NCBI RefSeq assembly: GCF_000960975.1
Contig: NZ_CP010803.1
Location: forward strand, 4,061,818-4,125,817
Source: Martelella endophytica
GTDB taxonomy: Bacteria; Pseudomonadota; Alphaproteobacteria; Rhizobiales; Rhizobiaceae
Direction of reading: 5' to 3'
DNA: 64,000 bases
Made by a program: the position numbers and the translations under genes. This document shows positions 1 to 64,000 of the stretch, piece by piece (within the stretch, counting starts at the first letter, position 1; each line of letters begins with the position of its first letter). The notes below the pieces were generated by a model. That model had not been told where the DNA came from. It searched no databases and saw nothing but the letters and a program-made list of their open reading frames with translations.

Positions 1-335
1 TGTTGAAGCTGAAGACCGCCGATTTCAAGACCCGCACCCGCAACCGCAGGCTAGAGGCACCAACCCAGCTTGCCGACCGGATCTTCGCGACCGGCCTGTC
101 GCTGCTGAAAGCCGAGATCGACGGCACGAAATTCCGCCTCATCGGCATCGGCATTTCCGACCTTTGCGACCCGGCGCTGGCCGATCCGCCCGATCTCGTC
201 GACCGGCAGGCCACGCGCCGCGCCGCCGCCGAAACCGCCATCGATGCACTGCGGGGAAAATTCGGGCTCTCGGCCGTGGAGACCGGCTACACCTTCCGCC
301 CGCATCCGAAGGAAGACCGCGGCAGAAAAGAGTAG
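1..335 (+). CDS. dinB: DNA polymerase IV (Y-family), C-terminal fragment
   Basis: The gene enters from the left edge and only its last ~110 codons are visible, reading in the frame of base 3. The stretch LKLKTADF(K)TRTR followed by a helix-rich tail that ends in a basic, charged C-terminus matches the little-finger domain of DinB, which grips the template-primer during translesion synthesis. The catalytic palm is outside the window. It ends 5 bp before the convergent M23 peptidase gene. The family call rests on this C-terminal pattern alone. Confidence 0.75.
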
Positions 336-340
336 CCGCC

Positions 341-1132
341 TCAGCTCTTCAGCCGCTCGGCCTTCACCGCCTTCTGGAACCGCGTCAGCGCGGCGCCGGT
401 CAGCCGGTCCTCGACGATGAAATGCACCGACATCGGGTCGACCTTGCGGCCGTTGATCGCGACCTCGTAGTGCAGGTGCGATCCGGTCGTCAGTCCCGTG
501 TGGCCGACATAGCCGATCAACTGCCCCTGCTCCACCTTGACGCCGGACTTGATGCCCTTTGCGAACTTGCTCTGGTGGGCATAGGAGGTTTCGTAACCGT
601 GACCATGGTCGATGGTCGTCATTTTGCCGTCGCCGCTGTTTGTGCCGACAAACGTCACGACACCATCGGCCGCGGCATAGATCGGCGAACCCGCCGGCGC
701 CGCCCAGTCCTGACCGGAATGCATGCGCGTATAGCCGAGCACCGGGTGGCGCCGCATGCCGAAGCCCGACGTTGCCCGTCCTTTCGGCACGGGATTGCGC
801 AGAAGATACTGACCAAGCTTCTCGCCCTTGGCGTCGTAGTAGGCGGCCTTGCCGCTGTCCGGATCGCGGAAGCGGAAGAACTTCACCTGATCATCCCCGA
901 ACCGCATCACCATGTTGAAGGCGGAGGATGCGCCCGTGAGCGTCTGCGGCCCCGGCGTTGGCGCATAGGCGAGCCGCAGCTGATCATCCGGCCCTGCCGT
1001 CGCCGTCGCATCCCCTTCAAGCGGGCTGACGAAGTGGTCGACGACATTCTCGCTGCTGTCGGTCATGAGCTCCGAAGTACAGCTCGAAAGCATGATGGCC
1101 GAAGCAAGCGCGATAAACGTAACCCTGTTCAC
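341..1132 (-). CDS. LytM/M23-family peptidase lipoprotein
   Basis: A 263-residue protein. The N-terminus has a short hydrophobic segment ending in a lipobox (ALASAIMLSSC), so it should be a lipoprotein with Cys17 lipidated. The C-terminal half is an M23 (LytM) domain with the zinc ligands visible as HSGQD and HLHYEV. With both motifs intact it is probably an active endopeptidase on peptidoglycan cross-links or an EnvC-like amidase activator. It is shorter than many rhizobial M23 proteins because it lacks a long coiled-coil region. It converges on dinB. Confidence 0.85.
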   Translation of the reverse strand: MNRVTFIALASAIMLSSCTSELMTDSSENVVDHFVSPLEGDATATAGPDDQLRLAYAPTPGPQTLTGASSAFNMVMRFGDDQVKFFRFRDPDSGKAAYYDAKGEKLGQYLLRNPVPKGRATSGFGMRRHPVLGYTRMHSGQDWAAPAGSPIYAAADGVVTFVGTNSGDGKMTTIDHGHGYETSYAHQSKFAKGIKSGVKVEQGQLIGYVGHTGLTTGSHLHYEVAINGRKVDPMSVHFIVEDRLTGAALTRFQKAVKAERLKS

Positions 1133-1336
1133 GAATTTCTTTCATCTCTGTTTTCACAAACGCCGCCAATGGCCTGCAAAGACGACGAAAAACCGGATGA
1201 GAGAGTGGAAAGAATAGGGCAGAATCAGGCGAAATAGAGTTTGTAAGTTTTCGCCGAATTACTGATGCCAGTGCCGGAATAGAAAGATTGCAGTTTTCAG
1301 TTGGAAGAGCGGCCTCGCAAGCGCTATATTGCTTGC

Positions 1337-1522
1337 ATGAGCGACATTGACCGACAGGTTCCGAAACAAGCACTTTTGACGGCCGCTGACAGCCGGGCGG
1401 AAGAGGCAGGTTATGCGCTTTGGAAAGAACGCAAAGTCAAAAAAAGCGTAGAAGCGTCGCAGGATCGCAAAAATCTCGTTCCTGCGAAGGACGTCTGGAA
1501 ACTGTTCGGCTTTGAACGTTAA
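1337..1522 (+). CDS. Putative antitoxin of a type II toxin-antitoxin pair
   Basis: A 61-residue charged protein. I chose the ATG at 1337 because an upstream in-frame TTG at 1301 only adds a basic stretch without a ribosome site. The final bases overlap the following ParE/RelE-like gene by 11 nt, the usual antitoxin-then-toxin layout with translational coupling. No clear DNA-binding fold is visible. The C-terminal LVPAKDVWKLFGFER may be the toxin-wrapping tail. The call depends mainly on its neighbour. Confidence 0.6.
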   Translation: MSDIDRQVPKQALLTAADSRAEEAGYALWKERKVKKSVEASQDRKNLVPAKDVWKLFGFER

Positions 1523-1802
1523 CTTTACGCAGCAGGCGGTTGATGACCTTCGGGAAATTCATGCCGCGATCGCTGAGTTCGATGCCCCGACCGCAGGGCG
1601 CGTCATTTCGCGGATCAGACAGGTTGTCGAAATATTCGAGAACTTTCCGCTTCTCGGAAGGCCCGGTATTGTAGACGGCACCCGTGAATTTGCGATTTCC
1701 GGCCTTCCCTACACGATTGTCTACCGGATCGCATCCGCGACCGAACTTGATATTCTGACAATTATCCACCAGCGCCGAAAATATCCGCCCGAACAGAACT
1801 AA
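1512..1802 (+). CDS. ParE/RelE-superfamily toxin
   Basis: A 96-residue protein starting at a TTG inside the end of the antitoxin gene. It has the ParE/RelE pattern: an N-terminal helix pair (TQQAVDDLREIHAAIAEF), then GRPG, EFAISGLPYTIVYRI and a C-terminal ILTIIHQRRKYP. RelE-fold proteins either cleave mRNA on the ribosome or, for ParE, poison gyrase. The sequence resembles ParE more, but the target cannot be decided. TTG plus overlap would keep toxin output below that of the antitoxin. Confidence 0.75.
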   Translation: MNVNFTQQAVDDLREIHAAIAEFDAPTAGRVISRIRQVVEIFENFPLLGRPGIVDGTREFAISGLPYTIVYRIASATELDILTIIHQRRKYPPEQN

Positions 1803-1837
1803 AGGAACACTACGAGTTCTTCGGCATCCGGCGGAGA

Positions 1838-2332
1838 TCAGGAAACCGCCCGTGAAAGCCGCGTCCGGTGGAACGGGATGCCGAGGTCGCGCGACTGGGT
1901 CTCCCTTTGCCAGACGATCACAAAGCCGTGGCGGCGATAGAGGCGGATGGCGCCTTCGTTCAGCGTCCAGGTTTCGATGAAGGCGGTCGAGACGCGCTCC
2001 TCCGCCATCTTCGCAAGGAAGTGTTCTATCAGGGCGGAGCCGACGCCCCTGCCCTGCGCGACGGGCGCAATCCAGAGGTCCGAGATCGTATCCGGCCCCT
2101 CGCTGCGAGCGCCCCAGCCGGCGGGGACACCATCGACGAACGCCATCTGGATGTCGCCCTTGAGGATTTCCGGAAACTGCGCGAAGGCGGATTTCGCCCG
2201 CGCCCTGATTTCGGGCGCGGTGAAAACCGGATCGGCGATGCTGCTGGTCAGCCAGGCCTGATAGCCCGTCTCGCTCATCGCGGCAGCATCCTCATCCGGC
2301 ACGAACGGCCGAATGACGAGGCTTACCACCAC
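1838..2332 (-). CDS. GNAT-family N-acetyltransferase
   Basis: A 164-residue single-domain GNAT protein with the acetyl-CoA binding motif A ([16 protein letters not shown], about residues 92-107) and the C-terminal [13 protein letters not shown] segment typical of the family. The start is a GTG that overlaps the end of gatA by 10 nt, so it is the last gene of the gatC-GNAT-gatA-GNAT operon and is likely coupled to gatA translation. The substrate is unknown. Confidence 0.8.
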
Positions 2333-3813
2333 TTGGACGGCGCAAACCGACCGGCCGCCTTTTCCATCACCGCGGCGGTGCGGAACAGCGTCTCTTCGTC
2401 GAAGGGCTTGCCGATGAGCTGCAGGCCGAGCGGCAGCCCCTTGGCGTCGAGGCCGGCCGGCACGGAGATGCCGGGAAGGCCTGCCATGTTGACCGTCACC
2501 GTGAAGATGTCGTTCAGATACATCTTCACCGGATCGTTCGCCATGTCCTGATCGGCGATGCCGAAGGCGGCAGACGGCGTGGCCGGCGTCAGGATGGTGT
2601 CGACGCCTTCGGCGAAGACCTTCTCGAAGTCGCGCTTGATCAGCGTGCGCACCTTCTGCGCCTGCAGGTAATAGGCGTCGTAGTAGCCGGCCGACAGCAC
2701 ATAGGTGCCGATCATGATGCGGCGCTGCACTTCCTTGCCGAAACCTTCCGCGCGCGTCTTCTCATACATGTCCATGATGTCCTTGCCGGGCACGCGCAGG
2801 CCGTATTTCACGCCATCATAGCGGGCAAGGTTGGACGAGGCTTCCGCCGGCGCGACGATATAATAGGCCGGCAGCGCATATTTCGTGTGCGGCAGGGAGA
2901 TATCGACGATCTCCGCGCCTGCATCCTTCAGCCAGGCAATGCCCTGCTGCCAGAGCTTTTCGATCTCTTCCGGCATGCCGTCAACGCGGTATTCCTTCGG
3001 AATGCCGATCTTCATGCCCTTCACCGACTGGCCGATCGCGGCCTCGTAGTCCGGCACAGGAAGGTCGACGGAAGTGGTGTCCTTGTCGTCGACGCTCGCC
3101 ATCGACTTCAGCAGGATCGCCGCATCGCGCACGTCGCGGGCAATCGGGCCTGCCTGGTCAAGCGAGGAGGCGAAGGCGACAACGCCCCAGCGCGAGCAGC
3201 GGCCATAGGTCGGTTTGATGCCGACCGTGCCGGTGAAAGCGGCTGGCTGACGGATCGAGCCGCCGGTATCGGTCGCCGTGGCGCCGGCGCAGAGATTTGC
3301 GGCAACGGCAGCAGCCGAACCGCCCGACGAGCCGCCCGGAACCAGATCCTGGTTCGAGCCCTCGGCCTTCCACGGGTTGATCACCGGACCGTAATAGGAG
3401 GTCTCGTTGGACGAGCCCATCGCGAACTCGTCCATGTTGAGCTTGCCGAGCATCACCGCACCATCATCCCAGAGGTTCTGGGTGACGGTTGATTCATATT
3501 TCGGCTTGAAGCCGTCGAGAATGTGCGATGCCGCCTGGGTGTGGACATCGCGGGTACCGAACAGATCCTTGATGCCGAGCGGGATGCCTTCCAGCGCGCC
3601 CGCCGTGCCTTGCGAAAGCTTCAGGTCCGAAGCCTTCGCCATGGCCAGAGCCTTTTCATGGGTCACAGCGACATAGGCATTGAAGGTGCCGTTATAGTCG
3701 TCAATCGCCTTCAGATAGGAGGCGGTCAGCTCGGTCGCGGTGATCTCCTTCGCCTGCAGCTTTTCACGGGCCTCGGCGATGGTCAGGCTGGTCAGTTCGG
3801 TCATTTCTGTCAC
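2323..3813 (-). CDS. gatA: Asp-tRNA(Asn)/Glu-tRNA(Gln) amidotransferase subunit A
   Basis: A 496-residue amidase-signature protein of normal GatA length. The Ser-cisSer-Lys catalytic set is visible: Lys near residue 82 ([10 protein letters not shown]), the cis-Ser in the [13 protein letters not shown] loop near 161-171, and the nucleophile in [13 protein letters not shown] near 186. GatA releases ammonia from glutamine, and the GatCAB complex uses it to amidate mischarged Glu-tRNA(Gln) or Asp-tRNA(Asn). gatC lies upstream in the same operon, separated by a GNAT gene. gatB is not in this window. Confidence 0.97.
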
Positions 3814-3822
3814 TTTGTCGCT

Positions 3823-4284
3823 TTACTTGAGCGCCTTGCGGAAAAACACGGAATGTTTCGAAGGCGCGTGATTGAGCACTTTTTCGGTCCGCTCGAAGCC
3901 GGATAGCTCACTGAAGGCAATGGAATCGGCGAGCCGTGCGTCGGTCACCATCACCAGTTCCTTGAGCCCCTCGGATTTCGCCAGCGTGCTGATGTGGCGC
4001 AGCACCGCCTTGCCAATGCCGTGCTTGCGATAGCCCGGCTCGGTAAAGAGCCGCTTGACCTCGCCAACCCCGCCGCCATGGCGCACCAGCGATCCCGTCG
4101 CGACCGCCTTGCCGTCGACACGGGCGACGAAGGTCGTCGTACCCGGCGAACTGACGTCGACGGTCAGCTGGTAATCGATCACGTCGGACGACGACATATG
4201 CGCCATCGACGTCTTCAGTTCGGTGAAAAGCGACCGCAGGTCGTCCTGTTGCGGGCTTTCGATGTCAATTGTCGGCCGTACCAT
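3823..4284 (-). CDS. GNAT-family N-acetyltransferase inserted between gatC and gatA
   Basis: A 153-residue GNAT protein. The acetyl-CoA motif is VKRLFTEPGYRKHGIGKAVL (about residues 76-95), followed by the ELVMVTDAR strand and the FSELSGFERTEKV tail. It starts 3 bp after the gatC stop and ends 9 bp before the gatA start, so it is co-transcribed with both. Nothing in the sequence shows a role in tRNA amidation, and its substrate is unknown. Confidence 0.8.
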   Translation of the reverse strand: MVRPTIDIESPQQDDLRSLFTELKTSMAHMSSSDVIDYQLTVDVSSPGTTTFVARVDGKAVATGSLVRHGGGVGEVKRLFTEPGYRKHGIGKAVLRHISTLAKSEGLKELVMVTDARLADSIAFSELSGFERTEKVLNHAPSKHSVFFRKALK

Positions 4285-4287
4285 CCC

Positions 4288-4575
4288 TCACTCCACTACT
4301 TTTGGCACCAGAAAGAAATTTCGCTCCGTATCTGGCGCGTTGGCCACGATGTCGTCGGCTTTATCGCCGTCGGTAATAGCATCTTCGCGCTTTTTCATGT
4401 CCATCGGCATGACAGAGGTCATGGGCTCGACGCCTTCGACATCAACTTCGCCGAGCTGCTCGACGAAGCCCAGGATCGCATTGAGCTCGCCCGTCATGCG
4501 AAGGGCGGCCTCCTCGTCAACGGCGATACGGGCAAGGCGGGCAACGCGCTTAACTGTTGCTGTGTCTACGGACAT
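4288..4575 (-). CDS. gatC: Asp-tRNA(Asn)/Glu-tRNA(Gln) amidotransferase subunit C
   Basis: A 95-residue protein starting [17 protein letters not shown], the classical GatC N-terminus, with [18 protein letters not shown] in the middle and the conserved [11 protein letters not shown] end. GatC wraps around GatA and GatB to stabilise the complex. I placed the start at 4575 because GGAGA lies 7 nt upstream, and 20 further upstream in-frame codons lack such a site. It is the first gene of the operon. Confidence 0.95.
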
Positions 4576-4647
4576 GAAAGGTCTCCGGAACAAGAATTCA
4601 TCTGACGCTATAAAGGGCCCCGCCGCCCTTCGCAACGGGGCATTTGG

Positions 4648-5352
4648 TCAGAACTCGATCGTTTCACCCGGTTTGGGCGTGCGCACTTCCGTCGGCCCGG
4701 CGCCCATGCCCTCGACAAAGGCCTCCGGTGTCTGGTCGATGATCGGGAAGGTGCCGTAGTGGATCGGAATGACCGTATCGAAGGTGAAGTAGCGCTTGCA
4801 GGCAAGGGCCGCCACCGCGCCGCCCATGGTGAACCTGTCGCCGACCGGCACCAGCCCGATCGAAGGCTGATGCAGTTCGTTGATCAGCGCCATGTCGGAG
4901 AAGATGTCGGTATCACCCATGTGATAGACCGTCGGCTCGTCATCGATATGCAGCACAAGCCCGTTGGGATTGCCCAGCGCATGCGACACGCCATCCTCGG
5001 TCAGGAAGGCTGAAGAATGCAGCGCATTGGTGAAGGTTACGGTGAAACTGTCGAAATCAACCGTGCCGCCGGTATTGCCGGGCTGCAGGTTTTCCACGCC
5101 CTTGGTGGAGAGCCAGGTCGCCAGATCGGCGTTGGCGAGAACGGTCGCGCCGGTTTCCCTGGCAACCTCGATGGTGTCGCCGAGATGGTCGGCGTGACCA
5201 TGGGTGAGAAGGATGTGCGTGACGCCCTTCGTTACGGCGGCGCGGTCGAGCCCCTCAAAGGAGGCATTGCCCGTCAGGAACGGGTCGATCAGGATCGTCG
5301 CATTCGCGGTTTCAAGGCGGGTTGCGGAATGTCCGAGCCAGGTGAGCTTCAT
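4648..5352 (-). CDS. UPF0173 metal-dependent hydrolase (metallo-beta-lactamase fold)
   Basis: A 234-residue protein starting [14 protein letters not shown] with an AAGGAAA ribosome site. The metal-binding signature HGHADHLGD is intact, with further ligands in HMGDTDIF and the C-terminal PIHYGTFP, which is diagnostic of the UPF0173 (YtkL-like) group of MBL-fold hydrolases. The physiological substrate is not established for the family. An upstream in-frame extension of 28 codons was rejected because it lacks a ribosome site and does not resemble the family N-terminus. Confidence 0.9.
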
Positions 5353-5454
5353 TTTGCTTTTCCTTTCTGCTGGGGCTAAACGGTGATTGACCAAACCTAA
5401 TGCGGCCGCCCGCCTTTTTCCATCAAAGAGCGGCAAACGCGCGAGAAAAGAACG

Positions 5455-5922
5455 ATGACAATCCTCACCGTGGAGGAACTGGCGGCGGCGCTTCCCGAGC
5501 GGGCCGCAATCGCAGGCCTCGATCTCGGTACCAAGACCATCGGCCTTGCCGTCTCCGACCTGTCGCGCCGGTTCGCCACGCCGCGTCCGGTGCTGAAGCG
5601 GGTCAAATTCACCCGCGACGCCGACGACCTCCTGGCCTTTGCGGCAAAGGAGAGTATCGCCGCCTTCATCATCGGCCTGCCGATGAACATGGATGGCAGC
5701 GCCGGGCCCCGGGTGCAGGCGACCCGCGCCTTCGTGCGCAACATGGAGCCGAAGACCGCCCTGCCCTTCACCTATTGGGACGAGCGGCTCTCGACCGTGG
5801 CCGCGGAACGGGCCTTGTTGGAAATGGATGTCTCGCGACAGAAGCGCGCCGAACGTATCGATTCGGCGGCGGCGGCCTTCATTCTTCAGGGAGCCTTGGA
5901 CCGGCTATCGGCACTTGGCTGA
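5455..5922 (+). CDS. ruvX: RuvX/YqgF putative Holliday-junction resolvase / pre-16S rRNA nuclease
   Basis: A 155-residue RNase H-fold protein. Visible motifs are [16 protein letters not shown] near the N-terminus (first catalytic Asp), [22 protein letters not shown] and a terminal [11 protein letters not shown] segment carrying the last acidic residue. The family is essential in many bacteria and is implicated in 5' processing of 16S rRNA; the resolvase role is less certain. It is divergent from the UPF0173 gene. Confidence 0.92.
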
Positions 5923-6095
5923 AGCTCATCCTGCGCCGGCGGCGTGAGATGGGCGCTCAGCATCCGCTCGGCGTCGAACATATAGGCAATGAAGGCGACC
6001 ACGATCAGCAGCGCACCGCTGACGGCAAGGTCCATCGGCAAGCCGGCAAAAGCCACCGCGAGCACGCCGATATTGAAACCATCCCGATTGCGCAT
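5886..6095 (-). CDS. Small single-span membrane protein, unknown function
   Basis: A predicted 69-residue protein, [14 protein letters not shown]..., with a hydrophobic core ([15 protein letters not shown]) long enough for one membrane span and a polar, proline-containing C-tail. I placed the start at 6095, downstream of a longer in-frame option at 6143. Its end overlaps the 3' end of ruvX by 37 nt on the other strand, which lowers confidence. No family is recognised. Confidence 0.45.
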
Positions 6096-6204
6096 TGATC
6101 TGTGCCTCTTCTTAAGTCCTTCTGGCAGAATTCCGCCCCGCATGGCAAGCCTTGTTCAGCCGCAACGGTTAACTTACGAAAAACGAAAGCCCGGAATAAC
6201 CCGC

Positions 6205-7131
6205 ATGCTGATCATCTTCGAAAGCGTCCTGCCTATTTTCCTGACCGTCGCGCTTGGTGTGGCGCTGAAGCGCCTGCCGATCTTCGACGCCGGTTTCTGG
6301 GCCGGGCTCAACCAGCTCGGCTACTACGTGCTGTTTCCGGCACTCCTGTTCACTACGCTGTCGCGCAGCGACTTCTCGTCGCTGGCAACGGGCGACATCG
6401 GCGTCGTTGCCTTTGGCGGCGTCGCAGTGCTGACAGCGATCGTTCTGGCGCTCTGGCCGCTTCTGAAGCGCGCCGGGCTCAACAAGCCCGCCTACACCTC
6501 GGTGTTCCAGACGACCACGCGCTGGAACGGGTTCATGGCGCTGGCCATCGCCGACAAGCTCGCCGGTGCGCAAGGCATGGCAGTCGTCGCGCTGATCATG
6601 ACGGTCAACATCGTGCCGCTCAACGTCATCAATGTCTTCGTGCTGGTCTCGTTCTCGGAGGAGCGGAGCGATCTTGGAATGATGATCCGGAAGATCCTTA
6701 CCAACCCGCTCATCATCGCGGCGCTCGCCGGTATCTTCTTCAATCTCCTGTCGCTACCCGTCTATGAGCCGGTCTTTGTCGCCTTCGATCTGATCGCCCG
6801 TTCCGCGCTCGGCATGGGCCTCGTTCTCGTCGGCGCAGGGCTGGTGCTGACGGATGCGCTCAAGCCGAAACCGGTGGTGCTGCTGCCTTCGGTGCTGAAG
6901 CTCATCGTCTTCCCGGTGACCGTCTTCACCCTTGCCCGGTTCCTCGGCATCACCGGAACCCCTCTCGCCATGCTGGTGCTCAGCGCCGGCGTGCCCACAG
7001 CGATGAACGGCTATGTCCTTGCCCGCCAGCTTGGCGGCGATGCACGGCTCTATTCGGCGGTCGTCACGGTGCAGACGATCCTGTCGTTCTTCACGCTGCC
7101 GGCCGTTCTTCTGCTCGCCGGCGGACAATGA
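6205..7131 (+). CDS. AEC-family (auxin efflux carrier-like) transporter
   Basis: A 308-residue integral membrane protein. It begins MLIIFESVLPIFLTVALGVALKR and shows about ten hydrophobic segments, including the two five-helix halves of the AEC/bile-acid transporter fold and the mid-protein NVFVLVSFSEE cytoplasmic loop. Bacterial AEC members export or take up malate, malonate or unknown anions; the substrate here is unknown. The ATG at 6205 begins directly at the first transmembrane helix, so longer upstream starts are unlikely. Confidence 0.85.
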   Translation: MLIIFESVLPIFLTVALGVALKRLPIFDAGFWAGLNQLGYYVLFPALLFTTLSRSDFSSLATGDIGVVAFGGVAVLTAIVLALWPLLKRAGLNKPAYTSVFQTTTRWNGFMALAIADKLAGAQGMAVVALIMTVNIVPLNVINVFVLVSFSEERSDLGMMIRKILTNPLIIAALAGIFFNLLSLPVYEPVFVAFDLIARSALGMGLVLVGAGLVLTDALKPKPVVLLPSVLKLIVFPVTVFTLARFLGITGTPLAMLVLSAGVPTAMNGYVLARQLGGDARLYSAVVTVQTILSFFTLPAVLLLAGGQ

Positions 7132-7164
7132 TCTCCCTGTCACCGACCGCCTTCGGAGCCGGAC

Positions 7165-7542
7165 ATGAAGTCACCCGTTTTCATCAACACGCTGATCTTC
7201 GTTGCCGATCTCGACCGTGCGACGCGGTTTTACCGTGACGTGCTCGGTCAGACTGTCCTTGAAAGCGCAGGAGATTTCGTCCGGCTTGAAAACGGACTGG
7301 CGCTGCACACCGGACGTGCTCTGGAGGAAACGACCTTCGGCGAGAGCGAGCCGGACAGCCGCCCCTATGGCCGGCGCAACCTCGTCCTCTATTTCGAGAG
7401 CGACGAAATTGAGGCCATGCTCGAGCGCGTTTCAACCGTTTCGGAGCTGATCCATCCGATCGAAACCCAAGCCTGGGGTCAGCGTGTCTTCCGGTTCCAT
7501 GACCCCGATGGCCACATCGTCGAAATCGGCGAACCGATGTAA
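7165..7542 (+). CDS. VOC-superfamily (glyoxalase/bleomycin-resistance fold) protein
   Basis: A 125-residue single VOC domain with FINTLIFVADLDRATRFYRDVLG at the start and the closing FHDPDGHIVEIGEPM, which carries the usual C-terminal metal-ligand Glu. Members include glyoxalase I and extradiol dioxygenases; the substrate is not evident. It ends just before a bidirectional terminator shared with tuf. Confidence 0.82.
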   Translation: MKSPVFINTLIFVADLDRATRFYRDVLGQTVLESAGDFVRLENGLALHTGRALEETTFGESEPDSRPYGRRNLVLYFESDEIEAMLERVSTVSELIHPIETQAWGQRVFRFHDPDGHIVEIGEPM

Positions 7543-7551
7543 CGCTACGAA

Positions 7552-7583
7552 AAAGGCCCCGCCGGTTTCCCGACGGGGCCTTT
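7552..7583. terminator. Bidirectional intrinsic terminator between VOC gene and tuf
   Basis: A perfect 10-bp inverted repeat, AAAGGCCCCG (7552-7561) and CGGGGCCTTT (7574-7583), with a 12-nt loop. An A-run on the left and T-run on the right let it act on both strands. It lies between the convergent VOC and tuf genes. Confidence 0.9.
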
Positions 7584-7604
7584 CTGGAATTCGATGAGTC
7601 GAAC

Positions 7605-8780
<1,176 letters not shown>

Positions 8781-9049
8781 GTGAATGCTTCCTGTAACTG
8801 GTAAACACGGATGCCCCGGCGAACCGGTTTAGTGCCGCCGTTTAAGGCTTTCCACCACAATAAGCAAGACAAAATCTGCTTTGGCCGCCAAGCCCCCGCA
8901 AAGCCCCTGCCAGCGCCACGGCCATCGCCGCCGCCAGCGCTCCCAAAAGCAGAACCGGCGAACGACCGCTCAAGAGCGGCCTCCCCGGAAAAACTTGCGA
9001 TTTCATAAGAATACGGGAGCGCGCGGCGGTATGACGGCCGCTGAAAGCC
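8781..9049. other. tuf upstream region, no confident gene
   Basis: About 270 bp between tuf and the diguanylate cyclase gene. It must contain the tuf promoter and leader, but I cannot mark a convincing -35/-10. A minus-strand ORF (54-79 codons, one hydrophobic segment) lies here without a ribosome site and is not called. Confidence 0.5.
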
Positions 9050-10255
9050 TCAGCCGAAATCTTCCGCCCGCCGTGGCTCACGCATCAGCGGAACCACGGT
9101 TCCAGCATCATCAGGGCGCTCCCCGGCGGGTGGATTGGCACCGCCGACAACGCGGTTCCGGCCAAGCCGCTTGGCCTCATAGAGCGCGGCATCGGCGGTC
9201 ACATAAAGCGTCTCGTAACCGCGCTCGATCTGCAGGGTGGCCGCGCCGACGCTGCAGGCAGCCGGCAGCTCGTGCCCCTCGACGTAGACCTTGTCTTCGC
9301 CAAGACGCCGGCGGATGCGCTCGCCGAGCGCGAGGGCGCCGGCGGCGTCGAGGCCGACGGAGAGGATCGCGAATTCATCGCCGCCGAGGCGCCCGACCAC
9401 GTCGCCATCCCGCGAATGATCGAGAAGCACGGAGCCGACCCGTCGCAGCACGGCATCGCCGGCAGGATGGCCTAGCGCATCATTCGTCGACTTGAACTCA
9501 TCGATATCGAAAAGCACCAGGCTCACCAGCGCCCGCGACTGGCTCGCATAGATCGCAGCCACGGCCCGCTCGAAGCCCGCGCGGTTCAGCACGCCGGTCA
9601 GGTGGTCGCGGTCGCGCAGCGTGTGGATCTTCTCGATCCGCTCGACGAAGTGCGAGGCAAGGATCGCCAGCGTCAGGATCATCGCCAGAAGCAGGATATA
9701 GAGCTGCATGAAGCCCCAGAAGGCGGATTGCGGATCGACGATGTCCTCATTGAAGAATACGCCCGTGGACCGCACGGTGTGCATCACGCCCAGTGTGATG
9801 AAGGTCCAGAAGATCAGCTTGTCGTGCATGTCGTCGTCGCGCCGGATCCAGATATGGCGGAGCGTCATCACGAAGACGAGGAGCAACCCGCAATTGATCC
9901 CGACCGTCCGAACCGTGAGCGTCGACGTGGCATAGAGCAGGCAATAGAGCATCGACATGGTGACGAAGAGCGTGACGATAACGCTGAGCCCGAACGTCTT
10001 GCCGCGCCGTTCGAGCAGTGATTCGCCAAACGCGATCTGCGCGGCGATGAACAGGATGTTGGCAAGCGGCAGTGCGACGTCGGCCGGCATGATTGGCCGC
10101 AAAAACATGACGACGACGCCGAGATCGACGAAAACAAGCGCGGCGGCAAAGATCAGCAGATAGTTCGGACGGCCACCCGTATACCAGGCAAGGATGAAGC
10201 TTGCGGCCAGAATGGCCAGCCCACCCGTCACGATCATAGCCTGCATGATACCCAC
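9050..10255 (-). CDS. Membrane-anchored diguanylate cyclase (GGDEF)
   Basis: A 401-residue protein. The first ~200 residues contain about six to seven hydrophobic segments, a membrane sensor region. The C-terminal GGDEF domain (about 215-375) has an intact active site, RLGGDEFAIL, and an intact inhibitory site, RDGD, placed five residues before GGDEF. It should therefore make cyclic di-GMP from two GTP and be subject to product inhibition. No EAL domain is present. The signal sensed is unknown. Confidence 0.93.
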   Translation of the reverse strand: MGIMQAMIVTGGLAILAASFILAWYTGGRPNYLLIFAAALVFVDLGVVVMFLRPIMPADVALPLANILFIAAQIAFGESLLERRGKTFGLSVIVTLFVTMSMLYCLLYATSTLTVRTVGINCGLLLVFVMTLRHIWIRRDDDMHDKLIFWTFITLGVMHTVRSTGVFFNEDIVDPQSAFWGFMQLYILLLAMILTLAILASHFVERIEKIHTLRDRDHLTGVLNRAGFERAVAAIYASQSRALVSLVLFDIDEFKSTNDALGHPAGDAVLRRVGSVLLDHSRDGDVVGRLGGDEFAILSVGLDAAGALALGERIRRRLGEDKVYVEGHELPAACSVGAATLQIERGYETLYVTADAALYEAKRLGRNRVVGGANPPAGERPDDAGTVVPLMREPRRAEDFG

Positions 10256-10549
10256 TGGCCGCAGAACCCCGTCAGTACGTTCCCCACCGCCGCCGCCGCA
10301 ACGACGGGCGGCCCGGACGACACGAGGACTTGAATGTGTTGGTACCGGACGCGCATCATCCCCTCAGAAAGGCTCGTAAATTGCGACACGCGAGCCCCTT
10401 TTTCACGAGAAATCGGCGCCCAAGTCAAGTCTCATCCCCGTGCGACCAGATGATACAGCAATTACGGGTTGCACAAAATAGAAAATGATCGGCTTGCGGT
10501 TTCATCGCGACTGTGGATACTCGCATTCAGGGTGGCGACAGGGGGAAAC

Positions 10550-11044
10550 ATGATGATGAGACCGGCACTTGCGCTTCTGGTGACGCTGATCGCCGCGACC
10601 GGCTGCGTAACGGCTCCAGAGCCGAAAACGGCCTTCAATGCGGATGAGGCGGCCTTCGTTCACGCCGAGGGCCGCAACACGATTACCGGACAGGCGTTCC
10701 TTCGACGCAATGACGGCGTCGTCGTTTATGCCGCCGGCTCCGACGTTCATCTGATCCCGAAGACCGCCTATTCCACCGAACGGATGGACGGCATCTATCG
10801 CGGTGCCAAGATCAATACCTACATCCAGTCGCCTCCAATGCCTGACGGTTATCTTGCCGCCATGCGCGACACCCGTGCCGATGGCGAAGGCCGTTTCGCA
10901 TTCGCCGGCGTGGCCGATGGCAGCTACTACATCGTGACCACGGTGGAATGGCTGGTCGGCTACACGCCCCAGGGCGGCAATCTGATGGAAGAGGTTTCGG
11001 TGAAGGGCGGCGAGACGCGCGACATCATCATGACGGGGCGCTAG
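10550..11044 (+). CDS. Small lipoprotein, carboxypeptidase-regulatory-like
   Basis: A 164-residue protein beginning MMMRPALALLV with a lipobox ending at LIAATGC, so it is a predicted lipoprotein. The mature part is a compact beta-rich domain containing DTRADGEGRFAFAGVADGSYYIV, a pattern like the transthyretin-like carboxypeptidase regulatory domain. The ATG at 10550 follows GGGGGAAAC, and the upstream in-frame start at 10469 has no signal peptide in register. It is the last core gene before the att fragment at 11095. Confidence 0.75.
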   Translation: MMMRPALALLVTLIAATGCVTAPEPKTAFNADEAAFVHAEGRNTITGQAFLRRNDGVVVYAAGSDVHLIPKTAYSTERMDGIYRGAKINTYIQSPPMPDGYLAAMRDTRADGEGRFAFAGVADGSYYIVTTVEWLVGYTPQGGNLMEEVSVKGGETRDIIMTGR

Positions 11045-11094
11045 AGCCTTGCCGCAGACGCCTGGCAGAAACAGAAAGTTGGGATGCTGTGCGC

Positions 11095-11141
11095 TGGAGC
11101 GGGTAGCGGGAATCGAACCCGCATATTCAGCTTGGAAGGCT
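11095..11141 (-). repeat. Distal att repeat: displaced 3' fragment of tRNA-Gly
   Basis: 46 of 47 bases match the tRNA-Gly(TCC) gene at 54664-54710, from the anticodon stem-loop through the T arm to the CCA end. Sequence to the right (11142 onward) diverges completely from the tRNA. The fragment cannot encode a functional tRNA because the D arm and 5' acceptor strand are absent. Confidence 0.9.
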
Positions 11142-11436
11142 ACGAATTTCGCCAATAGAATCAACATTCTATTTCAATGCCCAGCTGACCCGCTCCAATC
11201 AAAATGTAACAGCGTTTCACTGATGTTCACGTTGAAGAAAACATGGATTGCCCGTTTGGGCTCAGCTTGTTGATAACGCCACGAAGCGTTTCGGCGCTCC
11301 CTCTAGGCCCACTTACGACCCCCAGTCGCCGCAATTACATCTGATCCAGTCTACCGCCTTGGACTTCGGTCCGGAACAAATTGTCCTTCCAATGGTTCAG
11401 CTGGCGTTCCATCCCAAGCAAAAGGAGGATACGCTC
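11142..11436. other. Left island edge, non-coding
   Basis: 295 bp from the att fragment to the first cargo gene. It contains the EcfG-type promoter at 11373-11397 and the AAAGGAGGAT ribosome site at 11421-11430. I see no gene here. Confidence 0.6.
11373..11397 (+). promoter_or_regulatory. EcfG-type promoter (GGAAC-N17-GTT)
   Basis: Exact GGAAC (11373-11377) and GTT (11395-11397) spaced by 17 nt, 40 bp before the DUF2231 gene start. It matches the general-stress consensus of alphaproteobacterial EcfG sigma factors. Confidence 0.8.
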
Positions 11437-11874
11437 ATGCACACGCAACCGAACTCGATCGGCAGATATCCCTACCGCACCATCTTTGTTCCCTTTCCGC
11501 TGGTAGCGTTTACCTTTGCGCTGGTGACGGACATCCTCTACTGGCAGACGTCCGTTCTGATGTGGCAGAATTTTTCGGCCTGGCTGCTCCTGGGCGGTCT
11601 GGTTTTTGGCGCACTGGCGATCCTGGCCGGCCTTGGCGACGTTCTGCGCGCCAATGCCCGGCATTACAGGCCGGGCTGGGCCGAAACCATCGGTTTTGCC
11701 GTCATCCTCATTCTCGGTCTGGTCAACAGCTTCGTCCACGCAGGCGATGGCTGGACGGCTGTCGTGCCGGGAGGCCTGATCCTCTCCGCCCTCACCTTCA
11801 TCGCGATCATTGCCACGCTCTGGCTTGCCGCCGTCAGCCCGCTTTCCCAAGAATGGAGAATCCTCCATGACTGA
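11437..11874 (+). CDS. DUF2231-like membrane protein
   Basis: A 145-residue protein with four hydrophobic segments. The start MHTQPNSIGRYPYR and the following FVPFPLVAFTFALVTDILYW resemble the DUF2231 family of small membrane proteins. The ATG at 11437 is preceded by a near-ideal ribosome site (AAAGGAGGAT). It overlaps the sugar dehydrogenase gene by 8 nt, so the two are an operon. DUF2231 proteins often accompany haem or electron-transfer proteins, but no function is established. Confidence 0.8.
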   Translation: MHTQPNSIGRYPYRTIFVPFPLVAFTFALVTDILYWQTSVLMWQNFSAWLLLGGLVFGALAILAGLGDVLRANARHYRPGWAETIGFAVILILGLVNSFVHAGDGWTAVVPGGLILSALTFIAIIATLWLAAVSPLSQEWRILHD

Positions 11875-13498
11875 TTTCTGCCCCGCCCGTAAACGCATAC
11901 TCACTCTTGCCGCGAGCTCGGCGCTCATCACCCTTGCAGCCTGCGGCGATGGCGGCCAGATCGATCCGGCCGAGCAGATCGGCGCCGATCCCACCCTGCC
12001 CGAACCAGAACATGCGCTTCTGCCCAGCATGAAGGTAGCCGAGGTCGTCGGCTGGGAAGACGGCCAGACCCCACAGGTACCCGATGATCTGACGATCTCG
12101 GCCTATGCTACGGACCTCGCCAATCCGCGGACGGTCCACACCCTGCCGAACGGCGATGTCCTCGTCATTCAGGCGCGCGGCCCCTCCGGCGAACCGGTGA
12201 CACGGCCGAAGGATTTCATCCGCGGCTGGATCATGTCGATCGCCCATGGCGGCGGTGGCGGCGAGCAGAAGGAAAGCAATCTCATCACGCTGCTGCGGGA
12301 TACAAACCGCGACGGGGAGGTCGACGAACGCCATGACCTGCTGACCGGCCTGAACTCGCCTTTCGGCGTCGCCTGGGCAGACAATACGCTCTATGTCGCT
12401 GCAACCGACGCAATTCTGGCCTACCCTTATGAACTCGGACAGGACGAGATCACGGCGACTCCCGAGGTGCTGACGCCGCTGCCGGGCGGCCCGATCGACC
12501 ATCACTGGACCAAGGACCTAGCATTGAGCCCGGACGGCGAAACGCTCTACGCCTCGGTCGGCTCGAACTCCAACATCGTCGAGAACGGTATCGAAGCCGA
12601 AAAGGGCCGCGCCGCGATCTGGCAGGTTGATCGGGAAACGGGTGCGGCCCGGATCTATGCCTCCGGCCTGCGCAACCCCAACGGCCTTTCGTTCAACCCC
12701 GACACCGGCGAGCTCTGGACCGTCGTCAACGAGCGCGACGAACTGGGGCCCAACCTCGTGCCGGATTACATGACTTCCGTCCAGGAAGGCGCCTTCTACG
12801 GCTGGCCATGGAGCTATTACGGCGATCATGTGGATAAGCGTGTGCATCCGCAACGGCCGGACATGGTGGAAAAGGCCATCGCTCCAGACTATGCGCTTTC
12901 GAGCCACGTGGCGCCGCTCGGCATGGCCTTCTCGCATGGCTCCGCCCTGCCGGATGACTATGCCTCCGGCGCTTTCGTCGGTGAGCACGGGAGCTGGAAC
13001 CGTACGGTGTTCAACGGCTACAAGGTCGTCTTCGTGCCGTTCGTGAACGGTGAACCGGCGGCCGCTGCGGTGGACGTCGTCACCGGCTTCCTCGACGGAG
13101 ACGAGGCTCATGGCCGCCCGGTCGGAGTCGGCATTGACGGCACTGGTGCGCTGCTCGTTGCCGATGACGCCGGAAATACCGTCTGGCGGATCGCATCCGA
13201 CGATGGCGCGATCGCGCCGGAGCCGCTCGGCACAGACGAAATGCCGGAGGGCTCTGCAGCGGCCAGCACCGCGGCATCCGGCGGTGGCGAAGGCATAACC
13301 GGTGCACCGGCAGCAGGAAGCTCATCGGGTTCAGTTCCAGAGAGCGCGAGCGAAACGACCGACGAAGCGCCGTCACCTTCCGTTGACGAACAGCTCACCG
13401 GCCAGGAGCCGGCCGAAAGCAGCGAGACGGAAACGCCCTCCCAGACCGAGATCGTGCCGGCAACCGAGCCGCCCGGTAGTGTCGAGGCCAGCCAGTAG
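11867..13498 (+). CDS. Sorbosone dehydrogenase-like PQQ-type sugar dehydrogenase, lipoprotein
   Basis: A 543-residue protein with a lipobox (ALITLAACG) near residue 26, so it is probably anchored at the periplasmic face. Residues about 65-430 form a six-bladed beta-propeller of the soluble-GDH/L-sorbosone dehydrogenase type: LTGLNSPFGVAW, YASGLRNPNGLSFNP, GAFYGWPWSYYG, GEHGSWNRTVFNGYKV and HGRPVGVGIDGTGALLVADD are the blade signatures. The enzyme would oxidise a sugar or aldehyde with PQQ and feed the respiratory chain encoded nearby. Residues after about 440 are a low-complexity Ser/Glu/Ala/Pro tail with no fold visible. No pqq biosynthesis genes are in the window. Confidence 0.85.
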   Translation: MTDFCPARKRILTLAASSALITLAACGDGGQIDPAEQIGADPTLPEPEHALLPSMKVAEVVGWEDGQTPQVPDDLTISAYATDLANPRTVHTLPNGDVLVIQARGPSGEPVTRPKDFIRGWIMSIAHGGGGGEQKESNLITLLRDTNRDGEVDERHDLLTGLNSPFGVAWADNTLYVAATDAILAYPYELGQDEITATPEVLTPLPGGPIDHHWTKDLALSPDGETLYASVGSNSNIVENGIEAEKGRAAIWQVDRETGAARIYASGLRNPNGLSFNPDTGELWTVVNERDELGPNLVPDYMTSVQEGAFYGWPWSYYGDHVDKRVHPQRPDMVEKAIAPDYALSSHVAPLGMAFSHGSALPDDYASGAFVGEHGSWNRTVFNGYKVVFVPFVNGEPAAAAVDVVTGFLDGDEAHGRPVGVGIDGTGALLVADDAGNTVWRIASDDGAIAPEPLGTDEMPEGSAAASTAASGGGEGITGAPAAGSSSGSVPESASETTDEAPSPSVDEQLTGQEPAESSETETPSQTEIVPATEPPGSVEASQ

Positions 13499-13581
13499 CA
13501 GAGAAAAGTGCGGGCGGGAGCACTCTCCTGCCCGATATGGAAACGTGGTGGCGTCATGCCACCCGGCAGGAGGAGACAGAC

Positions 13582-13719
13582 ATGAAACCTTGGAGCATTG
13601 CAGGCGCGGCGGTCATCATCGTGGTGATCATCGCCGCCCTGGCGATCGGCATGAACGGTAACGACAATAACGACCAATCGGAAAAGGCACCGCCGAACGC
13701 CATGGATCCGAGCAACTGA
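13582..13719 (+). CDS. Small single-span membrane protein
   Basis: A 45-residue protein, MKPWSIAGAAVIIVVIIAALAI followed by a short Asn/Asp-rich tail. One hydrophobic helix fills most of its length. The ATG at 13582 follows AGGAGACAGAC. It is probably the last gene of the promoter-11373 transcript, though an imperfect hairpin at about 13511-13534 lies just upstream and could attenuate read-through. Function unknown. Confidence 0.65.
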   Translation: MKPWSIAGAAVIIVVIIAALAIGMNGNDNNDQSEKAPPNAMDPSN

Positions 13720-13728
13720 CCATGACAA

Positions 13729-13758
13729 AAAAGCGCCGGGCAAAGCCCCGGCGCTTTT
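13729..13758. terminator. Bidirectional intrinsic terminator
   Basis: AAAAGCGCCGGG (13729-13740) pairs with CCCGGCGCTTTT (13747-13758) around a 6-nt loop. A-run and T-run flank the stem. It separates the sugar dehydrogenase operon from katE. Confidence 0.92.
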
Positions 13759-13782
13759 CGTTTCGGAGTTGACCTCTCTTGA

Positions 13783-15900
13783 TCAGGCTGCCTTGACCTT
13801 GGGCTCGCGGTCCCAGACGCGCAGCTTGGCGCAGGCGGCGATGAAGTCCTCGGCATCATCCGCCACGGAGAGTTTTATGCAGCCATCGTCCAGGTCCGAT
13901 GCAAGCCCGGTCTTTTCGAACAGCGACATGACGGCCGCATTGTAGGCGATGAACTTGCAATGGGCGAAGGCGTCGTTGACGAAGTCCTTTGCCGTCGATT
14001 CCTGCATCAGCGTAACGATCTCTTCCTCGCTCGCGAGGATCGCCACGGCATCATAGAGCACCGACGGACCGCCGTTGACCTTCTGGTCTGCCTCAACCCA
14101 GGTGCCGTCGCTCGCTTCGACGCCGCCGACCATCGGGGCGACGAATTCGATCATCGCGCCAGCCTTCTCCGCGGCCTGCTTCAACGCCTTGACGAGGCCG
14201 ATATCAACGCCATCGGTCAGAAGCACGCCAAGCTTGCGGCCGACGAAGCCCTCCGGACCGTTGAGAATGATCGAAAGCTTCGGCGAGAGCTTCAACCCGT
14301 CCTTCACAGGCATCGCGCTTTCCGCCGGCTCCGGCATGGTCTTGAGCCTCAGCCCCGTCCCGACCTTTTCGGCCAGCGCCTCGTCGACGTTCAGCAGATG
14401 GGCGACCATGCGCGCGCGGATAGCCGGTGTTTCGACCTTGGACAGCTCGAAGGTGAAGGCATCGGCGATGTGGCTCTTCTCCGTGTCTGTCTGCGACAGG
14501 TAGAACTGCCGCGCCTGGCTGTAGTGATCGGCGAAGGTTTCCGAACGGTAGCGGCCCTTCGGCGCCTCGATCTCTTCCGGATGCGAGGTGAAGCCGCCCT
14601 TCGGATCCTCGCGCGGTCCGCCGGTTTCCGGTCCCCAGGAGTTGGGCTCGTAGTTCGCCCGCGTCGTCGGGTTATGGAAGGCCATGTGGCCATCCTGCTG
14701 GAAATGGTGGAAGGGACAGCGCGGCGCATTGACCGGCAGGTGGGTGAAGTTGGTCGAGCCGAGGCGGCTCAGCTGGGTGTCGAGATAGGAGAAGTTGCGC
14801 CCCTGCAGCAGCGGGTCGTTGGTAAAATCGATGCCGGGCACCAGATTGCCGGTGTGGAAGGCGACCTGCTCGGTCTCGGCAAAGAAGTTGTCGACCACGC
14901 GGTTCAGCGTCATCTTGCCGACGATGCGCACCGGAACCTCTTCCTCGGGGATGATCTTGGTGGCGTCGAGCACATCGAAGTCGAACTTTTCGGCAAAGTC
15001 CTCATCGAAGAGCTGCATGCCGAGCTCCCATTCGGGATAATCGCCCATCTGGATCGCGTTCCAAAGATCGCGGCGATGGAAATCCGGGTCCGCGCCGTTG
15101 AGCTTCAGTGCCTCGTTCCACATTACCGACTGCATCCCCTGCTTCGGCTTCCAGTGGAACTTGACGAAGGTCGACTTGCCCTCGGCATTGACGAGACGGA
15201 AGGTATGGACGCCGAAGCCCTCCATGAAGCGGAAGGAGCGCGGAATGGTGCGGTCGGACATGATCCACAGCGCCATGTTCATCGATTCCGGCGTCAGCGA
15301 TATGAAGTCCCAGAAATTGTCATGCGCGGTCTGCGCCTGCGGAAAGCCGCGGTCCGGCTCCTGTTTGGCGGCGTGAATGAGATCGGGAAACTTGATCGCG
15401 TCCTGAATGAAGAAAACCGGAATATTATTGCCGACGATGTCCCAGTTGCCTTCCTTGGTATAGAATTTTACTGCAAAGCCGCGCACATCACGGGCGACAT
15501 CGGCCGAGCCCTTGTTACCCGCCACAGTCGAGAAGCGCACGAAGACCTCGGTCTTCTCGCCCTTGCGCTGGAACAGATCAGCGCTGGTGATATCGGTAAG
15601 CGGCTCATAGGTCTCGAAGACGCCATGGGCACCGAAGCCACGAGCATGGACCACGCGCTCGGGAATGCGCTCATGATCGAAGTGGAAGATTTTCTCGCGA
15701 AAGACCTGATCCTCCATCAGCGTCGGACCACGCGTACCCGCCTTCAGCGAATTCTGATCGTCGGCGACCGGCACGCCCTGCGCAGTGGTCAGCCTTTCGA
15801 CGCCGTCGCCGCTGGTCTGGTGGATTTCGCCGCCGGTGCCGCGCAATACCTTCTGGTCCGCGATTGTGCCCTGCTTGAGGGTTTCGGTCCGCCTCGTCAT
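13783..15900 (-). CDS. katE: Large-subunit (clade 2, HPII-type) catalase
   Basis: A 705-residue monofunctional haem catalase. The catalytic His lies in [15 protein letters not shown], the catalytic Asn in [15 protein letters not shown], and the proximal haem Tyr in [12 protein letters not shown]. The extra ~150 residues at the C-terminus form a flavodoxin/DJ-1-like domain ([17 protein letters not shown]...), which defines clade 2. It degrades hydrogen peroxide. GGGAGA precedes the ATG at 15900; the 56-codon in-frame extension above it lies within the promoter and leader region and is rejected. An EcfG-type promoter lies at 15976-16000. Confidence 0.96.
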
Positions 15901-15975
15901 GATCAATCTCCCGAACACGGTTCGATGGAAGGTCGAAACGCGCCCCGTGCTGTCAGCACGCCCGACCTTTGGCCT

Positions 15976-16000
15976 AACCGCAACCCGTGGCGATTGTTCC
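15976..16000 (-). promoter_or_regulatory. EcfG-type promoter of katE
   Basis: On the minus strand, GGAAC (16000-15996), 17 nt, then GTT (15978-15976), ending 75 bp before the katE ATG. Exact match to the consensus. Confidence 0.82.
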
Positions 16001-16068
16001 AGCTTTGGCAGAGATTTCCGGACAGGAATTTTCGGCACGGCAGAGCGCGGCCCGGACGCTCCGCTCAA

Positions 16069-17382
16069 TCATGATCTGTCGTCGATAAGGCGTGCGTTGC
16101 GCTGACCTGTGAGGAAGGTCCAGATCCACTGAACGCTGACAAGCAGGCGCTTCTCGAAGTTCACCAGCAGATAGACATGCACGATCGCCCATAGCCACCA
16201 CGCAAGCCGACCCGTCAGCTTGAATCGGCCGGACTGGAACACCGCCGCGTTGCGGCCGATGACGGCGGTGATGCCGCGATTGCGGAAGCGGAACGGTGCA
16301 TCATCATGTCGGCCCTCGGCCGAAAGTCGCAGCTTTCTTCCAAGATATTGACCCTGCTGCTTGGCAACCTGCGCCAGCGCCGGAAACGGCCCACCTTCGC
16401 CCTGAACAGACGCCGCATCGCCCAGAACGTAGATATCCTCGAAGCCAATGGCGCCAAGATCGGGCGCGACCGCCACCCGGCCACCGCGCTGCGGCTCCAC
16501 GCCAAGCCATTCCGCCACCGGCGTTGCCCTGACGCCCGCGCCCCAGATGACGCAAGCCGTCGGGATTTTCTCACCGCCCGCAGTAACCTCTTCAGCAGCG
16601 ATAGCCTCAACCGGTGTGTTGACGCGGACATCCACGCCCCGCGCCTCAAGCCGCCTCAGCGCATACTGCGCCAGCTTCTCATCGAATCCCGAAAGAATGC
16701 CCGGCCCGGCTTCCAGCAGGATGATGTTCAGCTCCTTAGGGGCGATGTTCCTGAAATCGCGCTGCAGCAGAAAAACGCCCAGTTCGGCGATGGCGCCAGC
16801 CAGCTCGACTCCGGTCGGGCCTCCGCCGACGATCACGAAGGTCAAAAGCTTGCGGCGCTCTTCCGGATCGAGCGTCAGTTCGGCACGCTCAAAGGCGAGA
16901 AGCAGCGTCTCGCGCACCTGCCGGGCATCGCGGTTGGTCTTGAGGCCGGGGGCATGTTGCTTCCATTCGTCATGGCCGAGATAGTTGTCGACGGAGCCGG
17001 TTGCGATCACCAGCGTGTCGTATTCCACCGGCGCTCCGTCACGCGTCAGCACCGCCTTACGCTGCGCATCGATGCCGACGACTTCGGCCATGACCACATC
17101 GATATTGCGCTTTTTCCCGAGCGTTCGCCGCAGCGGCTCGGAAATATCGGCGGGCGACAGGATGGCCGTCGCGATCTGATAGAGCAAAGGCTGAAACAGA
17201 TTGTGGTTACGCTTGTCGATCAGTGACACATCGACCGGCGCGCCGCCAAGCTTCGAGGCACAGGCCAACCCGCCAAAGCCACCGCCGACAATGACAATGC
17301 GATGTCCGCCGACCTGTGGCAGATCTAGACCGACCGTCTCGGCAGAACCTGCAATGCTTGTGTCTTCGCTGATTGCGGTCAT
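16069..17382 (-). CDS. ndh: Type II NADH:quinone oxidoreductase (NDH-2)
   Basis: A 437-residue flavoprotein. It has an FAD dinucleotide motif (IVIVGGGFGGLACASKLGG, near residue 30), a second one for NADH (FVIVGGGPTGVELAGAIAEL, near 172), the GDAAS segment that closes the FAD site, and the quinone-site-like AKQQGQYLG. The C-terminus (LAWWLWAIVHVYLLVNFEKR) is a membrane-binding helix typical of NDH-2. It oxidises NADH without pumping protons and hands electrons to quinone, so it fits as the entry point to the adjacent alternative complex III/caa3 operon. AAGGAG precedes the ATG. Confidence 0.92.
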   Translation of the reverse strand: MTAISEDTSIAGSAETVGLDLPQVGGHRIVIVGGGFGGLACASKLGGAPVDVSLIDKRNHNLFQPLLYQIATAILSPADISEPLRRTLGKKRNIDVVMAEVVGIDAQRKAVLTRDGAPVEYDTLVIATGSVDNYLGHDEWKQHAPGLKTNRDARQVRETLLLAFERAELTLDPEERRKLLTFVIVGGGPTGVELAGAIAELGVFLLQRDFRNIAPKELNIILLEAGPGILSGFDEKLAQYALRRLEARGVDVRVNTPVEAIAAEEVTAGGEKIPTACVIWGAGVRATPVAEWLGVEPQRGGRVAVAPDLGAIGFEDIYVLGDAASVQGEGGPFPALAQVAKQQGQYLGRKLRLSAEGRHDDAPFRFRNRGITAVIGRNAAVFQSGRFKLTGRLAWWLWAIVHVYLLVNFEKRLLVSVQWIWTFLTGQRNARLIDDRS

Positions 17383-17430
17383 GGGCAATGCTCCTTGTCT
17401 GTCGGGGAAAACGATCTCGGTTGCCCATCG

Positions 17431-17455
17431 AACCTGATCAGGCAGCAAATGTTCC
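17431..17455 (-). promoter_or_regulatory. EcfG-type promoter of the NDH-2 gene
   Basis: GGAAC (17455-17451), 17-nt spacer, GTT (17433-17431) on the minus strand. It lies back to back with the plus-strand promoter at 17474, with 18 bp between the two -35 boxes. Confidence 0.82.
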
Positions 17456-17473
17456 GCGACGGAGAAAAGTTCA

Positions 17474-17498
17474 GGAACAAATCCCAAGCCTCGATGTT
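17474..17498 (+). promoter_or_regulatory. EcfG-type promoter of the ACIII/caa3 operon
   Basis: GGAAC (17474-17478), 17-nt spacer, GTT (17496-17498), about 120 bp before the actA GTG. This single promoter probably drives the twelve-gene respiratory operon. Confidence 0.8.
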
Positions 17499-17620
17499 CG
17501 ACGGCAGCGATGACGTTGCTGGACTTGCATGGCCAGCACCAGAAGCCGGAACCGAACGGGCATGCCGGTGTGAATGAAAGAAGTTGCTCCCGCGGGGCAA
17601 CGCCGATCAAGGGGACCGGC

Positions 17621-18289
17621 GTGGCACAGATTTTCACCGCTTCAGCGGATGCGAAGCTTCGGCTTTTCGCCGGAGCGGTCGCGCTCGCCATCCTGATGGC
17701 GGGTGCCCTGTGGTGGTCGGCGGCCAGTTCCAGCTATCGCACCGGCGTCGACTGGGTCAGCGAACAGCCTGTGCCCTTCAGCCATCAACACCATGCCGGC
17801 GAACTCGGCATCGACTGTCGCTATTGCCACGACACGGTCGAGACGAGCGCGAAAGCCGGCCTGCCGCCGACCGAGACCTGCATGACCTGCCATTCGCAGA
17901 TCTGGACCGATGCGCCGATGCTGGCTCCGGTGCGCAAGAGCCTCGCCACGGGAGAACCGCTTGAGTGGAACCGCGTCGCGCGGGTTCCCGACTATGTCTA
18001 TTTCGATCACTCGATCCATGTGGCCACCGGCGTGCCTTGCAAGACCTGCCACGGACGGGTGGACCTGATGCCGCTGATGAAACAGGCAAAGCCGTTCGAG
18101 ATGGGCTGGTGCCTCGATTGTCATCGCGATCCCGCCCCCGAACTGCGCCCCCCAAGCGAAGTCACCCGCATGGACTGGTCGGGCTTTGACGACGATCTCG
18201 CGGCGCATCGCGATTACGGCGCGCTCGTCGTCGAGGCACGCGGGATCGAGCCGGACCGTCTCGACGACTGCAATGTCTGTCACCGATGA
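17621..18289 (+). CDS. actA: Alternative complex III subunit A, pentahaem cytochrome c
   Basis: A 222-residue protein starting at a GTG with AAGGGGACC upstream; an earlier in-frame ATG at 17510 lies right after the promoter and is less likely. One N-terminal membrane anchor (about residues 15-32) precedes a periplasmic domain with five CxxCH haem sites: CRYCH, CMTCH, CKTCH, CLDCH and CNVCH. Five haems match ActA of alternative complex III, which passes electrons from quinol toward ActE and the oxidase. It is the first gene of the operon. Confidence 0.9.
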   Translation: MAQIFTASADAKLRLFAGAVALAILMAGALWWSAASSSYRTGVDWVSEQPVPFSHQHHAGELGIDCRYCHDTVETSAKAGLPPTETCMTCHSQIWTDAPMLAPVRKSLATGEPLEWNRVARVPDYVYFDHSIHVATGVPCKTCHGRVDLMPLMKQAKPFEMGWCLDCHRDPAPELRPPSEVTRMDWSGFDDDLAAHRDYGALVVEARGIEPDRLDDCNVCHR

Positions 18290-18299
18290 AGGAGGGCAC

Positions 18300-21187
<2,888 letters not shown>

Positions 21188-21188
<1 letters not shown>

Positions 21189-22516
21189 TGACGGAGGCAA
21201 GGCCACTTTCTGCCGAACGGATCGACGTCGTCACCGACCTGCCGCTCGGCTTTCCGGCACCACGGACGTGGGCGCTCTGCTTCGCCTTCGCGCTGCTGCT
21301 GCTCCTCTGCTTCGCCGTCGCCGTCACGGTGCTGTTCTGGCGCGGCGTCGGCGTGTTTGGCAACAATATCCCGGTCGCCTGGGGCTTTCCGATCGTCAAC
21401 TACATCTGGTTCCTCGGCATCGGCCATGCCGGAACGCTGATCTCTGCGCTGCTGCTTTTGACCGGCGTCGGAAAGCGCAATGCGCTTAACCGCTTTGCCG
21501 AGACGATGACGCTCTTTGCCGTCATCTGTGCCGGCCTCTATCCGATCCTCCATCTCGGCCGGCCGTGGCTGTTTTACTGGACGGCCCCCTATCCGAACAC
21601 GATGAGCATCTGGCCGCAGTTCAAGAGCCCGCTCGCCTGGGATTTCTTCGCCGTGCTGACCTATCTCGTGGCCTCCGCCGCCTTCTGGTATGTCGGCGCG
21701 ATCCCCGATTTCGCCCGTCTGCGCGACCGGGCAAAGGGCCGCCTCGGGCAGGTCTGCTACGGGCTCGCCGCCCTTGGCTGGCGCGGCTCGATGCGGCACT
21801 GGCGGCGCTGGGAACAGGCCTATCGGCTCTGCGCCGGGCTTGCCGTCACGATGGTGTTCATCATCACCGCGGCCTATTCGCTGCTGCTCGGTGGCGGCCC
21901 GATCCCCGGCTGGAACTCGTCGATCTTTCCGCCCTATTTCCTCTGCGGCGCGGTATTTTCAGGCTTTGCGGTGGTGGCGGTGATCATGGCGGTGCTGCGC
22001 CGCGCCTTCCGGCTCGATGACATTCTCACCGATGCCCATAGCGACCTGATCGGCAAGCTGCTGCTCGCGGTCGGGCTGATGACGGCATACGGCTACCTCG
22101 CCGATATCTTCAACGCGCTCTATTCCGGCGAACAATCGGAACTCGAAACGCTGCATGACCGGATTTCCGGCGCCTATGCCTGGAGTTTCTGGGGCGCGGT
22201 CATCTGCAATTTCGTGCCGTTGCAGCTGCTCTGGCTGCGGCGCGTGCGGCGAAACAGCCTGCTGCTTGCCGCCATCGGCGTTTCGGTCGCCGCCGGCATG
22301 TGGATGGAGCGCTACATGCTGATCGTTACCGGGCTTTACCGCGATCATCTCGTCTCCTCCTGGGGCATGTTTCAGGCAAGCCTCTGGGACTGGGCGCTGT
22401 TTGCCGGCATGATCGGCGTCTTCCTGGCGCCGTTCCTGCTGTTCGTCCGCCTGCTGCCGATCGTCTCCGGCTTCGAGCTGAAAAAGGCGTCAGAGGAGGC
22501 CCGCCATGCCCGCTGA
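21188..22516 (+). CDS. actC: Alternative complex III subunit C, NrfD/PsrC-like quinol-binding membrane protein
   Basis: A 442-residue membrane protein with about ten hydrophobic helices. VNYIWFLGIGHAGTLISALLLL near residue 60 and the HLGRPWLFYW loop are NrfD/PsrC signatures, and the family is the quinol oxidation subunit of ACIII. The ATG overlaps the actB stop by one base, so translation is coupled. The next gene begins 10 nt before its end. Confidence 0.92.
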
Positions 22517-23060
22517 CCGCTCCGAGACGCATTATCACGCCGCAGCCGCCGGCTTCGCCGGACCAGAGGGGCTTGCTTCCCATCTCGCAACATTGCGGCA
22601 GCGCGGCTACCGCAAGCTGGACGTTCTCGGCCCTTATTTCTCCAGGGAGATCGCCGATGGGCTCGACGCCGGCAACAACCGCGTTACCTGGATCACGCTC
22701 GCCGGCGGGCTTTTCGGCGCGCTCGCCGGGCTCGGCGTGCAGATTTATGCAAATTATGCCTATCCGCTGAATATCGGCGGGCGGCCCGTGTTCGCCTGGC
22801 AACCGCTGCCGATCATCACGCTGGAAGTCGCGGTGATGTCGGCCATCGTCTTCGCTGTGATCGGCACGCTTCTGTCCTGCCGGCTGCCGAAGCTGCATCA
22901 CCCCGACTTCGAAATCCCGGATTTTTCCACGAGCGACCGCTTCTACATCCTCGTCCACGCAACGGACGAGCAATTCGATACCGCTCGAACTCTGGATGAC
23001 CTGAAGAACCTCGGCGCAGAAACCGTCGCCCTGGTGCCGCTGCCGGAGGCGCCATCATGA
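22506..23060 (+). CDS. actD: Alternative complex III subunit D (DUF3341)
   Basis: A 184-residue protein with two central transmembrane helices (TWITLAGGLFGALAGLGVQIY and the later VMSAIVFAVIGTLLSC) flanked by soluble parts. The DRFYILVHATDEQFD segment fits the DUF3341/ActD family, which sits at the membrane beside ActC. It overlaps actC by 11 nt and actE by 4 nt. Confidence 0.88.
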   Translation: MPADRSETHYHAAAAGFAGPEGLASHLATLRQRGYRKLDVLGPYFSREIADGLDAGNNRVTWITLAGGLFGALAGLGVQIYANYAYPLNIGGRPVFAWQPLPIITLEVAVMSAIVFAVIGTLLSCRLPKLHHPDFEIPDFSTSDRFYILVHATDEQFDTARTLDDLKNLGAETVALVPLPEAPS

Positions 23061-23593
23061 CCCTGCAGCCCTTGCCCCTTCTCGCCTGCCTTCTCATCCT
23101 TGCCGCCTGTGACGGCATGGACCACCAGCCGCGCTATGACGATTATGAGGAAAGCTCGCTCTTCTCCGATGGCAAGGCGCTCCAGCATCCGCCGCAGGGC
23201 ACCGTCTCGCGCAGCGCCCCGGCCCAAACCGCCGCGCTTCAGACCCGCCCGCCGATGGACCGGGCGTTGCTGGAGCGGGGGCAGGAGCGCTACGCGATCT
23301 TCTGCGTGCCGTGTCACGATCCCGCCGGCTACGGCCATGGCCGCATCCCCTCGCGCGGCTTTCCCGCCCCGCCGAGCTTCCATTCCGAACGTCTGCGCAA
23401 CGTCGATCCGCGTCATATCGTGGATGTCATCACCGAAGGCTATGGCGTGATGTATTCCTATGCCGGCCGCGTGCCGCCACGCGACCGATGGGCAATCGCG
23501 GCCTATGTCAAGGCGCTGCAGCTCAGCCAGGATGCGCCGGAGCGGCTGCTATCGGCGGAAGACCGGCAAAAGCTTGCGGAGGCGCGGCCATGA
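23057..23593 (+). CDS. actE: Alternative complex III subunit E, monohaem cytochrome c lipoprotein
   Basis: A 178-residue protein. The N-terminus carries a lipobox (LLILAAC), so it is likely anchored in the periplasm by lipid. A single haem site, CVPCH, lies near residue 88, and MYSY may supply the axial Met. ActE is the electron exit of ACIII toward the oxidase. It overlaps both neighbours by 4 nt. Confidence 0.9.
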   Translation: MTLQPLPLLACLLILAACDGMDHQPRYDDYEESSLFSDGKALQHPPQGTVSRSAPAQTAALQTRPPMDRALLERGQERYAIFCVPCHDPAGYGHGRIPSRGFPAPPSFHSERLRNVDPRHIVDVITEGYGVMYSYAGRVPPRDRWAIAAYVKALQLSQDAPERLLSAEDRQKLAEARP

Positions 23594-24570
23594 CCCTTCG
23601 ACCAACCGCTCCGTTGATCCGCCTGATTGCCGGCCTGCTGCTGTTGGCGGTCGCCGGATTGCTGATCGCCGACCGGCCGGAACCAGGCCTCGCCGGCCTG
23701 CTGACGGCCAGCGTTTTCGCGAGCGCCATCCCGATCGGCGCTGCCTTCCTGCTGCTCGGCATGGCGCTCACTGGCGGGCGCTGGCAGCGCGAGTTCGCCG
23801 GGGCGACGGACGGTCTCGCCCGGCTTGCGCCGATCTTCGTCGCCTTTCTGCCGCTGCTACTGTTCTCGCCAGCGCTCTATGGCTGGCAGGGGATGGAGCG
23901 CGACTCCACGTTCCGTGCTCTGTTTCTCAACGAATGGTCCTATGCGCTCGTAACGATCGGCCTCCTGCTGGCACTGCTGATCGCGCCATGGTGCGCGACG
24001 CGCTCCCGCGCCACAGCGGCCGTTGCCCTCATCCTGTTCGTCATCCTGCAGGGGCTGGCGACAAGTCTGTGGCTGATGCCGCTCGCGCCGGGCTATTTTT
24101 CCTCCGGCTTCGCGCTCTATGTGCTGTCGCTCCAGGTCAGTATCGCGCTCTGCCTGCTCGTGCTTTCAGCCCCTGCAGCGCGCACGCCGCTCTCCGGCAC
24201 GCTGCTGCTGGTCGCCGTGCTGTTCTGGCTCTATTTCGCCTACATCCAGTATTTCGTGTCCTGGAACGTCAATTCCGCCGCGGGGCTCGAATGGTTCGAA
24301 CCGCGCAGCGCGGGGCTCTGGCGCTATGTCGAATACCTGCTGGCAGCAAGCGGCGCAGTGCCCGCAGCGCTGCTGCTCTTCCCCCCGATCCGCCAGTCGC
24401 GACGCTGGGCGGTGGCGCTCGCCGCCATCATCCTCGCCGGCAAGATAGTCGAATGCCTCTGGCTTGCACTTCCCGGCCGCGGCGGCCTTGCCGTAGCATT
24501 CCTTTCCGGCGCGGGCCTGATGCTCGCGGCAAGCGCCGGGTTTCGCCTGCCACGGGAGGCCGGGCCATGA
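23590..24570 (+). CDS. ActF-like multispanning membrane protein of the ACIII operon
   Basis: A 326-residue protein with about ten hydrophobic segments and few charged residues. The position after actE and the segment FAYIQYFVSWNVN followed by GLWRYVEYLL agree with ActF, the second large membrane subunit of ACIII. It is shorter than the NrfD-like ActF of some bacteria, so the assignment is by context plus pattern. The start overlaps actE by 4 nt (ATGA). Confidence 0.75.
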   Translation: MTLRPTAPLIRLIAGLLLLAVAGLLIADRPEPGLAGLLTASVFASAIPIGAAFLLLGMALTGGRWQREFAGATDGLARLAPIFVAFLPLLLFSPALYGWQGMERDSTFRALFLNEWSYALVTIGLLLALLIAPWCATRSRATAAVALILFVILQGLATSLWLMPLAPGYFSSGFALYVLSLQVSIALCLLVLSAPAARTPLSGTLLLVAVLFWLYFAYIQYFVSWNVNSAAGLEWFEPRSAGLWRYVEYLLAASGAVPAALLLFPPIRQSRRWAVALAAIILAGKIVECLWLALPGRGGLAVAFLSGAGLMLAASAGFRLPREAGP

Positions 24571-24935
24571 GCGAGAACAATAAAGGCGCCAAGTATGAAC
24601 AGCGCGATGTCTCCGTCCGCATGGTCCTTTATGCCGGCGCCATCCTCGTGGTCTTCGTGGCCGTGTCGCTGGCCTTCGTCGCTTTCCTCACCGGCCTTTT
24701 CAGCGTGCCGGATCGCGAACCGACGCCCGTCCGGACCGCCGAAAGGCCCGTCGCCGGCCCACGGCTGGAAGTCTATCCGAAGGCCGATCTTGACGCGCTG
24801 AACGCAAACAACCGACGCCTTGTCGAAACCTACGGCCGCAGCGAGGACGGCCGCATCCGCATTCCCGCCGCTCGCGCCATCGACATCCTCGCCGACCGCG
24901 GCTGGCCGAACGATACCAATGGAGATGGCCGATGA
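24567..24935 (+). CDS. Small single-span membrane protein in ACIII/caa3 operon
   Basis: A 122-residue protein with one transmembrane helix (MVLYAGAILVVFVAVSLAFVAF) near residues 19-40 and a periplasmic C-terminal part containing RIPAARAIDILADRGWP. That last motif is common in small proteins next to SCO and cytochrome oxidase genes in Proteobacteria; its role is unknown. ATGA overlaps join it to both neighbours. Confidence 0.75.
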   Translation: MSENNKGAKYEQRDVSVRMVLYAGAILVVFVAVSLAFVAFLTGLFSVPDREPTPVRTAERPVAGPRLEVYPKADLDALNANNRRLVETYGRSEDGRIRIPAARAIDILADRGWPNDTNGDGR

Positions 24936-25738
24936 CGAAGCTCCCGTTCCTGGCATTGCTCCTCGCGCTTCTAGCCGTTCCAGCACTCGCCGCCCGCGAC
25001 GCCAATTTCGACCCGTTCGGGCTTGCGGGCATTGACGAGCGGCCGGACGCCGAGATCCCCCTCGATCTGCCTTTCCGGAACGCCGACGGCGAGACGGTGA
25101 CGCTCGCCGAACTTGCCGACGGAAAGCCGATCGTGCTGGTCCCGGTTCTGCACGACTGCCCGAACATCTGCGGCGTGACGCTGTCGGGCGTCATGCAGGC
25201 GATCCGGGCGCAGGAATTCAAGCCGGGCGAGGATTTCACCATGATCGCCTTCGGCATCGATCCGGCCGAAGGGCCGGAGGTTGCCCGCGCCGATCTCGCA
25301 GTGCTGCAAAAATCCTTCCCGGACATCGATATGACCGGCGTTTACGCGACGACCGGCACGAAGGAGAACATCCGCGCGGTCACCGATGCGCTCGGCTATC
25401 GCTATGCCTATGACGAGCGCATCAGCCAGTACGCCCATGTCGCCGCCACCGCCTTCCTGACCCGCGACGGCCATTTGAGCCGCTGGATCTATGGCCTCAC
25501 GCCGCAGCCGACCGACATGAAGCTGGCGCTGACGGAGGCCGGCGAAGGCAGGATTGGCGACTGGGGCGACCAGATCCTGCTGCTCTGCTACCACTATGAC
25601 CCCGTCACCGGCCGCTATGGCTCGCTGGTGCAATCCATGCTGAGGATCGGCGGCGGACTGACGGCGCTCGCGGGCGGCGGACTGATCGCGGTGGCGCTGG
25701 TGCGCGAGCGCCGGAAGCGGAAGGAGGCAGCGGAATGA
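24932..25738 (+). CDS. SCO1/SenC-family copper chaperone for the oxidase CuA site
   Basis: A 268-residue protein with an N-terminal signal peptide (FLALLLALLAVPALA), a thioredoxin-like SCO domain with the copper ligands CPNIC near residue 76 and the distal His in QYAHVAATAF, and a C-terminal hydrophobic anchor followed by a basic tail. SCO proteins deliver copper to the CuA centre of subunit II, which is encoded next. ATGA overlaps on both sides. Confidence 0.92.
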   Translation: MTKLPFLALLLALLAVPALAARDANFDPFGLAGIDERPDAEIPLDLPFRNADGETVTLAELADGKPIVLVPVLHDCPNICGVTLSGVMQAIRAQEFKPGEDFTMIAFGIDPAEGPEVARADLAVLQKSFPDIDMTGVYATTGTKENIRAVTDALGYRYAYDERISQYAHVAATAFLTRDGHLSRWIYGLTPQPTDMKLALTEAGEGRIGDWGDQILLLCYHYDPVTGRYGSLVQSMLRIGGGLTALAGGGLIAVALVRERRKRKEAAE

Positions 25739-26679
25739 GCGATTTCATCGCGCTCTGGCCACAATCCGCCTCCGCCTATAGCGGCCGGATCGACCTTTTG
25801 ATGTGGGTGTTCACGGCGCTCGTCGTGGCGCTCTCGGCGCCGGTCTTCATCCTGATCGCCTATTATGCCTGGAAATACCGTGCCGGCCGCAAGGCGGACC
25901 GCAGCGACCGGGTCAACCGCAACACTTTGCTGGAGATCTCCTGGGCGCTGATCCCTTTCATCCTGATCGTCATCCTTTTCGTCTGGTCGACGCGGATGTT
26001 CTTCACCGTCCATCAGCCGCCGCCGGATGCGATGGAGATCAACGTCGTCGCCAAGCAGTGGATGTGGAAATTCGAGCATGCCGGCGGCCAGCGCGAGATC
26101 GACGAACTGCATGTCCCGGTCGGCGAGCCCGTGCGCCTGTCGATGGCCTCGCAGGATGTGATCCACAGCCTCTACATTCCGGCGCTGCGGCTGAAGCAGG
26201 ATGTGGTTCCCGGCCGCTATACCTCGCTCTGGTTCACAGCCGATAAGCCCGGCACCTACCACCTCACCTGCGCGGAATTCTGCGGCGCCGACCATTCGGA
26301 GATGACCGGCCGTTTCATCGTCATGGAAAAACCCGCCTTCGCCGCCTGGCTGGAACAGGCGGGAACCGATGCGTCGCTGGCGGCGGAGGGCGAAAAACTC
26401 TTCCGCAGCAATGGTTGCAGCGGTTGCCACGGCCCCGCCGCCACCGTGAAGGCGCCCGATCTCGAAGGGCTTTACGGCAGCCCGGTTCCGCTTGCCGACG
26501 GCAGCATGGTGACGGCCGATGACCAGTATATCCGCGACAGCATCCTGTTGCCGCAATCCGAGATCGCCGCCGGCTATCCGCCGATCATGCCGACATTCAA
26601 GAACGTGCTGAGCGAGGACGAGGTGATGAAGCTCGTCGCCTATATCAAGTCGCTCGCCACGACGGAGGACACGCCGTGA
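25735..26679 (+). CDS. ctaC: caa3-type cytochrome c oxidase subunit II with fused cytochrome c
   Basis: A 314-residue protein. Two transmembrane helices (about residues 22-45 and 65-88) are followed by the cupredoxin CuA domain with [12 protein letters not shown] supplying the Cys, Cys, His and Met ligands. A C-terminal cytochrome c domain has CSGCH near residue 224 and a later Met (PPIMPTF). The fused haem defines the caa3 class, which takes electrons directly from its donor complex. It overlaps sco and ctaD by 4 nt. Confidence 0.95.
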
Positions 26680-28280
26680 CCGCCAACCCGCCAAGCTATC
26701 TCAATGCCGGCCATACCATCCGCTCCTGGCTGCTGACGACCGATCACAAGCGCATCGCCGTTCTCTATCTGGTTTCGGTGACCTTCTTCTTCCTGGTCGG
26801 CGGGGCAGCCGCCGGGCTGGTGCGCGCCGACCTTTTGACGCCCGAAGGCGATTTGCTGACCAATGAGGGCTATAACCGCGCCTTCACGCTGCACGGCGTC
26901 ATCATGGTCTGGTTCTTCCTGATCCCGTCAATCCCCAATGTCTTTGGCAATTTCCTGATCCCGCTGATGATCGGGGCGCGCGATCTCGCCTTTCCCAGGC
27001 TGAACCTTCTGAGCTGGTACATCTATATCCTCGGCGGCCTGTTCACGTTGATCGTGCTGCTTGTCGGCGGCGTCGATACCGGCTGGACCTTCTATACGCC
27101 GTTGTCATCGATGTTCTCGAACGGCAATGTCGTGCTGGTTGCCGCCGCCGTGTTCATCGTCGGCTTTTCGTCGATCTTGACCGGCCTCAACTTCATCGTC
27201 ACCATCCACAGGCTGCGCGCGCCCGGCATGGGCTGGGGACGCATGCCGCTGTTCGTCTGGTCACACTACGCCACCTCGATCATCCTGGTGCTGGCAACGC
27301 CGGTGCTGTCGATCACGCTGGTGCTGATTGCGGCCGAACGGCTGTTCGGCCTCGGCATCTTCGATCCGTCACTCGGCGGCGATCCGCTGCTGTTCCAGCA
27401 TCTCTTCTGGTTCTACAGCCACCCGGCGGTCTACATCATGGTGCTGCCGGCGCTCGGCGTTATCAGCGAACTTGTGGCCGCCGCCGCCCGCAAGCCGGTC
27501 TTCGGCTACAGCTTCGTCGCCGGCTCATCGATTGCGATCGCGATCATCGGCTTCTTCGTCTGGGGCCACCACATGTTCGTCTCCGGTCAGTCGATGTATG
27601 CAAGCGCGGTGTTCTCGTTTCTGAGCCTCGCCGTCGCTGTTCCCTCCGGCATCAAGGTCTACAACTGGACGGCGACGCTCTACAAAGGCAATATCCTGCT
27701 CGATCCGCCCTTCCTGTTCGCCATGTCCTTCATCGGGCTCTTCGTCGTCGGCGGGCTGACGGGGCTGGCGCTGGCGATGCTCTCCATCGACGTGCATGTC
27801 CACGACACCTATTTCGTCGTCGCCCACTTCCACTACATCATGGTCGGCGGCACGATCTCGGCCTATTTCGGCGCGCTGCATTTCTGGTGGCCGAAGATGT
27901 TTGGGAGGATGTACCCGCTCACCTGGGGCCGGATCACCGCGGCCACGATCTTCTTCGGCTTCAACCTGACATTTTTTCCGCAGTTCATCCTCGGTTTTCT
28001 CGGCATGCCGCGGCGCTACCACGTCTATGCGCCGGAGTTCCAGACGCTGCATGTCCTCTCGTCCGCAGGCTCCACCCTGCTCGGCTTAGCCTACCTGCTG
28101 CCCTTCGTCTATCTCGGCTATTCGCTCGTCGCTGGCAAGCGCGCGAGCGCCAATCCCTGGGGCGCGACCGGGCTCGAATGGACGGTACCCTCGCCGCCGC
28201 CGAAGCATAATTTCGTCGAGATACCGACCGTCACCGGCAGGCCCTACGATTATCCGGTCGACAAGGAGGACAGAAGATGA
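26676..28280 (+). CDS. ctaD: caa3-type cytochrome c oxidase subunit I
   Basis: A 534-residue haem-copper oxidase core subunit with twelve hydrophobic helices. Haem and CuB ligands are visible in [30 protein letters not shown] and [14 protein letters not shown]. The helix VI motif is YSHPAVY, without the Glu of A1 oxidases, which places it in the A2 subfamily where Tyr-Ser replaces Glu in the D channel. It reduces oxygen to water and pumps protons. Start overlaps ctaC by 4 nt. Confidence 0.96.
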
Positions 28281-28915
28281 CCGAGGATCTGCCGCGCCTG
28301 AAGGAGCCCTACAGCACGCGCGGGCAGCAGCGCGAGGCCGACATGCTCGGCGTGTACCTGTTTCTCGCAAGCGAGATCATGCTGTTCGGCGGCCTGTTCG
28401 CCGTGATCTTTATCGCCCATTTCCTCCACCCGGAAGAATTTGTCGCGGCATCGAAGAAGATGCATGTGGCGATCGGTACCGCCAACACGATGATCCTGTT
28501 GACATCGAGTGCTCTGGTGGCGATCGCGGTAAAGGCGGCGCGTGCCGGCCATGCCCGGCCGGTCTGGCGCTGCCTTGCGCTTTCGGCACTGCTCGGCGTC
28601 GCCTTCCTCGGCCTCAAGGCCTATGAATACTGGAGCGAATATCAGGATGGCCTGCTGCCTTTGCCGGGCGCCCGAACCGATTTCACCTCTCCCCGCGAGC
28701 ATCTGTTCATGAACATCTACCTGATCGCAACCTCGCTCCATGCACTGCATCTGACGATCGGCATCGTGGTGCTGAGCCTGTTCGCATGGCTCGTCCGTTC
28801 CCGACGCGTGAAGCTCCCGGCAGGCGCCACGGCCACCGAGACGGCGGCGACCTACTGGCATCTGGTCGACATCATCTGGATCTTCCTGTTTCCCGTCCTC
28901 TACCTCGCGCGGTGA
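28277..28915 (+). CDS. ctaE: Cytochrome c oxidase subunit III
   Basis: A 212-residue protein with five hydrophobic helices. It shows [16 protein letters not shown] near residue 31, the central [10 protein letters not shown] segment and the closing [19 protein letters not shown], all signatures of subunit III in its short five-helix form. It overlaps ctaD by 4 nt. Confidence 0.93.
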
Positions 28916-28920
28916 TCGCT

Positions 28921-29193
28921 ATGCGCCAATATCTGCAGACCTCCGTTATCTGGCTGCTCCTCGCCCTCCTGCTGGGCCTGACGGTGCTGGCAAGCCATGT
29001 GCTCACCGGCCCCGTCAGCCTGTTCGCAGGCCTGTTCATCGCGGCGATGAAGGCGGGACTTGTCCTCTGGTTCTTCATGGGCATGCGCCACGAGACGCCG
29101 ATGATCCGCCTATTCGGCACAGGAGCGCTGTTCTGGCTTGCAGCACTGCTTCTACTCAGCTTCATCGACTATCTGTCGCGGGGTGCCGTCTGA
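28921..29193 (+). CDS. Cytochrome c oxidase subunit IV-like protein
   Basis: A 90-residue protein with three hydrophobic helices and the motif AGLFIAAMKAGLVLWFFMGMRHE, typical of small prokaryotic subunit IV (CyoD/CtaF-like). A GTG at 28912 is also in frame and would overlap the ctaE stop in the GTGA manner seen elsewhere in the operon; I give the ATG at 28921. It ends the respiratory operon. Confidence 0.8.
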   Translation: MRQYLQTSVIWLLLALLLGLTVLASHVLTGPVSLFAGLFIAAMKAGLVLWFFMGMRHETPMIRLFGTGALFWLAALLLLSFIDYLSRGAV

Positions 29194-29209
29194 CGGGAAG
29201 GGCCTGCTT

Positions 29210-29234
29210 GAAACAAAATACGCCGAAAGGTGTT
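29210..29234 (+). promoter_or_regulatory. Near-consensus EcfG-type promoter (GAAAC-N17-GTT)
   Basis: GAAAC (29210-29214) with one mismatch to GGAAC, 17 nt, then GTT (29232-29234), about 62 bp before the DUF4396 gene. Confidence 0.5.
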
Positions 29235-29295
29235 CGGTCACTAAACAGCTTGTTCAATCGAACCTCGCCCGCAGCAAACAGAAAGGAACGATCCC

Positions 29296-30027
29296 GTGCC
29301 TGTCTGGATCCATATTCTCTCCATTCTTTCGCTGATCGTCGCGATCGCCTGTGCCTTCATCATCGCGCTCGACCTAAACCGTCATCCGCAGCACATGTGG
29401 ATCATGAACCTCGTCTGGCCGCTGGTGGCGCTTTTCGGTTCCGTGGCCGCGCTCTGGGCTTATTTCCGCTATGGCCGGCTCGCAACAGCCGCCGCGCACC
29501 ACGAGGCGATGGAGCACGGCCGAAAGCCACCGAGCCAGACCGAGACGCCATTTTCGGCCATGGTCGGCAAGGGAGCGGCCCATTGCGGCAGCGGCTGCGC
29601 GCTGGGCGACCTGATAGCCGAATGGCTGGCCTTCTTCGTGCCGGCGGTAGCCGTCTGGTTCGGCTGGCAGACGATCTTTGCGGAGAAGATGTTCGCCGTC
29701 TGGGTGCTGGACTATTTCTTCGCCTTCTCGCTCGGCGTCGTGTTCCAGTATTTCACGATCAAGCCGATGCGCGGCCTGTCTGTCGGCCAAGGCATCATCC
29801 AGGCGATCAAGGCCGACTTCCTGTCGTTGACGGCCTGGCAGGTCGGCATGTACGGCTTCATGGCCTTCGCCCAGTTCTTCCTCTTCCGCCACCTCCTCGG
29901 CATCAAGCTGGAGGTCCCGACCGTCGAGTTCTGGTTCATGATGCAGATCGCCATGTGGGCCGGCTTCGCCACCGCCTATCCGGTCAACTGGTGGCTGCTT
30001 TCGAGAGGCATCAAGGAGAAGATGTGA
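29296..30027 (+). CDS. DUF4396-domain membrane protein
   Basis: A 243-residue protein starting at GTG with AAAGGAACG upstream. Two N-terminal hydrophobic helices are followed by a Cys-rich spot (HCGSGCALGD, near residue 96) and about five further helices, with GMYGFMAFAQFFLF and FWFMMQIAMWAGFATAYPVNWWL near the end. This agrees with DUF4396, a membrane domain often found beside copper or respiratory genes. Function unknown. Confidence 0.8.
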   Translation: MPVWIHILSILSLIVAIACAFIIALDLNRHPQHMWIMNLVWPLVALFGSVAALWAYFRYGRLATAAAHHEAMEHGRKPPSQTETPFSAMVGKGAAHCGSGCALGDLIAEWLAFFVPAVAVWFGWQTIFAEKMFAVWVLDYFFAFSLGVVFQYFTIKPMRGLSVGQGIIQAIKADFLSLTAWQVGMYGFMAFAQFFLFRHLLGIKLEVPTVEFWFMMQIAMWAGFATAYPVNWWLLSRGIKEKM

Positions 30028-30128
30028 TCGCAAGGCCCGAAGCTTTTTTGCACGATCAGGGCTGGCGCGATATGAACGGCCAATGGCCCTGACGAATCCT
30101 TGGCCCGACCAGCGCGACAGGAACCCGC

Positions 30129-33100
30129 ATGACGCTCACTCCAAGAACCTTCCTGACTGTCGGCGTAAGCGCCTCGGCGCGGGATATTGCCGCCGTGGAG
30201 CGCTTCTTTCGGGGCCTGCCGCAAGACCATGATATGGCATTTGTGCTCCTGATCCACCACCACAAGGAAGCGGGAGACCTGGTCGAGACCCTGCGCAGCC
30301 TGACGTCGATGCGGGTGATGAAGGCAGAGGATGGCCAGCAGCTGGAGAAGCACAACGTCTATCTCGCCACTGAAGATACCTCGCTTTCGATCCGGGACGG
30401 CGCCTTCTGCCAGCTGCCGCCCTCGGAGACCTCCGACCTGCGCCCCGCCGATACGCTGTTGAGTTCCATCGCAAAGGACCAGGGCGATCATGCCGCCGCG
30501 GTGATCCTCTCGGTCCCGGATGGCATGCTCGGCGCCAAGGCGATCAAGGAACAGGGCGGCCTCACTCTCGCGCAGACGAGTGATACTTCATCGGCAAAAT
30601 CAGGGTTCTTCCGCAACGCGCTGCGCGAAAGCGTGATCGACATCACTGACGATGCCGCGAGCATGGGCCAGCGGCTCGCCGACTACGCCCGCGGGTTTGT
30701 CCTGCTCGCCGATCTCGAACGCGACGACGATCACATCGACCGCATTCTCGATGCCGCTCGCCTGTCGATATGTTCGGTGCTGAAGGAACATACCGGACAC
30801 GACTTTTCGGGCTACAAGACCAAGACCTTCCTGCGCCGCGTCCGTCGCCGCATGCAGCTGAAGAATATCGAAAAGATCGATGACTATCTCGATTTCTTTC
30901 AGAAGGAAAAGGAGGAGGTCGACGCCTTCTATCGCGACCTGCTGATCAATGTCACGAGCTTCTTCCGTGATGCCAGGGCGTTTGAGATCCTCGCAAGCGA
31001 CGTCCTGCCGCGCATCTTCAAGAGCAAGGGCGCTTCCGACAGCGTCCGCATTTGGGTGCCGGGATGCGCGACCGGCGAGGAGGTCTATTCGATCGCCATT
31101 CTGGTGCGGGAATACCTGAACGCGCATGACGGGCCGAAGCCGCGCATCCAGATCTTTGCAACCGATATCGATGAGGACGCGCTGACGATCGCGCGGGCCG
31201 GCCGCTATCCGGAAATCCTGCTCGAGGGCGTATCCGCGGAACGCCGGCGCCGGTTCTTCAACCGTGACGGCAACACCTATGTGGTCAAGAACGACATCCG
31301 CGAACTGTGTATCTTTTCGCCGCACAGCGTCATCCAGGACCCGCCCTATTCACGCATGGAGCTTGTGTCCTGCCGCAACCTGCTGATCTATTTCGGCCCG
31401 GAGCTACAGAACCGGGTGATCCCGACCTTCCATTATGCGCTCAAGCCTACCGGCTATCTGTTTCTCGGTACATCCGAAAGCGTCGGCCGCCACAGCGATC
31501 TCTTCACGCCGGTGGACAAGCGCAACCGCATCTATCAGGCAAGCCCCTACGCCAACCCGACCAGCCATCTGCGCCATTTCTTCGGCGAAACGCCTGGCGT
31601 GACGCGCAATATCAGCGGACGCGGAGAGAGCCGTCGCTCGTCGAGCTTCGCGCTGACGACAAATGTCGAAAAGCAGGTGCTGGAACACTTCTCCCCGCCC
31701 CATGTCGTCACCGACAAAGATGGCGACATCGTCTACTATTCCGCCCGCACCGGACAGTTCCTCGAGGCCCAGCAGGGCCTGCCCAACCGCCAATTGCTGG
31801 CGATGGCGAAATACGGTCTGCGGCTTGAGCTGAGGGCCGCCTTCGCAGAGGCGGTAGCCCGCGGCGAAAGGGTTGTTCGTGAAAACGTCGCATTCGAGCA
31901 GGCCGGAGACCGCGCGAAGATCGTGCGGATCACCGTCGAGCCCCTAAGTCACGAAAAGGACGTCGCCGACCCGCTCTATCTGGTGCTTTTCGAGACGACC
32001 GGCACCAAGCCCGAACTTTCCGACCGGCAAACGCCGCCGCCCGGTGCCGACGCGATCGCGGGACTGGAGCGCGAACTCCAGGAAACGCGCGAGCGCATGC
32101 ACTCAACCATCGAGGAATACGAGACGGCGCTTGAGGAGTTGAAGTCCTCCTACGAAGAACTGATGTCGGTGAACGAGGAGGCGCAATCGACGAACGAGGA
32201 GCTCGAAGCCTCCAAGGAGGAAATGCAGTCGCTGAACGAGGAACTGGGCACGATCAATGCTGAGCTCAACAGCAAGATTGAGGAGCTCGGCCAGGTCAAC
32301 AACGACCTGAAACACCTCTTCGCCAGCACCGAGATCGCCACGATCTTTCTCGACAAAAGCCTTGTCGTTCGGAATTTCACGCCTGCGGCGAGCGTTCATT
32401 TCAACCTCAGAAGCCACGACGTCGGCAGGCCCCTCACCGAGCTGTCGAGCACGCTCGATTATCCCGACCTCGCAGACGACCTCGCGACGGTTCTGAGAAC
32501 GGAAACCGGGCTTGAAAGACATATCCCGCAGGATGGCGGCGCGCGGACCTATCTCGCCCGCATCCTGCCGTACCGCACTGCCGACGGCACAACCGACGGC
32601 GCCGTGTTCACACTCACCGACATCACCAATCTCAAGGAAGCGGAAGCGCATCAACAGGTGCTGATCTCCGAGCTCAATCACCGGGTCAAGAACATGCTGG
32701 CGGTTGTCTCGGCCGTGGCCGACCAGATGCTCGATTCCTCTTCGTCCATGGAGCAGTACCACAGAGCACTGATCGGACGGCTCGATGCCATGTCGCGCGC
32801 CTATGTGCTGCTGTCGCGCGAGCAATGGCGCCAGGCCTCGATCCGCCAGATTCTGACGGCCGGACTTGAACCCATCAGCCTGCCACGGATCATCCTAGAC
32901 GGCCCGGAGCTGAAAGTCGCGCCGGAAACCAGCCTGGCGCTTGGCATGGTGGTTCACGAGTTGGCGACGAATGCGGCCAAATACGGCGCACTCAGCACCA
33001 ACGACGGCACGGTCGAAATCTCCTGGCTGGTCGGCGACGGCCAATTCCAGATGAACTGGCACGAAAAATGCGAGGTTTCGATCGACCCGCCCGAAAGCCA

Positions 33101-33236
33101 TGGCTTCGGCAGCAGCCTCATCAAGGGCGAGATCTCGTACCGCCTCGGCGGGACCTTCGAGACCGAATATGCCCCCTCTGGGCTGATCGCCACGATCCGC
33201 ATACCGTTCGAAAAGCTGAATGCCGCTGAGGAATAG
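30129..33236 (+). CDS. CheB-CheR-PAS-HWE hybrid histidine kinase
   Basis: A 1035-residue cytoplasmic protein. Residues 1-180 resemble a CheB methylesterase domain, but the catalytic Ser motif is degraded (VGVSASARDI). Residues about 210-475 are CheR methyltransferase (LINVTSFFRD, WVPGCATGEEVYSIA, SCRNLLIYF). A long coiled coil follows (about 645-730), then a PAS domain, then an HWE kinase: phospho-acceptor His in LNHRVKNMLAVV, N-box HELATNAAKYGALS, and the NWHEKC motif. HWE kinases commonly feed the PhyR general-stress pathway in alphaproteobacteria. The next plus-strand gene is a response regulator, its likely partner. Confidence 0.92.
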   Translation: MTLTPRTFLTVGVSASARDIAAVERFFRGLPQDHDMAFVLLIHHHKEAGDLVETLRSLTSMRVMKAEDGQQLEKHNVYLATEDTSLSIRDGAFCQLPPSETSDLRPADTLLSSIAKDQGDHAAAVILSVPDGMLGAKAIKEQGGLTLAQTSDTSSAKSGFFRNALRESVIDITDDAASMGQRLADYARGFVLLADLERDDDHIDRILDAARLSICSVLKEHTGHDFSGYKTKTFLRRVRRRMQLKNIEKIDDYLDFFQKEKEEVDAFYRDLLINVTSFFRDARAFEILASDVLPRIFKSKGASDSVRIWVPGCATGEEVYSIAILVREYLNAHDGPKPRIQIFATDIDEDALTIARAGRYPEILLEGVSAERRRRFFNRDGNTYVVKNDIRELCIFSPHSVIQDPPYSRMELVSCRNLLIYFGPELQNRVIPTFHYALKPTGYLFLGTSESVGRHSDLFTPVDKRNRIYQASPYANPTSHLRHFFGETPGVTRNISGRGESRRSSSFALTTNVEKQVLEHFSPPHVVTDKDGDIVYYSARTGQFLEAQQGLPNRQLLAMAKYGLRLELRAAFAEAVARGERVVRENVAFEQAGDRAKIVRITVEPLSHEKDVADPLYLVLFETTGTKPELSDRQTPPPGADAIAGLERELQETRERMHSTIEEYETALEELKSSYEELMSVNEEAQSTNEELEASKEEMQSLNEELGTINAELNSKIEELGQVNNDLKHLFASTEIATIFLDKSLVVRNFTPAASVHFNLRSHDVGRPLTELSSTLDYPDLADDLATVLRTETGLERHIPQDGGARTYLARILPYRTADGTTDGAVFTLTDITNLKEAEAHQQVLISELNHRVKNMLAVVSAVADQMLDSSSSMEQYHRALIGRLDAMSRAYVLLSREQWRQASIRQILTAGLEPISLPRIILDGPELKVAPETSLALGMVVHELATNAAKYGALSTNDGTVEISWLVGDGQFQMNWHEKCEVSIDPPESHGFGSSLIKGEISYRLGGTFETEYAPSGLIATIRIPFEKLNAAEE

Positions 33237-33528
33237 GGCCTTCAGGCCGATCTTGCACAGGGGGGTATCTTTTGCCGGACAATGCGCCTATGCTCTTCGC
33301 CAAGGTTGCAACATCTATCCATGCCGGACAAGCACTTGCGAAACCCGCGAGCATGCATCCAAGGGAACAGCAACCGTTCCCGCGCGTGCTGTCCAGGAAG
33401 CCGGCCACTCCATCGAGACACCTGCTTTTTAGGAAAGTTCAGTCGCGAATGCGTTTGGATCACCGACCGTTTTCGGCTGGTGAGCCCTGCGTCGTGCATA
33501 CTGACATTCACCGAATTGGAGACCTCAG
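33237..33528. other. Intergenic region before the response regulator
   Basis: 292 bp with no gene. It has a perfect GGGAAC/GTTCCC inverted repeat (33363-33368 and 33376-33381). GGAAC at 33364 is followed after 17 nt by GTG, a one-mismatch EcfG-like site that is too weak to call. Confidence 0.4.
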
Positions 33529-34191
33529 ATGCAATACCAACCGGAAATGCCGGACCAGGATATCCAGGACCTCGATGACCATGCCCTGCAGGGAAACCTG
33601 GGCAGGCTGCGCGGATCGCGGATCCTGATCGTGGAGGACGAATACCTGATCGCCCGAAACCTTTCCCGCACCTTCGAAAAGGTCGGAGCCCGCGTTCTGG
33701 GTCCCGTTGCCTCAATCGCGCAGGCGATCCCGCATCTCGGCAAGGCCGATGCCGCCGTCCTCGACATCAACCTCGACGGCACGCCGGTGTTTCCGCTGGC
33801 GGATATCCTGCACCAGAACCACACGCCCTTCGTGTTCTTCTCCGGATGCGCCGAGATCGTCATCCCAGATCGCTTCCGCTTCATCAGTGCGCTACCGAAA
33901 CCGAACGGCATCCGCGAGATCATCGCCTCTCTCGTTTCGACCTATGATCGCCCGGGAACGGACAGTACCCGCGATGAAGGCGAGGACGTAACGGCACTCG
34001 TGCCAAGCCTGCGGCTCGCGGCGCGTCTATTGATCACCGACGATGCGGCCGCCGACAGGCTCGTCGAACGGACGCTCGAGCACGCGATCACCCATGTGGA
34101 CGACAAGCCCGCCGATGCCTCACGCCTCGAATGGCTGCTTTCGGCGCTCGAGGACATGCGCCTGAACGACGGCCGGAGCGTTTTGAACTAG
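33529..34191 (+). CDS. Response regulator: N-terminal receiver plus C-terminal sigma region-2-like segment
   Basis: A 220-residue protein. The receiver (about 30-138) has the acidic pair E36-D37 in VEDEYLIA, the phospho-acceptor D79 in AVLDINLDG, Ser105 in FVFFSGC and Lys124 in ALPKP, close to the FAT-GUY type of receiver that works with HWE kinases. Residues 157-211 align without gaps to region 2 of the island's own ECF sigma factor: LxPxLRxxAR, ADxLVxxT, IxxxD and WL, 16 identities in 55 by eye. No region 4 follows. PhyR has sigma-like domain first and receiver last, so this order is reversed. It may titrate a NepR-like anti-sigma factor; that is inference. Confidence 0.8.
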   Translation: MQYQPEMPDQDIQDLDDHALQGNLGRLRGSRILIVEDEYLIARNLSRTFEKVGARVLGPVASIAQAIPHLGKADAAVLDINLDGTPVFPLADILHQNHTPFVFFSGCAEIVIPDRFRFISALPKPNGIREIIASLVSTYDRPGTDSTRDEGEDVTALVPSLRLAARLLITDDAAADRLVERTLEHAITHVDDKPADASRLEWLLSALEDMRLNDGRSVLN

Positions 34192-35177
34192 GCCCCGCCC
34201 GGTCCCGCCGATGCCTTGGTGACGGGCACTTGGCGTTCGACCCAGATCTTCTGGACGAGCACGAAGGCGACGACCGTCAGCGGTGCGCTTAGCAGAAGGC
34301 CACCGACACCGAGCAGCGCGCCGAAAGCCAGAACTGCGAAAATCATCACACCCGGTGGAATATGCACCGACCGTTTCTGGATCAGCGGCGCGATCAGCAC
34401 GCCTTCTGCCTGCTGGATCACCAGATAAAGCAAGACCACCCAGACGGCATCCCAGATGCCGCCGGTCAGCGCCACGGCGATGGCCGGAACGGCGCTGGCG
34501 ATCGGTCCGATATAGGGCACGATCTCGAGAACGCCGGCAATCAGCCCAAGCGCGAAGGCAGATGAGATGCCGAGGCTGACGAGCCCCGCCGTGGTCAACA
34601 CGCCGATGATCACCATCGCCACGAGCTGGCCGGCAAACCAGTGAAAAAGCGCATTCGAAAGCGCCGAAAGCAGATCGTCGACCCTGGCCCGCGCGCGCAT
34701 CGGCGCCAGAGCCAAGAGACCGCGCCGATAGACCGCCGGATCCACCGCGAAGTAGATCCCGCCCGCGACCATCAGCAGGGTTCCGGCCGCCGCGGAAACA
34801 AGACCTGTCGAAAAGCCCGTGATGTTGCCGACCATTGCGCTGTCCCCGATGAGAGATTGTGCGTGGGCGCCGATCCAGTCTTCCAGTTCACCGAGGTCGA
34901 TATAGTCGCTGACGTCCGACATCGTCTGCGGCAGTTCACCAGCAAGCCGCGTCATTTCGGATGCAATGCGAGCGCCGAGGAAAAAGAAAAAACCCGAGAG
35001 CGACAGAGCAAAGATCAGCACCGTGGCGATCAGGCACAGCCGGTATCCGATGCCGGAGCGCTTGCTCAGCATCGCGGCGGAGCGGACAAGCACCAGCGCG
35101 ATCAGGCTCGCCCCCAGCACCATCAGAAGCAGATTGGCGAGTTTCCAAGCGACAAGCGCGAGCAACCCAAGCGCCAC
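34188..35177 (-). CDS. AI-2E-family (PerM-like) membrane transporter
   Basis: A 329-residue membrane protein with seven to eight hydrophobic segments and the AI-2E signature ALGLIAGVLEIVPYIGPIASAVPA followed by WVVLLYLVIQQAEGVLIAPLIQ. The start given (GTG, 35177) cuts into a likely longer N-terminus. The reading frame stays open upstream, with a typical TRRGLLLPNIVAV leader, to an ATC at 35243 that has GGGAG just upstream, but no ATG, GTG or TTG is available there. Members export small organic molecules; the substrate is unknown. Confidence 0.85.
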   Translation of the reverse strand: MALGLLALVAWKLANLLLMVLGASLIALVLVRSAAMLSKRSGIGYRLCLIATVLIFALSLSGFFFFLGARIASEMTRLAGELPQTMSDVSDYIDLGELEDWIGAHAQSLIGDSAMVGNITGFSTGLVSAAAGTLLMVAGGIYFAVDPAVYRRGLLALAPMRARARVDDLLSALSNALFHWFAGQLVAMVIIGVLTTAGLVSLGISSAFALGLIAGVLEIVPYIGPIASAVPAIAVALTGGIWDAVWVVLLYLVIQQAEGVLIAPLIQKRSVHIPPGVMIFAVLAFGALLGVGGLLLSAPLTVVAFVLVQKIWVERQVPVTKASAGPGGA

Positions 35178-35275
35178 AACGGCTACGATATTCGGCAGCA
35201 GCAGGCCACGCCTGGTGCGGTCATCGTTTGTTGATGTCGTGATAAGCGTCTCCCTGAAACCTCGTTCGCCCGCCT

Positions 35276-35300
35276 AATCCGATCCGGCACGATATGTTCC
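35276..35300 (-). promoter_or_regulatory. Near-consensus EcfG-type promoter of the AI-2E gene
   Basis: GGAAC (35300-35296), 17 nt, then ATT instead of GTT (35278-35276) on the minus strand. A plus-strand GGAAC at 35324 lies 23 bp away. Confidence 0.4.
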
Positions 35301-35382
35301 AGGACCGCATCAACGGATTGCCCGGAACAAACATGCCACCATCACGATTAGGCAACACGTGTCGCAACAGAGGTTCCAAACC

Positions 35383-35667
35383 ATGACATCATTGCCTATC
35401 CACGCAACGCCAGACCACCGCACCGTGGTCTTCAAAACGGTGAACAATGCCACGGTGACGGTCACCTTTCCGCAGCCGGTCGAAAACCCGGAATATTCCG
35501 CCCGCTCAGTGATCACCCGGTTGGGGGATTCCATAACGAGAAGCGAGCTCGAGGCCGAGCAGGAAAGCGCGCTAGAGGAAGGACTGGAAGACAGTTTTCC
35601 GGCGAGCGATCCCGTTTCCGCCAGCATCACCACGGTACTTCCCAAGGGGCATAACGGCGAAAGCTGA
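35383..35667 (+). CDS. Small acidic protein of stress clusters, unknown function
   Basis: A 94-residue soluble protein. A short beta-rich N-terminus (TVVFKTVNNATVTVTFPQP) is followed by an acidic helix and the motif EEGLEDSFPASDPVSAS, which recurs in small proteins of rhizobial stress clusters. I took the ATG at 35383 over an in-frame GTG at 35359 because AGAGG precedes the former. A GGAAC with GAT instead of GTT after 17 nt lies upstream (35324-35348). Confidence 0.65.
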   Translation: MTSLPIHATPDHRTVVFKTVNNATVTVTFPQPVENPEYSARSVITRLGDSITRSELEAEQESALEEGLEDSFPASDPVSASITTVLPKGHNGES

Positions 35668-35684
35668 TTGACCGCACCGGGCCG

Positions 35685-35709
35685 GGAACATTTCCCTGAA
35701 CGTCCTGTT
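35685..35709 (+). promoter_or_regulatory. EcfG-type promoter of the DUF892 gene
   Basis: GGAAC (35685-35689), 17-nt spacer, GTT (35707-35709), 36 bp before the ATG at 35746. Exact consensus. Confidence 0.82.
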
Positions 35710-35745
35710 AGGGCTGGTCAATACGCCAACAAGGGAGAGGCATCC

Positions 35746-36246
35746 ATGGCTGAGAAAACACTCAACGACCTGTTCTACGAAACGCTGCGCGACATTTATT
35801 ATGCGGAGCGCAAGATCGTGAAAGCCCTGCCGCGCATGGCCCATGCAGCCAATGATGACAAGCTGAAGCAGGCCTTCGGTCACCATCGCGAAGAGACCGA
35901 GGATCACATCAGCCGCCTGGAGGACATTTTCGAAATCCTCGAAAAGCCGGCGCGCGGTCGCACCTGCGACGCGATCAACGGCATCCTCGATGAAGGCGAC
36001 GAAGTGATGCAGATGTTCAAGGGCACAGCCGCCCTCGATGCCGGCCTTGTTGCCGCGGCGCAGGCCGTCGAACATTACGAGATCGCCCGCTATGGCACGC
36101 TGAAGACCTGGGCCAAGCGCCTCGGCCATGATGACGTGCAGGCGCTGCTCGAGCAGACGCTTTCGGAAGAAGGCAACGCTGACAGCAAGCTGACAGAGAT
36201 CGCCGAAACGGCAGCCAATGCCGAGGCGGAAAAGAAGGTCGCCTAA
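35746..36246 (+). CDS. Ferritin-like DUF892 protein (YciE/YciF family)
   Basis: A 166-residue four-helix protein. LNDLFYETLRDIYYAERKIVKALPRM at the start, EETEDHISRLEDIFEIL, and AAQAVEHYEIARYGTL contain the Glu and His residues that form the di-metal site of the YciE/YciF ferritin-like family. Its genes are usually stress-induced. AAGGGAGAGG precedes the ATG, and a terminator follows. Confidence 0.93.
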   Translation: MAEKTLNDLFYETLRDIYYAERKIVKALPRMAHAANDDKLKQAFGHHREETEDHISRLEDIFEILEKPARGRTCDAINGILDEGDEVMQMFKGTAALDAGLVAAAQAVEHYEIARYGTLKTWAKRLGHDDVQALLEQTLSEEGNADSKLTEIAETAANAEAEKKVA

Positions 36247-36275
36247 GCGCGGCCGGGAGTGGGTGCGCCACTTCG

Positions 36276-36306
36276 AAGCCCGTCGCTTGCGAGCGGCGGG
36301 CTTTTC
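36276..36306 (+). terminator. Intrinsic terminator after DUF892 gene
   Basis: AAGCCCGTCGCT (36276-36287) pairs with AGCGGCGGGCTT (36292-36303) around a 4-nt loop, with one G-T wobble, followed by a T-rich run. Confidence 0.85.
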
Positions 36307-36376
36307 TTTGTGTGCGGAAATAATAAGCAAGAGCGTAGAGGCAGGCAACAACTCGGCTAGCCTGCCCCTCACCTGA

Positions 36377-37033
36377 CTATCGATCGTTGTTGTTCAGCTG
36401 CGATGCCGGGGAATCGAAATTGCCCTCGGGCCTGACCCGCAAGTTGTTCTGAACATGGGAGACGCCGGAGACGCTGTCGGCGCAGTCTTCGGCACGGCGC
36501 TTCTGCCGCCGGCCAATGACGTAGCCGTCAAGCGTCACTTCGCCATTTTCGACGGAGACGGAGATGTCGCTTGCGTCCAGTGTCGGTTCGTCGGTCAGGC
36601 GGTCGTGCACATCCTCGTTGATACGATCGTCGGAGCGTTTGTAGCCGCGCGGCCCCTTGCCGCTATGGTCGGCCTCGCGGCGCTGCTCGGCATCGTCATC
36701 GCCGAACCAGGACTGAACCTCGTCACTGGCCTTGTCCCAGAAATCTCGGTCATCGCGACCTCGGCCGCGCCTGCGGTTATCGCCGCCGCCGTAATATCGG
36801 TCCGAACGGGTACGGGCCGGCGGATAAAGTCCGGGAAAGACCGGATAACCGAATTCGTCGTAATCGGAATAATAGCGATCCTCGTCATAGCGTGGATTGC
36901 CTTCTCGGCCGCGACGATCGCCATAGCCGAGATCGTCGGTCTGCCAGTCCTCGTGCGCCGGGCGGCCGCGCCATGGGCGCGACGGCATGTTCCGCTCGCG
37001 ATCGCGCATCTGTCTGAATCTGTCGTCTGCCAT
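36377..37033 (-). CDS. BON-domain protein with Arg/Asp/Tyr-rich N-terminal region
   Basis: A 218-residue protein without a signal peptide. The first ~125 residues are low complexity and rich in Arg, Asp, Tyr and Gly. A BON domain follows (about 140-200): INEDVHDRLTDEPTLDASDISVSV and NGEVTLDGYVIGRRQKRRAE. Single-BON proteins with such charged leaders occur in rhizobial stress clusters and may bind membranes or associate with other proteins; no activity is known. GGGAG precedes the ATG at 37033. Confidence 0.85.
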   Translation of the reverse strand: MADDRFRQMRDRERNMPSRPWRGRPAHEDWQTDDLGYGDRRGREGNPRYDEDRYYSDYDEFGYPVFPGLYPPARTRSDRYYGGGDNRRRGRGRDDRDFWDKASDEVQSWFGDDDAEQRREADHSGKGPRGYKRSDDRINEDVHDRLTDEPTLDASDISVSVENGEVTLDGYVIGRRQKRRAEDCADSVSGVSHVQNNLRVRPEGNFDSPASQLNNNDR

Positions 37034-37074
37034 TTTTCTACTCCCTGTTTCCTCTTTTCTCGAGGTGGCGACCA

Positions 37075-37099
37075 AACAGGGAAACCGGCGCAATGTTCC
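37075..37099 (-). promoter_or_regulatory. EcfG-type promoter of the BON gene
   Basis: GGAAC (37099-37095), 17 nt, GTT (37077-37075), minus strand, 42 bp before the ATG. Exact consensus. It lies just downstream of the sigma factor stop. Confidence 0.82.
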
Positions 37100-37113
37100 T
37101 GAATTATTTGGCC

Positions 37114-37620
37114 CTATTGCGTTTCGCCGAGCTCCTCGAGCAGCAACTGGCGGGCCCGGTTGATGCGGCTCTTGACGGTACCGATGGCGCAGCCGCAAAT
37201 CTCGGCGGCGTCGATATAGCTTTCGCCAAGTACCATCACCAGGATGAACATTTCGCGGTAGTGCGGGGGAATGCGCGAGAGCGCATCCATCAGTTCCTGA
37301 CCGCGCATCGACCAGTCCTGCGTCGCATCATGCTGCGGCAAACCGGCAACGCAGTCCTCCGCCCCGGGCGCCTCGCGGTTCCTGGCCTTGATCTGGGTGT
37401 AGAAGGTGTTGCGCATGATCGTGAACAGCCACGACTTCAGCCGCGTTCCGGGCTTGAACTTGTCGAGGTTGGCGATGCCCTTCAGCATCGTCTCCTGAAC
37501 CAGATCATCGGCATCGTTCGGATTTCGGCAGAAGGTCCGGGCAAAGGCCCGCAGCGCAGGGATGAGATCGACAATCTCCTGGTGTTGCTGGCGCGTCAAA
37601 TCTTTATCGTGCTGGTTCAT
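37114..37620 (-). CDS. EcfG-like ECF sigma factor
   Basis: A 168-residue sigma factor. Region 2 (about 17-80) reads LIPALRAFARTF, NPNDADDLVQETM and LKSWLFTIMRNTFYT. Region 4 (about 108-160) reads LSRIPPHYREMFILVMVLGESYIDAAEI and GTVKSRINRARQLL. This is the EcfG type, which controls the general stress response in alphaproteobacteria through GGAAC/GTT promoters, exactly the sites scattered through this island. No anti-sigma gene adjoins it; a NepR-like ORF lies at 41595. Confidence 0.92.
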   Translation of the reverse strand: MNQHDKDLTRQQHQEIVDLIPALRAFARTFCRNPNDADDLVQETMLKGIANLDKFKPGTRLKSWLFTIMRNTFYTQIKARNREAPGAEDCVAGLPQHDATQDWSMRGQELMDALSRIPPHYREMFILVMVLGESYIDAAEICGCAIGTVKSRINRARQLLLEELGETQ

Positions 37621-37656
37621 CGCCAACTCCCTGGATACCTGTGATCCTCGGAGAGC

Positions 37657-37682
37657 AACGAACCAGGTAGCGCTGTGGTTCC
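37657..37682 (-). promoter_or_regulatory. Possible autoregulatory EcfG-type promoter
   Basis: GGAAC (37682-37678) with GTT (37659-37657) after an 18-nt spacer, one base longer than the other sites in the island, 37 bp before the sigma factor ATG. Confidence 0.45.
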
Positions 37683-37774
37683 TTACTTTCTGGCTGAACG
37701 TCGTTTGGCGCTCTTCCTGAACGTGAAATGGCGGTCGAGGCCGCCATTCTTTTCGCATGGTCCGGAAGGCCCGA

Positions 37775-38746
37775 TCAACCGCCGCCGGTGACCGGGAGCA
37801 CTTCACCGGTGATGTAGCTCGCCGTGTGCGACGATGCGAGAAAGACATAGGCCGGGGCCAGTTCCTCCGGTTGCGCCGGCCGTTTCATCGGTACCGATCC
37901 GCCGAACTGCGCGATGTCTTCCGCTTCCCGATCCGAGGGGTTGAGCGGCGTCCAGACCGGGCCAGGCGCGACGGCGTTGACCCTGATGCCGCGCGCGATC
38001 AGGCTGGATGCGAGCGAGCGGGTGAAGGCGTGTATGCCGCCCTTGGTGATCGAATAGTCGAGCAGCTGCGCCTTGCCGTGCAGGCCGACGACCGAACCGC
38101 TGTTCACAATCGCCCCGCCCTCGCCCATCTGCGGCACAGCGGCCCTGCACATATTGTAGAGACCGTAGAGATTGGTTTTCATCGTCTGGTCGAAATGCTC
38201 TGCCGAAAGGTCTTCCAGCTCATTCGCGTGGACCTGAAAACCTGCATTGTTGACCAGAATATCGAGCTTGCCGAGCGTGGTCACAGCCTCATCGACAAGG
38301 CTGCGGCAATAGTCGAGGTCGGCGATATCGCCGCGGCTCAGGATACAGCGGCGCCCTTCCGCCTCGACCGCACGCTTGGTCTCCTCGGCATCGGTATCTT
38401 CGGAGAGATAGGAGACGACGATATCCGCGCCTTCGCGGGCATAAAGGATCGCGACGGCGCGCCCGATGCCGGAATCAGCACCCGTGATGATCGCTACCTT
38501 GTCCTTGAGTTTTTCGGAGCCCTTGTAATACGGCGCGTCGTACATCGGGCGCGGCTCCAGCTCATGCTCCTGACCAGGTTTTGGCAGGCTCTGCTCGGGT
38601 AGCGGCGGCTCCGGATAGTTTCGGGCGCCTGCCTGCATAGCGCCACTGTTGCCCGATGACGTTCCACGCTGGTCGCGCTCGTGGATTTCCTCCTGGATAT
38701 CGCGCTGGTGATCCGCGGTCCGTTCGCTCGGTTGCTCGTTTGTCAT
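37775..38746 (-). CDS. Short-chain dehydrogenase/reductase of the YghA/YhdG-like stress group
   Basis: A 323-residue SDR. A hydrophilic N-terminal extension (~75 residues, with PEPPLPEQSLPKPGQE) precedes the Rossmann domain: the cofactor motif ITGADSGIGRAVA, NNAG, and the catalytic Ser, Tyr, Lys in VVGLH... and DYSITKGG. The long Gln/Pro-rich leader is typical of NADP-dependent SDRs linked to general stress. The ATG at 38746 overlaps the stop of the upstream small membrane gene (ATGA), so the two are one operon. Substrate unknown. Confidence 0.9.
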   Translation of the reverse strand: MTNEQPSERTADHQRDIQEEIHERDQRGTSSGNSGAMQAGARNYPEPPLPEQSLPKPGQEHELEPRPMYDAPYYKGSEKLKDKVAIITGADSGIGRAVAILYAREGADIVVSYLSEDTDAEETKRAVEAEGRRCILSRGDIADLDYCRSLVDEAVTTLGKLDILVNNAGFQVHANELEDLSAEHFDQTMKTNLYGLYNMCRAAVPQMGEGGAIVNSGSVVGLHGKAQLLDYSITKGGIHAFTRSLASSLIARGIRVNAVAPGPVWTPLNPSDREAEDIAQFGGSVPMKRPAQPEELAPAYVFLASSHTASYITGEVLPVTGGG

Positions 38747-38955
38747 CTCTGGTCCTTTCGCTGGTGTCGATCTGGAGTGGTGCTGTTCGGCTCGTCGCCT
38801 TCCTCGTCGTAGAGACGCTCGATGGAGGCGTCGCTTTCCGCCCGTTCCCGGCGCGAATAACGGCGTTCGCGGTACTTGCCATAGGCGATGGCGCCTCCAA
38901 GCAGCACCGGGCCGACGGCAACCGCGAAAAGCCAGAGGGCTACGGAGAGAGACAT
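38743..38955 (-). CDS. Small membrane protein upstream of SDR
   Basis: A 70-residue protein with one N-terminal transmembrane helix (VALWLFAVAVGPVLLGGAIAY) and a strongly charged cytoplasmic tail (KYRERRYSRRERAESD). It starts 31 bp downstream of an exact EcfG-type promoter and is translationally coupled to the SDR. Function unknown. Confidence 0.75.
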   Translation of the reverse strand: MSLSVALWLFAVAVGPVLLGGAIAYGKYRERRYSRRERAESDASIERLYDEEGDEPNSTTPDRHQRKDQR

Positions 38956-38985
38956 TGGCTTTCCTTTCGGTCGTGATCGCCCCCG

Positions 38986-39010
38986 AACAGGAAGAAGGCG
39001 TCGATGTTCC
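38986..39010 (-). promoter_or_regulatory. EcfG-type promoter of the small membrane protein-SDR operon
   Basis: GGAAC (39010-39006), 17 nt, GTT (38988-38986), minus strand. Back to back with the plus-strand site at 39034 (23 bp between -35 boxes). Confidence 0.82.
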
Positions 39011-39033
39011 CGTTCGCGGCCGACAAAAATCCG

Positions 39034-39058
39034 GGAACAACCTTCGTTCAGATCAGTT
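39034..39058 (+). promoter_or_regulatory. EcfG-type promoter of the 39092-P450 operon
   Basis: GGAAC (39034-39038), 17 nt, GTT (39056-39058), 33 bp before the ATG at 39092. Exact consensus. Confidence 0.82.
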
Positions 39059-39091
39059 CTGCGGCACCTCAGTTGAAAGAAAGGAAAGAAT

Positions 39092-39358
39092 ATGGCCCCG
39101 TCCTTCCGTCGCTATTCAAAGGAAGCCGCAACCCGCGACACTGTTCTCCTGCGCGTCATCCAGCGCGGCGATCGCCCCGTCGGCTTTGTCGATTCGATCG
39201 ACTTTGGCAACGAGGACACGCCCTACTACCCGACCGAGGAACTCCCCATGCCCGACGCCATCCGCCTAGCGGAGAACCGCAACGACACCGGCGGACCGAT
39301 CATGGTCGAACTTGAGGAAGATGCCGAATGGAACCCGGAATGGGGCACGCTGGAATGA
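39092..39358 (+). CDS. Small acidic protein, unknown function
   Basis: An 88-residue soluble protein, basic at the N-terminus and acidic at the C-terminus (MVELEEDAEWNPEWGTLE). AAAGGAAAG precedes the ATG. The stop overlaps the P450 ATG (ATGA), so the two are an operon. No family is recognised. Being first under an exact EcfG-type promoter supports that it is real. Confidence 0.7.
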   Translation: MAPSFRRYSKEAATRDTVLLRVIQRGDRPVGFVDSIDFGNEDTPYYPTEELPMPDAIRLAENRNDTGGPIMVELEEDAEWNPEWGTLE

Positions 39359-40611
39359 ACGGGCTGCCGAAGCCATCGGTCCTCGAGGACAAGACCCTGT
39401 CGCTGCTGCGGGAGGGCTATCTCTTCCTGCCGCAGCGGCTTGCGCAACGCGAGCCGCCGATCTGGCGCACGCGGCTGATGCTGCGCGATGTCGTCTGCCT
39501 CGCCGGTCCCGAAGCCGCAGAGCTATTCTATGCCGGCGACACCGTCACCCGCCGTGGTGCAATGCCGGGTACGACGCTGCGACTGCTTCAGGACAAGCAC
39601 AGCGTTCAGCAGCTCGACGGAACGGCCCACCGCAGGCGCAAGGCGATGTTTGTCCGCATGCTGGTCGATCATCCCACGAGCGTCGATGACCTCTTGCTCC
39701 GGTTCAGGGACGCCTGGATTCGGAGGCTGCCGCAGTGGGAACAGCGGGGTCAAGTGAGGCTTTCCGAGGTCGCGGAGACTACACTCACCGAGGCGGCCCT
39801 CTCATGGGCAGGGCTGCCCGCCACCCGTCATGCCGTGATGCGCGACGCGCGAGCGCTTTCCGGCATGGTTGCCAATGCGGGACGCTTTGGCCCGCAAACC
39901 GCGCTGGCGCTGCTGCGCCGCAGCCGGATGGAAAAGCGTTTACGGGGAGAAATAACGGCCCTGCGGGCCGGTAGGCGGGCGGTCCGCGAGGGCGCGCCGA
40001 TCGCAGACATCGCCAGTCATCGTGACTGCGACGGCCGGGAGCTGCCCGCCTCCGTCGCTGCGGTCGAATTGCTGAATGTCGTGCGGCCGATCGTAGCCGT
40101 CGCCCGCTATGTCACCTTTGCCGGGCTGATGCTGCATCACAAGCCCGCCTGGCGCGAGCGTTTTGCCGATGGTAGCCGCGAGGGCCTCTCCCAGTTTGCC
40201 GAAGAGGTGCGGCGCTTTTCACCTTTCTTTCCCTTCATCGGCGGCGTCCTGACGCGTGAGGCCGAGATTTACGGCCATCGCCTCGAGCGAGGCCAATGGT
40301 TGCTGTTCGACCTCTACGGAACTTGCCACGATCCACGCTGGTTCAGCGAACCGCAGGACTTCCGTCCCGAGCGTGACCTGTCCTGGCAGAAGGACAAGAG
40401 CCGCTTTGTGCCTCAGGGCGGCGGTGACGCCACCCAATCGCATCGCTGTCCCGGTGAGAAGGTCACGGTTGCGCTGATTGCCGAAGCGGTGCGACTGATG
40501 ACGCATGAGATGACCTTTGACGTCCCCGCGCAAAACCTCGAAGTTCCACTCGCAACCGTGCCGACCGGCCCCGCGAGCGGCCTCCTTCTCGACAATATCC
40601 GCAGGCGCTGA
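39355..40611 (+). CDS. CYP152-like cytochrome P450 (fatty-acid peroxygenase type)
   Basis: A 418-residue P450. The haem-binding loop is FVPQGGGDATQSHRCPGEKVT with the thiolate Cys. The I-helix carries NVVRPIVAVARYVTFAG, where Arg-Pro replaces the acid-alcohol pair; this is the CYP152 hallmark, and such enzymes use hydrogen peroxide directly to hydroxylate or decarboxylate fatty acids without reductase partners. RRFSPFFPFIGG is also typical. It is co-regulated with a catalase in this island. The ATG overlaps the preceding stop. Confidence 0.9.
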   Translation: MNGLPKPSVLEDKTLSLLREGYLFLPQRLAQREPPIWRTRLMLRDVVCLAGPEAAELFYAGDTVTRRGAMPGTTLRLLQDKHSVQQLDGTAHRRRKAMFVRMLVDHPTSVDDLLLRFRDAWIRRLPQWEQRGQVRLSEVAETTLTEAALSWAGLPATRHAVMRDARALSGMVANAGRFGPQTALALLRRSRMEKRLRGEITALRAGRRAVREGAPIADIASHRDCDGRELPASVAAVELLNVVRPIVAVARYVTFAGLMLHHKPAWRERFADGSREGLSQFAEEVRRFSPFFPFIGGVLTREAEIYGHRLERGQWLLFDLYGTCHDPRWFSEPQDFRPERDLSWQKDKSRFVPQGGGDATQSHRCPGEKVTVALIAEAVRLMTHEMTFDVPAQNLEVPLATVPTGPASGLLLDNIRRR

Positions 40612-40616
40612 ACACC

Positions 40617-40934
40617 CTATTCTGCGGCGAGACCGTTTGCCTCGATGCCGGGACTTCCAGAAACAAATTTCAGGTCGTCCGTGGAATGTCCCCCGAACAG
40701 CCCCGCTTCCAGTGCGGCCGCGATGAAGGCCTCGCGTGCAAGCGCGAGCCAGCCCGGCCCCGCGAGTGCGAGATCGCAATAGGTCACAGCCGTGGCGTAG
40801 TGCGGGCCCGCCCTCCAGGGCCAATGCCCCGACAACAGGCTCCTGGCCTCCGCCGGCCCGGTGACGGCAAGCGGATGTCCGTCGCCAAACCTTAGGTAGA
40901 CCGGCGCGATCCATTGGGCGAAAATGCCTGACAT
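40617..40934 (-). CDS. DUF982-like protein
   Basis: A 105-residue soluble protein. The pattern APVYLRFGDGHPLAVTGPAEA, LLSGHWPWRAGPHYATAVTYC and LALAREAFIAAALEAGLF fits DUF982, a small family common in rhizobia. I chose the ATG at 40934 over 40949 because the GGAGG site lies between the two. It converges on the P450 gene. Function unknown. Confidence 0.75.
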   Translation of the reverse strand: MSGIFAQWIAPVYLRFGDGHPLAVTGPAEARSLLSGHWPWRAGPHYATAVTYCDLALAGPGWLALAREAFIAAALEAGLFGGHSTDDLKFVSGSPGIEANGLAAE

Positions 40935-40968
40935 GCTCTGATCCTCCATCTGAACGCTTCCGCGTCCG

Positions 40969-41169
40969 CTAGTCCTTGCGTTTTGTCTTCGGGGCGTCGG
41001 TCAGGTCGCGCTTGCGCGGATCCTTGAGATTTTCCCGCATAGCATCGCGATCCTTTTCGGGATCGTCCTTTGCGGGCCGATAAGCGCTCGGGCGGCTTTC
41101 CTCTGGCCCCTCCCAGCGCGGCCGTTCATCGCTTGTGCCCGGACGGGCGGCGGATGGCTTCCTGTTCAT
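40969..41169 (-). CDS. Small highly charged hydrophilic protein
   Basis: A 66-residue protein composed almost wholly of Lys, Arg, Asp, Glu, Pro and Ser, with no hydrophobic core, so it is probably disordered. AGGAGG lies 8 nt upstream of the ATG. An exact EcfG-type promoter sits 32 bp upstream. It looks like a hydrophilin-type stress protein, but no family is recognised. Confidence 0.65.
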   Translation of the reverse strand: MNRKPSAARPGTSDERPRWEGPEESRPSAYRPAKDDPEKDRDAMRENLKDPRKRDLTDAPKTKRKD

Positions 41170-41201
41170 GACACATGCCTCCTGTTTTCCGATCCGATGC
41201 G

Positions 41202-41226
41202 AACCATGGACGGAGCAATTTGTTCC
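41202..41226 (-). promoter_or_regulatory. EcfG-type promoter of the small charged protein
   Basis: GGAAC (41226-41222), 17 nt, GTT (41204-41202), minus strand. Only 13 bp separate its -35 box from the plus-strand one at 41240. Confidence 0.82.
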
Positions 41227-41239
41227 TGTCAGTTTTTCT

Positions 41240-41264
41240 GGAACAATAAATCGGGGTCATTGTT
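41240..41264 (+). promoter_or_regulatory. EcfG-type promoter with a ~330-nt leader
   Basis: GGAAC (41240-41244), 17 nt, GTT (41262-41264). Exact consensus, yet the nearest credible plus-strand gene starts at 41595. The stretch 41265-41594 has no convincing ORF and may be a long leader or a small RNA. Confidence 0.7.
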
Positions 41265-41594
41265 TGTGGGTCGCGGCACCCGACAGCAGAGTGATGGTTG
41301 CCTGAGCGGATGTGATCAGCGCAACGCTCCCACAGAAAAGTGAACGGGGCTTGGAAACCGACTTCGGTTGAAAGCGCTGTCGGTCGTTGTGCCCTGAAAC
41401 TGGGCTACGACGGATCTTCCTTCGCAAGCAGGCAAACCGAAAAGGTCCCCAAAAGGCCAAAATGTGGCACTTCCGTACTATCGAAGGTTTGATTCGGGGG
41501 GCAGATCGTGCAAAGAACCTGATCCGATCGGACTTCAACAGCGTAAGGTCGGATAACGTCAAAAAATACGAAGAAGACAGGACAGGGCACTATA

Positions 41595-41771
41595 ATGGCG
41601 GAAGACGGTAACAATAGCCTTGGTGCGGCGAAAGATCCGGAATCCAAGCTGGACCGCAAGACGACCGAGTTGCTTTCCCAGATCAAGCAGGAACCGATCC
41701 CCGATCGGCTGCTGGAGCTTGCCATGAAATTGCAGCAAGCGCTGAACGAGCGGGAAACCAAGCCGTCCTGA
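41595..41771 (+). CDS. NepR-like anti-sigma factor candidate
   Basis: A 58-residue ORF. An N-terminal polar stretch is followed by a helix (KTTELLSQIKQ), the segment EPIPDRLLEL (residues 33-42) and a second helix (AMKLQQALNERE). NepR proteins are about 60 residues and carry a helix, then a [E/Q]PxPDRxxxL segment, then a second helix; they bind EcfG until phosphorylated PhyR releases them. The match is by motif only. An imperfect AGG site precedes the ATG. It shares the island with an EcfG-like sigma factor and a receiver/sigma-like regulator. Confidence 0.62.
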   Translation: MAEDGNNSLGAAKDPESKLDRKTTELLSQIKQEPIPDRLLELAMKLQQALNERETKPS

Positions 41772-41800
41772 CTTCAATTGCCGCTCTTCGTCACTGGCCA

Positions 41801-41831
41801 AAAAAACGCCGTGCGAACCCGCACGGCGTTT
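41801..41831. terminator. Bidirectional intrinsic terminator
   Basis: AAACGCCGTGC (41804-41814) pairs with GCACGGCGTTT (41821-41831) around a 6-nt loop, with an A-run on the left. It lies between the convergent NepR-like and PRC-barrel genes. Confidence 0.9.
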
Positions 41832-41853
41832 CTGTATCGAAGTCTTTTTGCGT

Positions 41854-42816
41854 TTACCGCATCATGAACTCATCCGGATTGTCGCCGAAGGCGTTGGCAT
41901 CATATTCCGGCTGATCCTCAAGCTGAGACTCCGTGAACTGCGTGAAGACCGCGAAATCGTCACCATCGCGGCGCACCGTCAGGTTTTCCGATGACATGGC
42001 GACCTCTTTTTCGCCAAGACCGAGAAAGCCCCCGACATCCACGATGAATGCCTGGACTTCGCCTTCCGGCTTCAGGATAACATCCCCAATATCCCCGATC
42101 TCATCGCCATTTTCGCCATAGACCACAGCGCCAATCAGGTCGTCGGCCCTGAGGCTCTCATTGGATACCTGCTCCATGTCGCGCCACGCCATGCCGGCGC
42201 TGGAATCGGTCATGGTATTATAGCCGATGTCGCCTGCCCCTTCCGGCGCGGTGCTGCTGCCCTCGCCCGCCATGCGGTCGGTCGGAGTCGTCGGGGCGGT
42301 CTCGCCATCAGGATAGCGATCGCTGCGATCGGCAGCCATGTCCTCATTGTCGGAAATATCGGTCCGCATATCGGCGGAAGGTGTGACCGCCCGATAGTCG
42401 AAATCCGGAGCGTTTTCCAGTTCCTCACGGCTCGTGGCGAGCGTCAGATGCAGCATGTTTTGATCGTCGCGGGTCTGCCCGACCTTCGCAAATGGTACCG
42501 CCACGTTCTTCTCGGCAATCCCTAGAAAGCCGCCGACGCCGATGATCAGGCCAGCGATCTCGCCGTCCTCATCAACAAGCAGGTCATCGACATCGCCGAC
42601 GGCATCAGCATCCTCATCCTGCGACGTATAGACCGTGGCCCCCAGCAGTTCCGAACCCAGAAGCTGATTCGGGGACGTCTCGACCGTCGACATGTCCATG
42701 GTCTTCATGGTGTCGGCCTGCGTTGTCGTCTCGTTTGCGGGCTGATCCTGCGCATAGACACTGCCGGCAAGCAGTGCGCAGGCCGCTACGGTCGTCGTAA
42801 ATCTGGTGACAGACAT
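41854..42816 (-). CDS. Exported protein with two PRC-barrel domains
   Basis: A 320-residue protein with a cleavable signal peptide (VAACALLAGSVYAQ). Two PRC-barrel units follow, about 50-140 (LLGSELLGATVY, VDDLLVDEDGEIAGLIIGVGGFLGI) and 225-300 (DLIGAVVYGENGDEIGDI, VQAFIVDVGGFLGLGEKEVAM), joined by an acidic Asp/Thr/Ser-rich linker. Such periplasmic PRC proteins are frequent in rhizobial stress regulons; the ligand is unknown. AGAGAGGG precedes the ATG. Confidence 0.88.
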   Translation of the reverse strand: MSVTRFTTTVAACALLAGSVYAQDQPANETTTQADTMKTMDMSTVETSPNQLLGSELLGATVYTSQDEDADAVGDVDDLLVDEDGEIAGLIIGVGGFLGIAEKNVAVPFAKVGQTRDDQNMLHLTLATSREELENAPDFDYRAVTPSADMRTDISDNEDMAADRSDRYPDGETAPTTPTDRMAGEGSSTAPEGAGDIGYNTMTDSSAGMAWRDMEQVSNESLRADDLIGAVVYGENGDEIGDIGDVILKPEGEVQAFIVDVGGFLGLGEKEVAMSSENLTVRRDGDDFAVFTQFTESQLEDQPEYDANAFGDNPDEFMMR

Positions 42817-42897
42817 ATCAATCCCTCTCTGTTGTTGCACATGTCCGCGAACGGGAGCGAGAGCCCGAGAGGCTCGCTCCGTTCGCTGCCCCCTGCC

Positions 42898-42922
42898 AAC
42901 TGTGAGGCGCCGGCGATGTTCC
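42898..42922 (-). promoter_or_regulatory. EcfG-type promoter of the PRC-barrel gene
   Basis: GGAAC (42922-42918), 17 nt, GTT (42900-42898), minus strand, 82 bp before the ATG. Exact consensus. Confidence 0.82.
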
Positions 42923-42988
42923 AGCCGAGGCCGGAAAACCAGGAATTTCTGCCTCCGTGCTTGGCAGGCGCGTGCGCAGGACGGCACG

Positions 42989-43013
42989 GGAACAAAACCG
43001 GTGCGACCCGGTT
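42989..43013 (+). promoter_or_regulatory. EcfG-type promoter of small membrane protein genes
   Basis: GGAAC (42989-42993), 17 nt, GTT (43011-43013), 38 bp before the TTG at 43051. Exact consensus, divergent from the PRC promoter. Confidence 0.8.
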
Positions 43014-43050
43014 CGGGCGAAAACACGTATCCAACGACGGAGATTGGACC

Positions 43051-43269
43051 TTGGCTAGAGATAGAAAAACGACCGACCGTTCTTCGGCGCGACCGGAATT
43101 TCCGGAGGAACAGGCGAAGCAGGGAACAACGGTGCTCAGGACACGGTTTGCGCGGCTCGTCTTCATCGGCGGGCTCGTCCTGATCATCCTCCTTGCCTTT
43201 TCGACGATGTTCTATCCTTGGCGTAAGGACACGGACGCGGCGAACCCGACGATCACCACGCCCGGCTAA
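43051..43269 (+). CDS. Small single-span membrane protein
   Basis: A 72-residue protein read from a TTG at 43051 with GGAG about 9 nt upstream; starting earlier would place the coding sequence over the promoter. A charged N-terminus precedes one transmembrane helix (LVFIGGLVLIILLAFSTMF) and a short polar tail. Function unknown. The TTG start is inferred. Confidence 0.55.
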   Translation: MARDRKTTDRSSARPEFPEEQAKQGTTVLRTRFARLVFIGGLVLIILLAFSTMFYPWRKDTDAANPTITTPG

Positions 43270-43338
43270 CCGGGTGGCACGAGGAAACGGATCGCCGCCG
43301 ACCGCGTTATTCAGAAAAGCGAGAGAGAGGAGTGCGCA

Positions 43339-43569
43339 ATGGAAAAGGAACTTCCCCCTAAGAAGGCGAGACAGGGGCGCCGATCCCCCCGCGCCTTCGT
43401 CATTCTTGCGATCTCGATTGCGCTGGCGCTGGTCGCCTGGGCAGCCGTCGAGCTTTTCTACAATGTCGCAATGGAACCGGAAGGCGCCGATCAGAACGCC
43501 GACGCTCCGGCAGTCGAGCGGCCTTCGTCCCCGTCCGAGGACCGGGCGCTGCCGCCGGCCAATGAGTAA
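43339..43569 (+). CDS. Small single-span membrane protein
   Basis: A 76-residue protein with a basic N-terminus (KKARQGRRSPR), one transmembrane helix (AFVILAISIALALVAWAAVELF) and an acidic Pro/Ala-rich periplasmic tail. GAGAGAGGAG precedes the ATG. It likely shares the 42989 promoter with the preceding gene. Function unknown. Confidence 0.7.
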   Translation: MEKELPPKKARQGRRSPRAFVILAISIALALVAWAAVELFYNVAMEPEGADQNADAPAVERPSSPSEDRALPPANE

Positions 43570-43593
43570 CAAGGGCCGACGGCCTCAGCCTGA

Positions 43594-43776
43594 TCAGGAC
43601 TTGTGATCCGGCTTTCGCTTGCGCTTTCCGGAGGCCATGTCGTCGAGTTCCTTCTCCGACATGGACTTCTCCATCTGGCGAGCCGGCCCCTTGAGATCGC
43701 TTTTCTTCTGCTCGCCACGCTTGGCGGCGAGTGCAGCACCGGCGGCTTTCTGCTGGGATTTCGATTGTGCAGGCAT
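43594..43776 (-). CDS. DUF3008-like small basic protein
   Basis: A 60-residue Lys/Gln/Ala-rich protein, MPAQSKSQQKAAGAALAAKRGE followed by MSEKELDDMASGKRKRKP. This matches the DUF3008 family of small basic proteins. I put the start at the MPAQ methionine (43776); a longer in-frame option runs through the promoter. An exact EcfG-type promoter lies 35 bp upstream. Function unknown. Confidence 0.8.
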   Translation of the reverse strand: MPAQSKSQQKAAGAALAAKRGEQKKSDLKGPARQMEKSMSEKELDDMASGKRKRKPDHKS

Positions 43777-43810
43777 GATCATCGTTCTCCAACTGTTGGA
43801 CATGCCCCCG

Positions 43811-43835
43811 AACAGCGAAAGCCATCCCATGTTCC
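43811..43835 (-). promoter_or_regulatory. EcfG-type promoter of the DUF3008 gene
   Basis: GGAAC (43835-43831), 17 nt, GTT (43813-43811), minus strand. Only 5 bp separate it from the plus-strand -35 at 43841. Confidence 0.82.
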
Positions 43836-43840
43836 AGTCG

Positions 43841-43865
43841 CGAACAAAAATCCGTTTCAGGCGTT
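43841..43865 (+). promoter_or_regulatory. Near-consensus EcfG-type promoter (CGAAC-N17-GTT)
   Basis: CGAAC (43841-43845), one mismatch, 17 nt, GTT (43863-43865), 44 bp before the ATG at 43910. Confidence 0.55.
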
Positions 43866-43909
43866 TGGCAGGACGATCCAGCATCAACGATGCCCAAAAG
43901 GAAATCATC

Positions 43910-44197
43910 ATGACCAACAATTCTGAGAGCAATCAACCCGACATAGTACACTCCCCTGTTGGCGCAGAAGCAGATGTCGAAAGCGTCGCAGAAGAGATTA
44001 CCTCGCGTCAGATCTCGGCGCAGACGTATGGCGGCGATCCTGTAGAGGAACGCAAGCAGCGCCTAAAGGACATTATTGCGGAGTTGGAAACCCGGACACA
44101 GGCCAGCGAGCGCGGAGAGGATCTTAAGCCATTGCTCGAGGAAGCACGATCTTCCCTTGAAATCGTCGAAACACAATCCGCGCGTGGCGAGCGTTGA
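43910..44197 (+). CDS. Small acidic helical protein, unknown function
   Basis: A 95-residue soluble protein. The C-terminal half (EERKQRLKDIIAELETRTQASERGEDLKPLLEEARSSLEIVE) is strongly helical and charged, possibly a coiled coil. AAAAGGAAATC precedes the ATG. No family is recognised. Confidence 0.65.
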   Translation: MTNNSESNQPDIVHSPVGAEADVESVAEEITSRQISAQTYGGDPVEERKQRLKDIIAELETRTQASERGEDLKPLLEEARSSLEIVETQSARGER

Positions 44198-44384
44198 AGC
44201 CTCCCGTCAATTGGCCCGTCGCTAGAAACCTATCCAACATCTTCTTCGGTAGGGTTTTCAGCCGGGCTGTCGCTCGACCGACCGGTGACGGTGCCCTGAC
44301 CTCTGTATGAACTGCGACCGGGCAAACAGCCAAGGCCGTTATCCCAGGCGCGATGCAAGTTGATTAGCTAGAGGAGATGGAACG

Positions 44385-44771
44385 ATGTTTGACAGGCCTG
44401 TGGTCAGACATGACAGAGAAGTCCCTGAAGAAGTCGTTGAAGTCGGCAATAAGAAGCGGGCCAGATTCCGGATGTTATTTTCGGCTGATCGTACGGAGAC
44501 CCACAGCCTGACCTGCGGCATCGCCAACCTTGACCGTGATAATCCCTTGCCTCTGCACCGGCATGCACACGCGGAAATTTACATAGGACTGTCGGGAGAG
44601 GCGGAGGTCAAGGTCAAGGGGCAGAGCTTCCGCCTCTCTGAAGGGACCGCTGTGTTCATACCTGGAAACCTTGAGCACGCCGTGCATAGCGGGTCGAACG
44701 CCAAGCTGCTCTTCATGTTTTCGGCCGACAGCTATCAGGACGTCCACTACGTCTATCTGGACGATGATTGA
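44385..44771 (+). CDS. Cupin-domain protein
   Basis: A 128-residue single cupin. Motif 1 is PLHRHAHAEIYIGLSGEAEV with the metal-binding His residues and Glu; motif 2 is GTAVFIPGNLEHAVHSG. It could bind a metal and a small ligand, but the reaction is unknown. AGAGGAG precedes the ATG. It is the last gene of the stress cargo, is slightly lower in GC than its neighbours, and no EcfG-type promoter is seen. Confidence 0.85.
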   Translation: MFDRPVVRHDREVPEEVVEVGNKKRARFRMLFSADRTETHSLTCGIANLDRDNPLPLHRHAHAEIYIGLSGEAEVKVKGQSFRLSEGTAVFIPGNLEHAVHSGSNAKLLFMFSADSYQDVHYVYLDDD

Positions 44772-45110
44772 AAAGAACATCAGTGAGACTCACGCCTTAT
44801 TGTCACGGGAGCTGATACATTTGACCCACAGTTCAACCCAGCCCTAAACTTTAGCCTCGACTTTAGGCTTTGAATTTAGCCTCAGACTGGGCAACCCGCG
44901 CGGTGCCAAATACCCGCAAGGGCAAGGGGCTGAGGAAGGACCCACCGTTTTGTTGGAGGCTGGCGGACCCGGTAAACCAAAGGGCGGACCGCCGAAACGA
45001 TCCGCCCCTCTACACCCGTCCCAGGCACTCAGTCAGAAGCTCTGATTCTGCACGCCGGGAACGCGATGATTTAACAACGCATCAATGACGCCGACAATCC
45101 GGCCACTCGG
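44772..45110. other. Junction between stress cargo and prophage remnant
   Basis: 339 bp with no credible gene. GGGCGGA (44982-44988) pairs with TCCGCCC (45001-45007) over a 12-nt loop, a possible weak terminator of the prophage operon. A short direct repeat of TTTAGCCTC occurs near 44849-44880. Confidence 0.45.
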
Positions 45111-45806
45111 CTACACCTTGCTGACACAAGCCAACGGCACGATCATCGGCGTCATCCGCCCGAACAGATCGACCTCGATCACGACATCACCCTTGCCCGT
45201 GGTGTTGGGCGTCACCACCGTCCCGACCTGCCCGGCAAAAATCCCGTCCTCGACGGTCACCCTGTCACCGGCAACGACCTGCACATCGCTTTGCCGCTCA
45301 TAATCGAAAGCGCCATTGTCCGCCTTGCGCATCAGGGCTGAGATGGCATCGGCCTTGAGCGCATAGGGTGTTTCCCATCCGCCGAGGATCGCCGTCACAT
45401 GCTCCTGCCTCAGCAATCCTCTCAGTGCCTTCGCCGTGCTGACGAAGCGGACGAGGACATAGCCGGTCATCAGCACCTCGTCCTGCGGCGGCAGCAGCTT
45501 TCCACGTCGCTTGCGCCGCTTGCCCCGGCGCATCGGCACCAGCGCCTCTGCCCCGATCGCCTTCAGGGCTGTCTCCGTCTCCTGCTCATGGCCCGGATGA
45601 ACAACGGCCACATACCAGCTGGCCGTGTCGCTTTCGGTGTCGGAGGCTAGCGCCCCCTGCTCGTCCCGCCGCATCCGCCGGAGCGCATCATCCCGCTCCA
45701 GCTTTCGCAGACTGCGTTCACCGAGTTCCGCTTCCATGCTGCTCGTCATTGTGATCCTTGCCGTTGCTGCTGCCGTCATCTCCGCCACCGTCCCCACTAT
45801 CGTCAT
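45111..45806 (-). CDS. NusG/RfaH-like transcription elongation factor of prophage
   Basis: A 231-residue protein. After a ~60-residue polar leader comes an NGN domain (ASWYVAVVHPGHEQETETALKAIGAEALVPMRR, then LMTGYVLVRF) and a C-terminal KOW motif (VAGDRVTVEDGIFAGQVGTVV). NusG paralogues modulate RNA polymerase pausing and termination; a phage copy at the end of the early operon could act as an operon-specific antiterminator. Its ATG overlaps the preceding stop (ATGA). Confidence 0.85.
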   Translation of the reverse strand: MTIVGTVAEMTAAATARITMTSSMEAELGERSLRKLERDDALRRMRRDEQGALASDTESDTASWYVAVVHPGHEQETETALKAIGAEALVPMRRGKRRKRRGKLLPPQDEVLMTGYVLVRFVSTAKALRGLLRQEHVTAILGGWETPYALKADAISALMRKADNGAFDYERQSDVQVVAGDRVTVEDGIFAGQVGTVVTPNTTGKGDVVIEVDLFGRMTPMIVPLACVSKV

Positions 45807-46546
45807 TGTGCTGCCGCCTCGCTCTGTCCGATCCGCTGTAACCTGTCGAAGAAGCCGTTGAGCGCCGTTGCCGGCGTGCCGTCATCAAGCGGCGGGAAGT
45901 AAATCCATTCCGCCCTGCCCGTATCTGAAAGCCACGGATACCCCCGGGCCTTATGCTCCTGCTCCCATGCCAGCCAGAGATCGTTTCCAACCTTCACCGG
46001 CTCGAAGTCAGAGCCGAGCAGCACCGTTTCTGGCGAGACCCGGACACCCCGGCCCGGATAACGCACCGCCTGGTCATGCATCGCATTCACCGACGGCCAG
46101 CCCATCTTCTGCATCCGCTCATGCTGGAGGGCGTTGCGGTCCGTTCTGCCTGCCGCGATCTCATGCTCCTGGAACCGGGTGAGCGGCGGTAGCGGTGTGC
46201 AGGGCTCTGCTAGCCGGATGAAGCGTTCGGCCATCCAGGCCTTGCCGAAGGTTGCGGCCATGGCAGGGCCGGTGGCCGGGGCTTCCATGCCTTCAGGCAC
46301 ATCCTGCCAGCGCTTGTCCCGGAGATAGGTGCTGGCAGCAAACTTCACCGCCCTGCCCTTCATTGCGGCAAGGGTGAGGAAAGCCGGAAGCAGGCTCGAT
46401 GCCCTCTCCCGGTCTTCTGCCGTCAGTCCCTGCCATTCGACAAAGGCCCGCTCGTCGCTGTCATCGCCGAAGGTCGGCCATTGCCGGTAGAACTTCAGGA
46501 AGCTCTTTCTGAGTGTCCTGCGGTCTTCGCTGTCAGTGGCGGTCAT
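45803..46546 (-). CDS. Prophage protein, unknown function
   Basis: A 247-residue soluble protein. It is Trp-rich (WPTFGDD, WQGLTAEDR, RWQDVPEG, AWMAERFIRLAEP), which suggests several small aromatic-cored units, and ends WIYFPPLDDG...NGFFDRLQRIGQ. No family is recognised. It overlaps the next gene by 4 nt and the previous one by 14 nt. It lies between the replication initiator and the NusG-like gene. Confidence 0.65.
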   Translation of the reverse strand: MTATDSEDRRTLRKSFLKFYRQWPTFGDDSDERAFVEWQGLTAEDRERASSLLPAFLTLAAMKGRAVKFAASTYLRDKRWQDVPEGMEAPATGPAMAATFGKAWMAERFIRLAEPCTPLPPLTRFQEHEIAAGRTDRNALQHERMQKMGWPSVNAMHDQAVRYPGRGVRVSPETVLLGSDFEPVKVGNDLWLAWEQEHKARGYPWLSDTGRAEWIYFPPLDDGTPATALNGFFDRLQRIGQSEAAAQ

Positions 46547-47027
46547 CGTGGCCTCCTGTGGTTCGGTGAGCCGCGGCTCCGGCGATCAGGGCCTTGACGG
46601 CTGCGACCTTCTCCCGACGACGCTGCTTCTCCTCCGGTGAGAGCGATGCGGAAAGCCGCCGGCGTTCTTCGATGCCACTCACCCGCTCGCGCTCGATCCG
46701 AAGCATCTCCCGGTCATGGCGGGCGGCGTCATCGACAAGGACGGAGAGTTCGGCCGGCTTCGGCAGGAACGAGCGGAAGCGCTCATAGCGGCCAAGCCTG
46801 AGGTTCTCGAACACCCGGCGCATGGCACCGACGGGTTTGTCCCTCAGCACGTCCGCATAAAGCTCCGGCGCCATCTCCGGATCGATGCTGTCGGGGAGGA
46901 TGAAGCCGTATTGCATCAGCTTCGCCAGCATCAGATCGGAGCGGTGTGCACCTGCCGGTTCAAGTGCGGCTCTCAACCGTCCAGTCAGTTCTGTCGATGT
47001 CGATGATGTCTGCATCTCGTTTGCCAT
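46533..47027 (-). CDS. Prophage protein, unknown function
   Basis: A 164-residue protein read from the ATG at 47027 (AGGGCAG upstream). The N-terminal ~100 residues (LTGRLRAALEPAGAHRSDLMLAKLM, then VGAMRRVFENLRLGRYERFRSFLPKPAEL) resemble helical phage replication accessory proteins; the rest is a long charged helix rich in Arg and Glu. It overlaps the initiator gene by 68 nt. No family is recognised. Confidence 0.6.
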   Translation of the reverse strand: MANEMQTSSTSTELTGRLRAALEPAGAHRSDLMLAKLMQYGFILPDSIDPEMAPELYADVLRDKPVGAMRRVFENLRLGRYERFRSFLPKPAELSVLVDDAARHDREMLRIERERVSGIEERRRLSASLSPEEKQRRREKVAAVKALIAGAAAHRTTGGHDDRH

Positions 47028-48003
47028 TGTTCTGCCCTGTGCGTTTGTCGAAGGATGCCTGCGCCCGCCTGTGGTGTTCACGCAGATGATCGGCGCGTGA
47101 TGGCGGCCATGGCGGTGATCTGGCCGATGATGCGGCGGGCGACGTCGCAGGCTGCACGGCCGGCCTGTCGGTCCAGCGATCCTGATTGAGCCATGTCGAG
47201 AGGTTGCACCACGGCCGATCGTCGGTCTTGGCGACGTAGCGCTTCAGACCGGCGATGATCGTGTCGAAGTCGGCCCGCTGCCGTGCCGAGGCCCATGCCT
47301 TCAGCGCGGTCTTGCGGGCAACCTTCTGCGGATAGATCGGCCAGACAGCGTCGTCGAACTCCGCCGTCAGGCCGGTGATATCGCCACCGTGACGACGCGA
47401 CCGGCGCTTGGCGGTGCTGACGGCATCGCCTGTTTCCCCTGCCCCTGCCGGTTCGGCTCCGAGGTCTGCCCCGGAACCGGTGCTGAGACCGGTATCCGGT
47501 TCTGCTGCAAACAGACCCGCTTCAGCCCCGACGGGGGGATCTTTCTTTTGGGCCCCTTTAGGGGCCTTTTCTTTCAGGGGGGAATTTTTCTGATAGGGGG
47601 TTTGGGGGGAAGTGTCTTTTGCCGGGTCGGCGCAAACGCCGCTGACCGTCTTAAATTCAGACGCAGGCGTCTTAAAACCGTCTGACACCGTCTTAATTTC
47701 GCTGTCAGGCGTCTTAAAGTCGCCCTCACCCGTCTTAATCCCGTCTGAAAGCGTCTTAACGGCGTCTGAATCCGTCTGATCAAGACGCTTCGCAGATGCC
47801 TTGCGCCGCTCATAGTATCGACGGTTGCGCGCACGCCGGGACGCACCGGCACCTTCGTTGGTACCGGTGTCGTCATCCGCCTCGCCGGTGGCCGGCACGA
47901 ACACAGGTTCGCGCTCGGCCAGCGCTGCAGCCGTGCGGCCGATCAGATCGGCATCAACGCCTGCACGCACCAGATCGGCTATGAGGGCGGCAACCGGGGT
48001 CAT
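46960..48003 (-). CDS. Phage replication initiator-like protein with internal iterons
   Basis: A 347-residue protein. Near residues 78-120 there are six seven-residue repeats of the form SDxIKTx, encoded by six 21-bp DNA repeats (see 47647-47759). A disordered Pro/Lys/Ala linker follows. The C-terminal block DDAVWPIYPQKVARKTALKAW, DFDTIIAGLKRYVAKTDDRPWCNLSTWLNQDRW is the pattern of phage O/DnaT-like replication proteins that recruit helicase. Start overlaps the upstream stop by 1 base. Initiator genes that contain their own origin are known from lambda O. Confidence 0.7.
   Translation of the reverse strand: MTPVAALIADLVRAGVDADLIGRTAAALAEREPVFVPATGEADDDTGTNEGAGASRRARNRRYYERRKASAKRLDQTDSDAVKTLSDGIKTGEGDFKTPDSEIKTVSDGFKTPASEFKTVSGVCADPAKDTSPQTPYQKNSPLKEKAPKGAQKKDPPVGAEAGLFAAEPDTGLSTGSGADLGAEPAGAGETGDAVSTAKRRSRRHGGDITGLTAEFDDAVWPIYPQKVARKTALKAWASARQRADFDTIIAGLKRYVAKTDDRPWCNLSTWLNQDRWTDRPAVQPATSPAASSARSPPWPPSRADHLREHHRRAQASFDKRTGQNNGKRDADIIDIDRTDWTVESRT
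47647..47780 (-). repeat. Array of 21-bp direct repeats (iteron-like), possible replication origin
   Basis: The plus-strand core CGTCTTAA occurs at 47647, 47668, 47689, 47710, 47731 and 47752, exactly 21 bp apart. A degenerate seventh copy (CGTCTGAT) is at 47773. On the coding strand the core reads TTAAGACG. The period equals seven codons, so the array is also a protein repeat. A stretch with G-runs and short T-runs (47545-47640) adjoins it. Confidence 0.8.
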
Positions 48004-48743
48004 CAGCCGAGTTCCCGCTCGATCCGCTTGCCGATGCGGGCAATCTCGTCGGCCTTGCCGGAAAGATCCAGGGCCAGCTTCAAGAGCCGGTCATGTTCCT
48101 CGCAGTGCGCCTTGCGGGCCGCCATGAAGCCGGCATGGAGACGGTCAAAACCTTCTTTCTCGGCGGTGTATTCGTCCAGCAGCGGATTGCTGCCCTCCGG
48201 CCCGAAGAAGGCCTCGCGGACGTCGCTCACCCAGGCCCGCGGAACATTCAGGTCCCGGGCGAGCGTGGCATCGGTCCAGGATCCGCGATAGCCGCGGTCG
48301 CCATAGACGTCATCCAGCTTCTCGGTGATGATCCGCCGGTCTTCCCGGTCCATCGCCGGTGGCGGGTCTGCCTGCGGCGCGGTGGTGGCCTCTGAGGATA
48401 CCGGGGCTGCTGTGAGGGCTGTTGTTGCCTTCACGGCGAAGGCCTTCGTTGCAGCCTTTCGCGGCTTTGCGGTTGCCATGTCCTGTCCTTTCGTTTGGGT
48501 TCGGGTGTTTCGGCGGCAGGCCGGGCACCGGTCGTCTGCCGGTGTGGCTCCGACCTTCCAGCCGCCGGTGCGGAAGTGGTCCGTGATGGCCTCGGCTGGT
48601 GCCTGCCGCAGCGTGGCGGTGAGGATCGCGTAGCCGCTCGCCTCGCAGCAGCCGCAGACGATCCGCAGGGCTGCAGCCATGCTGCTGCCGTGCGCGACGG
48701 TGGTGCGCTCGAAGTGGCGAAGCGGAGGTGAGGCGATCACCAT
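48003..48743 (-). CDS. Prophage DNA-binding-like protein with Cys-rich N-terminus
   Basis: A 246-residue ORF. The N-terminal part has a possible zinc site (VCGCCEASGY ... DRCPACRR). An Ala/Lys-rich linker leads to a C-terminal domain with DREDRRIITEKLDDVYGD and LARDLNVPRAWVSDVREAFFG, a helix-turn-helix-like segment. A methionine at 48479 (MATAKPRKAA) has a strong AAAGGAC site directly upstream, so a second product starting there, or a separate gene fused in frame, is possible. The stop overlaps the initiator ATG. Confidence 0.6.
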   Translation of the reverse strand: MVIASPPLRHFERTTVAHGSSMAAALRIVCGCCEASGYAILTATLRQAPAEAITDHFRTGGWKVGATPADDRCPACRRNTRTQTKGQDMATAKPRKAATKAFAVKATTALTAAPVSSEATTAPQADPPPAMDREDRRIITEKLDDVYGDRGYRGSWTDATLARDLNVPRAWVSDVREAFFGPEGSNPLLDEYTAEKEGFDRLHAGFMAARKAHCEEHDRLLKLALDLSGKADEIARIGKRIERELG

Positions 48744-49249
48744 GCCGGCGTCCTCCTCTCGTAAGGGCGGTACATCAGCTTCTGGTGTTCCGGGCAGTAG
48801 GCAGCGCCTTCTGCCACCGGTCTGCCACAGCAGGGTGCATCCGGGCCGAGCCGTTCGCCGCCCGGGGTCAGCACCAGTCGGCAGCGGAATTCGCCGCAGT
48901 CGATGAACGGCACGGTGGGACTGCCCGGGAGCTGCATGTGCTGCGTGTCATAGGCCTCGATCGGCACCTGCCTGCGGATCGGTGCATCGATGGCAGTTGT
49001 TGGTGCAGGCTTCTTCTTCCGCTTCGCCAGCAGCCTTGCCGCCTTCGCCTTGCGCTCGGCCTCGATGGCGGCTGCCTTCTCCGCTTCGGTCTTCCTCTCC
49101 CTGACGGGAAACAGGTCCGGATTGCGGCGGGCAATGCCGGCAACGACCATGCGCGAGACACCCCACGCTTTGGCAATCGCCGTCAGCGCCTTGCCATCAC
49201 GGCGCATCGCGGCCATCGCCTCGATCTCCTGACGGTCCCAGTGCTTCAT
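48737..49249 (-). CDS. GcrA-like cell-cycle regulator of prophage
   Basis: A 170-residue protein. The N-terminal helix-turn-helix (HWDRQEIEAMAAMRRDGKALTAIAKAWGVSRMVVAGIARR) and the C-terminal Cys/His block (CRLVL, CCGRPVAEGAAYCPEH) match the GcrA family. A basic Lys/Ala linker separates them. GcrA controls cell-cycle genes with CcrM methylation in alphaproteobacteria; phage copies may redirect host transcription. It overlaps the next gene by 7 nt and the previous one by 4 nt. Confidence 0.8.
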   Translation of the reverse strand: MKHWDRQEIEAMAAMRRDGKALTAIAKAWGVSRMVVAGIARRNPDLFPVRERKTEAEKAAAIEAERKAKAARLLAKRKKKPAPTTAIDAPIRRQVPIEAYDTQHMQLPGSPTVPFIDCGEFRCRLVLTPGGERLGPDAPCCGRPVAEGAAYCPEHQKLMYRPYERRTPAW

Positions 49250-49491
49250 GCTGCACCAGCCTTCCGATCGACCGTCAGGCCGGATCCGTCCGCCAGAAAG
49301 TGTTCACGCGGCCGCCAGTCGGTACCGCTTTCGATCACCCTGCGGATGGCCGCGTCTTCGGCCTCCTCCTGTGCATCGGCACAGGGCGCCTCGATCATCG
49401 GATGATCGCTCCAGCCGCAGCGGCAAAAGCTGAACCCTGCCACCGAGACGAGATGGCAGGAGATGCGGGGCGAAAGATCTGTGCCCGTCAT
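49246..49491 (-). CDS. Small prophage protein with Cys/His pair
   Basis: An 81-residue protein starting MTGTDLSPRISCHLVSV, from an ATG that overlaps the upstream stop (ATGA). FSFCRCGWSD may bind metal together with the earlier SCH. The rest is a charged helix. A longer in-frame option to 49698 covers the neighbouring gene and is rejected. Function unknown. Confidence 0.6.
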   Translation of the reverse strand: MTGTDLSPRISCHLVSVAGFSFCRCGWSDHPMIEAPCADAQEEAEDAAIRRVIESGTDWRPREHFLADGSGLTVDRKAGAA

Positions 49492-49991
49492 CGGCCGGCT
49501 TTTCCGTCGATCACCGAAAGACCGCCGCCGGCAATCGCGCCGATCAGGCAGCGCTTCAGCCGATCCTCGCTGATTTCCTTGTCGGAGAGCTTCTGCAGGC
49601 AGAGCTGCGCCTCGGTCGGCGTCACATGACCGTCGGCCAGCGCCTCGAGGATCGTGCTCATCAGCTCGCCTTCGCTCGCCTGATCGCCCGCCATGCACTG
49701 GATCAGCGACAGTGCCGTCCTGCTGCGCTCATCCGATTCCGTCAGCCTGCGTCCGGCAGCGGCTGCCATGGCTTCGGTCACCAGCGGTGCATCGGTATCC
49801 TCTTCCAGGATCCTGACCACCGGGATCGGCATGATGTCGGTATCGCGCTTGCCGTTCCAGCGGCCGACGGCACTGGTCGAGCGGTTGGTGATCAGGGCAA
49901 CGCGCTCGATCCCCCCTGCCCTTTTGATCAGGTCGCGCTGGGCGCAGCGGATGGTGAGGATGAACGGATCGATGGAGGGCTCTTCGGCCAT
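49488..49991 (-). CDS. Prophage helix-turn-helix-like regulatory protein
   Basis: A 167-residue protein starting at the ATG at 49991 with AAAGGGAGAG upstream. The N-terminal segment AGGIERVALITNRSTSAVGRWNG looks like a helix-turn-helix that starts with an RDLIKRAGG helix. The C-terminal part is helical (ILEALADGHVTPTEAQLCLQKL). It could be a CII-like activator, but the family is not certain. Confidence 0.6.
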   Translation of the reverse strand: MAEEPSIDPFILTIRCAQRDLIKRAGGIERVALITNRSTSAVGRWNGKRDTDIMPIPVVRILEEDTDAPLVTEAMAAAAGRRLTESDERSRTALSLIQCMAGDQASEGELMSTILEALADGHVTPTEAQLCLQKLSDKEISEDRLKRCLIGAIAGGGLSVIDGKAGR

Positions 49992-50282
49992 GTCTCTCCC
50001 TTTCGAAAACAACAAAAGCCATGCGCGCCGGGAAAGGCCCGGCGTCGTTTCCCATGGCGGGACGGTGGATCGCGGTTTAGGGTCAGGTCAGTCGCAAGGA
50101 GCGCCTAGGCGGGTGCAGCCGGGAAGGGACAGCTTGACCTGCGCGAAAGGCAGAATGGGAAGACCGGGCAACAAACGCTGGGCCGCAATAGCGCGCAGCA
50201 ATTACGAGAAAGAGCGACCAAGGTCTCCGGCCTTCCGCTTTCGTCGATGCACGGCTGGGGCTCGATGAAGAGGTCATCCAGG
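49992..50282. other. Non-coding gap in prophage remnant
   Basis: 291 bp between the HTH gene and the Cro-like gene. I see no gene with a ribosome site and no operator copy here. Confidence 0.5.
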
Positions 50283-50489
50283 TCATTTGGAGACGTCCTC
50301 GGCTTGATCCGAAAATTCCATATCAGCCAGGGAGAGACGTCCCGCTGTGCTCTCGATTATCTTAAGTTTCCACCGAGCAGGTATGTTCGATCTCTCGAGC
50401 CATTTCCGACGAGCCCAATAGCCAACCCCACAGGCTTCGGCAGCCTCACAGATTTCGTTCCAGCGCGTTGGGGCATTTCGACAACTCAT
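50283..50489 (-). CDS. Cro-like repressor candidate
   Basis: A 68-residue basic protein containing ACGVGYWARRKWLERSNIPARWKLKII, which fits the short phage helix-turn-helix repressors. I placed the start at the ATG at 50489. ATG 50507 and TTG 50516 are also in frame but lie inside the operator at 50502-50514. It is divergent from the repressor gene at 50575, the layout of a cI/cro switch. Confidence 0.6.
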   Translation of the reverse strand: MSCRNAPTRWNEICEAAEACGVGYWARRKWLERSNIPARWKLKIIESTAGRLSLADMEFSDQAEDVSK

Positions 50490-50501
50490 AGCGCATAAAT
50501 C

Positions 50502-50514
50502 GGACATTTTGTCC
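50502..50514. promoter_or_regulatory. Operator palindrome in the divergent repressor region
   Basis: GGACA-TTT-TGTCC, a perfect 5-bp inverted repeat with a 3-bp centre. Half-sites TGTCC recur at 50534-50538 and 50553-50557 in the same intergenic region. Confidence 0.75.
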
Positions 50515-50574
50515 AACCTGTCAACAGCGCAAATGTCCCAACACAGACTTATTGTCCAATGTTAAGATTGAGAT

Positions 50575-50880
50575 ATGAGCGAATCGGAAGAATTCATCTT
50601 CAACAACGAATATTGCGGCCGCGTGAAGCGCTTCCGTCAGGAAACCAACATGTCTGCAGCTCAGATGGCGACCCTGCTGTCAATTCCACCTGAACGTTAT
50701 CGCAAGTACGAAAGCCGTAGCCCACTTCCGCCATATCTTGTCGGCAAATTCTGCCAGATTGTAGGCTGCGACCTGGAACACCTGCTGCTCGGAAAGCCTC
50801 GATCGCGCGTAAAGCCCATGATCGTGGCGCGTGGAGATGCCACACCTTCGCAAAAGAAGAAAACAGGCACCAGCGAATAG
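50575..50880 (+). CDS. XRE-family phage repressor (short CI-like)
   Basis: A 101-residue protein with an N-terminal XRE helix-turn-helix: VKRFRQETNMSAAQMATLLSIPPERYRKYES, then PPYLVGKFCQIVGCDLEHLLLG. No C-terminal peptidase domain is present, so it is a short repressor. It is divergent from the Cro-like gene, and GGACA/TGTCC operators lie between them. Confidence 0.82.
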   Translation: MSESEEFIFNNEYCGRVKRFRQETNMSAAQMATLLSIPPERYRKYESRSPLPPYLVGKFCQIVGCDLEHLLLGKPRSRVKPMIVARGDATPSQKKKTGTSE

Positions 50881-51091
50881 TCCAGCGGGCAACGGACCTC
50901 GTGAGGGCAACCGAATATCTCGCTTGACGTTGTTCAACTCCAGAAAACAACCTGCCGAACAACTCAAAGCAACATTCCCTTAGCATCCCTTAATCGAGAC
51001 AGGCACAGCAGAGGCACCAAAGCCCCAGCTGCACGCATAACTCGTCACAAACCCCGGCATTAAACCTTCTGGTCCAAAACGTCCAGAACAA

Positions 51092-51143
51092 AATTTTGTC
51101 CATTTTGTCCAATTACTGTATTTAAATATTGGACATATTGTCC
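51092..51143. promoter_or_regulatory. Second operator cluster of the prophage
   Basis: TTTTGTCC repeats at 51094-51101 and 51103-51110, then the palindrome GGACA-TAT-TGTCC at 51131-51143. These match the operator at 50502 and probably control a rightward gene that was lost or cut by the IS21 insertion. Confidence 0.65.
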
Positions 51144-51207
51144 CATTTTCGCTTCAGAAATCGCTATTCCATTCAAACGGCAAGCAGGAAAATGGGAAGG
51201 ACGCTGA

Positions 51208-51319
51208 TGAAAGCCTCAGATCAGGACCACCTCTCGGAAATCAACTCCGCAATAGGTGGCAACGCTCTCGGTGATAGTCTCCGTTTGCTCCCGCCATCCC
51301 CTCACTTTGGCAGACTGCG
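51208..51319 (+). pseudogene. Truncated ORF cut by IS21 left end
   Basis: An ATG at 51208 preceded by GGGAAGGACGCTG opens a frame of 37 codons (MKASDQDHLSEINSAIGGNA...) that runs into the IS21 end at 51320. The fragment does not resemble the integrase N-terminus. It lies downstream of the second operator cluster. Confidence 0.4.
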
Positions 51320-51466
51320 TGTCAATCAGCGTTGTAATGGGACCCCATTTAGGCGTCCAAAAGGAACCCCTCCCTTGGGTTGCACTCGGCGATCAGCGCG
51401 CGCAGGCCCGGAGCCATCAATTTAGCGTAGAGGCTTGCGGGCGCGGGTTGTTTGGCTTCTTCGGCT

Positions 51467-52201
51467 TTAGCTTTGAGAACGGTTTCTGAAGCGCCAGGAT
51501 TCGTTTCCGGTTTCGATGATCTCGCAGTGGTGCGTGAGCCGGTCGAGGAGCGCAGCGGTCATCTTTGCGTCGCCAAACACGGCTGGCCACTCGCCGAATG
51601 CAAGATTGGTGGTGACGATGATTGATGTGCGCTCGTAGAGCCTGCTGACCAGATGGAAGAGAAGCTGGCCACCAGCCTGGGCAAACGGAAGATACCCCAG
51701 TTCATCCATGATAACGAAGTCGAGTCTGGTGATGAAGTCGGCGAGCCGCCCTTGTTTGCCATTTCGTGCTTCTGTCTCGAGCTGATTGACGAGGTCGACA
51801 ACATTGAAGAACCGTCCTCTTGCCCCGTTGCGGATCAGGGCGCGGGCAAGTGCGATCGACAAATGCGACTTTCCTGTTCCCGTTCCGCCGACCAGAACCA
51901 GGTTATGTTGCGGAGAGAGGAAGTCGCCTGTGGCGAGCTGGCGGACCAATCCTTCGTTGACCGGCGTATCCGAGAAGTCGAAGTCATCAATGTCCTTAGC
52001 CAGCGGCAACTTGGCGACGGTGAGCTGGTATTTGATGGAGCGCGCCTGCTTCTCGGCGATCTCAGACTGCAGCAGGTTACCCACGATGCGCGGCGGCTCA
52101 TGCTGCCGCTTGATACCGGAGGCCATGATCTCGTCGTAGGCGCCACGCATACCGAACAGCTTCAGCGCACCCATCATGTCGAGGATTTGGGATCGTTCCA
52201 T
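51467..52201 (-). CDS. istB: IS21-family transposition helper ATPase IstB
   Basis: A 244-residue AAA+ protein. The Walker A motif is [12 protein letters not shown] (near residue 98), Walker B is [13 protein letters not shown], and the sensor segment is [13 protein letters not shown]. IstB is the helper that delivers target DNA to the IstA transposase. The ATG at 52201 lies one base after the istA stop; an 18-codon upstream extension overlaps istA and is rejected. The reading frame is intact. Confidence 0.95.
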
Positions 52202-52202
52202 A

Positions 52203-53704
52203 TCAGCTTGCCCTCCGGAGGCTATCGTAACGTGCGCAATCTGCCAGAGGCTCATGGGTCAGACGAAGGGCGTCGGGAATGGAGAGAATGGCGGGTGGCT
52301 GCGGATCACGATTGCGAGCCAGGATATTGATGATGATGGCGGCCGAGAACACGCCTTGATCGAGCGCTTCCTGGCAGGCCGCCTCGACAGCGGGAAGTCC
52401 GTCCAGCCCTACACATTCCAGGATCGACACCATCTGACGATCACCGTCAGCCATGGCCTTTAGCCGACGGCGCACCTTCTCCATGGCAGCCGGCAGAACC
52501 CAGTCATGGAAGGGCGCGCCGTTTCTGAGTGCTCCCGGCTTGCGGGTCAGGACCGGTACATAATGCCAGGGATTATAGATCGTCTCGCCGCGGCCGAAGC
52601 AGCGCTCATGCTGACCGATCTCGACGCCATCCTGGCGAATGACGATGTGCTCAGCGTATGCGTGGATCTCGGCCGGACGGCCCACAGCGGTCGACAGTAC
52701 GGAATACTTGTTGTTGTCGAAGCGGACGAGGCAAGTCTTGCCGATCGCGGCCTGAACAGCATGGAAGCCATCGAACTTGCCCGGGTATCCGATCAGATTG
52801 GATCGCTCTTCCTCGAAGACGTCCCAGACCGTGCGCTGTGGCTGATCGACATGTTTGTGGGCACGGGCGTAATTGATGCATTTGTCCAGCAGCCACCCGT
52901 TCAGCTCCCCATAGGACTTGAAGCGTAGTCTTGGTGTGAAGAAGCGCTCCCTGACCAGGTTAACCTGGTTCTCGACCTGTCCCTTCTCCCAGCCGGACGC
53001 CGGCGTACAGGCCACTGGCTCGACAAGGAAATGACTGCACATCTGTGAGACAAACGGCGGTTGTATTGCCTTTCCTTGCCGACAAAGACCGTCTCCACCG
53101 CGGTCTTCATGTTGTCATAGATCCCGCGCGTACAAGCCCCGCCGAAGAAGGCGAATGCCCGGTCATGGGCGTCGAAGACCATCTCCTGTGTCTCTCGCGG
53201 ATAGGCCCTTACATACATCATCCGGCTGTGGCAGAGCCGGACATGCGCCACCTTGATGGTTGTCGTCACGCCGTTCAGCACGACAATCTCGTGGCTCCAG
53301 TCGAACTGGTAGGCCTCACCGGGTGCGTAATAGAGCGGCACATAGGCTTCTGTCGAAACAGAACCGCGCTCCTTAGACCATTTGCGGGCATAACGCCGGA
53401 CGGCATCGTAGCCGCCTTCGTAACCTTGATCGCGCAGATCTTCATATATCCGGATGAGCGTCAGCCGTTCGCGCGACGGCTTGGCATCATTGGCGAGCAG
53501 TATTCCATCGAGCTGGTCCTGCCACGGTCCAAGCTTCGGGCGAGGCTGCGTCGTGCGCTCATAGGAGAACGCTGTCTCACCACCGCGCAGAACCTTCCGT
53601 ACCACTTTACGCGAAATGCCCAATTCCCGGCAGATCGCTTTGATCGGCATGCCTTGCGTCAGGGCAAGCCGGCGTATCTTCGCAATTGTTTCCACAACAA
53701 GCAT
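52203..53704 (-). pseudogene. istA: IS21-family transposase IstA, frameshifted
   Basis: The N-terminal part (53704 to about 53055) has the HTH (AICRELGISRKVVRKVL) and the start of the DDE domain (YQFDWSHEIVVL, IYDNMKTAV). The C-terminal part (from about 53042) resumes with MCSHFLVEPVACTPASGWEKGQ, VENQV and the remaining IstA features. The two reading frames join near 53040-53055, where VGKERQYNRR runs out of frame; one inserted base would restore it. Unless this is a sequencing error, istA is inactive. Confidence 0.85.
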
Positions 53705-53820
53705 CCAAATAAAAAGCCTCCGAGATAAACCGGAGGCTGTTGTAACCCCTGTGCCAGAAGGGGTCCCTTTTGGAAGCCGATCACCCCTCTAACGGGGTCC
53801 TTATTCCACGCCTAATCACA

Positions 53821-54635
53821 ACCGTGCTATTTCATCGCTTCGTGCCTCCGATTTTCGGCGTTGGTTCGAGAAATGGCGTACCAAGGGTCATCGTCGCGCC
53901 TCAGGTGCGATCAAGTTATTACGGGTGATATTGTCCTATGGCGCAGGCGAAAGGCTTTCTGGCTGTGCCCAGGCCCGCGAAATCCTGGCGGTAATGCGCT
54001 TCGAGCAACCGAAAGGACGCAGTGTTGCAATGACATACGACCATTGCCTTGCGATTATCAGGGCAAGTGCTGCGATGGGTTGCCCGTCAATCGGCTTTGT
54101 TGAAGCGCTTAAATTCGAGACAGGGCTGCGACGGATCGATGTCATTGGGGAATGGATGCCGGGCGATGCTGGTCAGCCGTTCCACTGGCGCGGTCTCACC
54201 GCCGGTAACATATCGAAGGATCTGATCCTCACAATTGAGACAAGCAAAACACATGTCGGTGTAGTGCGCGACCTGACGGTGTTGCCGCTCGTAGTCGAAG
54301 CCATGAAGGCCTATGCGCTCCCTAAATTGGGGCCGGTCGTCATCAACGAGGAAACTGGAAAGCCCTATTATGACAACCGGTATACGAAAAGATTCGCACG
54401 GGTCCGGGAAACGGCGGGTGTTCCACAATATGTTTGGTCCATGGATTCGCGGGCTGGGGCAGTCACGGAGACCATTGCAGCAACCGGATCGATCGAGCGT
54501 GCACGAGATCTTGCCACGCACACTACCGCGAAGATGACAGAGAGGTACGCGAGGAGTAATGGCCTCGAGGAGGCTCGTCAGGTTGCCGAGGCCCGCGAAA
54601 AACTGCGCCAGTGTAACGCAGTGAAACGAGTGTAA
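53821..54635 (+). pseudogene. int: Tyrosine integrase, 5' part lost at the IS21 end
   Basis: The open frame starts exactly at the IS21 right end (first codon 53823) with LRASDFRRWFEKWRTKGHRR, part of an N-terminal core-binding domain, and continues through the catalytic domain: TGLRRIDVIGEW (first Arg), then MDSRAGAV (second Arg) and ATHTTAKMTERYAR with the nucleophile Tyr. The true start codon and the first part of the protein are missing. It lies 28 bp from the tRNA-Gly 3' end, the place expected for the integrase of an element inserted there. GTG at 53925 could at most give a truncated product. Confidence 0.85.
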
Positions 54636-54663
54636 CGGCAACCACATAAGTTATTGAAAACGT

Positions 54664-54737
54664 TGGAGCGGGTAGCGGGAATCGAACCCGCGTATTCAGC
54701 TTGGAAGGCTGCTGCTCTACCATTGAGCTATACCCGC
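54664..54737 (-). tRNA. tRNA-Gly(TCC)
   Basis: A 74-nt tRNA with encoded CCA. The 7-bp acceptor stem is GCGGGTA/TACCCGC, the anticodon loop reads CTTCCAA with anticodon TCC, and the T loop is GGTTCGATTCC. Its 3' 47 nt are the attachment site of the island. Confidence 0.97.
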
Positions 54738-54760
54738 CCGGGTTCGTTCATCAGGTCAGG

Positions 54761-54845
54761 TGGTGGAGGAGGTTGGATTCGAACCAACGTAGACTAAGTC
54801 AACGGATTTACAGTCCGTCCGTTTTAACCACTCACGCACTCCTCC
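54761..54845 (-). tRNA. tRNA-Tyr(GTA)
   Basis: An 85-nt class II tRNA with encoded CCA. The acceptor stem is GGAGGAG/CTCCTCC, the anticodon loop is CTGTAAA with anticodon GTA, and a long variable arm (GACTTAGTC region) is present. It lies 24 bp upstream of tRNA-Gly in a tandem pair. Confidence 0.97.
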
Positions 54846-55062
54846 AGTACCAGCCTGGATCGCGGCTTTGCCGCCGATCGGTTCGGTGCGTCCCTCGCCG
54901 ATCTGCGCCGCGTATATGACCGGCTGCTTCCGCTCTGTCAACACGGGTCACCGGAAAAAAATGACGAAAAAATAACAAGCCGCCGACAGTCCTGACGGGA
55001 ATTCGAGATAAACCACGCGCGATCGGCCTAGCGAGAACGCTCTGCCAGCTTTATAAGACCCC

Positions 55063-55944
55063 ATGAGCAAAAAACACGATTCCGACGGTGGCGGCAAAGA
55101 CGCCCATTACGCCAAGCTGAGACGCGCCCACCGCGATGCCAAACGCGCCCGCGGCGAATTGCCGCCTGCACCGCGCCGACCCGGCGGCAAGGCGCCTGCC
55201 GGTCCGCTGCCCGTCAGCGACGACGAGGTGCTGCTTTACGGCCTGCACACGGTTCGCGCGGCGATCGAGAACCCGGAGCGCACGCTGATCGCGCTGAAGA
55301 TCACCCAGAACGCGCTTGCCCGGCTGACCGACGGGCTGACGCTGCCGGAAGCGCTTCCCGTCGAGATCGTCCGCCCCAAGGACATCGATGACATTCTCGG
55401 CACGGACGCAATTCACCAGGGCGTGATGCTGACGGCAAAGGCGCTGCCTGTGCGCCGGCTCGATGCGCTTCAGGAAAGCCCGCTGCTTCTTGTGCTCGAT
55501 CAGGTCACCGACCCGCACAATGTCGGCGCCATCCTGCGTTCGGCGGTGGCATTTTCGGCCGGCGCGGTGATCACCACCATGCGCCACAGCCCGGCGGAAT
55601 CGGGCGTGCTCGCCAAGTCGGCCTCCGGTGCGCTGGAGCTGATCCCCTATATCCAGATCACCAATCTCGCCAATGCGCTCGACGAACTGCACCGTATGGG
55701 CTTCACCAGCATCGGTCTCGATTCGGAAGGTCCGGCTCCGCTCGAAGGCACGCTGAAGGGCGGCAAGGTCGCCCTCGTTCTCGGCGCCGAGGGCAAGGGA
55801 CTGAGACAGAAGACCCGCGAGACCGTCACCGCGCTGGCACGGCTCGACATGCCGGGGCCGATCAAGTCGCTCAACGTCTCGAACGCCTCGGCCATCTCGC
55901 TTTACGCCGCTCGGCAATATCTCGCCGGCTCCAACCGGAGCTGA
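55063..55944 (+). CDS. rlmB: 23S rRNA (guanosine(2251)-2'-O)-methyltransferase
   Basis: A 293-residue SPOUT methyltransferase. A basic N-terminal leader (~45 residues) precedes the substrate-binding domain (LLYGLHTVRAAIENP). The three SPOUT motifs follow: LDQVTDPHNVGAILRSA, LVLGAEGKGLR and LNVSNASAISLYAARQYL. It methylates G2251 in the ribosomal P-site loop. The long lysine- and arginine-rich leader is common in rhizobial members. Confidence 0.93.
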   Translation: MSKKHDSDGGGKDAHYAKLRRAHRDAKRARGELPPAPRRPGGKAPAGPLPVSDDEVLLYGLHTVRAAIENPERTLIALKITQNALARLTDGLTLPEALPVEIVRPKDIDDILGTDAIHQGVMLTAKALPVRRLDALQESPLLLVLDQVTDPHNVGAILRSAVAFSAGAVITTMRHSPAESGVLAKSASGALELIPYIQITNLANALDELHRMGFTSIGLDSEGPAPLEGTLKGGKVALVLGAEGKGLRQKTRETVTALARLDMPGPIKSLNVSNASAISLYAARQYLAGSNRS

Positions 55945-56116
55945 TTTTTTCGACGCAGCACGAACATCTTGCCGCGTCAGGCGTTTATAGGGCGGTTCCA
56001 GAGGGCGTGCCGAGCCGGACCGGCTCGGAGCTGCGTCAGCGAAATCCGAAGTTCACGCATCGCTTCAGCGCTGCGTGACCGTCCTTGAAGCACTCCGCGC
56101 CTGCGAAAGGTCTGCC

Positions 56117-56884
56117 ATGCATATCGTCTTCACCGACCTCGACGGCACCCTCCTCGACCACGAAACCTATTCCCTTGAACCCGCCCGTCCGGCGCTCGCA
56201 GCGCTGAAGCAGCGCGGCATTCCGCTCATTCTGGCGAGCAGCAAGACCGAAGCCGAAATGCGCCCGATCGCCGCCGATATCGGCATTGACGACCCGATGA
56301 TCGTCGAGAATGGCGCAGGCGTCGTCAATCTTCCCGATGGCGCGGCCGGCGAGGACGGCGTCTACGCTCGACTGCGCGCCGTGCTCGACGACATGCCGCG
56401 TGACCTGCGGCAGAACTTTGCCGGCTTCGGCGATTGGAGCGACGAAGAGGTTGCGCAGAAGACCGGAATGCCGCTCGAGACGGCGAGGCTCGCCCGCATG
56501 CGACGCTTTTCGGAACCCGGTCTCTGGAACGGCAGCGAAGACGAGCGCGATGCCTTCCGCGGCATCCTCGATCAACACGGCTTTCAGGCTGTGCAGGGCG
56601 GACGGTTCTTCACCCTGATGCCGAAGACTTCCAAGGCCGATGCCATGCGGAAGGTGGCTGCCCTCTACCGCGAAATGAGTGACGAACCGCTCGTCACCGT
56701 CGCGCTCGGCGACGCGCCCAACGATGCGGCCATGCTGGAAGCGGCCGATATCGGGATCATCATCGCCAATCCGGCCCATGCCGCCCTGCCGGAAACCGCC
56801 CGAGAGCGGGCCGGCTTCATCCGCCGCTCCGAAAAACCGGGACCGGCCGGCTGGAACGACATGATACTGCAATTATTGGTATAA
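56117..56884 (+). CDS. HAD-IIB phosphatase of the mannosyl-/glucosyl-3-phosphoglycerate phosphatase type
   Basis: A 255-residue HAD hydrolase. Motif I is VFTDLDGTLLDHETYS, motif II is LILASSKTEAEM, and motif IV is VALGDAPNDAAMLEAADIGIII; KTSKADAMRKV lies between. The arrangement matches the mannosyl-3-phosphoglycerate phosphatase family, which removes phosphate to give mannosyl- or glucosylglycerate. AAAGG precedes the ATG at 56117. The next gene is a glycosyltransferase that would supply its substrate. Confidence 0.82.
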   Translation: MHIVFTDLDGTLLDHETYSLEPARPALAALKQRGIPLILASSKTEAEMRPIAADIGIDDPMIVENGAGVVNLPDGAAGEDGVYARLRAVLDDMPRDLRQNFAGFGDWSDEEVAQKTGMPLETARLARMRRFSEPGLWNGSEDERDAFRGILDQHGFQAVQGGRFFTLMPKTSKADAMRKVAALYREMSDEPLVTVALGDAPNDAAMLEAADIGIIIANPAHAALPETARERAGFIRRSEKPGPAGWNDMILQLLV

Positions 56885-56936
56885 TAGTTTTCGCAAGGGC
56901 CTTCCCCAGGCCGAATCAGAACAGGAGCGCCCGCAT

Positions 56937-58157
56937 ATGGCTGACTTTCATCAAAACGGCGTCGTCGCCACGCTTCACAATCTGCGGGAGCGCTCGCTGC
57001 ACCGCGTCGAACGCGAACTGACGAGCTTTTCGGCGACCCGGCCGATCACGCTGATACTGCCCTCGCTGTTTTCCGAGCTCGAGGCCGAGGCGCTGGACAA
57101 TATCGTCAATCACCTTACCGAGGTGCCGTACATCTCCAATATCATCATCGGTCTCGATCGTGCCGATGAGGAGCAGTACCGCTTCGCGCTGAATTACTTC
57201 AAGCGCCTGCCGCAGAGCCACGTCGTCTTGTGGAACGACGGGCCGCGGATGAAGGCAGTGCATAACCGGCTGGACGATGCGGCGCTGGCGCCGAAGGAAC
57301 CCGGCAAGGGCCGCAATGTCTGGTATTGCATCGGCTATGTTCTCGGCGCCCGCAATTCCTCCGTCGTGGCGCTGCACGACTGCGACATCGTCACCTATTC
57401 GCGCGAAATGCTGGCGCGACTGGTCTATCCGGTCACCAACCCCGCCTTCCCTTACGTCTTCTCCAAGGGCTACTATCCGCGCATCGCCGATGGCTCGCTG
57501 AATGGCCGCGTCACCCGCCTTCTGGTGACGCCGCTGCTGCTGAGCCTCGAGAAGACCATCGGCCATCAGCCTTATATCGACTACCTGAAGGCCTTCCGCT
57601 ATCCGCTCGCCGGCGAGTTCGCCATGCGCACCCACATCCTGCCCGATATCCGCATTCCGTGGGACTGGGGTCTGGAGATCGGCGTTCTGTCAGAGCTCTG
57701 GCGCAACTATTCCAACACCGCCATCTGCCAGGTCGACATCTCCGACGCCTATGACCACAAGCACCAGCCGCTTTCGGCCGAAGACGCCAAGGCCGGGCTG
57801 TCGCGCATGTCGACCGATATCTGCAAGGCGGTGTTCCGCAAGCTCGCCACCGACGGGGTCACCTTCTCGCAGGAGACGCTGCGAACGGTGAAGGCGGCCT
57901 ATTTCCGCACCGCCCTGGATCTTGTCGAAATCTATCACAACGATGCCCGGATGAACGGCCTTTCGACCGACCGTCACAAAGAAGAACAGGCCGTCGAACT
58001 TTTCGCCAAGAACCTGATCGACGCCGGCAATTCCTTCCTGGAAGAGCCGGACGCCACCCCGCTGATGCCGCGCTGGAACCGCGTCTTGAGCGCCATTCCG
58101 GACATTCTTGACGAAATGCAGGCTGCCGTGGCCGCCGACATGGCGGAATACGGCTGA
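56937..58157 (+). CDS. Glycosyltransferase, probable glucosyl-3-phosphoglycerate synthase
   Basis: A 406-residue cytosolic GT-A protein. ITLILPSLFSELEAEALDNIV at the start, the metal-binding DxD in VVALHDCDIVTYSREM (near residue 148), and DWGLEIGVLSELWRN near residue 242 resemble the GT81 glucosyl-3-phosphoglycerate synthase group. With the phosphatase gene 52 bp upstream it forms a two-step route to glucosylglycerate, a compatible solute. The sugar donor is not proven by sequence. Confidence 0.72.
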   Translation: MADFHQNGVVATLHNLRERSLHRVERELTSFSATRPITLILPSLFSELEAEALDNIVNHLTEVPYISNIIIGLDRADEEQYRFALNYFKRLPQSHVVLWNDGPRMKAVHNRLDDAALAPKEPGKGRNVWYCIGYVLGARNSSVVALHDCDIVTYSREMLARLVYPVTNPAFPYVFSKGYYPRIADGSLNGRVTRLLVTPLLLSLEKTIGHQPYIDYLKAFRYPLAGEFAMRTHILPDIRIPWDWGLEIGVLSELWRNYSNTAICQVDISDAYDHKHQPLSAEDAKAGLSRMSTDICKAVFRKLATDGVTFSQETLRTVKAAYFRTALDLVEIYHNDARMNGLSTDRHKEEQAVELFAKNLIDAGNSFLEEPDATPLMPRWNRVLSAIPDILDEMQAAVAADMAEYG

Positions 58158-58271
58158 GACGAGGGTTTCCGGCAGAACGGTCACAAATCCATTACGCAGC
58201 AGTAATAGTTTCCATTCGTCCAATCGCCGTATTAATCTCAGGCTGGTTGTATCCTTTTGGGAGCTCTCGTG

Positions 58272-59393
58272 ATGTCCAATACGTTTTTCGACCATTCCGC
58301 CGACTTCGGCCGCCGTCATTTCCTCACGCTTTCGGCTGCCGCCATCGCTTTCGCGACGGCGCTGCCCGGCATCTCCGCGGCAGCGGATTTCGACCAGGCG
58401 CTTGTCGACGCCGCCAAGGGCGAAGGCACGCTGAACTCGATTGCCCTTCCGCCGGACTGGGCCAATTATGGCAAGATGATCTCGACCTTCGAGGAGAAGT
58501 TCGGCCTCAAGGTCAACAACCAGTCGCCGAACGCCTCCTCGGCGCAGGAGCTGCAGGCGATCCGCTCGACCAAGGGCCAGTCCCGCGCCGTTGACGTTGT
58601 CGACGTCGGTTCCTCCTTCGCGCTCGCCGGCACAAAGGAAGGCCTGTTTGAGCCCTACAAGGTCTCGACCTGGGACAGCATCCCGGCCGAGATGAAGGAT
58701 GCCGATGGCAACTGGTACGGCGACTATTTCGGTGTGATCTCGTTTGTCGTGAACACCAACATCGTCAAGAACGTCCCGCAGAGCTGGTCCGACCTGCTGA
58801 AGCCGGAATACAAGGGTCAGATCGCGCTGAACGGTTCGCCGATGGGCGCTGCCGCCGCCTTCTCCGGCGTCTGGGCAGCGTCTCTGGCCAATGGTGGTTC
58901 GCTTGACGATATCGAGCCCGGTATCAAGTTCTTCGCCGAGCTTTCGAAATCCGGCAACTTCATTCCGGTTGACGCCACGCCGGCGACGCTGCAGAGCGGC
59001 CAGACCCCGATCGTCATCGACTGGGACTATCTGAACCTCGGCTACCAGAAGCAGTTTGCCTCGACCACGCCGCTTCAGGTCGTGATCCCCTCCGACGGCG
59101 TCTTCGGCAACTATTATGCCCAGGCGATCAGCGCCTTTGCCGCCAATCCGTCGGCCGCCAAGCTCTGGGAGGAATTCGTCTACTCCGACGAGGGCCAGCT
59201 CATCTACCTTGAAGGCTTCGCCCACCCTGCCCGCTTCAACGACATGGTCGAACGCGGCGTCATCCCGGAAGAGCTGATGAACGCGCTGCCGCCGGCCGAG
59301 CCCTATCAGCAGGTCAAGTTCCCGAACTCGGACCAGTCGGAAAAGGCGCAGTCGACGCTCCAGGCCAATTGGCAGAACGAAGTCGGAAACTGA
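58272..59393 (+). CDS. ABC transporter substrate-binding protein (family 1, Tat-exported)
   Basis: A 373-residue periplasmic binding protein. The N-terminus has a twin-arginine motif, DFGRRHFLTLSAAAIA, ending at AAA near residue 39. The mature part shows the iron/spermidine-type fold (GTLNSIALPPDW, DVVDVGSSFALAG, IVIDWDYLNLGY). The ligand is not determined; polyamine, phosphonate or iron are all possible for this group. I chose the ATG at 58272 over a TTG at 58257. The genes for two permeases and an ATPase follow. Confidence 0.88.
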   Translation: MSNTFFDHSADFGRRHFLTLSAAAIAFATALPGISAAADFDQALVDAAKGEGTLNSIALPPDWANYGKMISTFEEKFGLKVNNQSPNASSAQELQAIRSTKGQSRAVDVVDVGSSFALAGTKEGLFEPYKVSTWDSIPAEMKDADGNWYGDYFGVISFVVNTNIVKNVPQSWSDLLKPEYKGQIALNGSPMGAAAAFSGVWAASLANGGSLDDIEPGIKFFAELSKSGNFIPVDATPATLQSGQTPIVIDWDYLNLGYQKQFASTTPLQVVIPSDGVFGNYYAQAISAFAANPSAAKLWEEFVYSDEGQLIYLEGFAHPARFNDMVERGVIPEELMNALPPAEPYQQVKFPNSDQSEKAQSTLQANWQNEVGN

Positions 59394-59397
59394 GCAG

Positions 59398-60330
59398 ATG
59401 GCCGACAGTCATCTGCCGGCCAGCGCCGCCCTTCCGGGCGGCGCATCCGACGGCCACTATCCCGAAAAGCCGGCAGTGCGCAGGCGGCAGGGGCTCGCCT
59501 CCCTCATCCCCTGGTTCTTCATCGCGCTCTTTTTCCTCTTCATCACCGCATTCCTGATCCTGCCGTCGATCACCGTTCTTCTCGGCGCCTTCTTCGAAAA
59601 TGGTGCACCGACGCTGAAATTCGTCCGCCAGATCTTCGGGCGGCACTATCTCCACGCCTATATCGTCACCACCGAGCTTGCCGCGCTGACCGCCCTGATC
59701 GCGACCGTCGCCGGCCTGGTAACGGCCCATATCGTGCAGATGCGCGGCACGCCCCAATGGGTGCGCACCGGCATCACCTCGTTTTCCGGCGTCGCGGCGA
59801 ACTTCGCCGGCGTGCCGCTGGCCTTCGCCTTCATCTCGACGCTCGGCACGCTCGGCATGGTCACCGTCTGGCTGAAAGTGATCGGGATCGATATCTACAG
59901 CCAGGGCTTCTCGCTCTTTACCTTCACCGGCCTCACCATCACCTACCTCTATTTCCAGGTTCCGCTGATGGTGATCGTGATCACGCCCGCCGTTCAGGGC
60001 ATGCGCAAGGAATGGCGTGAGGCCTGTGACAATCTTGGCGGATCGTCCTTCACCTACTGGCGCAGGATCGGCATCCCGATCCTCACGCCGCCGACGCTTG
60101 CCGGCTTCATCCTCCTGTTCGGCAATGCGTTTGCCTCCTACGCCACGCCCTATGCGCTGACTTCGGGCCTCATCCCGCTGGTACCAACCGAAATCGGCAA
60201 TCTGCTCTCCGGCAATGTCATGGCCGCACCCCAGCTCGGTCAGGCGCTGGCGCTCGGCATGATCGTCGTCATGGGGCTTGCCATGCTCCTCTACTGGCTG
60301 CTGCAGAAGTGGGCTTCGAAATGGCGATAG
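59398..60330 (+). CDS. ABC transporter permease, first subunit
   Basis: A 310-residue membrane protein with six hydrophobic helices and the permease EAA loop (EWREACDNLGGSSFTYWRRIGIPILTPP, near residue 205). It begins 5 bp after the binding-protein stop and overlaps the second permease gene by 10 nt. It forms half of the membrane channel of the importer. Confidence 0.9.
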   Translation: MADSHLPASAALPGGASDGHYPEKPAVRRRQGLASLIPWFFIALFFLFITAFLILPSITVLLGAFFENGAPTLKFVRQIFGRHYLHAYIVTTELAALTALIATVAGLVTAHIVQMRGTPQWVRTGITSFSGVAANFAGVPLAFAFISTLGTLGMVTVWLKVIGIDIYSQGFSLFTFTGLTITYLYFQVPLMVIVITPAVQGMRKEWREACDNLGGSSFTYWRRIGIPILTPPTLAGFILLFGNAFASYATPYALTSGLIPLVPTEIGNLLSGNVMAAPQLGQALALGMIVVMGLAMLLYWLLQKWASKWR

Positions 60331-61121
60331 CATCCCGCGCCGCAAGGCAGGCGAAACTTCATCGCGATCGGCCGGGCCTGCTCGCCTGGTTCTGGCTTGT
60401 GGTGGTCGCCGGCTATTTCATCCTGCCGCTGATCGCCATGGGAATGTTTTCCTTCTGGGCCGGCGGCTCGAACTACAACTTCAGCGCCTATGTGGCATTG
60501 TTCCAGGACGGCGACATGTGGCGCTCGCTTACCTTGTCGCTCAGGCTCGCGGTCGAGACCATCGTCATCACTCAGGTGCTGCTGATCCCGACGGTTCTGT
60601 TCGTGTCGCTGCGGGCGCCGAAGTTGCGCCTTGTGCTGGAGATGATCTCCAACATGCCCTTCGTGGTGCCAGCCATCGTCCTGGTGGCGGGCCTTTCGGC
60701 GCTCTACCGCGGCCCGTCCTGGTTCGTCTCTTCGCCGGAGTTCATGATCCCCGGCTATGTGATCCTGGCGCTGCCCTATACCTATCGTGCGCTCGACGTC
60801 GGTGTGCAGGCACTTGATGTGAAGACACTGACTCAGGCCGGCCTCAGCCTTGGCGCCTCCTGGACGCAGATCTTCCTTAGGGTGATCATCCCGAACCTGC
60901 GCAGCGCCATCATCGGCTCGACGCTCCTGATGCTCGCCATCGTGCTCGGCGAATTCACCTTCGCGAATGTGCTGCTGTTCAACACCTTCGCCGTCTATAT
61001 CAACTATATCGGCCAGACCTCGGGCACGGAGGCTGCGGCATTGTCGCTGTTCTCCTTCCTGTTCACCTGGCTTGCGATGCTCGGCATCATGATCACCGGC
61101 GCCAAGCGCGGTGGCCGCTGA
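60321..61121 (+). CDS. ABC transporter permease, second subunit
   Basis: A 266-residue membrane protein with six hydrophobic helices and the EAA-type loop (LTQAGLSLGASWTQIFLRVIIPNL, near residue 175). I used the ATG at 60321; a GTG at 60309 is also in frame. Overlap with the preceding gene implies coupled translation. It is the second half of the channel. Confidence 0.9.
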   Translation: MAIASRAARQAKLHRDRPGLLAWFWLVVVAGYFILPLIAMGMFSFWAGGSNYNFSAYVALFQDGDMWRSLTLSLRLAVETIVITQVLLIPTVLFVSLRAPKLRLVLEMISNMPFVVPAIVLVAGLSALYRGPSWFVSSPEFMIPGYVILALPYTYRALDVGVQALDVKTLTQAGLSLGASWTQIFLRVIIPNLRSAIIGSTLLMLAIVLGEFTFANVLLFNTFAVYINYIGQTSGTEAAALSLFSFLFTWLAMLGIMITGAKRGGR

Positions 61122-61133
61122 AGGAACTGCACC

Positions 61134-62207
61134 ATGGCAAACCTCACCGTCAGACAGGTCAACAAGTCCTATTCCGGCCGACCGGTTCTGAAGAACATCG
61201 ATGCCGAGCTGAAGTCCGGCGAACTCGTCACGCTTCTCGGTCCTTCAGGCTGCGGCAAGACCACGCTTCTCAGAATCATCGCCGGGCTGGAAAACACCGA
61301 TAGCGGCGAGATCCTGCTCGATGGCACCGATATCGCCGGCCTCGCCGCCAACCGCCGCAACATGGGCATGGTGTTCCAGGCCTACAGCCTGTTTCCGAAC
61401 ATGACGGCTGCCGAGAACGTCGGTTTCGGGCTCACCGTGCGTGGCCAGGGCTCCACCCGCATCAAGGCCCGTGTCGGCGAGTTGCTCGACCTTGTGGGCC
61501 TTACCGATTTTGCCCACAGCTATCCGCACCAGATGTCGGGCGGCATGCAACAGCGCGTGGCGCTGGCGCGTGCGCTTGCGATCGAGCCGAGCCTTCTGCT
61601 GCTCGATGAACCGCTGTCCGCACTTGATGCCAAGGTCAGGGTGCAACTGCGCGAAGAGATCCATCGTATCCAGAAGGAAACCGGCATCACCACCATCTTC
61701 GTCACGCATGACCAGGAAGAGGCGCTGTCGATCTCCGACCGGGTCGCGGTGATGTATCAGGGCCGCATCGACCAGTTCGCCGCCCCTGCCGATATCTACT
61801 ACAATCCCGCCACCCGCTTCGTGCTGGAATTCATCGGCACCTCGACCCGCCTCGACGGCAAGGTCATAGACGGCCAGTCCGGCGTCATAGACCTCGGCGG
61901 CCACCGCTTTGCCCACGAGGAGGCCAGAGGACTCGGCTCCGGCGAAGCGGTCTCCGTCTATGTACGCCCGGAAGCCTTTGCGCTTGCCGAACCCGACGGC
62001 GCCTCGGCCTTGCTCGGCAAGGTCAGCGATCGCACCTTCATGGGCGCCAATACCCGTGTCGAAGTCACGCTTGGCGACCGCCGCAGGCTCGTTGCCGATA
62101 TGCCGAGCACCGATGCCCGCCATCTTCCAGACGGCGCCGAGATCGCGCTGAGTTTCAGGCCCGATCACGCGCATCTGGTCAAGGGTGATCCGGCGTCCGG
62201 CCAGTGA
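61134..62207 (+). CDS. ABC transporter ATP-binding protein
   Basis: A 357-residue ATPase. Walker A is GPSGCGKTTLLR, the signature is MSGGMQQRVALARAL, Walker B is LLLLDEPLSALD, and the switch His is in FVTHDQEEALS. A C-terminal TOBE domain (after about residue 240) places it in the spermidine/iron/sulfate importer class. Two copies energise the importer encoded upstream. Confidence 0.95.
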   Translation: MANLTVRQVNKSYSGRPVLKNIDAELKSGELVTLLGPSGCGKTTLLRIIAGLENTDSGEILLDGTDIAGLAANRRNMGMVFQAYSLFPNMTAAENVGFGLTVRGQGSTRIKARVGELLDLVGLTDFAHSYPHQMSGGMQQRVALARALAIEPSLLLLDEPLSALDAKVRVQLREEIHRIQKETGITTIFVTHDQEEALSISDRVAVMYQGRIDQFAAPADIYYNPATRFVLEFIGTSTRLDGKVIDGQSGVIDLGGHRFAHEEARGLGSGEAVSVYVRPEAFALAEPDGASALLGKVSDRTFMGANTRVEVTLGDRRRLVADMPSTDARHLPDGAEIALSFRPDHAHLVKGDPASGQ

Positions 62208-62236
62208 CCGCCGGAGCTTTGCCCCAAACACAAAAA

Positions 62237-62260
62237 GGCGCGGCCCCGGAGGGACGCGCC
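62237..62260. terminator. Terminator hairpin, copy 1
   Basis: GGCGCG (62237-62242) pairs with CGCGCC (62255-62260), preceded by AAAAA. An identical 24-nt copy is at 62470-62493. Confidence 0.75.
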
Positions 62261-62297
62261 TCAGTGTGTTGACAAACCTTTCCTTAAACTCGGCGTC

Positions 62298-62320
62298 ATC
62301 CTCGTGCTTGACACGAGGAT
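62298..62320. repeat. REP-like palindrome 1
   Basis: ATCCTCGTG (62298-62306) pairs with CACGAGGAT (62312-62320) over a 5-nt loop, followed by CCAG. The format (stem next to GGATCCAG) is that of the dispersed palindromes of rhizobial genomes. Confidence 0.75.
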
Positions 62321-62382
62321 CCAGGCAGTGTGGCAAGGGCGCGCGATAAGTCTTCGGCAATTCAATGCGTTAATCCGCCTGG

Positions 62383-62405
62383 ATGCTCGGATCCAGTCCG
62401 AGCAT
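62383..62405. repeat. REP-like palindrome 2
   Basis: ATGCTCGGA (62383-62391) pairs with TCCGAGCAT (62397-62405) over TCCAG. It has the same 9-bp stem and 5-nt loop format as palindrome 1. Confidence 0.75.
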
Positions 62406-62469
62406 GACTCCTGTGGGGAGGCTCGCGGCGGGATCAACATACGCCTCCAAGGGTTTGCCAGTGTTCTGA

Positions 62470-62493
62470 GGCGCGGCCCCGGAGGGACGCGCC
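62470..62493. terminator. Terminator hairpin, copy 2
   Basis: Identical to 62237-62260 in all 24 nt, here followed by a T-rich run, so it can terminate plus-strand transcripts. Confidence 0.75.
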
Positions 62494-62518
62494 TTTTCTT
62501 TCGGCCAGATATCTCGAA

Positions 62519-64000
62519 CTAGTCGAGCATATAGGCAATGACCGAATCGCCTGGCGTGGTGCCGAGCGAGCCGTGGCCACCGGCTGCAATCACGATATAC
62601 TGCTTGCCGTCTTCGCCGCGATAGGTCATCGGCGTGGCCTGGCCACCTGCCGGAAGGTGATGCTTCCACAGCGTATTGCCGGTCTTCATGTCATAGCCGC
62701 GGATCGTGTCGTCGAGTGCGGCGCCTGAGAAGGCGACGCCACCGGCCGTCGTCAACAGGCCACCATGAGCGAGCATGCCCATCTCGAACGGGATCGGGAA
62801 CTTCACCCCAGCGATCTTCTCGCCGGCGACCGTACCGTTGCGATACTTCCAGGCGGTCTTGCCGGTCGTGAGATCGACGCCGACGCGCACGCCCCATGGC
62901 GGGGTATTGCACGGAAGTGCCAACACCGGCGATTCCATGTGCTTGATCGAGACCGCGTAAGGTCCGCCGAGGTTCTCGTTGCCGGGCTTCGATTCGCCGC
63001 CGGCACCGCCGGAGGAGAACATGCGCTTGTCGAGGTCGTCCTCGGGGCGCGGCACGAGGTGATAGACATAAGGCAGGAACTGCGGCGTCGCGATCATCCA
63101 CTTGTTGACCGGATCGACCGAGACCGAACCCCAGTTGAACACACCGATATTGCCCGGCCAGACGATCGAGCCGTCAATGGTCGGCGGCGTGAACGGATTG
63201 CCGTCATAACGGTTGGAGCGGAAGGTGGTGCGGCAGACCATCTGGTCGATCGGCGTGACGCCCCACATGTCGCTTTCCTTCAGCGGTGCCGGCGTGAAGG
63301 AGAGCGACGACATCGGCTGAATCGGCGACAGATTCTCGTTCGGAATGTCGGTTTCGGTCGAAACCTTCATTTCGTTGACCGGCAGGACCGGCTTGCCGTC
63401 GCGGCGGTCGAGAACCCAGACATTGCCGCCCTTGGTGGGCAGAACGACCGAAGGCACGTCCTCGCCATCATGCGGCAGCGTCATCAGCACCGGCTGGGAC
63501 GGATTATCGCGATCCCAGAGGTCATGGTAGGAGGTCTGGAACGTCCAGATCAGCCTGCCGGTCTTCAGGTCCAGCGCGGCGAGCGCATCGACGAAGCGCT
63601 GGTCTTCCTCCGAACGGAACACGCCGACCTGGTCGGGGCTCTTGTTGCCGAAGGGAATGTAGACCATGCCGAGGTTTTCATCGGCCGAAAGCTGCGTCCA
63701 GGCGACGGCCGAGTTCGGCTCGTAGAGTTCACCCGGCTCCAGCGGAGACGTGTCCTCCGGCTTGCCGGCATCGAACTTCCACACGACGTCGCCGGTGCGC
63801 ACGTCATAGGCGCGGATCACGCCCGACGGATTGTTTTCGTAGTAGTTGTCGGCAATGGCGCTGCCGAGGATCGCCAGATCCTCGGTGACAAGCGGGGCCG
63901 AGGTTTCCTGGTAGGTGGCGCGCTCAAGGTTGGGCATCTGCGCCTTGAGGTCGACGAAGCCCTGATCGCCAAACGTCTCGCAAAGCGCGCCGGTATCGGC
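62519..64000 (-). CDS. gcd: Membrane-bound PQQ-dependent glucose dehydrogenase, C-terminal part
   Basis: About 493 residues are visible; the gene runs off the right edge, so the membrane anchor and first propeller blades are missing. The eight-bladed propeller shows tryptophan-docking repeats (DVRTGDVVWKFDAG, DLKTGRLIWTFQTSYHDLWD, DMKTGNTLWKHHLP) and the closing YIVIAAGGHGSLGTTPGDSVIAYML typical of quinoprotein glucose dehydrogenase. It oxidises glucose to gluconolactone in the periplasm and reduces quinone. PQQ biosynthesis genes are not in the window. Confidence 0.9.
   Translation of the reverse strand, partial: ADTGALCETFGDQGFVDLKAQMPNLERATYQETSAPLVTEDLAILGSAIADNYYENNPSGVIRAYDVRTGDVVWKFDAGKPEDTSPLEPGELYEPNSAVAWTQLSADENLGMVYIPFGNKSPDQVGVFRSEEDQRFVDALAALDLKTGRLIWTFQTSYHDLWDRDNPSQPVLMTLPHDGEDVPSVVLPTKGGNVWVLDRRDGKPVLPVNEMKVSTETDIPNENLSPIQPMSSLSFTPAPLKESDMWGVTPIDQMVCRTTFRSNRYDGNPFTPPTIDGSIVWPGNIGVFNWGSVSVDPVNKWMIATPQFLPYVYHLVPRPEDDLDKRMFSSGGAGGESKPGNENLGGPYAVSIKHMESPVLALPCNTPPWGVRVGVDLTTGKTAWKYRNGTVAGEKIAGVKFPIPFEMGMLAHGGLLTTAGGVAFSGAALDDTIRGYDMKTGNTLWKHHLPAGGQATPMTYRGEDGKQYIVIAAGGHGSLGTTPGDSVIAYMLD

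Follow-up and report, generated by a model that had tools for sequence, protein, structure and literature searches.

A response regulator gene in Martelella endophytica, at positions 33,529–34,191 of the 64,000-nucleotide stretch of DNA that was analysed (here called the window), encodes a receiver with a sigma region 2 domain of the ECF/PhyR type behind it, at the C terminus. PhyR is the anti-anti-sigma response regulator of the general stress response in Alphaproteobacteria, and we consider it likely, from the domains of this protein and the genes that accompany it, that REC-sigma2, as we call it, acts as the antagonist in a second and smaller partner switch, as a shortened and inverted regulator of the PhyR type. 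At rest, a 58-residue NepR-like protein encoded in the same island would hold a non-canonical EcfG-type sigma factor. Phosphorylation of D79 in the receiver by an HWE kinase would free the C-terminal mimic of sigma region 2, which would then take the NepR-like protein away from the sigma factor, and the sigma factor thus released would transcribe the stress island around it from promoters of the GGAACA type. An earlier note on this DNA had suggested that this protein could be a second, minimal kind of partner-switching regulator, and its linkage to, and co-occurrence with, the NepR-like ORF and the EcfG-type sigma factor support that proposal; the mechanism is one that we infer.

A receiver followed by sigma region 2

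The regulator, its two domains and the kinase gene ahead of it lie as follows.

33529..34191, + strand: response regulator REC-sigma2 (receiver then sigma region 2), 220 amino acids as an ORF
33616..33939, + strand: receiver domain, residues about 30–137, with the Pfam match at 32–109
33988..34161, + strand: sigma region 2-like domain, residues about 154–211, three helices
30129..33236, + strand: sensor kinase with CheB, CheR, PAS and HWE kinase domains, HRxxN at residue 851

This order of domains is borne out by Pfam, by the profile of the family and, for the C-terminal domain taken alone, by an AlphaFold2 model, confirming what the earlier note had read from the letters. Both Pfam matches, that of the receiver and that of PhyR_sigma2 (PF22029) at residues 155–203 (E = 5.3e-5), score slightly below the curated cut-offs, and the best NCBIfam matches, to response-regulator and PhyR models at the front and ECF sigma models at the back, are all far below theirs. 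In an 86-row alignment E36, D37, D79 and K124 are invariant, so that the conserved acidic pair, the Asp and the Lys are all present, and D79 is the presumed phospho-acceptor; in the back half, R162, D176, L178, V179, E180, A186 and W202 are invariant. Since the relative on plasmid pMM593 has an annotated start 57 bases later, the true start of 33,529–34,191 is uncertain. The final four bases of the ORF overlap a gene for an AI-2E family transporter on the opposite strand (34,188–35,177).

The assignment of the C-terminus to sigma region 2 survived the tests set for it in advance, a fold prediction and a profile comparison. All 34 of the REC-sigma2 sigma domains match PF22029 at E ≤ 0.01. A fold search with the full-length AlphaFold2 model (pLDDT 68.9, with linker 124–151 under 50) was uninformative on the C-terminus, since only receivers filled the list, whereas a search with the domain alone matched sigma region 2; together with the profile, this rejects the unrelated helical domain that had been offered as an alternative. 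Aligned without gaps, the domain and the ECF sigma factor nearby do match, although with 15 identities in 55 positions rather than the 16 counted by eye, a value reached in 4 of 5000 shuffles. Given these shuffles and the profile matches, of this protein and of all 34 domains, chance similarity to region 2 was rejected. Region 4 has no Pfam match anywhere in the regulator ORF and the chain stops after region 2, which bears out its reported absence and rules out a region 4 concealed elsewhere in the ORF.

The LPxLRLxAR and DRLVExT motifs are retained in the domain; the F-x-GT loop and the RN-F segment of the ECF consensus are gone (5 of 34 relatives still have MRN). These losses and that of region 4 are as expected for a mimic that does not transcribe. 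DRLVExT lies in region 2.2, the polymerase-binding helix of ECF sigma factors, and is better kept here than in the PhyR consensus. The domain might on this ground bind core RNA polymerase, competing or cooperating with sigma factors under the control of phosphorylation, in the manner of split sigma factors, which do exist (SigO/RsoA; PMC8103513, in the portion available). We regard this as improbable, since F-x-GT, RN-F and region 4 are gone and the adjoining NepR-like ORF would be left unexplained.

A protein search found 501 relatives at E ≤ 0.001. Among the best 120 of these were proteins of Martelella, Mesorhizobium, Aquibium and Agrobacterium, with names such as 'response regulator', 'CheY-like chemotaxis protein' and 'hypothetical protein'. 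We fetched 79 loci from named genomes, with up to 8 kb on each side of the regulator; 31 have receiver and sigma domain in one ORF, and the other 48, with no sigma domain in the receiver's ORF at E ≤ 0.1, served as receiver-only controls. The full form occurs in Mesorhizobium (most loci), Shinella, Labrys, Rhodobacter, Tabrizicola, Pseudotabrizicola, Rhizobium and Ensifer, among other genera. In an even sample of the class (385 genomes), at least nine genomes match at E ≤ 1e-30 and at least four over the full length (G000, G055, G073, G300). Such distribution counts are lower bounds, with at most 8 candidates scored per genome in this sample and 21 in the family sample below, and the linkage counts are not independent, many loci being close relatives, mostly from Mesorhizobium.

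The reported HWE kinase gene does lie directly upstream of the regulator. Other proteins with a receiver ahead of sigma region 2 exist, but their proximity to HWE kinases is not specific: such a kinase occurs in 24 of the 31 REC-sigma2 loci versus 31 of the 48 receiver-only loci. The latter figure, and the fact that the nearest PDB chains to the receiver are 2lpm (E = 4.2e-15), which we take to be Sma0114, and 5ieb, SdrG (E = 5.1e-11), would suit a protein that is in effect a single-domain receiver, a phosphate sink or relay like SdrG or Sma0114, with its C-terminal domain a relic or a plain docking surface. Such a reading seems to us very improbable, as seven invariant columns in 34 sigma domains from several genera exceed what a relic would be expected to retain.

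The NepR-like ORF and the second EcfG-type sigma factor

The two other components of the proposed switch are encoded further along the island.

41595..41771, + strand: NepR-like small protein, candidate anti-sigma factor, 58 amino acids; both NepR helix segments align, with linker EPIPDR
37114..37848, − strand: ECFn, a non-canonical ECF sigma factor of the EcfG type, in which Pfam recognises both region 2 and region 4

The NepR-like ORF sits 7.4 kb from the regulator and scores 16.3 bits against a Pfam NepR cut-off of 25.7; across the genome, Pfam NepR at E ≤ 0.001 finds the canonical nepR only, and at E ≤ 1 it matches 6 of 32 NepR-like ORFs. Taken as a set, these 32 ORFs align by hhalign with eight canonical NepRs over 43 columns (probability 94.1, E = 1.3e-7), and the two top rows of a PDB profile search with the set are NepR (E = 0.053 and 0.071). 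This profile comparison shows the ORFs to be homologous to NepR and upholds the earlier identification of a NepR-like ORF in the island.

For linkage we used an HMM built from NepR-like ORFs of loci other than those scored, five from Martelella plus the one in L120. At ≥ 8 bits it finds a NepR-like ORF in 25 of the 31 REC-sigma2 loci versus 0 of the 48 receiver-only loci; at ≥ 5 bits the counts are 25 of 31 and 4 of 48. It found none in L005, L010, L011, L027, L034 and L060 (6 of the 31), and among loci fetched later it found one in L145, L196 and L198 and none in L146, L147, L197 and L199. In L016, L020, L021 and L022 the NepR-like ORF stops one base ahead of the regulator ORF. In L012, L015–L022, L024, L031, L039 and L145, inspection by eye picks out the second NepR helix segment alone, a reduction that appears to us to go in step with a regulator that has sigma region 2 alone.

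ECFn scores 60.7 bits for Sigma70_r2 and 52.8 bits for Sigma70_r4_2, both exceeding the Pfam cut-offs. Its true start is probably within the listed ORF, given that pMM593 carries a shorter relative. Over residues 89–240, ECFn and the canonical EcfG of the same genome share 43% identity.

In a sample of 13 genomes from the genus of the window, REC-sigma2 is present in five, and the same five hold the NepR-like ORF (E ≤ 1e-15) and the sigma factor (E ≤ 1e-85), with two of each gene in G012; all 13 also hold weaker matches at the level of canonical EcfG and NepR. This co-occurrence may reflect a single gain or loss of the island. More widely, an EcfG-type sigma factor is found at E ≤ 2e-45 in 16 of the 18 REC-sigma2 genomes searched (the exceptions being G439 and G440; the match in G435 is interrupted by a stop), and in 13 of the 15 places checked this gene and that of REC-sigma2 share a contig and are 8–27 kb apart. 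An ECF sigma gene falls inside the fetched stretch in just 5 of the 31 REC-sigma2 loci. At L145, in a genome of another order, sigma factor, REC-sigma2, NepR-like ORF and HWE kinase are side by side in a compact locus.

It is also possible that REC-sigma2 is an accessory PhyR, whose region 2 mimic binds the canonical NepR, or this as well as the NepR-like protein, and so tunes EcfG. The window's genome does hold canonical phyR, nepR and ecfG, and the 16 genomes with the second sigma factor also have a weaker, canonical-like sigma match. In the available part of a study of M. extorquens, NepR paralogues bound PhyR, which makes such cross-talk plausible, and showed no interaction with EcfG proteins (PMC4814048). 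We nevertheless think this role unlikely, because it is to the NepR-like ORF and the second sigma factor that REC-sigma2 is linked, and with them that it co-occurs.

The sigma factor also occurs without the regulator. In a sample of 151 genomes of one family, REC-sigma2 is present in at least six, the sigma factor (E ≤ 1e-42) in at least 36 and both in four; 32 of 145 genomes thus have the sigma factor without REC-sigma2, and only four of the six REC-sigma2 genomes have the sigma factor at this threshold. A NepR-like ORF is carried by 7 of 16 sigma stretches that lack REC-sigma2, so that this ORF may answer to canonical PhyR. Loci with a NepR-like ORF near a second EcfG-type sigma gene and no REC-sigma2 found are L200, L201, L202, L204, L210, L214, L215 and L120. 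Since the pair is also found without REC-sigma2, sigma factor and NepR-like ORF look like the core pair, with REC-sigma2 as the antagonist in some lineages, and NepR-like ORFs are candidate anti-sigma factors for orphan EcfG paralogues generally. A third arrangement, an EcfG-type sigma gene and a single-domain receiver with no NepR-like ORF found, was seen in L033, L035, L036, L052, L058, L064, L065, L080 and L081, mostly from Rhizobium and relatives.

Named plasmid examples come from Shinella zoogloeoides, Martelella mediterranea (pMM593) and Ensifer canadensis (pT173c), whose NepR-like ORFs score 39.0, 112.0 and 17.7 bits, respectively, that of pMM593 being identical to an HMM training sequence. 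In these three records the NepR-like ORF is a 'hypothetical protein', the regulator a 'response regulator' and the sigma factor a 'sigma-70 family RNA polymerase sigma factor'. In L216, L217 and L218, the named relatives of the island sit on large plasmids that also carry glycogen, trehalose, ferritin-like or SDR genes, so that the switch may be spread as part of an island for desiccation or osmotic stress.

Promoter-like sites in the island

Nine sites of the form GGAACA-N16-GTT lie between 35,685 and 43,811.

35685..35709, + strand: in the first bases of the listed DUF892 ORF, ahead of a likely later start
37075..37099, − strand: within the 5′ part of ORF 36377–37198, ahead of a likely later start
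38986..39010, − strand: within the 5′ end of the listed SDR ORF, ahead of a likely later start
39034..39058, + strand: precedes the 88-aa ORF 39092–39358 and ORF 39328–40611, a relative of which is annotated cytochrome P450
41202..41226, − strand: precedes the 66-aa ORF 40969–41169
41240..41264, + strand: the closest upstream of the NepR-like ORF, at about 330 bases
42898..42922, − strand: promoter-like site
42989..43013, + strand: promoter-like site
43811..43835, − strand: promoter-like site

These nine sites, in about 8 kb and among stress-type genes (DUF892, SDR, P450-like), all lack the C of CGTT. The window shows no enrichment of the canonical motif GGAAC-N15-19-CGTT (one site versus 2.40 expected), whereas GGAAC-N15-19-GTT occurs 20 times versus 6.75 expected, a count that none of 100 shuffles reached. 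The enrichment appeared only on loosening CGTT to GTT, and the GGAACA-N16-GTT and N17 forms were picked after viewing those sites. GGAACA-N16-GTT occurs 52 times in the genome (13 in the reversed control), with 13 of these in the window. The window has no exact site ahead of the regulator.

Applied unchanged to other genera, GGAAC-N17-GTT abounds in most of the islands: it occurs 240 times in the 31 REC-sigma2 loci versus 24 for the reversed control (484 kb), and 55 versus 6 times in the 11 receiver-only loci that have an EcfG-type sigma gene (166 kb); the 37 receiver-only loci without the sigma gene also have an excess (59 versus 16, 521 kb). A site 20–500 bases ahead of the receiver was found in 20 of the 31 REC-sigma2 loci versus 8 of the 47 receiver-only loci examined. 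None was found in L145, L146, L147 or L199, so that the compact locus L145 is without a site. Among 41 distinct sites from the window and L101–L105, 38 have the form GGAACAA or GGAACAT; a C precedes GTT in one of the 41 and in 13% of the 240 sites. The R. etli EcfG1 motif is given as GGAAC-N16-CGTT in the part of PMC3892343 that was available. The composition of the sites, noticed after the fact, hints that GGAACAW...GTT is a separate promoter class, and those of the island would be promoters of ECFn.

Several of these observations count against a second switch: sigma/NepR-like pairs without REC-sigma2, loci without a NepR-like ORF or sites, the weak Pfam NepR score, the 7.4 kb that separate the NepR-like ORF from the regulator, the lack of an exact site ahead of the regulator in the window, and the few stretches with an ECF sigma gene. 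The unspecific linkage to the kinase and the absence of promoter-like sites from L145 lower its odds slightly. We remain inclined toward the second switch. In a more far-reaching form, it would be insulated from PhyR–NepR–EcfG, with its own sigma factor and promoter class GGAACAW...GTT, an anti-sigma factor that in some lineages has only the region 2-binding helix, and a sigma mimicry newly assembled receiver-first and pared to region 2 alone; we put this forward tentatively, as possible but rather doubtful.

Origin and relation to known systems

Did REC-sigma2 arise from PhyR? In a quick tree of receivers (10 PhyR, 21 of 40 REC-sigma2 and 50 of 108 receiver-only rows), those of PhyR are separate, although an AU test fails to reject a clade of PhyR and REC-sigma2 receivers (p = 0.656), and the tree constrained to this clade has the better likelihood, so that the quick tree is not the optimum. 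For the sigma domains an AU test likewise fails to reject a PhyR and REC-sigma2 clade (p = 0.576), and the 40 REC-sigma2 domains form one side of a branch with support 100. The trees are compatible with either rearrangement of PhyR or new assembly. By title and start of abstract, we found no description of a receiver-first sigma mimic in the open-licence literature, which is not proof of absence.

Jans et al. (PMC3892343, in the part available) found extra EcfG-type sigma factors in roughly half of the completed alphaproteobacterial genomes that they surveyed. How such sigma factors are controlled is largely unexplained, and the locus offers a candidate anti-sigma factor, a candidate regulator and a candidate promoter motif. 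It thereby makes the question of their control testable, and it suggests that region 2 by itself can be enough for sigma mimicry. As with ECFn, R. etli EcfG2 is a second EcfG-type sigma factor away from the phyR-nepR-ecfG locus, a likeness that does not imply the same subgroup; for EcfG2 the available text reports that neither an anti-sigma gene nor a regulator gene is close by, and that the search yielded no promoter motif (PMC3892343).

The small ORFs resemble NepR in size and in having a P-x-R linker followed by an LxLAxxLQxAL segment. They differ in that the NepR-like ORF of the window falls below the Pfam cut-off and that several loci have only the second helix segment recognisable by eye. 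A particular NepR helix pairs with a particular sigma region, the assignment used here for the region 2-binding helix. In CnrY, two helices embrace regions 2 and 4, and the structure superimposes on PhyR–NepR (PMC4598750, in the part available). The single-domain receivers Sma0114 and SdrG are the closest solved receivers by sequence, but they have no sigma domain.

Like PhyR, REC-sigma2 combines a receiver with an ECF-like sigma region 2 and has a NepR-type protein and an EcfG-type sigma factor nearby, and it probably works like PhyR. By architecture it is not PhyR, as it departs from it in two defining features: PhyR has its sigma-like part at the N terminus and its receiver at the C terminus, an order that REC-sigma2 reverses (Pfam receiver at 32–109, region 2 at 155–203), and the sigma-like part of PhyR comprises regions 2 and 4, whereas that of REC-sigma2 is region 2 alone. 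Within region 2, REC-sigma2 reads DxLV and WLxxIM, as ECF sigma factors do, in place of the GDxYV and Lyr-FHa of the PhyR consensus.
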